Shown here piece after piece: positions 1 through 44,562 of a stretch of 44,562 nucleotides of DNA; the first letter of the stretch is position 1, and each line of letters begins with the position of its first letter. A model generated the notes under the pieces. It was not told the DNA's origin. It saw only the letters and a program-made list of their open reading frames with translations, and did no database searches. Origin of the DNA: an uncultured Pelagibacteraceae bacterium (lineage in GTDB: Bacteria > Pseudomonadota > Alphaproteobacteria > Pelagibacterales > Pelagibacteraceae); NCBI GenBank assembly GCA_902553465.1, contig CACDKW010000003.1:1-44562 (forward strand), in the 5' to 3' direction. The position numbers and the translations under genes were made by a program.

Positions 1-1
1 A

Positions 2-811
2 AATATTGATGTTGTACATGGTGATACAGACAAAGGAACATTTGGAATGGGAACATATGGATCGAGATCTTTAACAGTGGGTGGAATTGCAATTGTTAAT
101 GCATGTAAAAAGATAGTTAATAAAGGAAAAAAAATTGCTGCAAAAATGCTTGAAGCAAGCCCTGATGAAATTGATTTTAAAAATGGAGAATTTGTTGTCG
201 CAAAATCAAACAAAAAGAAAACAATTGGCGAAGTTGCTTTTGCGAGTTATTTGCCAGGGGTAAGAGACGAAGTTAAATCGCCTTTACCAGAAGGTGAAGA
301 ACCAGGATTAATAGAATCTTCTTTTTTTGATCCTGCCAACTTTTCATTTCCTGCAGGATCACATATTTGTGAAGTTGAAATAGATCCTGATACAGGTCAT
401 GTAAAACTTGATAAGTATACAGCAGTTGATGATTTTGGAACTATAGTGAACCCACTAATTGTTGAAGGCCAAGTTCATGGTGGATTGGCTCAAGGAATTG
501 GCCAAGCTTTATATGAAAATGCTCAATATGACGATTCTGGTCAATTGATTACAGCTTCTTACATGGATTATACAATGCCAAGAGCTGATGATCTTCCAGA
601 CTTTAATTTAGGATTTACTTGTACAAAGGCTACTACTAATCCATTAGGAGTAAAAGGATGTGGAGAAGCAGGAACTATTGCTGCAACACCAACAGTCATG
701 AATGCAGTTATTAATGCGCTTGGTGGAAAAGAAATTTCTTTACCCGCAACAGCAGAAAAAGTTTGGAAAGCATGTAAGGAAATGAAAAAATCTAATGCTA
801 AGGCGGCTTAA
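2..811 (+). CDS. Molybdopterin-binding (large) subunit of a xanthine dehydrogenase/CO dehydrogenase-family Mo hydroxylase, 5'-truncated by the window edge
   Basis: Reading frame is open upstream of the listed ATG (NIDVVHGDTDKGTFGMGTYGSRSLTVGG...), with C-terminal family signature VKGCGEAGTIAATPTVMNAVINAL. The active-site loop that separates form I and form II CoxL lies outside the window. Confidence 0.88.
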   Translation, partial: NIDVVHGDTDKGTFGMGTYGSRSLTVGGIAIVNACKKIVNKGKKIAAKMLEASPDEIDFKNGEFVVAKSNKKKTIGEVAFASYLPGVRDEVKSPLPEGEEPGLIESSFFDPANFSFPAGSHICEVEIDPDTGHVKLDKYTAVDDFGTIVNPLIVEGQVHGGLAQGIGQALYENAQYDDSGQLITASYMDYTMPRADDLPDFNLGFTCTKATTNPLGVKGCGEAGTIAATPTVMNAVINALGGKEISLPATAEKVWKACKEMKKSNAKAA

Positions 812-819
812 AGGAGATT

Positions 820-1605
820 ATGAAAACATTTAATTATCATTCTGCAAAAGATGTCAAAGAAGCATCAAAATTAGCATCCTCAAATTCAGCTTTTTTAGCT
901 GGAGGAATGACAACTATACCTTCAATGAAATTAGGTCTAGCTTCATATAAAGACATTATAGATATTAAGAGAATAAAAAAACTATCAGGAATTAAAGTAT
1001 CTGGAAAAACAGTTACAATAGGATCAACAACAAAACATACTGAAGTTGCTAATTCAAAAGAAGTTAAAAAAGCAATTCCTTCATTAGCAGCTCTTGCAGA
1101 AGGTATTGGAGATCCACAAGTAAGAAATAGAGGTACAATTGGTGGATCAATAGCAAATAATGATCCAGCTGCAGATTATCCGTCAGCATGTATTGCTTTA
1201 AATGCAACTATACATACCAATAATCGTAAAATTGATGCAGATAAATTTTTTAGAGGAATGTTTGAAACTTCTCTTAAAAGTTCAGAAATAATAGAAGCAA
1301 TTGAGTTTGAGATACCTCAAAAATCAAGTTATCAAAAATTACCAAATCCAGCTTCGCGATATGCTATAATAGGTGTTTATGTTGCAAAACATAAAACAGG
1401 AATAAACGTTGGAGTGACTGGAGCTAAGTCATGTGTATATAATGATAAAGACTTAGCTGGAGCATTAACTAAGAATTTTTCTTCATCAGCCATAGATAGT
1501 ATTAAAATATCTTCATCAGGAATGAACTCAGATATACATGCCTCTTCTGAATATAGAGCAAATATGGTGAAAGCTTTTGCTAAAAAAGCTGTTGATGCTT
1601 GCTAA
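820..1605 (+). CDS. FAD-binding (medium) subunit of the Mo hydroxylase, CoxM/XDH-B-like
   Basis: AGGMTTIPSMKLGL and RNRGTIGGSIANNDPAADYP FAD-binding motifs; directly follows the large subunit. Confidence 0.9.
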   Translation: MKTFNYHSAKDVKEASKLASSNSAFLAGGMTTIPSMKLGLASYKDIIDIKRIKKLSGIKVSGKTVTIGSTTKHTEVANSKEVKKAIPSLAALAEGIGDPQVRNRGTIGGSIANNDPAADYPSACIALNATIHTNNRKIDADKFFRGMFETSLKSSEIIEAIEFEIPQKSSYQKLPNPASRYAIIGVYVAKHKTGINVGVTGAKSCVYNDKDLAGALTKNFSSSAIDSIKISSSGMNSDIHASSEYRANMVKAFAKKAVDAC

Positions 1606-1636
1606 ATAAATATTTCAGTAATACTTTAAACATCTA

Positions 1637-1966
1637 ATGAAAAATTCATTTGATGAAAAAATATTAGAAGAAGCCAATGACTGGATAGAAGCTAATCAAA
1701 AAGTAGTTTTAGCAACTGTAATTCAAACATGGGGCTCATCACCAAGACAAGTTGGAAGTAGAATGATAGTAAATGAAAAAGGAGATTTTTCAGGCTCTGT
1801 TTCTGGTGGATGCGTAGAGTCAGCTGTTGTTAGAGAATGCATGGGTTTAATTAAAGATAATAAACCATGCAAAAAGATAGAATTTAAAGTTTCAAATGAG
1901 AGTGCTTGGGAAGTAGGACTTGCTTGTGGAGGAGAAATTTCAGTTTACTTAGAACAGATAATTTAA
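1637..1966 (+). CDS. XdhC/CoxI family protein, N-terminal domain only
   Basis: VLATVIQTWGSSPRQVGSRMIVNEKGDFSGSVSGGCVESAVVRE is the XdhC N-terminal domain signature. Confidence 0.85.
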   Translation: MKNSFDEKILEEANDWIEANQKVVLATVIQTWGSSPRQVGSRMIVNEKGDFSGSVSGGCVESAVVRECMGLIKDNKPCKKIEFKVSNESAWEVGLACGGEISVYLEQII

Positions 1967-1970
1967 ATAA

Positions 1971-2651
1971 ATGAAACATTCTCAACTTAAGGAAATAATT
2001 AAAAAGAAAGCTTCAAAAATAGAGTTTGCAATTGTAACAAATCTCGAAAACGGATTAAGTGAAATATATGAACCCAATAAATTATTAAGCAAAGATTTTG
2101 ATATTCATAAAAATCAAATTGAAAATTTTTTTAAATTAAAAAAAAATGGAGTAATAGAAAACACAGAAATATTTGTCGAAACATACATAAGACCTATAAA
2201 AGTAATTATTGTAGGTGCAGTTCATATTGCTCAATATTTGGTTGATTTTGCAAAAAGTTTGAATTTTGAAATTTCTATTATAGATCCACGTGGTTATTTT
2301 GCATCAGAACAAAGATTTCCAGATATGAAAATTATTAACAAATGGCCAGAGGAAGCTTTTAAAGAAATAGAAACAAACGAAAATTCTGCCTTAATTGCAT
2401 TAACTCATGATCCTAAAATAGATGATCCAGCATTACAACATGCTCTTAATAAAAAATTTTATTATATAGGAGCATTAGGTAGTAAGAAAACTCATGAAAA
2501 TAGATGTCAAAGATTAAAAGAATCAGGATTTGACAATGAACAAATTAATTCAATACACGGTCCAATTGGTATTAAGCTGGGCGGAAGATCAGCTCCAGAA
2601 ATAGCCCTATCTATTATTGCTCAGTTAGTATCTGAAACTTATAAAAAATAA
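1971..2651 (+). CDS. XdhC family protein, C-terminal Rossmann domain
   Basis: VIIVGAVHIAQYLVDFAK, ALTHDPKIDDPAL, YYIGALGSKKTHENR, GIKLGGRSAPEIALSIIAQLV. Confidence 0.87.
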   Translation: MKHSQLKEIIKKKASKIEFAIVTNLENGLSEIYEPNKLLSKDFDIHKNQIENFFKLKKNGVIENTEIFVETYIRPIKVIIVGAVHIAQYLVDFAKSLNFEISIIDPRGYFASEQRFPDMKIINKWPEEAFKEIETNENSALIALTHDPKIDDPALQHALNKKFYYIGALGSKKTHENRCQRLKESGFDNEQINSIHGPIGIKLGGRSAPEIALSIIAQLVSETYKK

Positions 2652-3070
2652 TGCAACAAGTATTTAAAGAAATAAAAATTAATACCGAGGGACAAGGCTT
2701 TTATAATTTTACTGAAAATACTTTAGAATGGATCAATAAACAAAAAATTGAAAATGGTATTTTAAATATCAATATATTACATACTAGCGCTTCATTAGTT
2801 ATCCAAGAAAATGCAGATCCAGATGTATTATATGATCTTAAGAATTTTTTTCATAAACTAGTACCAATGGATCAAAAATTATACAAACATACCACCGAAG
2901 GAAAAGATGATATGCCAGCCCATATAAAATCTAGCCTTACTAATAATCAATTAACTTTAAGTTTAAAAAATAAAAAATTAATTCTTGGAACTTGGCAAGG
3001 TCTTTATTTGTTTGAACATAGACTTGAAAATCAAACAAGAATTTTATCCCATCATTTAATTGGAGATTAA
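2651..3070 (+). CDS. YjbQ family protein (UPF0047, secondary thiamine-phosphate synthase-like)
   Basis: NINILHTSASLVIQENADPDVLYDL, HTTEGKDDMPAHIKSSL, LGTWQGLYLFEHR. Confidence 0.88.
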   Translation: MQQVFKEIKINTEGQGFYNFTENTLEWINKQKIENGILNINILHTSASLVIQENADPDVLYDLKNFFHKLVPMDQKLYKHTTEGKDDMPAHIKSSLTNNQLTLSLKNKKLILGTWQGLYLFEHRLENQTRILSHHLIGD

Positions 3071-3073
3071 AAA

Positions 3074-3646
3074 ATGATTAAAGCTATTTTGTTGGCTGCA
3101 GGACAATCTAAAAGGCTTAAAAGTGAAAATAAATTAATTAAAAAGTTTAAAAATAAAGCTTTAATTAATCATCCTCTAAAAGCATTGTTTAAGAGTAAAG
3201 TAGAAAAAATTGTCATTGTTCTTGGTTATCAGAATAAAGAAGTAAGAAAAGTAATTAAGAAGAATAAAAAAAATATTTTTGTATTTAACAAAAAATTTAG
3301 ATTAGGTATGTCTTCTTCAATTAATACTGGGATAAAAAAAATATCAAAAAAAGATAAAGGGTTTATTATTGTTCAATCTGACATGCCATTTATTAAGGTT
3401 TCAGATATTAATAAAATCTATAATTCAATATCTAAAAAAAGACATTTAGTTCATGCTTTGAAATTTAAGAATAAAATTGGTAATCCAATAGGCTTTGATA
3501 GCTCAGTATTAACTAAATTTAAAAAAATGAAAGGTGATGTTGGGGCTAAGTTTATGGTCAAAAGATTAAAAAACAATACTAATTTTATAAAAGTTATAAG
3601 TAAAAGAGTTTTTAAAGATTTAGATTTAAAAAAAGATTTTAATTAG
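3074..3646 (+). CDS. MobA/MocA-like NTP transferase, probably molybdenum cofactor cytidylyltransferase
   Basis: ILLAAGQSKRLKSENKLI nucleotidyltransferase motif (LAAG form, as in MocA) and VQSDMPFI; next to Mo hydroxylase subunits. Confidence 0.75.
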   Translation: MIKAILLAAGQSKRLKSENKLIKKFKNKALINHPLKALFKSKVEKIVIVLGYQNKEVRKVIKKNKKNIFVFNKKFRLGMSSSINTGIKKISKKDKGFIIVQSDMPFIKVSDINKIYNSISKKRHLVHALKFKNKIGNPIGFDSSVLTKFKKMKGDVGAKFMVKRLKNNTNFIKVISKRVFKDLDLKKDFN

Positions 3647-4085
3647 CTTGGATAGGATTTCCTTTTAACCACTCACTTTCTTCATTTTTATAATGTTCTT
3701 TTTTCCAAATTGGAGATCTTTTCTTAATTTCTTCAATTATGTATCTAGAAAGAATATATGTCTCAGCTCTATGAGGACAAGCAACTGCAATAATAATACT
3801 TATTTCACCTAATCCCAAATATCCTTTAACGTGTTCAATATAAACAGCTTTATCTTTTATTTTTAATTTTTTATCTACTTCATTATAAATTTCTTCAAAA
3901 CTTTTAATTACCATTGCATCATGACTGTCGTAAGTAATTCCTGTTACTTTTTTATTATCGTTATTTTCCCTAACAGTTCCTTTAAAAATTAATGAAGCGC
4001 CAAATTTAGATGAAGATATAAATTCTTCAGCTTTATTAACTTCTATTTTTTCTTTTTTAAGATCTATTATTTTTGCATGAAGCAT
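3639..4085 (-). CDS. moaE: Molybdopterin synthase catalytic subunit MoaE
   Basis: GASLIFKGTVRENN, ITYDSHDAM, ACPHRAETYILSRYIIEEIKKRSPIWKKEHY. Confidence 0.9.
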   Translation of the reverse strand: MLHAKIIDLKKEKIEVNKAEEFISSSKFGASLIFKGTVRENNDNKKVTGITYDSHDAMVIKSFEEIYNEVDKKLKIKDKAVYIEHVKGYLGLGEISIIIAVACPHRAETYILSRYIIEEIKKRSPIWKKEHYKNEESEWLKGNPIQAN

Positions 4086-4354
4086 TAACCACCTCCAATA
4101 GGGGGAATAATTCCAATTTTTTGATCCTTTGTAATTTTATAATTTTCAGAAATAATATTATTATCTTCCGAACAGAAAGCTGAAGTTTCAATTATTTTCT
4201 TAAAATTTTCATTTCCTTTAAAATTTTCATCTACATAGTTAATTATTTTTTTCTTCAGATCTTTAATTGAAATTTTTTTTTCAATATCAAATTCTAAAAA
4301 ATCTTTATCACTAAATTCTCTACTTGCACCAAAAAGCTCAAGTTTAATTTTCAT
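4085..4354 (-). CDS. moaD: Molybdopterin synthase sulfur carrier subunit MoaD
   Basis: Small ubiquitin-like protein ending IIPPIGGG (C-terminal GG); overlaps moaE by one base. Confidence 0.85.
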   Translation of the reverse strand: MKIKLELFGASREFSDKDFLEFDIEKKISIKDLKKKIINYVDENFKGNENFKKIIETSAFCSEDNNIISENYKITKDQKIGIIPPIGGG

Positions 4355-4356
4355 AA

Positions 4357-4902
4357 TTAAAAAATATTTTCTAAAAATTTAGGAAGTCCGTCTGGATTGG
4401 TCCACAATCCACTCTTGCCACCTTCTTTGATTAATAATTTAACATTATCAATTTTTAGATGCGGGTTTACAATTTTACTTAAGTCGTAAATAGTAATTAG
4501 TGCTGCATTAACTCCCATAATTGCTTCCATCTCAACACCTGTTTTTGCAACTGCTGAAACAACGCAAAATACTTCTAAAGAAGAATCTTTTTCATTCATG
4601 ATAATTTTAGTTGCAGTGTGATCTATTGGAAGAGGATGACACAAGGGAATTAATTCACTTGTTTTTTTCACACCCAATACAGCCGAAACCTCTGCAAGAG
4701 TTATAGGATCTCCCTTAGGCATTTCTTTATTTTTAATCTTATTAAAAACTTCTTTACCAACATAAATTTTTCCTGACGCAAGAGCTCTTCTAAAGGTTTC
4801 TTTTTTTGAGGAAACATCAACCATATTAAATGAATTTTTTTTAAAAATTTCTTTAGCCCAATCCTCTAAAGTTTTTTGATTAACTATTTTTAATTTTGTC
4901 AT
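4357..4902 (-). CDS. moaC: Cyclic pyranopterin monophosphate synthase MoaC
   Basis: MVDVSSKKETFRRALASG, LIPLCHPLPIDHT, KTGVEMEAIMGVNAALITIYD. Confidence 0.92.
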   Translation of the reverse strand: MTKLKIVNQKTLEDWAKEIFKKNSFNMVDVSSKKETFRRALASGKIYVGKEVFNKIKNKEMPKGDPITLAEVSAVLGVKKTSELIPLCHPLPIDHTATKIIMNEKDSSLEVFCVVSAVAKTGVEMEAIMGVNAALITIYDLSKIVNPHLKIDNVKLLIKEGGKSGLWTNPDGLPKFLENIF

Positions 4903-5115
4903 ATTAACATCTTACATTCTAACAACTTTTTTTAGATCCAAATTTTAAATTAAAAAATAAAAATTATAAACAAAAGTGTAATATTTTATTCAATTTAGAT
5001 ATACAACCTATAGTTTAATTTCTTTTTTAATTTATGAATTTCTCTTTGTTTTCTTGAATATTTAATCATTTATTTAAAGCAAAGATGATTATATGGTTAA
5101 TTAATACTTGTTTAA

Positions 5116-5583
5116 ATGAGCGGACATTTTGGCAAAGAAATTAAAAAAAACATAAATGATGTTAAAGGAAAAGTTAACAGCATGTGTGCTGAATCTGACT
5201 TTTCCCAGTTTTCACAAAGATTGCTGGATTTAGCTACAAAAGGAAGAAATAAATCTAAAGTACTAAAATACTTTATGCATAGCACCGATACTTGGGTGAT
5301 ATTACTAAATGTAATGAAATCTCACTACGACAATCAAAAAATTTCTATAAGTGACTGCTTAAAAGGAACATATTTTACTAAAGAGAGTGGATTGTCATTT
5401 ATAAAAAAAACTTCTGATGGAGAAAATACTTATTTTTCTATAGTTGATGATTTTATTGATAAAAGAAAAAAAGTAGTAAAAGTAAGTGATGAAGTAATTA
5501 ATGAGTTTGAATATTATTGTAATAAAATCTCAATTTGCGTAGATGATCCTGTAAATAAAGGCTCATGTCACAAGATAATTTAA
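5116..5583 (+). CDS. Hypothetical protein, candidate MarR-like winged-helix regulator
   Basis: Intact ORF. The C-terminal half reads like a wHTH with a MarR-style wing (DDFIDKRKKVVKVSDEVINEF resembles D-x-D-x-R-x-x-x-V-x-L-T-x-x-G). Five Cys; located just upstream of aioB. Fold assignment is by eye. Confidence 0.5.
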   Translation: MSGHFGKEIKKNINDVKGKVNSMCAESDFSQFSQRLLDLATKGRNKSKVLKYFMHSTDTWVILLNVMKSHYDNQKISISDCLKGTYFTKESGLSFIKKTSDGENTYFSIVDDFIDKRKKVVKVSDEVINEFEYYCNKISICVDDPVNKGSCHKII

Positions 5584-5613
5584 CTTTAAATCAAAGGTTG
5601 TATAGTATTTTGC

Positions 5614-5665
5614 TATAAGTTTTTTCATGAAACTTTTAGTATAAATTTTTTCATGAATAATATCT
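5614..5665. repeat. Tandem 26-bp direct repeat, possible operator upstream of aioBA
   Basis: TATAAGTTTTTTCATGAA at 5614-5631 and TATAAATTTTTTCATGAA at 5640-5657 (17/18 identical, 26-bp spacing), each ending in the palindrome TTCATGAA. Confidence 0.6.
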
Positions 5666-5742
5666 TTTATAAGTCCTAGATAGAAAACTTTATTTTAGTA
5701 AGATCAATTTAATTTTTAGAAAATGTATTGGAGAAAACAATT

Positions 5743-6261
5743 ATGAAAAAGACTGGTAAAAGATGTCAAAGACTAGTTGATGAAGGAAGAAGATCTTTTT
5801 TAAGAGGATCAGCTGCATCAGTGGGGACTATAGCTGCCGCAACAATTTTACAAACAAAAAAAGTTGAAGCTTCAAATTTTCCTTCAAATAAATTAGCAAA
5901 TGTAAAAGATTTAAAAACAAATGTTCCTTTAGATATAAATTATCCTGACGAAGACTCACCTGGTGTTTTATTGAAATTAGGATCAAAAGTTGAAGGTGGA
6001 GTAGGCCCTGATGGAGATATTGTAGCATATTCAGTTTTGTGTCCTCACAAAGGCTATCCATTGAATTATAACGATGCAGACAAAGTTTTTAATTGTCCTG
6101 GTCATTATTCTGTTTTTGATGCAGAAAAAGGTGGTTTACAAGTTTGGGGTCAAGCTACTCAAAATTTACCCCAATTTAAATTAAAAGTTTCTAGTGGAGG
6201 AGATATATTCGCTGAAGGAGTTGACGAGTTAATTTATGGTCGACTTAGTAATGTTCTATAG
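5743..6261 (+). CDS. aioB: Arsenite oxidase small subunit, Rieske protein with Tat signal
   Basis: Tat motif RRSFLRGSAASVGTIAAATIL; Rieske CPHKGYPL...CPGHYSVFD; 9 bp upstream of aioA. The ORF track starts at TTG 5728, but ATG 5743 has GGAG at 5730-5733. Confidence 0.88.
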   Translation: MKKTGKRCQRLVDEGRRSFLRGSAASVGTIAAATILQTKKVEASNFPSNKLANVKDLKTNVPLDINYPDEDSPGVLLKLGSKVEGGVGPDGDIVAYSVLCPHKGYPLNYNDADKVFNCPGHYSVFDAEKGGLQVWGQATQNLPQFKLKVSSGGDIFAEGVDELIYGRLSNVL

Positions 6262-6270
6262 GAGGGAAAT

Positions 6271-8697
6271 ATGGCATATAAAAGAAATATAAATAAATTA
6301 CCAATAATACCGAAAGGTGCGAAAAAACATAACGTAGTTTGTAATTACTGCATAGTTGGGTGTGGCTATCATGCTTATACCTGGAATGTAGGAGCAGATG
6401 GAACTACTACAAACAATATTTTTGGAGAAAATCTATCTGTTCAACAAGGAGCAGACTCTGATGCTTGGTATTCTCCATCAATGTGGAATATAGTTAAGCA
6501 AAATGGAAAAGATGTAAATATAGTAATAAAACCTGACAAAAATTGTGTGGTAAATAGTGGCTTAGGTTCTCCTAGAGGAGCAAGACAAGGTGAATTAAAT
6601 TATTCACAATCAACTAGTACACAATTACAAAGATTAACTGATCCTCTTGTTTATAGATATGGTCAACTTCAACCAACTTCGTGGGATGATGCTATCGGTT
6701 TAGTAGCAGATGTAACTAAAGCTGTAATTGATGACCAAGGGGAAGATGGTCTTTTTGTATCAGCTTTTGACCACGGTGGAGCCGGTGGTGGATATGAAAA
6801 TACATGGGGAACAGGAAAATTATATTTAGAATCAATGAAAATTAAAAATATAAGAATCCATAATAGACCTGCATATAACTCTGAAGTTCATGGAACAAGA
6901 GATATGGGAGTAGGTGAGTTAAATTATTGTTATGAGGATACTGAGCTTGCTGACACAATAGTTTCAGTAGGAGCTAATTCATTAGAGACTCAAACAAATG
7001 TTTATTTAAATCACTGGGTTCCAAACATGCGTGGAACATCAATGGATAAAAAGAAGAAACAATTACCAGGAGAAGACCATGCTCCAGCTAGAATGATTTT
7101 TGTTGATCCTAGAAGAACGGTGACAATAAATTCAGCAGAAGCAGAAGCGGGAAAAGAAAATGTAATGCATTTAGCGATTAATTCTGGAACAGATTTAGCG
7201 TTGTTCAATGCTTGGATGACTTATATCGACTCAAAAGGTTGGGTTGATAAAGATTTTATTAAGGCAAGCACAATGGATTACGATAAAATGGTTAAAGGAA
7301 ACAAAACTTCATTATCTGAAGCTGCAAAAATTACTGGATTAACTACAAAACAAATCCAACAGTCAGCTGAATGGATTGCAAAACCAAAAGGTAACAAAAG
7401 ACGAAGAACGTGCTTCGTTTACGAAAAAGGTCTGATTTGGGGTAATGATAATTACAGAACTAATTGTTCTCTAACTAACGTTGCAGCAGCAACCGGAAAT
7501 ATTGGAAGACCAGGTGGAGGATGTTGTAGAATGGGAGGACACCAGGAAGGATACTTTAGACCAGCAGATGGTTTTATATGGGAAGGAAATCCTGCTAAAC
7601 CCCCATATGTTGATAAGTTGCTTATAGAAGGAAAAGGTGGAGTGCACCATGTTTGGGCATGTGACCATTACAAAACAACTTTAAACGCTCATGAATTTAA
7701 GCGTGTATACAAAAAAAGAACTGACATAGTTAAAGATGCTATGAATGAAGTACCGCATGGTGATCGTAAAGCATTAGTTAAAGCTATTATGGGTGCTATT
7801 AAAAAAGGTGGTTTATTTTCAGTAGATGTAGATATTATCAAAGCAGACATTGCTGAAGCAGCTCATGTTATTTTACCAGCAGCAACATCTGGAGAAATGA
7901 ACTTAACGTCTATGAATGGAGAAAGAAGAATGAGATTGACGGAAAGATATATGGATCCTCCAGGTCAAGCATTGCCTGACTGCATCATTGCTTCAAAACT
8001 TGGAGAAGCAATGGGTTTCAGTGGTTATGGCTGGAAGACCGAAGAAGATGCTTTTATGGATGGCTACCACAATGGTACTGGAAAAATTGTAACTTATGAT
8101 AGATTAAGAGCTATGGGCAATAATGGTGTTCAAGAACCAGTTATTGATTATAAGGACGGCAAGTTAGTTGGTGTTAAACGTTTATACGCCGATGGAAAAT
8201 TCGACCGTCATGGCAAAGATCATAAAAAACTAATCTTTAAGGTGTCAAAATGGAGAGGTTTACAAGCTCCTGGAAAAGAAGCTCAGAAGAAGAAGTTTAA
8301 ATATTTGATCAATAATGGAAGAGCTAACCATGTATGGCAAAATGCTTATCTAGATAGAAAGAACCAATTTGTTACAGATAGATGGCCTTACCCATTCATT
8401 GAAATGAATCCATCTGATATGAAGAATATTGGAGTATCCGAAGGTGATTTAGTAGAAGTGTTTAATGACGATGGTTCAACACAGGCAATGGTTTATCCTA
8501 CGCCAACTGCAAAAAAGAAAGAAACATTTATGCTTTTCGCTTATCCTACAGGTGTTGTTGGAAACGTAGTAAACGATGGAGTAAACGAAGTAATTATTCC
8601 AAACTATAAACAAACTTGGGCAAATATAAGAAAATTAGCTAACAAACCATCTGGTGTTAACCACGTTAGCTTTAAGTCAAAGGAATACAAAATATAA
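6271..8697 (+). CDS. aioA: Arsenite oxidase large subunit (molybdopterin oxidoreductase)
   Basis: [3Fe-4S] motif VVCNYCIVGCGYHAYTW (C-x2-C-x3-C), HNRPAYNSEVHGTRDMGVGELNYCYED, NIGRPGGGCCRMGGHQEGYFRP, NNGRANHVWQNAYLDRKNQFV; 808 aa; strong SD GGAGG; paired with a Rieske subunit. Confidence 0.9.
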   Translation: MAYKRNINKLPIIPKGAKKHNVVCNYCIVGCGYHAYTWNVGADGTTTNNIFGENLSVQQGADSDAWYSPSMWNIVKQNGKDVNIVIKPDKNCVVNSGLGSPRGARQGELNYSQSTSTQLQRLTDPLVYRYGQLQPTSWDDAIGLVADVTKAVIDDQGEDGLFVSAFDHGGAGGGYENTWGTGKLYLESMKIKNIRIHNRPAYNSEVHGTRDMGVGELNYCYEDTELADTIVSVGANSLETQTNVYLNHWVPNMRGTSMDKKKKQLPGEDHAPARMIFVDPRRTVTINSAEAEAGKENVMHLAINSGTDLALFNAWMTYIDSKGWVDKDFIKASTMDYDKMVKGNKTSLSEAAKITGLTTKQIQQSAEWIAKPKGNKRRRTCFVYEKGLIWGNDNYRTNCSLTNVAAATGNIGRPGGGCCRMGGHQEGYFRPADGFIWEGNPAKPPYVDKLLIEGKGGVHHVWACDHYKTTLNAHEFKRVYKKRTDIVKDAMNEVPHGDRKALVKAIMGAIKKGGLFSVDVDIIKADIAEAAHVILPAATSGEMNLTSMNGERRMRLTERYMDPPGQALPDCIIASKLGEAMGFSGYGWKTEEDAFMDGYHNGTGKIVTYDRLRAMGNNGVQEPVIDYKDGKLVGVKRLYADGKFDRHGKDHKKLIFKVSKWRGLQAPGKEAQKKKFKYLINNGRANHVWQNAYLDRKNQFVTDRWPYPFIEMNPSDMKNIGVSEGDLVEVFNDDGSTQAMVYPTPTAKKKETFMLFAYPTGVVGNVVNDGVNEVIIPNYKQTWANIRKLANKPSGVNHVSFKSKEYKI

Positions 8698-8706
8698 AAA
8701 AATATT

Positions 8707-8738
8707 AGAGGCTAGAAATAAAATTCTAGCCTCTTTTT
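8707..8738 (+). terminator. Rho-independent terminator after aioA
   Basis: Perfect 11-bp stem AGAGGCTAGAA / TTCTAGCCTCT (8707-8717 / 8724-8734) with a 6-nt loop, followed by T-rich tract. Confidence 0.85.
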
Positions 8739-8748
8739 CCCTTTTTTT

Positions 8749-9114
8749 ATGATAAAAAAAACTCTATTAGCTATTCTTTTATTTGTCTCAAATATAAACT
8801 TTTCAATAGCTGATATAGAATCTGGAAAAAAAGTATTCAATAAATGTAAAAGTTGTCATTCAATAAAGCAGGAAAAAAATAAACTTGGACCTCATTTAGT
8901 AAAAATTTTTGGAAGAAAAGCAGGGTCTATAGAAAATTTTAAATACTCTTCTGCTTTAAAAGATTCAGGAATAATTTGGAGCGAAGAAACTTTAAAAGGA
9001 TATTTAGCAAATCCAAGAAAATATATACCAGGAACTAAAATGAGTTTCGCTGGAATCAAAAATACCGACCAATTGAATCACTTAATTGAGTATTTAAAAA
9101 AAGATAGTAATTGA
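8749..9114 (+). CDS. Periplasmic class I cytochrome c
   Basis: N-terminal signal peptide; heme motif CKSCH; GPHLVKIFGRKAG; Met-ligand region PGTKMSFAGI. Confidence 0.88.
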   Translation: MIKKTLLAILLFVSNINFSIADIESGKKVFNKCKSCHSIKQEKNKLGPHLVKIFGRKAGSIENFKYSSALKDSGIIWSEETLKGYLANPRKYIPGTKMSFAGIKNTDQLNHLIEYLKKDSN

Positions 9115-9145
9115 ATAAAAAAAACTTTTATGATTAAATTAAACT

Positions 9146-10135
9146 ATGTTAATTGATCCTTTTAAACGAAAAATTTCATACATAAGAATTTCAGTTACAG
9201 ATAGGTGTGATTTTAGATGTACTTATTGTATGCCTGAAAAAATGCAATTTTTACCCAAGAAAGATTTACTTACATTAGAGGAATTAGAAAGACTAGGTAA
9301 TGTCTTTATAGACCTTGGAGTTAAAAAATTAAGAATTACAGGAGGAGAGCCTCTTGTTAGAAAAGATATTATGAATTTATTTAAAGGTATTGGAAAAAGA
9401 ATTGGAAATGGTTTAGAAGAACTAACATTAACTACTAACGGATCACAGTTAGAAGACTATGCAGATGAACTTTTTGAAATTGGAGTAAGAAGAATAAATA
9501 TTTCATTAGACACTCTAGAAAAAAATAAATTTAAACTTATTACTAGATTAGGTAATTTTGAAAAAGTAATGAGAGGAATTATGAGAGCAAAAAAGACGGG
9601 AATGAAAGTAAAGATTAATACAGTTGCACTTAAAGGGGTTAATGATATGGAGATTATAAAGTTAGTAAAATGGTGTGGTGAAAATCAGTTTAATTTAACT
9701 TTTATTGAAGTGATGCCAATGGGAGAAATTGGAGAAAAAAGAATTAATCAATTTATGCCTTTGACAGAAGTCAAAGAGTTACTCGGTAGTCATTTTACAT
9801 TAAATAATGATCCAATGAAAACTGGTGGACCTGCTACTTATATGCATTGCGAAGAAACAAAACAAAAAATTGGTTTTATAACTCCACTGACACATAATTT
9901 TTGTGAATCTTGTAATAGAGTAAGAATTACCTGCACAGGAAATATGTACATGTGTTTAGGTCAAGAGGATAAAGAAGATTTAAAAAAACCTCTAAGAGAA
10001 AGCAAAAATGATAATGTTTTAAAAGATGTAATTTATAAAGCAATTTTAAGAAAACCAAAAGGACACGACTTTGTAATAGATAGAGAAGAAAAAGAAAAGC
10101 ATGTTCCAAGACATATGAGTGTCACTGGCGGATAA
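9146..10135 (+). CDS. moaA: GTP 3',8-cyclase MoaA (radical SAM)
   Basis: [17 protein letters not shown] radical-SAM motif, [14 protein letters not shown]-terminal cluster [14 protein letters not shown]-terminal GG. Confidence 0.93.
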
Positions 10136-10186
10136 ATCAGAAATTCATAACTTTCATTTAAATATAAAATAATATGTATTTTTCTT

Positions 10187-11023
10187 ATGGATAAAATTTT
10201 AAGTGAAAGTGAAGTAGAGAATTTTAAAAAGGATGGGGCAGTATTTTTAAAAGGAAAATTTGATACTAGCTGGATAAAAAAACTTCAAAAAGGCATAGAA
10301 AAAGATATAAAAAATCCAAGCCCAAGATTTAAATCTCATACATTAGAAAAAGGTGCTCCGGCTTATTTAGAAGATTATTGGACTTGGCACTTAGTACCAG
10401 AATTTAAAGATTTTGTATTCAATTCACCCTATGCAAAAATAGCATCAGAGTTAATGTCTGCAAAAAAAATAAATCTTGTTATGGATAATTGGTTTTTAAG
10501 AGAAGGTGGATCTAAATCTAAAACTCCCTTTCATCATGATGTTAGTTATTTTGACATGGAGGGCACGATGTGTGTTCTTTGGCTACCACTTCAACCAAGC
10601 AAAAAAGATGAGGGTGTTGCTTGGGTAAAAGGATCACATTTATGGAATAAATTATTTTTAAGAGTTCTCTTTAAAGATGGTCACAAGATAGAAGGTGACG
10701 AATGCATAATTAATGGAAAAAAATATGAAACTCCTCCAGATATTTTAGGAAATAAAGAGAAATATGAATTTTTAAATTGGGATTGTGATTTGGGAGACTG
10801 TGTAATTTTTGACATGAGAACACTTCATGGTGCTCTTAGCCCATCTATACCAAACAAAACGTTAAGTCGTTATACATTAAGAGTAGCAAAAGAAGATGCA
10901 AAAATAAGTTATATTGGAGATTGGACTAGTTATAATTATAGAAAAGCCATGCAAGACGCTGGATATAAAAATGGCGACCCTTTAGGGGGCGAAATGTTTC
11001 CGACTTTATATGAAGCCATCTAA
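10187..11023 (+). CDS. Phytanoyl-CoA dioxygenase (PhyH) family protein
   Basis: FFKKDGAVFLKG-like N-terminus, PFHHDVSYFDMEGTMCVLWLPLQPS, KGSHLW, HGALSPSIPNKTLSRYTLR. Confidence 0.8.
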   Translation: MDKILSESEVENFKKDGAVFLKGKFDTSWIKKLQKGIEKDIKNPSPRFKSHTLEKGAPAYLEDYWTWHLVPEFKDFVFNSPYAKIASELMSAKKINLVMDNWFLREGGSKSKTPFHHDVSYFDMEGTMCVLWLPLQPSKKDEGVAWVKGSHLWNKLFLRVLFKDGHKIEGDECIINGKKYETPPDILGNKEKYEFLNWDCDLGDCVIFDMRTLHGALSPSIPNKTLSRYTLRVAKEDAKISYIGDWTSYNYRKAMQDAGYKNGDPLGGEMFPTLYEAI

Positions 11024-11050
11024 CTTCCAGTTTTTTTGAACTGGAAGTTA
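11021..11050. terminator. Bidirectional terminator hairpin between convergent phyH-like and GYD genes
   Basis: 12-bp perfect stem TAACTTCCAGTT / AACTGGAAGTTA with 6-nt loop; contains the stop codon of the plus-strand gene. Confidence 0.8.
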
Positions 11051-11062
11051 AATATCTATTTT

Positions 11063-11386
11063 TTATTTACCAGGTTCTTTATATCCTGAAGCCATTTTCT
11101 TAGCAGTCTCAGCAATTTTATTCAGATCTACATCTTCTAAAATTGTAAAATCAGAAACAGCTCCACTTCCTACGGCAGTCATTGCAGCAGCAGCACATTG
11201 TTCAAAAGTACCTTCTATTTCTGCCATAAAATCATACTTACCTCTTAGTCCAGCATAACGAGTCACTTTTGCTCCAACTGAAGCAGCTAATGCAGATGTA
11301 GCTGCTTTTCTATCTGTACCTGGATTGCTTATAAATCCAGCTAGACCTTTTGCAGTGTAACATCCTAATGTTATAAATTTAGCCAT
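11063..11386 (-). CDS. GYD domain-containing protein
   Basis: TLGCYTAKGLAGF, GLRGKYDFMAEIEG, GSGAVSDFTILEDVD fit the GYD family pattern. Confidence 0.75.
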   Translation of the reverse strand: MAKFITLGCYTAKGLAGFISNPGTDRKAATSALAASVGAKVTRYAGLRGKYDFMAEIEGTFEQCAAAAMTAVGSGAVSDFTILEDVDLNKIAETAKKMASGYKEPGK

Positions 11387-11479
11387 TGATTTCTCCTTTT
11401 ATTATTTGAAACATTAAAACATATTTGTTAAAATTTTGTTAATTTTTTTATAATCAACTTCAGGTTAAATTTTAAAATT

Positions 11480-12922
11480 ATGTATGAAAAATTTGGACAA
11501 TTTATTGATGGTAAATGGCAACAGTCGTCTGACAAATCAACATACGAAGTTATTAATCCGGCTAATGAAGAAGTCATAGGTCACGCATCAAAAGCAACAC
11601 CAGTTGATGTTGATAAAGCATTAAAGTCTGCTGCGAAGGGTCTAGAAGTTTGGAAGCAAACACCACCCTGGCAAAGATCTTATATTATTAGAAAAATAGC
11701 AGACAAGATGAGAGAAAAACAAGATGTTCTAGCAAAATGGATGACACTTGAAGTAGGTAAACCATTTGCAGAAGCAAAAGGTGAAGTTGGTGGAGCAGCA
11801 GATATTTTTGAGTGGAACGCTGAAGAAACAAAAAGAATTTATGGACAAACAGTTGAGAGCAGATTTGCAGATACAAGAGTGCATGTTTATTATCAACCAA
11901 TAGGAGTTGTTGCAGCACTAACACCATGGAATTTCCCTTTAGTTTTGTCTGCAAGAAAAATTTCAACAGCTTTAGCAGCTGGATGTTCAGTAATAGTTAA
12001 GCCAGATGTTATAACTCCAGGTACAGTAATGGAACTTGTTGATATATGTAAAGAATGCGGAGTTCCTGCGGGAGTGGTAAATTTATTATCCGGAGACCCT
12101 CCTAGTATTGCACAACAATTAATTTCATCAGATATTATTAAAAAAATTTCAGTAACTGGTTCAACAAGGGTTGGAAAATTAATTCTTAAACAAGCAGCAG
12201 AAAAAGTACAAAGAGTTACCATGGAACTTAGTGGTCATTCTCCATTCATTGTTTTTGATGACGCAGATATTAAAAAAGCAACTGATATGGCAATAACTGC
12301 AAAATTTAGAAATAATGGACAAGTATGTATTTCCCCAAATAGATTTTACATTCAAGAAAGCAAAAAAGATGAATTTGTTAAATTATTTGTCGAAAAAACA
12401 AAAAAATTAAAAATAGGTGATGGTATGGATCCTAATGTTCAACTTGGTCCTTTAACAACAAAAAAAAGATTAAATGAAGTAGAGGAACTAGTTGAAACTA
12501 CAAAAAAAGAAGGTGCAAAAGTACTATTAGGTGGAAAAAGACCCGCTGGATTTAATAAAGGTTATTACTATGAACCAACAGTTTTCGACAATGTAAAGGA
12601 TGATTTTACAATTATGAGAGTAGAACCATTCGGTCCATTGGTGCCAATGCTATCTTTTAAATCATTTGATGAGGTGGTTGAAAGAGCTAATAATAATGAC
12701 TTAGGTCTTAGTAGCTATATATGCACAAATTCCATGGAAAAAGCGCACAGAGCTTCAGAGCTAATGGAAACAGGAACAGTTGCGGTTAATACGCCTTTGG
12801 TAGCAATAGCAGAAGCACCTTTTGGCGGTATTAAACAAACTGGTTACGGAAGAGAAGGTGGCTCGATGGCTATTAAAGATTATTTAAATATAAAATATAC
12901 ACACCTTGGCATCAAAGGTTAG
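11480..12922 (+). CDS. NAD(P)-dependent aldehyde dehydrogenase
   Basis: LTPWNFPLVLSARK, VTMELSGHSPFIVFDDAD, NNGQVCISPNRFYI, EPFGPLVPM. Confidence 0.92.
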   Translation: MYEKFGQFIDGKWQQSSDKSTYEVINPANEEVIGHASKATPVDVDKALKSAAKGLEVWKQTPPWQRSYIIRKIADKMREKQDVLAKWMTLEVGKPFAEAKGEVGGAADIFEWNAEETKRIYGQTVESRFADTRVHVYYQPIGVVAALTPWNFPLVLSARKISTALAAGCSVIVKPDVITPGTVMELVDICKECGVPAGVVNLLSGDPPSIAQQLISSDIIKKISVTGSTRVGKLILKQAAEKVQRVTMELSGHSPFIVFDDADIKKATDMAITAKFRNNGQVCISPNRFYIQESKKDEFVKLFVEKTKKLKIGDGMDPNVQLGPLTTKKRLNEVEELVETTKKEGAKVLLGGKRPAGFNKGYYYEPTVFDNVKDDFTIMRVEPFGPLVPMLSFKSFDEVVERANNNDLGLSSYICTNSMEKAHRASELMETGTVAVNTPLVAIAEAPFGGIKQTGYGREGGSMAIKDYLNIKYTHLGIKG

Positions 12923-12927
12923 TTAAA

Positions 12928-13692
12928 TTGAGAAAAAATAAACTAAAAAAATTATTTAAAGAAGGAAAAGCAGCCATTAATGGATGGATAGAAATTCCTA
13001 GTTCATTCTCTGCTGAAACAATGGCTCATCAAGGGTGGGACTCATTAACAATAGATATGCAACATGGTGCAGTAAGCCAATCAGATATTTTACAAATCTT
13101 TCAAGCAATCTCAACAACAGATGTTGTTCCTATGGCACGGCTAAACTGGAATGAGCCAGGTCAGATAATGAAAGTTCTCGATTATGGGGCTTACGGAATA
13201 ATTTGTCCAATGGTAAGCAATAAAAGCCAGGCGGAAAAATTTGTTCAAGCTTGTATGTATCCACCAAAAGGTTATAGAAGCTTTGGTCCTACAAGAGGTT
13301 TTATGTATGGAGGAAATGATTATGTTGATCATGCAAATGATGAAATTTTAAAAATTGCAATGATAGAAACAAAAGAGGCTTTAAATGAATTAGATAAAAT
13401 AATGAAAACTCCAGGTCTAGATGGAGTATACATTGGCCCTGCAGACCTAAGTTTAGCAATAGGAGAAAAACCTGGTTTTGACAAACCAGAAGGTCATCCA
13501 ACTTATGAGCAAATTTTAAATATTTTAAAGTGCGCAAAAAAAAACAATATAGTAGCTGGAATTCATAATGCCACACCAGAATACGCAAAAAAAATGATTA
13601 ATATTGGATTTCAAATAGTAACAGTTGGTAGCGACAAAATATTTATGAGTGAGGGTGCTAAATCAATTGTAAATAGGATTAAAAATAAATGA
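12928..13692 (+). CDS. HpcH/HpaI aldolase family protein (TTG start)
   Basis: WDSLTIDMQHGAVSQSDI, YGAYGIICPMV, GVYIGPADLSLAIG. Confidence 0.88.
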   Translation: MRKNKLKKLFKEGKAAINGWIEIPSSFSAETMAHQGWDSLTIDMQHGAVSQSDILQIFQAISTTDVVPMARLNWNEPGQIMKVLDYGAYGIICPMVSNKSQAEKFVQACMYPPKGYRSFGPTRGFMYGGNDYVDHANDEILKIAMIETKEALNELDKIMKTPGLDGVYIGPADLSLAIGEKPGFDKPEGHPTYEQILNILKCAKKNNIVAGIHNATPEYAKKMINIGFQIVTVGSDKIFMSEGAKSIVNRIKNK

Positions 13693-14531
13693 AATTATTA
13701 AGAGTTGGTGAAAAAGGAAATGAAAAACCAGCTATATTAGATAGTAATAATGTGATTAGAGATTTAAGCTCTAATATTAGAGATTTTAATTCAGATAATT
13801 TAAAACTTGAAACAATTGCCAAATTAAAAAATATAAATTTAGAAACATTACCCATAATAAAAAATAGTGAAAGAATTGGCTCTTGTATAAGCAAACCAGG
13901 AAAATTTGTTGCAATAGGACTAAATTATTCTGATCATGCAAAAGAAACAGGAGCAAAACCACCAACAGAACCTATAGTTTTTATGAAAGCGACAAGTAGT
14001 ATTACAGGGCCGAATGACGATATAGAAATGCCAAAAGATTCTTCTAAATTAGATTGGGAAGTAGAGTTAGCAATAGTTATTGGAAAAGAAGCAAAAAATA
14101 TTACTGAGAAAGAAGCGCCAAATCACATATTGGGCTACTGTATTGTTAATGATGTTAGTGAAAGAGAATGGCAAATTGAGAAATTAGGACAGTGGGTTAA
14201 AGGAAAATCGGGAGATACATTTGGACCAACAGGTCCATATTTAGTAACCAAAGATGAAATTTCTGATATCAATAATTTGAATTTAAATTTAGAAGTTAAT
14301 GGAAAAAAAATGCAAGCTGGAAACACAAAGAATATGATTTTCAATACAAATTTTTTAATTTCTTATTTAAGTAAGTTTATGTCTTTACAACCAGGAGATT
14401 TGATTACAACAGGAACACCAGCAGGGGTTGGAATGGGTATGAAGCCACAAGTATTTTTAAAATCAGGTGACAATATTAAATTAAGCATAGACTTTTTAGG
14501 CGAACAAAATTCAAAAGTTGTAGTCAAATAA
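13689..14531 (+). CDS. Fumarylacetoacetate hydrolase family protein
   Basis: IGLNYSDHAKETGAKPPTEPIVFMKATSS, DWEVELAIVIGKEAKNI, ITTGTPAGVGMGMKP. Confidence 0.92.
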   Translation: MKLLRVGEKGNEKPAILDSNNVIRDLSSNIRDFNSDNLKLETIAKLKNINLETLPIIKNSERIGSCISKPGKFVAIGLNYSDHAKETGAKPPTEPIVFMKATSSITGPNDDIEMPKDSSKLDWEVELAIVIGKEAKNITEKEAPNHILGYCIVNDVSEREWQIEKLGQWVKGKSGDTFGPTGPYLVTKDEISDINNLNLNLEVNGKKMQAGNTKNMIFNTNFLISYLSKFMSLQPGDLITTGTPAGVGMGMKPQVFLKSGDNIKLSIDFLGEQNSKVVVK

Positions 14532-14539
14532 AATAAATT

Positions 14540-15247
14540 ATGCTTGAATTATTTATTGCTTTGGGTGCAGGATTAATTAGTTTTTTATCACCCTGTGTTT
14601 TACCTCTTATTCCAGGTTATATTTCTTATATTTCTGGAAGTTCACTTAATGAATTAATTGAGAAAAAAAATATTAATTTAATACCGATCATTTTATTTAC
14701 TGTTGGTTTTTCTATTGTATTTATAATTTTTGGAGCAGCATCAACTTTTTTGGGTCAATTGTTACTTCAAAATTCTTTCGAATTAAGAATACTAGCAGGA
14801 GTTATTATTATTATTTTTTCACTCCATATTATAGGTGTAATAAATTTAAAGTTTTTGAATTATGAAAAAAGAATTCAAACAAATACTAATAAAAATATAT
14901 TTAGCCCTATACTTATCGGAGCTGCTTTTGGTTTTGGATGGACTCCTTGCATTGGTCCAATTTTAGGTTCTATTTTAGCTTTAGCAGCAACAGAAGAGAG
15001 CATTAATAAAGGAATACTACTATTATTTTTTTACTCATTAGGTTTAGCTATTCCATTTATTTTGTCAGGATATTTAATACAAAGATTTTTGATATTTTCT
15101 AAAAACTTTAAAAAAAATATTAATTTAGTATCAAAAATTGGTGGATTGATTTTACTTATTACAGGTATTTTGATTTTAACAAATCAACTACAAGTTTTGG
15201 GATATTATATTTTAAATATATTTCCGTTTTTACAAAAGTTTGGTTAA
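14540..15247 (+). CDS. ccdA: Cytochrome c biogenesis protein CcdA
   Basis: GLISFLSPCVLPLIPGYISYISG and GFGWTPCIGPILGSIL, multi-TM. Confidence 0.9.
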   Translation: MLELFIALGAGLISFLSPCVLPLIPGYISYISGSSLNELIEKKNINLIPIILFTVGFSIVFIIFGAASTFLGQLLLQNSFELRILAGVIIIIFSLHIIGVINLKFLNYEKRIQTNTNKNIFSPILIGAAFGFGWTPCIGPILGSILALAATEESINKGILLLFFYSLGLAIPFILSGYLIQRFLIFSKNFKKNINLVSKIGGLILLITGILILTNQLQVLGYYILNIFPFLQKFG

Positions 15248-16107
15248 TTTTTTTTCTTCGTTTTTGTAAATATTATTAGGATTACTCCAATTATAATTAT
15301 GGCTCCCCCAATAAATAATTCTTTAGTTGGTTCTTCCCCTAAAAGAAAAATTGCAGCTAATAATCCAGTGGGCGGTATACCCATAGTAACTATAGGCAGA
15401 ACTTTGTATAATGGATTTCTTTTTAAAACATAATAGAAACAACCATAAGTTATTGGTTGCATAATAAATCCCAAATAAATTGCTATAATCCAACTTTCAA
15501 AACTTGCATTTTTAAAGTAGTTGATTGTATTTCCATCAAATATTGCAGACATTCCTATTAATATTGGTCCAGAAAATAAACCTAACCAAGCAACAAGTGC
15601 TAGTGGATTTATTTCTTTACTTAATGGTTTAACTAAAACTTGTCCTAAAGCCCAAACAGCAGATCCAATAATAGTAAGTGATATACCAAGAACTTTACCA
15701 TCTAAGTTAGGAGATCCAGTTAAAATATAAACACCAACAAATGCAAAGGCAATTCCTATCAAAGCCCTCACTGTAGGTGTTTCTTTAAGCATGAAGAAAG
15801 CGAACAAAACTCCAAAAGGAACTTCAGTTTGAACAAGCAAAACTGCTGCTGAAGCATCAATTAAATCTAAACCAGTATATGTAATGCTGTACTGTATTGT
15901 ATTTGCTATTAGAGATGCGAAAAAAATTTTTTTAAGATATGCTTTTGGTATTGGAAACCACCAAACTAAAAGCAATGCCACAAAAGTAAATCGTAAACCC
16001 ATCAATAAAAAAGGAGGCAAATACTCCATAGCTGGTTTTGCTATTACAAAACCAAATCCTAAAAAAATTGGAACTAATGCTGCGATTAAAGAATCTCGAA
16101 GCGTCAA
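15244..16107 (-). CDS. EamA/DMT family transporter
   Basis: About ten hydrophobic segments with the internal duplication of EamA proteins; LIDASAAVLLVQTEVPFGVLFAFFMLKE. Confidence 0.85.
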   Translation of the reverse strand: MTLRDSLIAALVPIFLGFGFVIAKPAMEYLPPFLLMGLRFTFVALLLVWWFPIPKAYLKKIFFASLIANTIQYSITYTGLDLIDASAAVLLVQTEVPFGVLFAFFMLKETPTVRALIGIAFAFVGVYILTGSPNLDGKVLGISLTIIGSAVWALGQVLVKPLSKEINPLALVAWLGLFSGPILIGMSAIFDGNTINYFKNASFESWIIAIYLGFIMQPITYGCFYYVLKRNPLYKVLPIVTMGIPPTGLLAAIFLLGEEPTKELFIGGAIIIIGVILIIFTKTKKKN

Positions 16108-17207
16108 AGTTTAAATTTTCTTTTTAAATGTCTTAATTTACCCTCTGTACTATCAAAATCTATGTAGCAACCTTGTAGAAATCTTTTTCCTTCACTTGGA
16201 TCAAACTTAGTTCTTCCATGTAAAACTCTATAATTATCCATCATCATAAGATCTTTTGGAGCTAATTTAAATTCTATTCTATTTTTTTCAGAGTTATATA
16301 AATCAGATAATCTTTTTCTAGCTTTATAATATAAATCTAATTTATTTTTTTCTAGCACCGGAACATAATCTAATCTTGGACTAAATCTTACTTGTTTAAA
16401 CTCTTTATTATCATCTAAATGAATTAATTCAGACCAATCTTCCAACAACACGCTTTTATCAGTAAATTTAAATCTAACTTTTACCTCTGAAAGAATTTTA
16501 TAAAATTCAGGATTCTCCTTTTTAAGAATTTCAGTTACTGTATATCCATCTACTAGTGTTGAAAAACCTCCTTTAACTTCATTTTCAATACAATGTAATA
16601 ATTGAATGCAAGGTACTGGATTTCTGTACGGATTATCAGTATGCGGACTTAAAGGTAAAGTTGTATAAGCTAAGTCATTTGGATTTGATTTAGATTTGAC
16701 ATTGAAATGTTCTCCAAAGTTAGTCCTTCTTACACTGCCAATTAAATTTGCAAATTTAACGATATAATTATTTTCTGTTGGAACATTTTTTATAACAACA
16801 AATCCGAACTCATAAAATGAAACTAATAAATCATACATTTCTTTCGATTCAAAAAAACCTTCTTTGTATTCAAAATTTTTTATATTTTTTAAAGCAGAAT
16901 CCCACTTTTTTTTTGGAATAGATTTTATTACTGTATCTTTATTTGAAAATTCAGTTTCGAGTTTACTTATATCAAGTTTAGAATTTACACCGTCATTAAA
17001 ATCAACTTCAAGAAAACCATTTTTTATTTGAACTTTTTTGATAATTATTTCCCCATTCATTGTTGAAGGATCAAATAATCTTTGTTGTGTACCTTTATCT
17101 AAGAATTCATCTCCATCAACTCTTTCTCTTAGCCAAAAAGGGTGAATCTCTTGAACTGATTCGCCATTATTAAAGAAAACTTTATTTTCGTTTAGTTCAA
17201 TTTTCAT
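16104..17207 (-). CDS. Gamma-butyrobetaine hydroxylase/TauD-like 2-oxoglutarate dioxygenase
   Basis: N-terminal HPFWLRERVDGDEFLDKGTQQRLFDP domain; LSPHTDNPYRNPVPCIQLLHC iron-binding HxD; MMMDNYRVLHGRTKFDPSEGKRFLQGCYID. Confidence 0.82.
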   Translation of the reverse strand: MKIELNENKVFFNNGESVQEIHPFWLRERVDGDEFLDKGTQQRLFDPSTMNGEIIIKKVQIKNGFLEVDFNDGVNSKLDISKLETEFSNKDTVIKSIPKKKWDSALKNIKNFEYKEGFFESKEMYDLLVSFYEFGFVVIKNVPTENNYIVKFANLIGSVRRTNFGEHFNVKSKSNPNDLAYTTLPLSPHTDNPYRNPVPCIQLLHCIENEVKGGFSTLVDGYTVTEILKKENPEFYKILSEVKVRFKFTDKSVLLEDWSELIHLDDNKEFKQVRFSPRLDYVPVLEKNKLDLYYKARKRLSDLYNSEKNRIEFKLAPKDLMMMDNYRVLHGRTKFDPSEGKRFLQGCYIDFDSTEGKLRHLKRKFKL

Positions 17208-17264
17208 AAGATTTTTTGAGGATTATTTAAAATTTAGCTTTAATCAAGATAAATAAGATAGTAT

Positions 17265-18095
17265 GTGATTGTTGCCATGGATCAATTTGGGAAAAAAGAA
17301 TTCAGATATTATGCTAATTTTTTAAGTAGTTTGGCAAAGGATATGACTAGGTTTTATTACTTAAAACTAAACAAGCCGTTTAAAGTAATAAATAAAAGCA
17401 AAGGTAAGGGGTATGATCCCGTCACAAAAGCGGATAGAGCTTTTGAAAAATTTATAAGATCTAAAATAAAAAAGAGATTTCCAACTCATGAAATTATTGG
17501 TGAAGAATTTGGTCGTAAAAAAACCAAGAGTGATTTTACTTGGGTAATTGATCCAATAGATGGAACTAGATCTTTTGTAATTGGCAACCCTACTTGGAGT
17601 AATTTAATAGCTCTAAACTACAAAGGAAATCCAATTGTTGGTTTAGCAAATTTTCCTAAACTAAGTAAATATTATTTAAACTATTCAAATAAAACTGCTT
17701 ATGTTGTTAACATTGCTTGCGTCGGAAAAGATAAGAAAAAAAAATTATTAGTAAATAAAAAAGCTACTTTTAAAAATGTTAAAGTTGCAGGGGCATTCCA
17801 TGGCTGGCTTTCGTTAAAAAAACAAAGCAAGATTCCTAAAGTTTTAAAACTTATGCAGTTTCCTTGTTTTGATGCATTAAGTTATGCTCATTTTTGTGAA
17901 GGTAAAATTGACATAGTTTTACAATGTCAAAATAAAATATGGGATGTACATGCATTAATTCCTATAATTTCTGCAGCAGGAGGTATAGCATCTAATTGGA
18001 AAAATGGTGATGCTAAACATGGAGGTAGTATTTTAGTTTCAGCAAATAAAACTATACACAAAAAAATGCTAAAACTTTTAAAACCTGCACTTTAA
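17265..18095 (+). CDS. Inositol monophosphatase family (histidinol-phosphatase-like); start may be GTG 17265 or ATG 17277
   Basis: HEIIGEEFG, WVIDPIDGTRSFVIGNPTWSNLIAL, IWDVHALIPIISAAGG. Confidence 0.87.
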   Translation: MIVAMDQFGKKEFRYYANFLSSLAKDMTRFYYLKLNKPFKVINKSKGKGYDPVTKADRAFEKFIRSKIKKRFPTHEIIGEEFGRKKTKSDFTWVIDPIDGTRSFVIGNPTWSNLIALNYKGNPIVGLANFPKLSKYYLNYSNKTAYVVNIACVGKDKKKKLLVNKKATFKNVKVAGAFHGWLSLKKQSKIPKVLKLMQFPCFDALSYAHFCEGKIDIVLQCQNKIWDVHALIPIISAAGGIASNWKNGDAKHGGSILVSANKTIHKKMLKLLKPAL

Positions 18096-18098
18096 AAA

Positions 18099-18821
18099 AT
18101 GAAAGTAATAGTTTTACAACACATTAGTATAGAAGATCCTGGATACATTAAAGATTTAATGATCAAAGATGGTGTTGAGTTAACTACAATCGAATTAGAT
18201 GAAGGCCAAAAAATTCCTACTGACCTATCAAAGTTCGATGCAATGTTTTGTATGGGTGGTCCAATGGATACTTGGATGGAAAAAGATTATCCTTGGCTTA
18301 TTCAAGAAAAAAAAGCGATTAAAGAATTTGTTATTTCATTAAAAAAACCTTATCTAGGTTTTTGTTTAGGATGTCAGTTACTAGGAGAAGTTACAGGTGG
18401 AAAGGTAGTCAAATCTAAAAATCCTGAAATTGGAATGTTAGATATTGATTTTTCAGAAAATAAAAAAAATGATTTATTATTTTCTAAATTTCCAGAAAAA
18501 ATCAAATCTCTTCAATGGCATTCATATGAGGTTCAAGAATTAGAAAAAAATAATGACATAATTTTAATAGCCTCATCGCCAGAAACTAAATATCAAATTT
18601 TTAAGTATAAAAATCACGCTTATGGAATTCAATTTCATATAGAAATTAAAAAAAGTACCGTAAGCGAGTGGGGTTGCGTACCTGAATACAAATCTGCTTT
18701 AGAAAAGCAACTTGGTGAAGGAGCATTAGATAAATTTGATAAAGACTCTCAAGTTCATATGTCTAGTATGAACGATTATTCTAAAATATTGTACGAAAAT
18801 TTCAAAAAATTGGTGCAATAA
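18099..18821 (+). CDS. Type 1 glutamine amidotransferase
   Basis: FCMGGPMDTW, PYLGFCLGCQLLGEVTGG, YGIQFHIEI. Confidence 0.85.
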   Translation: MKVIVLQHISIEDPGYIKDLMIKDGVELTTIELDEGQKIPTDLSKFDAMFCMGGPMDTWMEKDYPWLIQEKKAIKEFVISLKKPYLGFCLGCQLLGEVTGGKVVKSKNPEIGMLDIDFSENKKNDLLFSKFPEKIKSLQWHSYEVQELEKNNDIILIASSPETKYQIFKYKNHAYGIQFHIEIKKSTVSEWGCVPEYKSALEKQLGEGALDKFDKDSQVHMSSMNDYSKILYENFKKLVQ

Positions 18822-18882
18822 TTCTTCTTTAGTTTCTCCTATTATTAAGCTAGATTTTTAGATTAAATAATTAGGAGGGGAA

Positions 18883-20442
18883 ATGAAATCTAGAAATTTG
18901 GTCAAAATTTTGATTACAATTTTATTTGTTTTTTCAACTACACAATCTTTTGCAAAAACAATTAAATGGTCAATGCAAGGTGATAGTTTAACACTTGATC
19001 CACATGCTCAAAATGAAGGACCTACAACAATGGTATCAAGACAGATTTATGAGGCTTTAGTTACTAGAGGCCTAGATATGTCTATTGGACCACAATTAGC
19101 TGAAAGTTGGGAAACTACAACACCTAAGACTTGGAAATTTAATCTTAGAAAAGATGTAAAGTTTAGCGATGGAACACCTATGACATCTGAAGATGTTGTA
19201 TTTAGTATTTTAAGAGCTCAACAACGTACATCAGACTTTAAAGAATATATCAGCACTATTACATCAGTGAAGGCTACTGATGCTTATACAGTTGAAATTC
19301 AAACAAGAGAACCAAACCCAATTCTTTTGAACCAATTGTCAAATATATTCGTAATGTCTAAAAAGTGGTGCGAAGAAAATTTCGCATTGGCTCCACAAAA
19401 TTGGGATGCAGGACAAGAAACATTTTCAGCAACCAATTCAATGGGAACAGGACCATTTAAAATTACTTTAAGAGAACCTAATACAAAAACTGTTTTCAAA
19501 AAGAATACTAAATGGTGGGGTGATGTTGAACATAACATAACTGAGATACACTTGCTTCCAATTAAAAATGCTGCAACTAGAGTTGCCGCATTATTATCTG
19601 GAGAGTTAGATGTTGTAACAGATGCTCCAGTTCAAGACTTAGATCGTATTAGAGCTTCAGGTGCACATAAAGTTCAAAGTACACCGCAGATGCGTACAAT
19701 CTTTTTAGGAATGGACCAAGCAGCTGATAAACTTAGAACTGGTAATACTGGTGATAACCCATTTAAGAAAAAAGAGGTTAGACAAGCACTTTATCAAGCA
19801 ATTGACATAGAGGCTATTAAGAAAAAAGTTATGAGAGGTTTAAGTGAACCTGCAGGAATAATTACTTTCCCAGGAGTTACTGGATACACTAAAGAACTTG
19901 ATGCAAGATTACCTTATGATGTTGATGCTGCAAAACAGTTATTAGCAGACGCAGGTTACCCTGATGGTTTTGAAGTAGAACTTAGATGTCCTAATGACAG
20001 ATATGTAAACGACGAAGCAATTTGCACAGCTGTTGTTGGAATGTTAGGAAAAATTGGTGTTAAAGTAAATTTATTTGCTCAAACTAAAAGTAAACACTTT
20101 AAGGAACTTAAAGACAACCAAGGAGATTTTTATATGCTAGGTTGGGGTGTTCCTACTTTAGATAGTCACTATGTATTTCATTATTTGTACGAAACTGGCG
20201 CAAGCTGGAACAAAGTTAACTTCAGCAACGCAGAAGTTGATGCTGCAATAAGAGTAATGGAAGGTGAAGTTAATCTAGATAAAAGAAATGCTGCAATAGC
20301 AAATGCTTGGAAAATTGTAAAAGATAACATTGCTTATCTACCTTTACACCACCAAGTAATTTCTTGGGCATCAAAAAGAAGTGTTGATGTTCCTATAAGA
20401 CCGAATAATGAACCGTTATTCCGTTTTTCTAACGTAAGATAA
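18883..20442 (+). CDS. ABC transporter substrate-binding protein, peptide/nickel family 5
   Basis: Signal peptide; LTLDPHAQNEGPTTMVSRQIYEALVTRG, WKFNLRKDVKFSDGTPMTSEDVVFS. Confidence 0.9.
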   Translation: MKSRNLVKILITILFVFSTTQSFAKTIKWSMQGDSLTLDPHAQNEGPTTMVSRQIYEALVTRGLDMSIGPQLAESWETTTPKTWKFNLRKDVKFSDGTPMTSEDVVFSILRAQQRTSDFKEYISTITSVKATDAYTVEIQTREPNPILLNQLSNIFVMSKKWCEENFALAPQNWDAGQETFSATNSMGTGPFKITLREPNTKTVFKKNTKWWGDVEHNITEIHLLPIKNAATRVAALLSGELDVVTDAPVQDLDRIRASGAHKVQSTPQMRTIFLGMDQAADKLRTGNTGDNPFKKKEVRQALYQAIDIEAIKKKVMRGLSEPAGIITFPGVTGYTKELDARLPYDVDAAKQLLADAGYPDGFEVELRCPNDRYVNDEAICTAVVGMLGKIGVKVNLFAQTKSKHFKELKDNQGDFYMLGWGVPTLDSHYVFHYLYETGASWNKVNFSNAEVDAAIRVMEGEVNLDKRNAAIANAWKIVKDNIAYLPLHHQVISWASKRSVDVPIRPNNEPLFRFSNVR

Positions 20443-20451
20443 ATTAATCTT

Positions 20452-20485
20452 TTACAAGCCCTTTTTTTTATAAAAGGGCTTGTAA
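20452..20485 (+). other. Intra-operonic stem-loop between substrate-binding protein and permease genes
   Basis: Perfect 14-bp stem TTACAAGCCCTTTT / AAAAGGGCTTGTAA with 6-nt loop, not followed by a clear U-tract. Confidence 0.75.
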
Positions 20486-20501
20486 GTAGAATTTTCATAA
20501 G

Positions 20502-21485
20502 TTGATTAAATATTTTTTTAAGCGTCTGATACAATCTGCAATGGTGATGCTTGTCGTCGCCTTTGTTTCTTTTTCATTATTTAATTTTGTAGGTGATCCC
20601 ATCAATAATATGGTCGGAGAAGAAACATCAGATGAAGAAAGAGCAGAGCTTAGAGAAACTTTGGGATTAACTGATCCTATATATATTCAATTTTCTAGAT
20701 TTGTAGTTAACGCTTCCAAAGGTAATTTTGGAATATCTTATCAATTAAAAAGACCTGTTTCAGAGTTAATTTCTGAAAGACTACCTGCAACAATTGAACT
20801 TGTTTTGGTTTCAGCTTTAATTGCACTGGTTTCAGGGACTTTATTAGGTGTTTATACAGGTATAAATCGAAAAGGTTTTTTTAGTGATATTATATTAGCC
20901 ATTTCATTACTGGGAGTATCTCTTCCCACATTTGTAATAGGTATATTATTTATCTATTTATTTGCAGTAATTTTAGGAATATTGCCTTCATTTGGGAGAG
21001 GAGAAGTTGTTAGTCTTGGTTATTGGACTACAGGTTTTTTAACCTTAACCGGATTAAAAGCTATAATTCTTCCTTCAGTAACTCTTAGCCTTTTTCAAAT
21101 GACTTATATCATAAGACTTGTTCGAGCAGAAATGATGGAAATATTACAAACCGACTATATCAAATTTGCAAGAGCAAGAGGAATAAGTGAAAAAAGCATT
21201 CATTATAAGCATGCATTAAAAAATGGATTAATACCTGTAATTACAATTGCAGGAATAAACATTGGTACTTTAATTGCATTTTCAATAATTACAGAAACTG
21301 TTTTTCAATGGCCAGGTATGGGGTTTTTATTTATTCAAGCCGTTCAATTCGTAGACATACCAATTATGTCTGCTTACTTAGTTTTTATAGCATTTGTTTT
21401 TGTAATGATAAATTTCATTGTAGATATTTTATATTACTTTATTGACCCAAGAATTAGAGTTAAAGCGGAGGCAGTAAGTGGATAA
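20502..21485 (+). CDS. ABC transporter permease (DppB/OppB-like; TTG start)
   Basis: FVGDPINNMVGEETSDEERAELRETLGLTDPIYIQF, IIRLVRAEMMEILQTDYIKFARARGISE. Confidence 0.9.
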   Translation: MIKYFFKRLIQSAMVMLVVAFVSFSLFNFVGDPINNMVGEETSDEERAELRETLGLTDPIYIQFSRFVVNASKGNFGISYQLKRPVSELISERLPATIELVLVSALIALVSGTLLGVYTGINRKGFFSDIILAISLLGVSLPTFVIGILFIYLFAVILGILPSFGRGEVVSLGYWTTGFLTLTGLKAIILPSVTLSLFQMTYIIRLVRAEMMEILQTDYIKFARARGISEKSIHYKHALKNGLIPVITIAGINIGTLIAFSIITETVFQWPGMGFLFIQAVQFVDIPIMSAYLVFIAFVFVMINFIVDILYYFIDPRIRVKAEAVSG

Positions 21486-22404
21486 TAAAAATTTAACATT
21501 ATTAAATAGAATAAAAGATAGCGATATCTACTTTAGCTTTATAAAATCACCTACTGCTATACTTTCTACTTTAATATTAATTATAATTTTCTTTTGCTCT
21601 TTTTTTGTTGAACTAGTAACACCATATAATCCATTTGACCCTTCATCATTGTCTTTAATGGATGCATTTACCCCGCCTTCATGGACTGAGGAAGGTCTTG
21701 CTAAATTTGTTTTAGGAACTGATGGCCAAGGTAGAGACATGTTAGCGACAATTCTTTATGGATCGAGAATTTCTCTAATTGTAGGTTTTTCTGCAGTTAT
21801 ATTTGCTTTAATTTTAGGAGTGGGATTAGGATTAAGTGCAGGATATTTTGGTGGAAAGTACGAAATGATTGTTATGAGATTAACAGATGTGCAATTAACG
21901 GTACCAAGTATTTTAATGGCTCTTTTGGTTGATGGAATTGCTCGTGGAATTATTTCAAGAGAATTACATGATGAAATGGCAATTTATGTTTTAATTTTTG
22001 CAATCGGAATTTCCGAGTGGCCTCAGTTTGCAAGAGTTTCAAGAGCCGCGACTTTGGTTGAAAAAAATAAAGATTATGTTTCCGCTTCAACAATTATTGG
22101 CGTTTCAAATATAATTATTATGTTTAAACATATTTTACCAAATATAATGAGACCAGTTTTGGTAATTGGAACAATAGGGCTTGCACTTGCAATAATAGCT
22201 GAAGCAACTTTAAGTTTTTTAGGAGTTGGCGTTCCTCCTACAACACCTTCATTAGGTACACTAATTAGATTAGGTAATGATTTTTTATTTTCTGGCGAAT
22301 GGTGGATTACATTTTTTCCAGCAATATTTTTAGTAATATTAGCATTTTCAATTAACCTTTTAGGAGATTGGATGAGAGATACTCTTAATCCAAAACTTAA
22401 CTAA
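21478..22404 (+). CDS. ABC transporter permease (DppC/OppC-like; GTG start)
   Basis: VLGTDGQGRDMLATILYGSRISL, SRAATLVEKNKDYVSASTIIGVSN, TLSFLGVGVPPTTPSLG. Confidence 0.9.
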   Translation: MDNKNLTLLNRIKDSDIYFSFIKSPTAILSTLILIIIFFCSFFVELVTPYNPFDPSSLSLMDAFTPPSWTEEGLAKFVLGTDGQGRDMLATILYGSRISLIVGFSAVIFALILGVGLGLSAGYFGGKYEMIVMRLTDVQLTVPSILMALLVDGIARGIISRELHDEMAIYVLIFAIGISEWPQFARVSRAATLVEKNKDYVSASTIIGVSNIIIMFKHILPNIMRPVLVIGTIGLALAIIAEATLSFLGVGVPPTTPSLGTLIRLGNDFLFSGEWWITFFPAIFLVILAFSINLLGDWMRDTLNPKLN

Positions 22405-24086
22405 TGACATTTTTAAAAATAAATAATTTAAGTGTTAATTATGAAATGCGAAGAGAAACAGTTTATGCAGCAAAAAAAGTAAATATAAATGTTGAAAAAG
22501 GTGAAATACTTGGTTTGGTGGGAGAATCTGGATCAGGAAAAAGCACAGTTGGCAATGCAATAATTAATCTTATAGATGAGCCCGGTAAAGTATCTGGTGG
22601 ATCAATAATTTTAGATGGAACTAATATTTATGAAAATCCAGAGAATATTCTTAAATTAAGAGGAAAAAAAATAGGTCTTATTTTTCAAGATCCTCAAACG
22701 TCTTTAAATCCTATACTTACAATAGGTGAACAACTAATCGAAACAATTCAAACTCATTTAAAATTAAATACTGAAGAAGCAAAAAATAAAGCTATTAATT
22801 TATTAAAAGAAGTAGGAATAAAAGATGCTGAAACAAGATTTAATAACTATCCTCATCAATTTTCAGGAGGAATGAGGCAAAGAGTGGTTATTTCATTAGC
22901 TCTTTGTTGTGAACCTGAGCTACTTATAGCTGATGAACCTACAACAGCACTAGATGTTTCAATACAATCTCAAATTTTAGATTTAATTAAAAGATTAACC
23001 AAAGAAAGAAATTTAGCAGTTATACTAATTACTCATGACATGGGTGTTATCTCTGAAACAACAAGTAGAGTAGCAGTAATGAAAAATGGAGATCTTGTAG
23101 AAATAGGACCTACGAAAGAAATATTAACAAAACCTAAAGAAATTTATACAAAAGCACTTGTAAGTTCTGTCCCTCCTACAAATAAAAAAATAAACAGATT
23201 TAAAATTATTGAAAAGGAAAACAAAACCCAAGGTGAAACTAATATTAAAATTTTGAACAGATGGACAAAAAAAGAAATTATTGATCAGGATTTAGTTAAG
23301 GTTAAAAATTTAAGCAAAACATTTGATGATAATTTTTTTACAGAAAGTACAAAAAATTCTGTAATGGCTGTCGACGATGTATCATTTAATATAAAAGAAG
23401 GTGAGTCATTTGGATTAGTTGGTGAAAGTGGAAGTGGTAAATCAACAATTGCAAAAATGATTGTTAATTTATACAGCCCAAGTGCTGGAGATATTGATTT
23501 TGATAATGTTTGCATAACAAAAATTAAAAGTAATAAAGAAATGATGAAATTTAGAAAACAAATTCAAATGATATTTCAAGACCCTTATTCGTCTTTAAAT
23601 GGAAGATTGAAAGTTAAAGATATAATTTCTGAGCCTATTAAACTTCACAATCCTTCAATAAGCTCTAAAGATATAGATAGTTATATTTATGATTTGTTAG
23701 AGTCTGTTGAACTAACCCAACAATCAGCGGAACGTTATCCACATGAATTTTCTGGAGGGCAAAGACAAAGAATTTCAATTGCAAGAGCCCTTGCAACTCA
23801 ACCGAGACTTCTTGTATGTGATGAACCAACTTCAGCTCTAGATGTAAGTATTCAAGCACAAATATTAAATTTATTGAAAGATTTACAAGAGCAATTAAAT
23901 TTGACAATATTATTTATTAGTCACGATTTGCCTGTTGTAAGACAAATGTGTGATCGAATAGCTGTTTTAAAAAATGGAAAACTTTGTGAGATATCAAAAA
24001 CTGAAGAGTTATTTAAAAATCCATCACATAATTACACAAAAGAATTACTAACATTAATGCCAAAAATTGAATCAATTTATAACTAA
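22404..24086 (+). CDS. Fused two-domain ABC ATPase (DppD-DppF-like)
   Basis: Two Walker A motifs (GESGSGKSTVGNA, GESGSGKSTIAKM) and two signature motifs (FSGGMRQRV, FSGGQRQRI). Confidence 0.93.
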   Translation: MTFLKINNLSVNYEMRRETVYAAKKVNINVEKGEILGLVGESGSGKSTVGNAIINLIDEPGKVSGGSIILDGTNIYENPENILKLRGKKIGLIFQDPQTSLNPILTIGEQLIETIQTHLKLNTEEAKNKAINLLKEVGIKDAETRFNNYPHQFSGGMRQRVVISLALCCEPELLIADEPTTALDVSIQSQILDLIKRLTKERNLAVILITHDMGVISETTSRVAVMKNGDLVEIGPTKEILTKPKEIYTKALVSSVPPTNKKINRFKIIEKENKTQGETNIKILNRWTKKEIIDQDLVKVKNLSKTFDDNFFTESTKNSVMAVDDVSFNIKEGESFGLVGESGSGKSTIAKMIVNLYSPSAGDIDFDNVCITKIKSNKEMMKFRKQIQMIFQDPYSSLNGRLKVKDIISEPIKLHNPSISSKDIDSYIYDLLESVELTQQSAERYPHEFSGGQRQRISIARALATQPRLLVCDEPTSALDVSIQAQILNLLKDLQEQLNLTILFISHDLPVVRQMCDRIAVLKNGKLCEISKTEELFKNPSHNYTKELLTLMPKIESIYN

Positions 24087-25390
24087 TGAAAAAAATATTA
24101 ATAATTTTAACTTTAAGTTTATTAGCTTCAAGCAATCTATTTGCTGAGAATTTAAATTGGTTTTTTAATAAGTGGCTTTCTGAAAACGGACATCATCAAT
24201 ATTTAAATGAGCAAGGATCTCACAATCTAAATATCAAAATAAAAAATAAAGCATTATCAGCTACTAATATTGCCTATCATTCAAACCCAAACAGAGATAC
24301 GCTGATTTATTATTTATGGAAATATTCATATAGAGATAGAAGTCAACATTTAAAAGAGTTTAAACCGACAAATAGTTCCTACGATTTTAAATTCAACTTA
24401 ATTGAGGATGAATTTATAAAAAAGCAAACGAAAACTGTAAAAAAGCAAATGAAAACCAAAGGTATCCTTAGTTATTTATATTATCAAGATGGTGAAGTAT
24501 TAATTGACGAACTTTCTCCTAAAGAAAGACTGGGAGAGTTTTTGAATAATGAAACAAAATTTTATTCAATGTCAATGAGTAAGTCAGTAACTTCTTATTT
24601 AGTAGGTCACGCAATATGTGAGGGTTATATTGATGGAGTTGATGCTAGAGTAAATGACTGGCCTATAATAAAAGATTCTCTTTATCATGATCAAAAATTA
24701 ATTAATTTTTTAAATATGAATACTGGTGATCAAAAATATATCGACGAGTTTAAGGATGGTACCAGTAAATTAGGCCCATATGAAGATAGGGATATTGCAA
24801 CAACCATGCGCTTTCACTTTAACAACCAAAATACAAAAAAATCTAAGGAAAGATACAATTACAATGGATTTGTCACTCAGTTAATTTTAAACTATATGAA
24901 ATTTAAAATCGGTGAAGATTATGACAAATTTTATAGCAGAGTTTTCAACGATAAAATAAAGATCAAAAATAGCATTCGTTATGGCTATACTAGTCTTAAA
25001 GAACATTTTGGAAATGGACATCCTAACATAATGGCAACGAGATTTGACTATCTTAGAATAGCAAAAGCTATAATGGATGATTATCAGAATGATACTTGTG
25101 TTGGAAAATATTTAAAAGAAATTTATGAAAGAAGAATACCAAAAGGAAGCAAAGAAAAAGAAGAGCCCTTATTTAATCGTACAAAATCATACGGGGGTCA
25201 ATTTCATATGGATTTTCCAGGATTAAAAGACAAAATTATATTTGGTATGGGCGGCTATGGTGGGAATATGATTTTAATTGATGTAGAAAATTCAAGAATA
25301 CTGGTTGTTAATTCACTCCATTATAATAATAAACAATATAAATATAATCACAAAAAACTACTACTAGATCCATTTAAAAAAGGAAAATAG
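24086..25390 (+). CDS. Secreted serine hydrolase, class C beta-lactamase/penicillin-binding fold
   Basis: Signal peptide; SMSKSVTSYLVGHAICEGYIDGVDARV (SxxK motif); YNYNGF; GMGGYGGNMILID. Confidence 0.8.
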   Translation: MKKILIILTLSLLASSNLFAENLNWFFNKWLSENGHHQYLNEQGSHNLNIKIKNKALSATNIAYHSNPNRDTLIYYLWKYSYRDRSQHLKEFKPTNSSYDFKFNLIEDEFIKKQTKTVKKQMKTKGILSYLYYQDGEVLIDELSPKERLGEFLNNETKFYSMSMSKSVTSYLVGHAICEGYIDGVDARVNDWPIIKDSLYHDQKLINFLNMNTGDQKYIDEFKDGTSKLGPYEDRDIATTMRFHFNNQNTKKSKERYNYNGFVTQLILNYMKFKIGEDYDKFYSRVFNDKIKIKNSIRYGYTSLKEHFGNGHPNIMATRFDYLRIAKAIMDDYQNDTCVGKYLKEIYERRIPKGSKEKEEPLFNRTKSYGGQFHMDFPGLKDKIIFGMGGYGGNMILIDVENSRILVVNSLHYNNKQYKYNHKKLLLDPFKKGK

Positions 25391-25419
25391 ATTTTTAGTA
25401 AAAAAAATAAGGAGGAAAA

Positions 25420-25812
25420 ATGCCAATGTTTAAACCAATCTCAGAAAATGAAGCCACAGGAAAAGTTAAAGAAGTTTTTGATGAGATAAAAAGTACAAGA
25501 AAAATTACTGAAGTTCCAAATTTTTGGAAATATATTGCAAATAGCCCAGAAACTTTAGAAAGAACTTGGAAATCAACTTCACAAGTTATGAAACCAGGTG
25601 CATTAGATGGTGTAACAAAAGAATTAATTTATGTTGCAGTTTCAATGACAAATAGTTGTGAGTATTGTACTAAATCTCATACAGCTGCTGCAAAGAAAAA
25701 AGGTGCAACAGATGAGATGATCAAAGAAATGATTGATGTTATGGGTGTAGCTAATCAGAATAATAAATTAGTTGAAGCTTATGGTGTTGAAGTTGATGAA
25801 GTTTATAAGTGA
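25420..25812 (+). CDS. Carboxymuconolactone decarboxylase/AhpD-like protein
   Basis: SMTNSCEYCTKSHTAAAKKKGAT (CxxC with following H). Confidence 0.85.
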   Translation: MPMFKPISENEATGKVKEVFDEIKSTRKITEVPNFWKYIANSPETLERTWKSTSQVMKPGALDGVTKELIYVAVSMTNSCEYCTKSHTAAAKKKGATDEMIKEMIDVMGVANQNNKLVEAYGVEVDEVYK

Positions 25813-25822
25813 TTTAATAAAC

Positions 25823-26383
25823 TTATTTCATGATTTTGTATTCAAAGTTTTGAGTACTTTCGTTTACTTGTACTTCTATCGCCCCATTTCTTAAATGAAA
25901 TTTTCTAGCCATATCTGTTAGAGGAGACAAAGTAACCAATCTATTTAAGTGGTTAGATTTTTTAATAATTTTAAAAACTTCCTTAACTATCAGTTTCCCA
26001 CCGCCTTTTTTTGTTGACCAAACAGTATATGCAATTGCTATTTTACCTACTTTTTGATCTCTATGAGCACTTTGTAAAAATGCATCTTGGCTCAAAAGAT
26101 CTAATTCTTTAACCGTTTTTGGTATCTTATTAGTAAAAGCAAAACACATAACAGCGTGTATTTCGTCTTTATATTTAACTCCATATATTTTTCTTCCATA
26201 GCTAGTTCTAAAATCATTATCCAATTCTGGTCTTACTGGATCTTTAGAAGTATCACACTCTTTCAACTCAATTAACTCTGCACCTTTTATCCAATCAAAG
26301 AAATTTTTGACATTTTTTTTTATATCAATTTTTCCTTTTCTTAGACGAGCTTTAATTCTGTATTTATTTATTCGTGTAATCAT
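25823..26383 (-). CDS. Conserved-looking hypothetical protein (possibly acyltransferase-like)
   Basis: Intact ORF of 186 aa; AIAYTVWSTKKGGGKLIVKEVFKIIKKSNHLNRLVTLSPLTDMARKFHLRNGA is weakly reminiscent of GNAT. Confidence 0.5.
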   Translation of the reverse strand: MITRINKYRIKARLRKGKIDIKKNVKNFFDWIKGAELIELKECDTSKDPVRPELDNDFRTSYGRKIYGVKYKDEIHAVMCFAFTNKIPKTVKELDLLSQDAFLQSAHRDQKVGKIAIAYTVWSTKKGGGKLIVKEVFKIIKKSNHLNRLVTLSPLTDMARKFHLRNGAIEVQVNESTQNFEYKIMK

Positions 26384-26464
26384 AAAGGGAATATTAATTA
26401 CTTTTGGTTAAATTAAATAACAATGCTATTTTAGAAAATCAGGTATGCAATTTCTAATTTTATT

Positions 26465-27379
26465 TTAATCTATTGGGTAATTCCAAGCATCACCCCCAAT
26501 AACTTTTGATATGGCAGAGAAATCTTTTGTATCATTACCTTCTTTGCAGAATTTATCATAAATTTCCAAAGCCATGTTTGCAAGTGGAGTAGAAGCATTT
26601 ACTTGTTTTGAACATTCATTTGCTAACTTTAAATCTTTATTCATCATACCCGCTGAAAATCCAGGTCGATATTTATTACTCGAAGGCGTTCCATCAATTA
26701 ATCCTGGCAAAGGTGGATAAACTGAAATTGGCCAACTATTACCAGAAGCGTTTTTCATTATCTCATGAACTTTTTTAATATCTATATTTAACCTTTTAGC
26801 TAACATTAAAGATTCAGATGCTGCAATCATTGTTATTCCTAAAGACATATTGTTGCAAATTTTTGCACCATTACCACTTCCAAGATCACCAGCATGGAAT
26901 ATATTTTTCCCCATAATTTTTAACAATGGTAAAGCAAGATCAAAAGCTTCTTTAGTTCCACCTACCATAATATTTAAAGTTGCTTTTTCAGCACCCATGA
27001 TGCCTCCGCTAACTGGAGCATCAATCATCTTAATACCATTTTCATTAGCTTTTTTTCCTATCTCAATTGATGTTTGAATATCAATTGTAGAACAATCAAT
27101 AAGAAGACAATTTTTAGAAACTTTATTAATTATACCTTTCTCTCCTAAGTAAACATCCTTTGAATTTTTTCCTTCAGGTAACATTGTAATTACAGTTGTT
27201 ACTTCATTAGTAATTAAATCATTTAAATTTTCTACAACATCTAATTTTTTTTCTTTTGCTTTTTCAATCATATTTTTTGAAACATCAAAAACTTTTACTT
27301 TTTTCCCCGCTTTAACTAAATTATTTGCCATTGGGTTTCCCATATTACCAACCCCAATGAACGCTATTAGTTCAGACAT
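26465..27379 (-). CDS. 3-hydroxyisobutyrate dehydrogenase family protein
   Basis: FIGVGNMGNPMANNLVKAG, DAPVSGGIMGAEKATLNIMVGG, GSGNGAKICNNM. Confidence 0.9.
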   Translation of the reverse strand: MSELIAFIGVGNMGNPMANNLVKAGKKVKVFDVSKNMIEKAKEKKLDVVENLNDLITNEVTTVITMLPEGKNSKDVYLGEKGIINKVSKNCLLIDCSTIDIQTSIEIGKKANENGIKMIDAPVSGGIMGAEKATLNIMVGGTKEAFDLALPLLKIMGKNIFHAGDLGSGNGAKICNNMSLGITMIAASESLMLAKRLNIDIKKVHEIMKNASGNSWPISVYPPLPGLIDGTPSSNKYRPGFSAGMMNKDLKLANECSKQVNASTPLANMALEIYDKFCKEGNDTKDFSAISKVIGGDAWNYPID

Positions 27380-27400
27380 ATTTTTCTCCTTCTATTAAAT

Positions 27401-27736
27401 TTAATTTACTTTACCAAGTAAATTTACAATTAAGACTCCTGCTATAATTAAAATAATTCCAATTAAACCATATGCGTTGGGCATTTGATTATATTTAACA
27501 ATCCCAAAAATTAGTATTGATGCAACTGTAACTGCACTGTAAGTGGCATATGCAAAACCAACTGGGATTGCAGACATTCCTTTTGCAAGCGAAAACATAG
27601 TTACACACATTAAAAGTATGCAAGCAACAGATGGTGTAAGTTTAGTAAATCCATCAGAAATTTTTGCAAAACTGTTTGCAGTTATTCCACAAGATATTGC
27701 GATAAATAAAAAAATATATCCTGTGAATGGTTTCAT
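27401..27736 (-). CDS. SMR (EmrE-like) small multidrug transporter, copy 1
   Basis: 111 aa, four TM helices; SAIPVGFAYATYSAVTVASILIFG is the SMR signature. Confidence 0.82.
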   Translation of the reverse strand: MKPFTGYIFLFIAISCGITANSFAKISDGFTKLTPSVACILLMCVTMFSLAKGMSAIPVGFAYATYSAVTVASILIFGIVKYNQMPNAYGLIGIILIIAGVLIVNLLGKVN

Positions 27737-28072
27737 TTAATTGGCTTTTCCTAATAAGTTAACTATTAAAACTCCAGCTATAATTAAGGCAAGACCTATC
27801 ATAGTATAAAGATCAGGAATTTGTTTGAATTTATACATTCCTACAATTGTTGTTGCTATAATACAAAGTCCCGCGAATGAAGCATAAGTTATTCCAACAG
27901 GAATTGTTTTCATAACAAGTGACAATGTATACATACAACCAACAATAGTTACTGCAGTAATAACACTAGGCAACAATAGTGTGAAACCTTGTGCACCCTT
28001 AGCAAAACCATTTGATGCAGTCCCCAAAACAACCGCAACAATTAAAATTATATAAGCAGATATATTAGTCAC
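27737..28072 (-). CDS. SMR (EmrE-like) small multidrug transporter, copy 2
   Basis: 111 aa, four TM helices; KTIPVGITYASFAGLCIIATTIVG; both copies end GVLIVNLLGK(V/A)N. Confidence 0.82.
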   Translation of the reverse strand: MTNISAYIILIVAVVLGTASNGFAKGAQGFTLLLPSVITAVTIVGCMYTLSLVMKTIPVGITYASFAGLCIIATTIVGMYKFKQIPDLYTMIGLALIIAGVLIVNLLGKAN

Positions 28073-28087
28073 AACTAAAGATTATTA

Positions 28088-28309
28088 TTAATTGGTAATT
28101 TTATCTACAAATTTTTTTGTTGGTGGACCCACAACTAGAGATGTAATTATTGCTATTGGTAAACTTACTGACCATGCTTTAAAAAATCTTTGAGCATATT
28201 CACTATCCATTCCAGTATTAATATATGTAATAATTAAGGTCATAAACAAGCTCATTCCAAAACCCATAATTAAAATGAAAATAAAATTAGAATATTTTTT
28301 TTTGAACAT
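28088..28309 (-). CDS. DUF2798-like small membrane protein
   Basis: Two-TM protein, FFKAWSVSLPIAIITSLVVGPPTKKFVDKI. Confidence 0.65.
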   Translation of the reverse strand: MFKKKYSNFIFILIMGFGMSLFMTLIITYINTGMDSEYAQRFFKAWSVSLPIAIITSLVVGPPTKKFVDKITN

Positions 28310-28321
28310 TTTTTTACCAGT

Positions 28322-28555
28322 TTATAGATGAAATATTAAAAAATAAAAATAAATTATCCACGAAATAAAACATGCTAATGTAACAAATAAAATAGTTATT
28401 CCTGTTATTGTATCATTATTGTATTTTTTATTTACTTTTTTTCTCCAACTTTCTGGATACAATGGAAGTGTGAATGCATAAATGATTAAAAATAAATTAA
28501 ATGCAGTAACAAATATACAAAAAAAAAATAACTGATCCATTATTTTTTGGACCAA
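28322..28555 (-). CDS. Small hypothetical membrane protein
   Basis: 77 aa, two hydrophobic segments, lies in a tight minus-strand gene run and overlaps the next gene. Confidence 0.5.
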   Translation of the reverse strand: MVQKIMDQLFFFCIFVTAFNLFLIIYAFTLPLYPESWRKKVNKKYNNDTITGITILFVTLACFISWIIYFYFLIFHL

Positions 28556-29130
28556 TTTATAGCATCTTCCATTCTATCGTCTCCCCAAAAAATCTCATTA
28601 TTAACTATAAATGATGGACTGCCAAAAACTTTATTGTTACGTGCGCTATCTGTATTTGACAAAAATTCTTTTTCTATTCCTTCGGAATTTGCATTTAAAA
28701 TGACTTTATCTTTATCTAGTTTTAGTTCGGAACATATTTCAGAAATATTAGGCTCTACTGCAGGCTCTTTATTTTCTTGAAACCATCTTTTGTAAGTGAG
28801 CCTTACATAATCAACTCCCCAACCTTCTTTTAAACCAAGTATTGCAAGTTTATTCGCTAGGTCAAATTGAGTTAATGGATACGGTACAGGAGTTTTTGCA
28901 GAAAAACCATAACCTTCTGCTCTTCTTTCAATATCTCTCCACATGTAATCAACTTTACTTTTTTTATCATCTGGAAAAGGATGGTTATTCATTTCATTCA
29001 TTATTATTCTTACACTGAATGGTTTCCAATTAAATTTTACACCATGTTTTTTTTCAACATCTAAAATTCTTGTTACAGAAAGATATGTGTATGTACTTCC
29101 AATGGAAAAATAAAAATCAATATTACTCAT
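28540..29130 (-). CDS. 2-hydroxychromene-2-carboxylate isomerase/DsbA-like (GST-kappa fold)
   Basis: DFYFSIGSTYTYLSVTRI, NWKPFSVR, VFGSPSFIVNNEIFWGDDRMEDAI. Confidence 0.83.
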   Translation of the reverse strand: MSNIDFYFSIGSTYTYLSVTRILDVEKKHGVKFNWKPFSVRIIMNEMNNHPFPDDKKSKVDYMWRDIERRAEGYGFSAKTPVPYPLTQFDLANKLAILGLKEGWGVDYVRLTYKRWFQENKEPAVEPNISEICSELKLDKDKVILNANSEGIEKEFLSNTDSARNNKVFGSPSFIVNNEIFWGDDRMEDAINWSKK

Positions 29131-29520
29131 TTAACCTAAAACGCATCTGGCTGTAATTTTATTACCGTCATGGTCACGGACATAACCATAATAATTTCCA
29201 TCTGATCTTAATCCTGGAGCTCCTTCATCAACAACCCCATTTTCTAGTGCTGTTTTATGAAATTTATCTACCGCCTCTTTCGATTCAGCTGCCAAAGCAA
29301 CCATTGTACCGTTTCCTGCGTTAGCATTTTCTTTATTGTGAGGTTTTGTAATATAAAACTTTGCTCCATCATCTTCACTATAGCCATATCCAATATATCT
29401 TTCTGTTACGGTAACTCTTTTCATTTTAAGATGAGCTAATATAGCATCGTAAAACTTACTTGATTTTTCAAGATCATTAGTCCCAACCATTACAAAACCA
29501 ATTGCTTTATTCATTAACAA
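29131..29520 (-). CDS. VOC family (glyoxalase-like) protein
   Basis: IGFVMVGTNDLEKSSKFYDAIL, GYYVRDHDGNKITARC-like C-terminus (YYGYVRDHDGNKITARC). Confidence 0.85.
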   Translation of the reverse strand: MLMNKAIGFVMVGTNDLEKSSKFYDAILAHLKMKRVTVTERYIGYGYSEDDGAKFYITKPHNKENANAGNGTMVALAAESKEAVDKFHKTALENGVVDEGAPGLRSDGNYYGYVRDHDGNKITARCVLG

Positions 29521-29523
29521 TCT

Positions 29524-29844
29524 TTATTTAGGCATTGGAGTTGCACCAGTTTCCAAAGCAATTATCTTACCATCTTTGTACTTATAAACTGCCATTACAG
29601 CCTCAACATTTCCATCATCAAATGTTACAAATGCATGGTGTATGCCGACTTCATTATTTTCATAAACAATTCTTGTTTTATCTTGTTTAATGTCACCACT
29701 CATCGCCCATTTGATTACATCAGCTTTGCTTAAAGAATTACCTGATTTGTGCATTGTAAATTTAAAATCATCATGCAAAAGCTCATTCATAGCTGCTTCA
29801 TCTTTATTTGTCATTGCAGCACTGTATTTTTCTAAAATAGACAT
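29524..29844 (-). CDS. NTF2/SnoaL-like protein
   Basis: LEKYSAAMTNKDEAAMNELLHDDFKFTMHKSG, MAVYKYKDGKIIALETG. Confidence 0.75.
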   Translation of the reverse strand: MSILEKYSAAMTNKDEAAMNELLHDDFKFTMHKSGNSLSKADVIKWAMSGDIKQDKTRIVYENNEVGIHHAFVTFDDGNVEAVMAVYKYKDGKIIALETGATPMPK

Positions 29845-29845
29845 A

Positions 29846-30136
29846 TTATTTTGCTCCTTTAATTATTATTACATTTCCGACAGAGTTATCTAGCCGTATC
29901 TGTCTTACCGGTTTGTATTCTTCAGAATTATAAAACTCTAAAGCTTTTTCGTAAGAAGGAAATTTAACAACAACTGTTCTAGGTAGTTTCCATTCTCCTT
30001 CAACACATTGGTAATCTCCACCTCTTACTAAGTATTCTCCCCCATACTTTGCAACTATTCCTGAAGCTTGTGCTTTATAGTTTTCATATTCTTCTGGATT
30101 AGTTACTTCTATTTGAAATATTGCGTATCCTATCAT
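29846..30136 (-). CDS. DUF1330 family protein
   Basis: YAIFQIEVTNPEEYENYKAQASGIVAKYGGEYLVRGG, VVVKFPSYEKALEFYNSEEYKPVRQIR. Confidence 0.88.
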   Translation of the reverse strand: MIGYAIFQIEVTNPEEYENYKAQASGIVAKYGGEYLVRGGDYQCVEGEWKLPRTVVVKFPSYEKALEFYNSEEYKPVRQIRLDNSVGNVIIIKGAK

Positions 30137-30148
30137 TTTTATTAATCC

Positions 30149-30445
30149 TTATAGATTAACTTTACTCAATTCATACATTTCAACAACTTCGATACATTCA
30201 TCAAAAATAGGTTTTGCAATCGGGTTATTACCTGAAGCAAACTTCTTCATTTCTTCTTCATTATGAACTGAGACTTTAAACATAACATAACTTTTATCTG
30301 GCCCTATTCCAGGAACTGTTTTTTCAACATGAGCAACAGTTTTTCTTACTGCCATTCCCTCATCTGATTGCATAAATCCCATGAATTTTTCAAATTTTCC
30401 TTCACCAGATTTAATTCTTGCTATTGCAAGCATTTCTTTTTCCAT
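30149..30445 (-). CDS. Small hypothetical protein, possibly ferredoxin-like alpha/beta barrel (ABM/Dabb-like)
   Basis: 98 aa, good SD (AGGAGG on the minus strand); size and pattern similar to its dimeric-barrel neighbours. Confidence 0.5.
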   Translation of the reverse strand: MEKEMLAIARIKSGEGKFEKFMGFMQSDEGMAVRKTVAHVEKTVPGIGPDKSYVMFKVSVHNEEEMKKFASGNNPIAKPIFDECIEVVEMYELSKVNL

Positions 30446-30551
30446 ATTTTCCTCCTAATTTTTTTAGTTTATTTTGTATAGAATATTATTGTAACAACTT
30501 TATTACAAAGCTGCTATGCGAAATTTTGTGAACACTCTGAAGTTGCAAATA

Positions 30552-31244
30552 TTATATTTGATTTAGAGTCAAACCTTTTACATTAGCTGGAACAGCAACA
30601 TCCATCATTTTAGGGTTTGCTAATTTTAAATTATTCATAATTTCAGCATACTGTTCTTTTGAACTAACTTGCAGGCGTGGATTATTGTTTTTTTCGTTTT
30701 CAATAGTTGAATATTTTTTTCCATTGTAATCATGAGCTGGATATACCAATGTTTCTTTTGGTAATTTTAACAATTTATTAAACAATGAATCATAAGCATC
30801 TTCTGAACTACCATTTTGAAAATCTGTTCTTCCTGTTCCGTTTATTAAAAGAGTATCACCGGTAAAAACCCTATCATTCATTAAATAGCTATAAGAACAA
30901 TCCGTATGTCCGGGTGTATATATTGCCTTAAGTTCTATTTTTTCTACATTTATTTTTTCACTATCCTTTATTCTTAAGTCAATTACTTCAGACTTAGACT
31001 TTTCCCCCATAATTCTTGCGCAGTTAGTTCTTTTATTTAATTCATTTAAACCTGTTATATGATCAGCGTGGATATGAGTGTCTATTACTTTAACCAATTT
31101 TAATTCTAAATTTTTTAATACCTTTATATATTCATCGGTATGTTCAATTACTGGATCTATAATTAAAGCCTCTCGACCTTTGCCACTTGATATAATGTAA
31201 GTGTAGGTTGAAGATTTCGTATCGAATAATTGCTCAAATATCAT
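30552..31244 (-). CDS. MBL-fold hydrolase, ETHE1/persulfide dioxygenase-like
   Basis: IIDPVIEHTDEYIK, VIDTHIHADHITGL, YTPGHTDCSYSYL, VFTGDTLLINGTGRTDFQNGSS, YPAHDYNG. Confidence 0.87.
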   Translation of the reverse strand: MIFEQLFDTKSSTYTYIISSGKGREALIIDPVIEHTDEYIKVLKNLELKLVKVIDTHIHADHITGLNELNKRTNCARIMGEKSKSEVIDLRIKDSEKINVEKIELKAIYTPGHTDCSYSYLMNDRVFTGDTLLINGTGRTDFQNGSSEDAYDSLFNKLLKLPKETLVYPAHDYNGKKYSTIENEKNNNPRLQVSSKEQYAEIMNNLKLANPKMMDVAVPANVKGLTLNQI

Positions 31245-31269
31245 TGATAATATTAAACACTATAAAAAA

Positions 31270-31298
31270 TTGCATAGCAAATCAATCTTGATTATAAT
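31270..31298 (+). promoter_or_regulatory. Sigma70-type promoter for peroxiredoxin, with an inverted repeat in the spacer
   Basis: TTGCAT (31270-31275), 17-bp spacer, TATAAT (31293-31298); inverted repeat AATCAA-TC-TTGATT at 31280-31293. Confidence 0.55.
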
Positions 31299-31328
31299 TA
31301 TTCTAAAATAAATTCGAAGGAGAATTAA

Positions 31329-31991
31329 ATGACATTAAAAATTAATAGTTTAGCTCCAGACTTTACAGCTGAAACTTCTGAAGGAAAATTATCATTTCAT
31401 GAGTGGCTAGGGGATAGTTGGGGTGTTTTATTTTCGCATCCAAAAGATTTTACACCAGTTTGTACTACTGAACTTGGTGCTTTAGCCAAAATGAAACCAG
31501 AGTTTGAAAAAAGAAATGTTAAAGTTATGGGTTTAAGTGTAGATCCAGTATCAGACCATGTTAAATGGTTAGATGACATTAAGGATGTTTGTGGATTAAA
31601 ACCAAATTATCCTATTGTAGCAGATGAAAAATTAGAAGTTGCAAAACTTTACAACATGCTCGAAGGAGATGCTGGAACAACATCTATGGGACGTACCGCT
31701 GTTGATAACGAAACAGTAAGAACTGTTTATGTTATTAGACCAGATAAAAGAATTGGATTATTTTTAACTTATCCAATGACAACTGGACGTAACTTTAATG
31801 AAATACTAAGAACAATTGACTCTATGCAGCGAACTGCTAAGCATAAAATTGCTACACCAGCTGATTGGAAACCAGGTGAAAAAGTTATTATTGTTCCAAA
31901 AGTAACTAACGAAGAAGCAAAAAAAATATATCCAGATGGTTGGGAAACTATAAAACCTTATTTGCGTAAGGTTCCAGACCCAGTAAAATAG
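31329..31991 (+). CDS. 1-Cys (Prx6-type) peroxiredoxin
   Basis: LFSHPKDFTPVCTTELGALAK; typical C-terminal domain PADWKPGEKVIIVPKVTNEEAKKIYPDGW. Confidence 0.93.
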   Translation: MTLKINSLAPDFTAETSEGKLSFHEWLGDSWGVLFSHPKDFTPVCTTELGALAKMKPEFEKRNVKVMGLSVDPVSDHVKWLDDIKDVCGLKPNYPIVADEKLEVAKLYNMLEGDAGTTSMGRTAVDNETVRTVYVIRPDKRIGLFLTYPMTTGRNFNEILRTIDSMQRTAKHKIATPADWKPGEKVIIVPKVTNEEAKKIYPDGWETIKPYLRKVPDPVK

Positions 31992-31993
31992 AT

Positions 31994-32647
31994 TTGGATC
32001 GAAAAAAATTAGACCAACAATCTCAGCATTGGGAAGTTAATTTCTCAAATAAGCCTGAGATGTTTGGTTTAAATCCAAGCTTATCAGCAAAGAAAGCTTT
32101 AAAACTATTTCAAGAAAAAAAAATTCAAAATATAATTGAGATTGGAGCAGGATTAGGAAGAGATACTATATTCTTTGCAAAAAATTCAATTCATATTATT
32201 GCTTTAGATTATAGTTCGTCAGGAATAAAAGTGATTAATCAAAAAACTAAAAAAGACAATTTATCTAATTACGTATCAACAAAACAGTTTGATGTAAGAC
32301 AAAAACTACCATTTAATGATAATTCAATAGAGGCTTGCTACTCTCATATGCTTTATTGTATGGCTTTAACTTCGATCGAACTTAAAAAATTAAATAATGA
32401 AATTCAAAGAATTCTAAAACCAGGAGGTATTAATATTTATACTGTACGTCATACAAATGATGGAGATTTTCAAAATGGAATTCATATAGGTGAAAATCTT
32501 TATGAAAATGATGGTTTTATTGTTCATTATTTTTCAGAAGAAAAAGTTCATTCTTTATTAAATGGATTTAATAATATTTCTTTAGAAAAATTTGAAGAAG
32601 GAAGTTTTCCACGAAAATTATTCTATGTTGTTAATGAAAAAAAATAA
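31994..32647 (+). CDS. Class I SAM-dependent methyltransferase (TTG start)
   Basis: IIEIGAGLGRDTIFFAKNSIHIIALDYS, FDVRQKLPFNDNSIEACYSHML, RILKPGGINIYTVR. Confidence 0.85.
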   Translation: MDRKKLDQQSQHWEVNFSNKPEMFGLNPSLSAKKALKLFQEKKIQNIIEIGAGLGRDTIFFAKNSIHIIALDYSSSGIKVINQKTKKDNLSNYVSTKQFDVRQKLPFNDNSIEACYSHMLYCMALTSIELKKLNNEIQRILKPGGINIYTVRHTNDGDFQNGIHIGENLYENDGFIVHYFSEEKVHSLLNGFNNISLEKFEEGSFPRKLFYVVNEKK

Positions 32648-32648
32648 T

Positions 32649-34013
32649 TTATTTTTTTGATTGATCTAAAAAAACTTTTGAAGAGTCATCCATCGCTGTT
32701 GCCCATGGCGTATGATGAACTGGGGCAATAGACCCTGTAACAGGCGAAGAAAAAGATTTATTTCTATAAGTCATAATATCTTCTACTTTATGGTGTTCCC
32801 ATTCTTTAAAATGTTTTCTAATTAACTCAAAATCGATTTTTGGATAATCTGATAACCCATGCAATTCTTTAGTATATTCTGTTTGAAAATCTATCATTTG
32901 ATCTGGGTTTTCCAATTTTTCTTCCATTGCAACCCACTTGTTTATATCTTTTTCTATTTCTGAACCATTTGGAATTTTAATTTTTCCCATTATTACATCT
33001 CTTGCATACCAAGCCTGACAGTCAAACATATTAAAAGTATGAAATTGATCTTGCATGCCCAAGTAAAGTAATTTGTGATTATCTTGCCACACAACACCTT
33101 TATATAGTTTTGGAGGATATAATCTGTTTCTAGTTTTAAGTTTAAGGTCTTCAGTTAAAAAAGGAAAGTGGTGAAGGTAACCAGAACAAAGAATTACAGC
33201 ATCAGCTTCTTGTTTGTGGCCATCTTTAAAGATTGCTTTATTTCCTTCTAATCTATCTAAATAATGTACCTCTTTTACTCCATTAGGCCATTTAAATCCC
33301 ATTGGGTTATTTCTGTAACCTATAGTTACACTTTTAGCTCCATACTTGTGACATTGAAGAGCAACATCTTCAGCTGAATAACTACTTCCTAAAACAATAA
33401 CATTTTTTCCTCTAAATTCTTCTGCATCTCTAAAATCATGTGAATGCATTATTCTGCCTGGAAAAGATTTCATTCCAGGATATTCTGGAATAAAGGGAAC
33501 AGAAAAATGTCCCGTGGACACAACCACATAATCAAAAACATCTTTTGAAAATTTATCATTTTTTTTATCATGATGAGTTATATTAAAATTTTTTCCATTG
33601 AAAACTACACTAGTAACACTAGTATTAAATTTCACCTTTTTTTTTAAATTACCTTTTTTCGCTCTTCCAGTTATATAGTCATATAAAACTTCTCTCGGTG
33701 GAAAAGATGGAATTGGTTTCCCAAAATGTTCATCAAATGAATAGTCGGCAAATTCTAAACACTCTTTAGGACCATTTGACCAAAGATATCTATACATACT
33801 ATTGGGAACAGGGTCACCATATTGATCAGATCCAGTCCTCCAACTGTAATTCCATAATCCACCCCAATCTTCCTGTTTTTCAAAGCAAATTATCTCTGGT
33901 ATTTTTTCACCTTTCTTTTCAGCTTGTTCGAAAGCTCTTAACATCGAAAGACCACAAGGCCCTGTACCAATAATAGCTACTTTTGTCATTGAATTCTTCT
34001 CATCTAAAAACAA
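32649..34013 (-). CDS. tmm: Flavin-containing monooxygenase, probable trimethylamine monooxygenase; start may be the internal ATG of MTKVAIIG
   Basis: VAIIGTGPCGLSMLRAFEQAEKKGEKIPEIICFEKQEDWGGLWNYSWRTG; FMO motif FPGRIMHSHDF; VIVLGSSYSAEDVALQ. Confidence 0.85.
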   Translation of the reverse strand: MFLDEKNSMTKVAIIGTGPCGLSMLRAFEQAEKKGEKIPEIICFEKQEDWGGLWNYSWRTGSDQYGDPVPNSMYRYLWSNGPKECLEFADYSFDEHFGKPIPSFPPREVLYDYITGRAKKGNLKKKVKFNTSVTSVVFNGKNFNITHHDKKNDKFSKDVFDYVVVSTGHFSVPFIPEYPGMKSFPGRIMHSHDFRDAEEFRGKNVIVLGSSYSAEDVALQCHKYGAKSVTIGYRNNPMGFKWPNGVKEVHYLDRLEGNKAIFKDGHKQEADAVILCSGYLHHFPFLTEDLKLKTRNRLYPPKLYKGVVWQDNHKLLYLGMQDQFHTFNMFDCQAWYARDVIMGKIKIPNGSEIEKDINKWVAMEEKLENPDQMIDFQTEYTKELHGLSDYPKIDFELIRKHFKEWEHHKVEDIMTYRNKSFSSPVTGSIAPVHHTPWATAMDDSSKVFLDQSKK

Positions 34014-34067
34014 ATTTATAAATGTATTTTACTAACAAAAAAGTAAAAATTGCAATAATATTTTATT

Positions 34068-35225
34068 ATGAAAACTAATTGGAATTACCCCACTTCTGTA
34101 TGGGTAGGTCAAAATAGAATAAAAGATTTATCTGAGGCTTGCAAAAATTTAGATATATTAAATCCATTATTTGTAACTGATAAAGACCTTATAAATCTTG
34201 ATATGACAAAAAATATTATTTTAGATATTAAAAAAAAATTTAGTACTTTTGCTATATTTTCAAATTTTTCAGGAAATCCTATTGGAGAAAATGTAGAAGA
34301 AGGAGTTTCTGAATTTAAAAAAAATAAATGCGATGGAGTGATAGCTTTTGGAGGAGGTAGTGGGTTAGATGTAGGTAAAGCTATTGCATTTATGTCAGGA
34401 CAGTCTAGACCTATATGGGATTTTGAAGACATAGGAGATTACTGGAAAAGAGCAAACGAAAAAAATATTGCCCCAATTATCGCTGTTCCAACTACAGCTG
34501 GAACCGGATCTGAAACTGGCCGCGCCTCAGCAATTATAAATAAAGAAACTGGAGTAAAAAAAATTATTTTTCATCCTAAATTTTTACCTTCAATTGTTAT
34601 TTTAGATCCAGTTTTAACATTTAATTTGTCTCCAAGGCTAACAGCGGCAACTGGTATGGATGCTCTAGCTCACAATTTAGAAGCATTTTGTGCACCTGGT
34701 TTTCATCCAATGGCAGACGGAATTGCTATTGAAGGTATAAAATTAATTAAAAAATCTTTACTAGCATGTGTAAAAAACGGAAAAGACTTAAATGCAAGAT
34801 CAGATCTTTTAGCAGCGGCAAGCATGGGATCAACTGCATTTCAGAAAGGATTAGGTGCTATTCATTCTTTAAGTCATCCTGTTAACTCACAATTTAATAT
34901 TCACCATGGTCTATCAAATGCAATTTTTATGCCATATGTTTTAACTTTTAATAGAAACTTAATTAAAGATAGAATTGTCTCTATTTGTGATTATCTTAAT
35001 TTGGATAAAAATTTTGATAGTTTTTTAAATTGGATTTTAAATTTAAGGAAAGAACTAAATATTCCACACAAGCTTTCCGATGTAATTGAAGTAAAAAATA
35101 TAAATATAGAAAAACTATCAAAAATGGCTTTTGAAGACCCTTCAACTGCAACAAATCCAAAGAAATTGACAATTGACGATATGAAAATATTATACGAACA
35201 TAGTATTTCTGGAAAATTATTTTAA
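34068..35225 (+). CDS. Iron-containing alcohol dehydrogenase
   Basis: VIAFGGGSGLDVGKAIAFM, TTAGTGSETGRASAI, GMDALAHNLEAFCAPGFHPMADG. Confidence 0.9.
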   Translation: MKTNWNYPTSVWVGQNRIKDLSEACKNLDILNPLFVTDKDLINLDMTKNIILDIKKKFSTFAIFSNFSGNPIGENVEEGVSEFKKNKCDGVIAFGGGSGLDVGKAIAFMSGQSRPIWDFEDIGDYWKRANEKNIAPIIAVPTTAGTGSETGRASAIINKETGVKKIIFHPKFLPSIVILDPVLTFNLSPRLTAATGMDALAHNLEAFCAPGFHPMADGIAIEGIKLIKKSLLACVKNGKDLNARSDLLAAASMGSTAFQKGLGAIHSLSHPVNSQFNIHHGLSNAIFMPYVLTFNRNLIKDRIVSICDYLNLDKNFDSFLNWILNLRKELNIPHKLSDVIEVKNINIEKLSKMAFEDPSTATNPKKLTIDDMKILYEHSISGKLF

Positions 35226-36022
35226 TGAGAAATTTAAATTTATTAGTTGTTGAAGGAAATCTGCAAAAAGAAAATGAAAATTTTCGAAAAAATGGAATTC
35301 AAACTCATGCAGAAAGTTTAAAAGATAGTCTTGAATACTATTCAAAAAATTTAAATATTGATGTTTTTAACCCATGTTCAGAGAAAAGTTTTGATAAAAT
35401 ATTGCCAAATATTAAAAAATATGATGGGCTAATATGGGGAGGAAGCAGTTTAAACATTTATAACGATTGTATAGAAATTCGTAGGCAAATTTCATTTATG
35501 AAAGAGTGTTTTAAAAATATAAAAAAAATATTAGCAATATGTTGGGGAATGCAAGTTGCAGTAACAGCTGCTGGAGGAACTGTAAAAAAATCTACTAATG
35601 GTGCTCATATTGGAATTGCACAAGACATTGAAATTAATGAAAATGGAGAGTCTCATCCTTTATATAAATCAAAAAAAAAAAAATTTAACTCTCCAGCTTT
35701 CAATTTTGATGAAGTTGTTACACTTCCTGAAAAAACTATTCATTTAGCATCAAACAAAATCAACAAAATTCAAAGCATTAATTTTAAATCAGGAGTTAGT
35801 GATGTATGGGGATTGCAATATCATCCAGAAATAACTTATCACAAAATGATTACTCTTATTAATTTTAGAAAAGATCGTTTAATAAATGATAGAAAATGTT
35901 TTAAAAATGAATTAGAAATTAAAAAACATATTGAGTTTATTGAGCAAGAAATTAAGAAATCTGAAAAAAATTCTAGAATGCTAGAATTAAAGAATTGGCT
36001 TAATCACTTAGTAGCAGCTTAA
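35225..36022 (+). CDS. Type 1 glutamine amidotransferase-like protein
   Basis: YDGLIWGGSSLNIYN, ILAICWGMQVAVTAAGGTV, WGLQYHPEITY. Confidence 0.82.
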   Translation: MRNLNLLVVEGNLQKENENFRKNGIQTHAESLKDSLEYYSKNLNIDVFNPCSEKSFDKILPNIKKYDGLIWGGSSLNIYNDCIEIRRQISFMKECFKNIKKILAICWGMQVAVTAAGGTVKKSTNGAHIGIAQDIEINENGESHPLYKSKKKKFNSPAFNFDEVVTLPEKTIHLASNKINKIQSINFKSGVSDVWGLQYHPEITYHKMITLINFRKDRLINDRKCFKNELEIKKHIEFIEQEIKKSEKNSRMLELKNWLNHLVAA

Positions 36023-37708
36023 CTAAAACAAGCCCTCAATTTCGCTTTTGTTATTTAGCTTTATTGAATCAGCAGCTGGAATCTTTGGTAGTCCAGGCAT
36101 AGTCATGATAGCACCACAAATTACCACAACAAATTCAGCTCCCGAGGAAAGCCTAACTTCTCTTACCGGAAGAACATGACCTGAGGGAGCACCTTTTAAA
36201 CTTGGATCCGTTGAAAAACTATATTGAGTTTTGGCTACACAAATAGGAAGATTGACATAACCTTTAGCTTCAAAATCTTTGAGCTGATCTCTAATTTTTG
36301 TATCAGCCACTACTTCACTGGCATGATAAATTTCTTTAGCAATTGTTTCTATTTTTTTAAATAGTGAAGTTTTATCTTCATATAAAAATTTAAATTTATT
36401 TTCATTTTTATCGCATATTTCAGAAACGTTTTTTGCAAGCTCTTTAGTCCCTTCACCACCATTAGACCAATGAGTACATAAAGATGCTTTTACTTTAAGA
36501 TTATTACAGAAATCAATTAATTTATTTACTTCATTATCTGTATCAGTAATAAAATGATTTACTGCTACTGCTACAGGCAAATTAAATTTTTTTATATTAT
36601 TTATATGTCTTTCTAAATTTACTAAACCTTTTTTAAGAGCATCTACATTTTCTTTTTTAAGGTCTTCTTTTTTTACTCCACCGTGCATTTTTAAAGCTCT
36701 AATTGTTGCGACAATTACAACACAATCAGGTTTTAAACCAGATTTTCTACACTTTATATCTAAGAATTTTTCTGCACCTAAATCAGCACCAAATCCTGCT
36801 TCTGTAACTACATAATCAGATAATTTTAATCCTGTTTTTGTGGCAATAACCGAATTGCAACCATGTGCAATATTTGCAAATGGACCACCGTGTATGATAG
36901 CTGGATTATTTTCTAATGTTTGAGTGATGTTGGGTCTAATGGCATCTTTTAACAAAACAGTCATTGGCCCTTGTGCATTTAAGTCTTTTGCATAAATAGG
37001 CTTTTTATCTCTGGTGTAAGCAATAGTAATATTTCCAATTCTATTTTCTAAATCTTTTAAATCATTCGATAAACAGAAAATAGCCATGATTTCTGAAGCT
37101 ACAGTAATATCGAAACCATCTTCTCTAGGATAACCATTTGCAACTCCTCCAAGATTTATATTTATTGATCTTAGGGATCGATCATTCATATCCATTACTC
37201 TTTTCCAAACCACTCTTCTAACATCAATGTTTAATTTATTTCCCCAGTAAATATGGTTATCAATTAAAGCAGCCAGAAGATTGTGAGCTGAAGTTATTGC
37301 GTGAAAATCACCAGTAAAATGTAAATTAATTTGTTCCATTGGAACAACCTGAGCGTATCCCCCTCCAGCAGCACCACCTTTCATTCCAAAAGATGGTCCT
37401 AAACTTGGCTCTCTAAGACAAACAATAGATTTTTTTCCTATTTTATTTAAACCATCACACAAACCAACAGAAGTTGTTGTTTTTCCTTCTCCAGCCGGTG
37501 TAGGTGTAATCGCTGTGACTAAAATTAATTTTCCGTCTTTTTTATTTTTTAAAGTTTCTAAATATTCAGGTTTAATTTTTGCAATATATCTTCCAATTGG
37601 GCTATAAACTTCTGATTTGTCAGGAACATTTATTCCATCAAGAATTTCTTGGATGGGTTTCATTTTAGCAGCTCTTGCTATTTCTATGTCAGATTTGACT
37701 TTACCCAT
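36023..37708 (-). CDS. fhs: Formate-tetrahydrofolate ligase
   Basis: [65 protein letters not shown]. Confidence 0.95.
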
Positions 37709-37841
37709 TTTACTACTCCTCTAGTATTCAAATTTCTTTGAAGATGGATTAATATATCTTTTTAGGGATTTTTTAAAGTTCTAAAAAATATATATATAAA
37801 AAATAAAGAACTATTTATACTAATTATTATAAAATTTATTT

Positions 37842-39098
37842 ATGCAAAAATATTCTGTATTTAGCCTTGTTAAAAACGCTTTTGGTGGACATAAAGACTG
37901 GGAAGTTGCCTGGAAAGATCCAACACCTAAATCTGAATATGATGTTATTATAATAGGTGGCGGAGGCCATGGTTTGGCTACAGCATATTACTTAGCAAAA
38001 GAACATAATATTACAAAAGTTGCCATTATTGAAAAAGGATGGATAGGAGGAGGCAATGTTGGAAGAAACACCACAATAATCAGATCAAATTATATGCATG
38101 ATGAAAATGGTTTGTTTAGTGAATTCGGTATGAATTTGTGGAGAAACATGAGTCAGGATTTAAATTTTAACGTAATGTTTTCTCCAAGAGGAATAATTAA
38201 TCTTGCACATTCCGATGCACAAATGAATGTTTATTCTAGAAGAGGAAATTCAATGCGTTTGAATGGAATTGATGCAGTTTTACTAAATAGAGAAGAAGTT
38301 AAAAAAATTATTCCTATGGCAGATTTTTCTGAAAATGTAAGATTTCCAATATTTGGTGGATTGATGCAACCAAGTGCAGGAACAGCTAGACATGATGCAG
38401 TTGCTTGGGGGTATGCACGTCAAGCAGACTCGATGGGTGTAGATATTATTCAAAATTGTGAAGTCACAGGTTTTGATGTTTCTAAAGGAAAAATTTTAGG
38501 AATAAGAACTTCAAAAGGAGATATTAAAGCAAAAAAAATTGGTTTATGTGTTGCAGGAAGTACAAATGTTTTAGCAGAAAAATTAAATATGACATTACCA
38601 ATAGAAACACATCTTTTGCAAGCATGCGTATCAGAACCAATTAAACCAATATTAGACAATGTTGTAACTTTCGGTGCAGGACATTTTTACTGTAGCCAAT
38701 CTGATAAAGGTGAAATGGTTATGGGAGGCGATCTTGATGGATATAACAGTTATGCACAAAGAGGAAATCTTCCAACATTACAACATGTTCTAACTGAAGG
38801 AATAGCAATGTTTCCGTTTCTAAGTAAATTAAAAATGCTTAGAACATGGGGAGGAATTATGGATATGTCTATGGATGGGTCACCTATTATTGATAAAACA
38901 CATATTGAAGGTTTATATTTAAATTGTGGATGGTGTTACGGAGGATTTAAAGCAACCCCCGCATCTGGATGGACATTTGCTCATACAATTGCTCAAGACA
39001 AGCCTCACGAATTAAATGCAGGCTATAGTTTAAATAGATTTAGTACCGGACATTTAATTGATGAAAAAGGCCTTGGAACAAAAACTTGGATTTCTTAA
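37842..39098 (+). CDS. soxB: Sarcosine oxidase beta subunit
   Basis: YDVIIIGGGGHGLATAYYLAKEHNITKVAIIEKGWIGGGNVGRNTTIIRSNYM; first gene of the heterotetrameric operon. Confidence 0.93.
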   Translation: MQKYSVFSLVKNAFGGHKDWEVAWKDPTPKSEYDVIIIGGGGHGLATAYYLAKEHNITKVAIIEKGWIGGGNVGRNTTIIRSNYMHDENGLFSEFGMNLWRNMSQDLNFNVMFSPRGIINLAHSDAQMNVYSRRGNSMRLNGIDAVLLNREEVKKIIPMADFSENVRFPIFGGLMQPSAGTARHDAVAWGYARQADSMGVDIIQNCEVTGFDVSKGKILGIRTSKGDIKAKKIGLCVAGSTNVLAEKLNMTLPIETHLLQACVSEPIKPILDNVVTFGAGHFYCSQSDKGEMVMGGDLDGYNSYAQRGNLPTLQHVLTEGIAMFPFLSKLKMLRTWGGIMDMSMDGSPIIDKTHIEGLYLNCGWCYGGFKATPASGWTFAHTIAQDKPHELNAGYSLNRFSTGHLIDEKGLGTKTWIS

Positions 39099-39365
39099 AT
39101 GTTATATATTAAATGCCCACACTGTGGATTAAGATCTCAAAATGAATTTTCATATGGTGGTGATGCAACAGTCAAAAGACCAGAATTAAACAAAGAAGTC
39201 TCCGATCAGAATTGGGATAATTTTGTTTATTTACGAAAAAGTCCAAGAGGAAAACATCTAGAATTATGGCAGCATATTTCAGGGTGTAGACAATGGATAA
39301 AGGTTGAAAGAGATACATTAACCCATGAAATATTTAAAACATTAAAAGCAAACGAAGAATTATAA
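39099..39365 (+). CDS. soxD: Sarcosine oxidase delta subunit
   Basis: IKCPHCGLRSQNEFSYGGDA, HISGCRQWIKVERDTLTHEI. Confidence 0.93.
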   Translation: MLYIKCPHCGLRSQNEFSYGGDATVKRPELNKEVSDQNWDNFVYLRKSPRGKHLELWQHISGCRQWIKVERDTLTHEIFKTLKANEEL

Positions 39366-39367
39366 AG

Positions 39368-42364
39368 ATGTCAGAGAATTATAGATTAGAAAAAGGTGGA
39401 CTAATAAATAGAAATAAAAAAATTAAATTTAAGTTTAATGGAAAAAAATATTTTGGTTATGAGGGAGATACTTTAGCTTCCGCTTTACTTGCTAATGGAG
39501 TTCATCTAGTTGGTAGAAGTTTTAAATATCATAGACCTAGAGGATTTTTTGGAGCAGGCGTGGATGAACCATATGCAATAGTTCAAATGAATAGAAATAA
39601 CGAAGTCGACCCTAACGTAAGAGCTACGGAACAAGAATTATTTGAGGGTTTAGAAGCTAAAAGTGTTAACTGTTGGCCAAATGTAAATTTTGATATTGGC
39701 GCAATCAATAATTTTTTAAATAAATTTTTTCCTGCAGGTTTTTATTACAAAACATTTATGTGGCCAAAAAGCTTTTGGTATAAAATCTATGAGCCAATAA
39801 TTAGAAAGGCTGCAGGTTTTGGGGCAGCATCTATTAAGCATGATAAAGAGAGATATGAACACAAATATGAATATTGTGATCTTTTAATTGCAGGAACAGG
39901 ACCTTCTGGGCTAGCAAGCGCTTATGCAGCAGCACAAAATGGAGCAAGAGTTATTTTAGCTGAAGATAAATCTAGAATTGGTGGAAGTCTTCTTGTTAAC
40001 GAAGTTACTATTGGCAATCAAAGCGGACAAGAGTGGGCGGAAAAAATAATATCCGAACTCAAATCAATGCCAAATGTAATTATAAAAAATAGATCTCAAG
40101 TTTTTGGTTATTATGATCACAACATGCTTGTTATGTCAGAAAGAGTGAGCGACCATTTGCCAAAAACTGATAAATATACCCCCAAACAAAGGTTGTGGTA
40201 TATACGTGCAAAAGAAGTTATCATTTCTTCCGGATCAATTGAAAGACCTTTAGTTTTTGGAAATAACGATACACCAGGAGTAATGCTTTCTTCTGCAGCA
40301 AAAGAATATTTAAAAGTTTATGGGGTTTTGGTTGGTAAAAAACCGATTATATTTACAAATAATGACAGTGGATACGAAACTGCAATAGAATTTAAAAAAA
40401 ATGGAATTGATCCTCTAATTTTAGATTCAAGAAAAAATCCTGATTCTGAAATTATAAAAGAGGCTAAAGATTTAGAAATAAGCATAAAGTTTTCTTATGT
40501 TGTTGTAGCCGCTAATGGTTATAAAAAAGTCAACTCCGCAAATATTGCAAAAATTTCTGATGATAAAAAAATCATTAGTAATATTGAAAGTATAAAATGT
40601 GATTGTATTTGTGTTTCAGGGTTTTGGACACCAACAATTCACTTAGCTTCTCAATCAGGAAATAAAACTAAATTTAATGAAGAAATAGATGCGTTTGTTC
40701 CAAGCAAATCAAAACAGAAAGAAACAACACTTGGATCTGCAAATGGCGTTTTTACATTAGAAGAAACTTTAAAAACATCTTTTGAAAAAGGAAGCGAGTT
40801 ATCAAAACAAATAACTAATAAAGAAAATAAAGTTTCAATTCCAACTGTTGTAGAAAAAAAATCATCAAAGCATGATAAATTTTGGTGTGTACCATTGCCT
40901 GAAGGTAAAAATTATAAAAGATTTTTAGATTTTCAAAACGATGTTTCTGTTTCTGATATACAACTTGCTCTAAGAGAAGGTTATAGATCAATAGAGCATG
41001 TTAAAAGATATACTACTTTAGGTATGGCAACAGACCAAGGTAAGACAAGTAATCTTAATGGATTACAATTAGTGTCTGAAGTTGAAAATAAAGTAGTACC
41101 TCAAGTGGGTCATACAACTTTTAGACCTCCTTATACACCAGTTGCAATAGGAGCAATTGTTGGAAGAGAAGTTGGAAAACATTCTAAACCAACAAGAAAA
41201 TCGCCAATGCATTATTGGCATGAAAAAAATAATGCAGTCTTTGTAGATGCAGGTGTTTGGTTGAGACCAAGATATTATAAACAAGGAAATGAAAACTTAT
41301 TTGAGGCGTCTAAAAGAGAAGCAAAAAATGTCAGACAAAACGTTGGGGTTTGTGACGTGACTACCTTAGGAAAGATTGACATCAAAGGACCTGATGCAGC
41401 TGAATTTTTAAATAGAGTTTACACAAATGCTTGGCTTAAGCTACCCGTTGGCAAAGCAAGATATGGCGTAATGTTAAGAGAAGATGGAATTGTAATGGAT
41501 GATGGTACAACAACAAGAATTTCGGAAAACCATTATCATATGACAACCACAACTGCTCAAGCTGCAAACGTTTTATCTCATTTAGAATATTATTTACAAT
41601 TAGTATGGCCAGAATTGAATGTAAATGTAGTTTCAAGTACTGAACAGTGGGCAGGTGCAGCAATAGCTGGACCAAAATCAAGAGATGTGTTGCAAAGACT
41701 GTTTCCAGATTTAGATGTTTCAAAAGAAGGATTACCTTTTATGGGATATATGGAAGGAAATTTATTTGGAGTTAATGCAAAAATTTTTAGAATTTCATTT
41801 TCTGGCGAACTTGCTTATGAAGTAAACGTCGAGTCAGACAATGGTAACTTCATGTGGGAAAAAATAATGGAGATTGGAAAAGAGTTTAATATTCAACCAT
41901 ATGGAACAGAAGCATTATCAACATTAAGAATCGAAATGGGTCATGTTGCTGGTTCTGAATTAGATGGACGTACAATTCCCTATGATAATTCATTAGAGGG
42001 ATTGGTTAGTAAGAAAAAAGATTTTATTGGAAAAAGATCTTTAAGTAAAAAAGCATTTATAGAACCTGACAGACAAAAAGTTGTTGGTGTTGTTCCATTA
42101 GACAAAAAAACAAGTATCCCAGAAGGATCATATATAGTTAAAGATGCAAAAGCGAAACTTCCTAATCCAAAATTAGGTCATGTATCTGCTTCGTGTTGGA
42201 GTGTTGAATATGATAATCCATTTTCACTCGCAATTATTAAAGATGGAAAAAATATGATTGGACAAAAGCTTTTTGCAATGTCTCCTTTAAAAAATAAAAC
42301 AATCCCTGTTGAAATAGTATCATCCCATTATGTTGATCCCAAAGGAGAAAGGGTTAGATCATGA
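39368..42364 (+). CDS. soxA: Sarcosine oxidase alpha subunit
   Basis: FEGDTLASALLANGVHLVGRSFKYHRPRG-like N-terminus, LIAGTGPSGLASAYAAAQNGARVILAED, GcvT-like C-terminal domain. Confidence 0.94.
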   Translation: MSENYRLEKGGLINRNKKIKFKFNGKKYFGYEGDTLASALLANGVHLVGRSFKYHRPRGFFGAGVDEPYAIVQMNRNNEVDPNVRATEQELFEGLEAKSVNCWPNVNFDIGAINNFLNKFFPAGFYYKTFMWPKSFWYKIYEPIIRKAAGFGAASIKHDKERYEHKYEYCDLLIAGTGPSGLASAYAAAQNGARVILAEDKSRIGGSLLVNEVTIGNQSGQEWAEKIISELKSMPNVIIKNRSQVFGYYDHNMLVMSERVSDHLPKTDKYTPKQRLWYIRAKEVIISSGSIERPLVFGNNDTPGVMLSSAAKEYLKVYGVLVGKKPIIFTNNDSGYETAIEFKKNGIDPLILDSRKNPDSEIIKEAKDLEISIKFSYVVVAANGYKKVNSANIAKISDDKKIISNIESIKCDCICVSGFWTPTIHLASQSGNKTKFNEEIDAFVPSKSKQKETTLGSANGVFTLEETLKTSFEKGSELSKQITNKENKVSIPTVVEKKSSKHDKFWCVPLPEGKNYKRFLDFQNDVSVSDIQLALREGYRSIEHVKRYTTLGMATDQGKTSNLNGLQLVSEVENKVVPQVGHTTFRPPYTPVAIGAIVGREVGKHSKPTRKSPMHYWHEKNNAVFVDAGVWLRPRYYKQGNENLFEASKREAKNVRQNVGVCDVTTLGKIDIKGPDAAEFLNRVYTNAWLKLPVGKARYGVMLREDGIVMDDGTTTRISENHYHMTTTTAQAANVLSHLEYYLQLVWPELNVNVVSSTEQWAGAAIAGPKSRDVLQRLFPDLDVSKEGLPFMGYMEGNLFGVNAKIFRISFSGELAYEVNVESDNGNFMWEKIMEIGKEFNIQPYGTEALSTLRIEMGHVAGSELDGRTIPYDNSLEGLVSKKKDFIGKRSLSKKAFIEPDRQKVVGVVPLDKKTSIPEGSYIVKDAKAKLPNPKLGHVSASCWSVEYDNPFSLAIIKDGKNMIGQKLFAMSPLKNKTIPVEIVSSHYVDPKGERVRS

Positions 42365-42948
42365 CATCAGTATCTGCTTTAAATCATGTTTATAAAATAG
42401 GTCTTTTTGGAAATCATGAAAATAAAAATGAAGAAAATTTACTAAAAGTTTTAGAAATTAAAAATTTACTTATTGTGCAAATAGTTCAGTATAAAAATTC
42501 TACTATTTCATTTGAAAATATTGATATTGATAACCTAAAATTAAAAAATGAACCAATGAGTGTAGTTAGTAACTCTAATACAAGAATATTATGGAATGGT
42601 CCAAAAAATTGGCTTTTAATCTCTACAAAAAAAGATTTACTTAAAGATATTTCAAAAGTTTTCAAAGAAACAGATTTTGCTGTAACAGACTTGTCTCATT
42701 CACGAGCTATAATTGAAATCGAAGGACCAGACGCAATAGAAGTTTTAAAAAAAGGTTGTCCATTTAATTTTAATATTTTAGAAAAAAATAAATCAATAAA
42801 TTCAACATACAATGGTATTGCGTTTACAGTTGATATGCTTGACGACAATCCTAATAAAATCAGACTGTTTGCGCTAAGAAGTTTTGGAGAGTCCTTTTAC
42901 CATTCCATTACAGACGCATCTCTAGAATTTGGTTATCGAGCCCTTTAA
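42361..42948 (+). CDS. soxG: Sarcosine oxidase gamma subunit
   Basis: RILWNGPKNWLLIS, DLSHSRAIIEIEGPDAIEVLKKGCPF, RSFGESFYHSITDASLEFGY; overlaps soxA by 4 bases. Confidence 0.9.
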   Translation: MTSVSALNHVYKIGLFGNHENKNEENLLKVLEIKNLLIVQIVQYKNSTISFENIDIDNLKLKNEPMSVVSNSNTRILWNGPKNWLLISTKKDLLKDISKVFKETDFAVTDLSHSRAIIEIEGPDAIEVLKKGCPFNFNILEKNKSINSTYNGIAFTVDMLDDNPNKIRLFALRSFGESFYHSITDASLEFGYRAL

Positions 42949-43055
42949 TTACTTAATAAATTTAATAAACAACCTAATTTGGATAGTGTTATTATTTACT
43001 CTCTTGAGTTGAATAAAAAATACCTTTAAATAGGGTGTAGGGATAAAAAAAATTT

Positions 43056-43373
43056 ATGGGGATAAATAAAATACTTATTTATATTATTACAGGTTTAATA
43101 TTGTCAGGGTGCGTACAATCAACAGCAATGATTGGACCAGCATTAACGCTTGTTTCAACTGGGAATGTTTCACAGGCTGGAGTATCGTTTATTACCAATA
43201 AAGCTGTAAAAGAAGAAACTGGAATGGACACAGTTACTTATGTCTCTAAAAAAATTGAAAAAAAACAAGCTGAAACTAAAATTAGACGTGATTTTAAAAA
43301 ATTGATTGAAACCAATTTTGAAAAAACTAGAGAAAAATTAATTTCGCAAGATCAATCAAATATATTTAATTAA
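43056..43373 (+). CDS. Small putative lipoprotein of unknown function
   Basis: Lipobox LILSGC after a hydrophobic N-terminus. Confidence 0.6.
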   Translation: MGINKILIYIITGLILSGCVQSTAMIGPALTLVSTGNVSQAGVSFITNKAVKEETGMDTVTYVSKKIEKKQAETKIRRDFKKLIETNFEKTREKLISQDQSNIFN

Positions 43374-43394
43374 TTTAGTTTGTTCTGATTTGAA

Positions 43395-43850
43395 TTATAA
43401 ATTCAGTGTATAGTAGCAAGAATTTGGATCTTCTTTATAATGGGCAAATGGTGAAGATTTTTTAAATCCAAATTTAGAAAATAACTTTCTGGCCGGTAAA
43501 AAAAAATCTCCTGATCCTGTTTCAATACTTAATTTTGAAATTTTTAATTTTTTAGCCTCCTCAATTAGATGATTTATTATTCTTTCACCAATACCTTTAT
43601 TTCTAAACTCATCCGCAACTCTAATAGATTTAAATTCTCCGTGGTCTTTATCTAAGAATTTTAATGCTCCACAACCAATAAGCTTATTATTTTCCCACAA
43701 ACTCCAAAATTTTATACTTGGATCTTTTAAACCGCTAGTATCAAGCACGTGTGTACTACCTGCTGGTGATACTGATCTAAGTTCAACAAAATGTTTTTTT
43801 AACAATTCATTTACTTCTGGGTTATCAAAATTTCCTTCAATAGATTTCAT
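43395..43850 (-). CDS. GNAT family N-acetyltransferase
   Basis: LIGCGALKFLDKDHGEFKSIRVADEFRNKGIGERIINHLIEEAKK. Confidence 0.9.
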   Translation of the reverse strand: MKSIEGNFDNPEVNELLKKHFVELRSVSPAGSTHVLDTSGLKDPSIKFWSLWENNKLIGCGALKFLDKDHGEFKSIRVADEFRNKGIGERIINHLIEEAKKLKISKLSIETGSGDFFLPARKLFSKFGFKKSSPFAHYKEDPNSCYYTLNL

Positions 43851-44562
43851 TTTAATATATTTTTAAGCGTTTCCACCTGTCCAATTTTAAAAATAATAGC
43901 ATCATCGCTATGGTATCCATATCGATTTGAAGAATTTTTAAAACGCTGCGGTGGTTCAAATATTGGCTCAAGAGATAAGACTACGGTCCCCCAATGCATA
44001 CCTAAAACTTTTTTACTTTTTAAATCTTGACCAATATTCAATGCTTCCTCGGGATTTGTATGATAAAGTGATTTATCTTTTAAAGGTGACATTGGATAAA
44101 AATTGTAAGCACCTATATTTATAAAAGTTAAATCAATAGGTCCGTACTTATTTCCAAGTTCTTTATAAATGTTTCCATAACCTGTATCACAAGCAAAAAA
44201 TATTTTTTTATTCTTATATTCAATTAGAAAATTTCCCCATAGTGTTTTATTTGTATCCCACAAACTTCTTTTCGACCAATGAACTGCTGGTAAAAATGTG
44301 ATTTTTAAATCATTAACTTTTATTTGATCATACCAATCCATTTCACTGACATCTCTAAATCCATTTTTAGTAAAATACTTTCCAAGTTTTAGTGGAGCTA
44401 AAACTTTTGATTTTTTATAAGGAAATCTTTGTATTGTTCTAGTACTTAAATGATCATAATGATTATGAGTTAATAAAAATAAATTTACTTCTGGTAATTC
44501 CTTAAGATCAATTGCAGGATCTACATATCTTTTTGGACCAAATATCAAAGGTCCCATATTTT
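43847..44562 (-). CDS. MBL-fold hydrolase (NAPE-PLD/UlaG-like), N-terminus truncated by the window edge
   Basis: LTHNHYDHLSTRTI, FFACDTGYG, GMHWGTVVLSLEP. The usual N-terminal strand region of the family is missing before MGPLIFGPKRYVDPAID, so the start is likely beyond the window. Confidence 0.82.
   Translation of the reverse strand, partial: NMGPLIFGPKRYVDPAIDLKELPEVNLFLLTHNHYDHLSTRTIQRFPYKKSKVLAPLKLGKYFTKNGFRDVSEMDWYDQIKVNDLKITFLPAVHWSKRSLWDTNKTLWGNFLIEYKNKKIFFACDTGYGNIYKELGNKYGPIDLTFINIGAYNFYPMSPLKDKSLYHTNPEEALNIGQDLKSKKVLGMHWGTVVLSLEPIFEPPQRFKNSSNRYGYHSDDAIIFKIGQVETLKNILK

Follow-up and report, generated by a model that had tools for sequence, protein, structure and literature searches.

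SAR11 bacteria dominate the surface-ocean bacterioplankton and have streamlined genomes. Arsenic metabolism has already been described in this group by Giovannoni et al. 2019, who treated arsenic as an energy-related substrate for the same genus in the Sargasso Sea, with strain HTCC7211 both demethylating arsenic and having an arsenate reductase (PMC6426599). The activities reported are demethylation of arsenic, arsenate release, and the reduction of arsenate by an ArsC of the LMWPc type, whereas the SAR11 locus analyzed here encodes a putative arsenite oxidase; the string "aio" is absent from the text of that paper (PMC6426599). The enzyme family is itself well known, and the nearest solved structures for both subunits are those of NT-26 AioBA (Pseudorhizobium banfieldiae, plasmid NT26_p1, PDB 4aay, with 4aay_A matching AioA and 4aay_B matching AioB), followed by other AioBA structures. 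In NT-26, the gene order is aioB-aioA-cytC, with aioXSR upstream and a gephyrin-like gene (moeA/glp) after cytC, while Dongia-type Rhodospirillales (uncultured Dongia) and a further genome, G508, have the order aioBA-cytC-moaA. The closest characterized relative of AioA is IdrA, and open-ocean "aioA-like" genes have been reinterpreted as idrA (PMC8692401). The IdrABP1P2 system has homologous large and Rieske subunits, and moaA and a cytochrome c can be found downstream of its genes, but two cytochrome c peroxidase genes adjoin idrAB in all idr loci (PMC8692401). With alternative gene content at a fixed site between conserved flanks, the locus also resembles the replacement flexible genomic islands known from aquatic prokaryotes, the contents of which are swapped through homologous recombination (a concept cited in PMC7318151).

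The window, i.e. the whole 44,562-nucleotide (44.6-kb) contig that was analyzed, belongs to a genome assembly of 745 kb that is 58% complete. A sequence-only reading of this contig had proposed a Tat-targeted Rieske subunit located 9 bp upstream of an AioA-type molybdopterin oxidoreductase, and the coordinates, motifs, and profile scores all agree with it. The small subunit gene, aioB, lies at 5743–6261 on the forward strand when read from its first ATG, or at 5728–6261 if translation begins from a TTG, and its product carries the Tat motif RRSFLRG together with the Rieske motifs (C-x-H/C-x2-H) CPHKG and CPGHYS. In profile searches, AioB scored 200.2 bits against TIGR02694 (cut-off 95.65). Separated from the intact aioB by the 9-bp spacer, aioA (6271–8697, forward strand) is likewise intact and encodes an 808-residue large subunit scoring 1155.5 bits across the full length of TIGR02693 (cut-off 359.05), with the next-best family at 186 bits. 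The two motifs singled out in the sequence-only reading were both recovered, as CNYCIVGCGYH at residues 24–34 and RMGGHQEGY at residues 420–428, and the cluster cysteines of the C-x2-C-x3-C pattern are residues 24, 27, and 31. A chance match is excluded for aioBA. By family, conserved active site, and tree (see below), the locus is predicted to encode a true AioBA arsenite oxidase. As in NT-26, the SAR11 locus has the order aioB-aioA-cytC, the same active-site residues, and a Rieske subunit with a Tat signal, and its AioA is 65% identical to that of NT-26.

Overall, the cassette spans approximately 4800–10200 and contains, in order, an orphan ORF, aioB, aioA, cytC, and moaA. The orphan ORF (5116–5583, forward strand, 155 amino acids) had no family match in profile searches and no homologue in other aio loci, and its AlphaFold model was unusable (pLDDT 41). 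Compared with the most divergent copy of the cassette, from the single-cell genome SAG-MED20, it gave a pN of 0.063 and a pS of 0.069, and therefore no sign of purifying selection, albeit from small counts. It is common to the carriers and could either encode a rapidly evolving protein or be no gene under constraint at all. Downstream of aioA, cytC (8749–9114, forward strand) encodes a predicted class I cytochrome c with a signal peptide and a CKSCH heme motif (PF00034, 38 bits; NF043008, 112 bits, which is under the cut-off of 240). It is probably the electron acceptor of AioBA, and is 39% identical to the cytochrome following aioA in NT-26 and 53% identical to that of Dongia. The last gene, moaA (9146–10135, forward strand; TIGR02666, 370 bits), encodes a putative GTP 3',8-cyclase for molybdenum cofactor synthesis and is 53–61% identical to the moaA found beside aio in several alphaproteobacteria. 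The gene order is thus that of the Dongia-type and G508 loci, for which the identities are about 49–53% for cytochrome c, about 58% for MoaA, and about 67–71% for AioA, although none of those loci is found at the SAR11 moaC site. In contrast to NT-26, cytC is followed by moaA in the SAR11 locus and aioB is preceded by the orphan ORF; no aioXSR-type regulators were detected within the window, where the upstream neighbors are the orphan ORF and moaCDE. Between aioA and cytC is a terminator-like hairpin (8707–8734, forward strand) having 11 perfect pairs and a T-rich tail, which could attenuate cytC-moaA expression. A pattern scan of the region identified five such hairpins versus 1.7 expected, which is not evidence of function, and a promoter scan yielded no excess relative to shuffled sequences.

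In all 19 aio-less congeners in which the moaC locus was examined, a native moaA directly adjoins moaC and is 70–100% identical to a reference SAR11 copy. The native and cassette MoaA proteins are only about 33% identical (31–35%). The native gene was found in none of the six carriers of the cassette, these genomes being incomplete and its absence elsewhere in them provisional, while five of them yielded no MoaA other than that of the cassette (in the sixth, AG-414-M02, the contig ends before moaA). Displacement of the native moaA at this site itself is direct. For two of the six aio-less loci inspected in full, genes for a sulfite dehydrogenase and a cytochrome c come after the native moaA. 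This sulfite dehydrogenase is SorT-like, scoring 536 bits and thus just under the cut-off of 570; in these loci, the SorT-like gene and the small cytochrome c beside the native moaA lie at 5459–7033 (L199) and 5923–7491 (L200), making them a second molybdoenzyme-plus-cytochrome pair using this site. No sulfite dehydrogenase was found in the carriers, and one complete aio-less genome was also without it. Between moaC on one side and phyH, a GYD-domain gene, and an aldehyde dehydrogenase gene on the other, the site thus holds either the aio cassette or moaA, the latter alone or together with a sulfite dehydrogenase and a cytochrome c. With alternative gene content at one site between homologous flanks, the cassette fits the description of a replacement island, differing from those described in that a molybdoenzyme is swapped together with its own cofactor gene and in that one haplotype has apparently spread recently. 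Removal of the resident moaA would explain, we infer, why the cassette includes one of its own.

In a scan of a collection that represents each bacterial or archaeal species by a single genome, we identified five near-identical AioA matches (99–100% amino acid identity), all in single-cell genomes of Pelagibacteraceae/Pelagibacterales: AG-365-F20, AG-414-B08, AG-414-M02, AG-426-I13, and SAG-MED20. The same genes occupy the same site in all five, for a total of six carriers with the window, and these count as different species because the collection has one genome for each. Among genomes drawn from the genus and the family, most other hits to AioA were FDH-like proteins of roughly 25% identity, and aio was present in 2 of 399 genomes of the genus, the window's own included. 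An arsenite oxidase had been called unusual for a streamlined heterotroph, which this count both supports and sharpens. Mapped in 100-base bins, the identical tract has its left edge at about 4700–4800, inside the 5' part of moaC (4357–4902, reverse strand; TIGR00581, 150 bits), and its right edge at about 10150–10250, at the start of the phyH-like dioxygenase gene (10187–11023, forward strand; PF05721); both of these genes are host alleles. Between 4903 and 10135, which includes the orphan ORF, aioB, aioA, cytC, moaA, and the spacers, the window is 98.6–100% identical at the nucleotide level to the four AG single cells, in contrast to mostly 76–96% for the flanking genes and about 65% for the GYD-domain gene. 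Relative to SAG-MED20, the four named genes are 98–99.5% identical, the segment 4903–5727 is about 93% identical, and the flanks are 72–85% identical. Synonymous divergence from the four genomes is 0.1–0.4% in the cassette (pooled differences of 1/980, 4/980, 1/769, and 1/884) versus 26–45% in the flanks, and for SAG-MED20 it is 3.4% (33/980) versus 57%. The cassette is thus 17–343 times less divergent than its flanks (Fisher P < 1e-79 for each comparison, treating sites as independent). Synonymous sites and spacers show the same degree of conservation, and protein-level selection therefore cannot explain this identity. Instead, a single haplotype appears to have spread recently between Pelagibacter species, which would account for it.

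The simplest route for this spread would be homologous recombination in the flanks, a process that is reported to be widespread in SAR11 (PMC7542561). Two observations favor it: the edges are sharp and fall within flanking genes that the genomes share, and neither an integrase nor a transposase nor a tRNA gene was detected near the cassette. Boundary repeats were limited to short imperfect ones, none of which occurs at both edges, and six peptide patterns recovered no AioA relatives from IMG/VR viral contigs and hence no sign of phage carriage. Separately, we observed that the GYD-domain gene by the right edge (11063–11386) shares only about 47% amino acid identity between carriers, although its neighbors are far more alike, as if this gene had also been exchanged. 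Elsewhere in the window are a trimethylamine monooxygenase gene (32649–34013; NF058570, 747 bits, cut-off 675), two adjacent SMR-family small transporter genes that are perhaps a pair (27401–28072; the one scanned was below all curated cut-offs), and a sarcosine oxidase-like gene group (37842–42948), the first gene of which encodes a beta-family subunit (TIGR01373, 677 bits). Beside this group is a formate-tetrahydrofolate ligase-like gene (36023–37708), as read from the sequence.

Since TIGR02693 also accepts an IdrA-type protein (425.6 bits), the family match alone is not decisive, and given the reinterpretation of marine aioA-like genes mentioned above, an iodate reductase (IdrAB) or other AioA-like reductase had to be considered, particularly because cytochrome c and moaA genes can also follow an idr locus. 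Several features separate the window from that enzyme, however. The Azonexus IdrA-type gene adjoins two cytochrome c peroxidase genes, but none were found within the window. We also aligned 91 proteins, including 86 AioA (the window among them) and two IdrA-type proteins. The arsenite-pocket residues, which we take to be H195, E203, R419, and H423 in A. faecalis numbering, correspond to window AioA residues 197, 205, 420, and 424 and are present in 86 of 86 AioA, as are the three cluster cysteines. At the E203 position, both IdrA-type proteins carry D, and RGGGHQC/R stands in them for the RMGGHQE of AioA; the window carries the AioA form at both of these discriminating sites. Its identity to AioA proteins is 65–74%, the closest found outside of SAR11 being that of G589 (74%), versus 29% to the Azonexus IdrA-type protein. 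A phylogeny had been suggested as a check on the assignment, and in trees built without ArrA and ArxA, the window falls within the AioA clade, with the SAR11 sequences forming one fully supported group on a long stem inside alphaproteobacterial AioA, without a resolved sister group, and with the IdrA-type proteins branching apart. Neighboring genes, pocket residues, and tree all being against it, the iodate reductase reading was dropped as very improbable.

A different concern was that the near-identity of the cassette might be an artifact of cross-contamination or chimeric assembly among single-cell genomes. Contamination would also yield near-identical copies across genomes, and AG-365, AG-414, and AG-426 all come from one project. 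However, every genome has the cassette on a contig that continues, at one or both of its ends, into divergent alleles belonging to that genome, and SAG-MED20, a separate submission, has a copy that is 1% diverged at the same site. There is no breakpoint around 5–10 kb, which would have undone the claim of a SAR11-like context; separate assemblies of other genomes gave the same arrangement, each with divergent flanking alleles of its own, and the MoaC and aldehyde dehydrogenase flanking the cassette have close homologues (about 78–94% amino acid identity) across the genus. As independent genomes show the same arrangement, the chimera was dropped from further consideration as extremely improbable, and the SAR11 context is real. 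The alternative that carries somewhat more weight, while still unlikely, is that the cassette is kept mainly as a moaA substitute following recombination, with aioBA as a passenger or acting upon another substrate such as antimonite. Carriers are rare, and with no other MoaA found in five of them, loss of the cassette would remove molybdenum cofactor synthesis. On the other hand, pN is well below pS relative to SAG-MED20 for both aioA (0.004 and 0.031) and aioB (0.003 and 0.069), and therefore both genes are maintained by purifying selection, with active-site residues intact; nor would a passenger explain a rapid spread.

We consider it quite probable that the locus is a true AioBA within a cassette having its own moaA, imported long ago from another alphaproteobacterial lineage and spread recently by recombination that displaces the resident moaA, with As(III) oxidation passing electrons to cytochrome c. 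Counting against this are the lack of aioXSR beside aio, the unconstrained orphan ORF, and a total of only six carriers. The composition of aioA (36% GC, 21.5% GC3) is near that of its neighbors, unlike the two relatives' aio loci that were checked (63–65% GC, with G508 at 63%). Taken with the long stem, this composition points to an old entry into an AT-rich lineage, long enough ago for the cassette to acquire its composition, and to a later, recent spread among Pelagibacter; a possible alternative origin is a donor that is AT-rich but unsampled. The later, very recent transfers between species would proceed by recombination in the moaC-side and phyH-side flanks, with the incoming genes, as one unit with a matching moaA, displacing the resident moaA and, where present, the SorT-like sulfite dehydrogenase and its cytochrome c. 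Periplasmic As(III) oxidation feeding cytochrome c is the most likely function, based upon the established biochemistry of the AioBA family. The Tat signal of AioB would export the folded AioBA heterodimer, As(III) would be oxidized to As(V) at the molybdenum center of AioA, and electrons would pass from the [3Fe-4S] cluster to the Rieske cluster, the adjacent cytochrome c, and a terminal oxidase. In waters of high As:P, the benefit could be additional energy, the removal of arsenite, or both, although the energy yield from arsenite may be small, as seawater arsenite is only nanomolar.

The sampling sites are consistent with such a setting. AG-365 derives from BATS at 100 m, AG-414 from GEOTRACES GA02 at 24.7 N and 119 m, and AG-426 from GA03 at 38.3 N and 91 m (plate table, PMC6122165), which places the four single cells having a traceable site in the subtropical/NW Atlantic, a region of documented high As:P. 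As/P can exceed 50 in the Sargasso Sea, and over the North Atlantic, arsenite concentrations range as high as 6 nM (PMC6426599). These four cells from three sites, plus SAG-MED20, whose name suggests the Mediterranean, suggest a link between the carriers and phosphate-poor water, where their gene content suggests that they could draw electrons from arsenic. Searches of nine Pelagibacter genomes returned nothing over cut-off for ArsC (PF03960) or ACR3 (TIGR00832); the PF03960 result does not bear upon SAR11 arsenate reductase because the latter is of the unrelated LMWPc type (PMC6426599). Our search of the open-access literature, with subscription papers outside its coverage, turned up no description of a SAR11 arsenite oxidase. 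With the enzyme family already known, what is new is its host, its context, and its spread. A broader proposal, which we hold tentatively and lean slightly against, is that As(III) oxidation is spreading through the Pelagibacter species of phosphate-poor waters via a self-contained replacement cassette that supplies the enzyme, an acceptor cytochrome, and a cofactor gene. If true, SAR11 populations would both release and re-oxidize inorganic arsenic, and the open-ocean As(III)/As(V) cycle would be closed. Because SAR11 is already known in arsenic metabolism and carriers have a predicted As(III) oxidase gene, biological arsenite oxidation in the open ocean becomes directly testable. More generally, a few species of streamlined SAR11 carry a lithotrophic-type molybdoenzyme, in a metabolic gene block apparently caught moving between species with its edges still sharp, at a site where a molybdoenzyme and its cofactor gene are swapped together.
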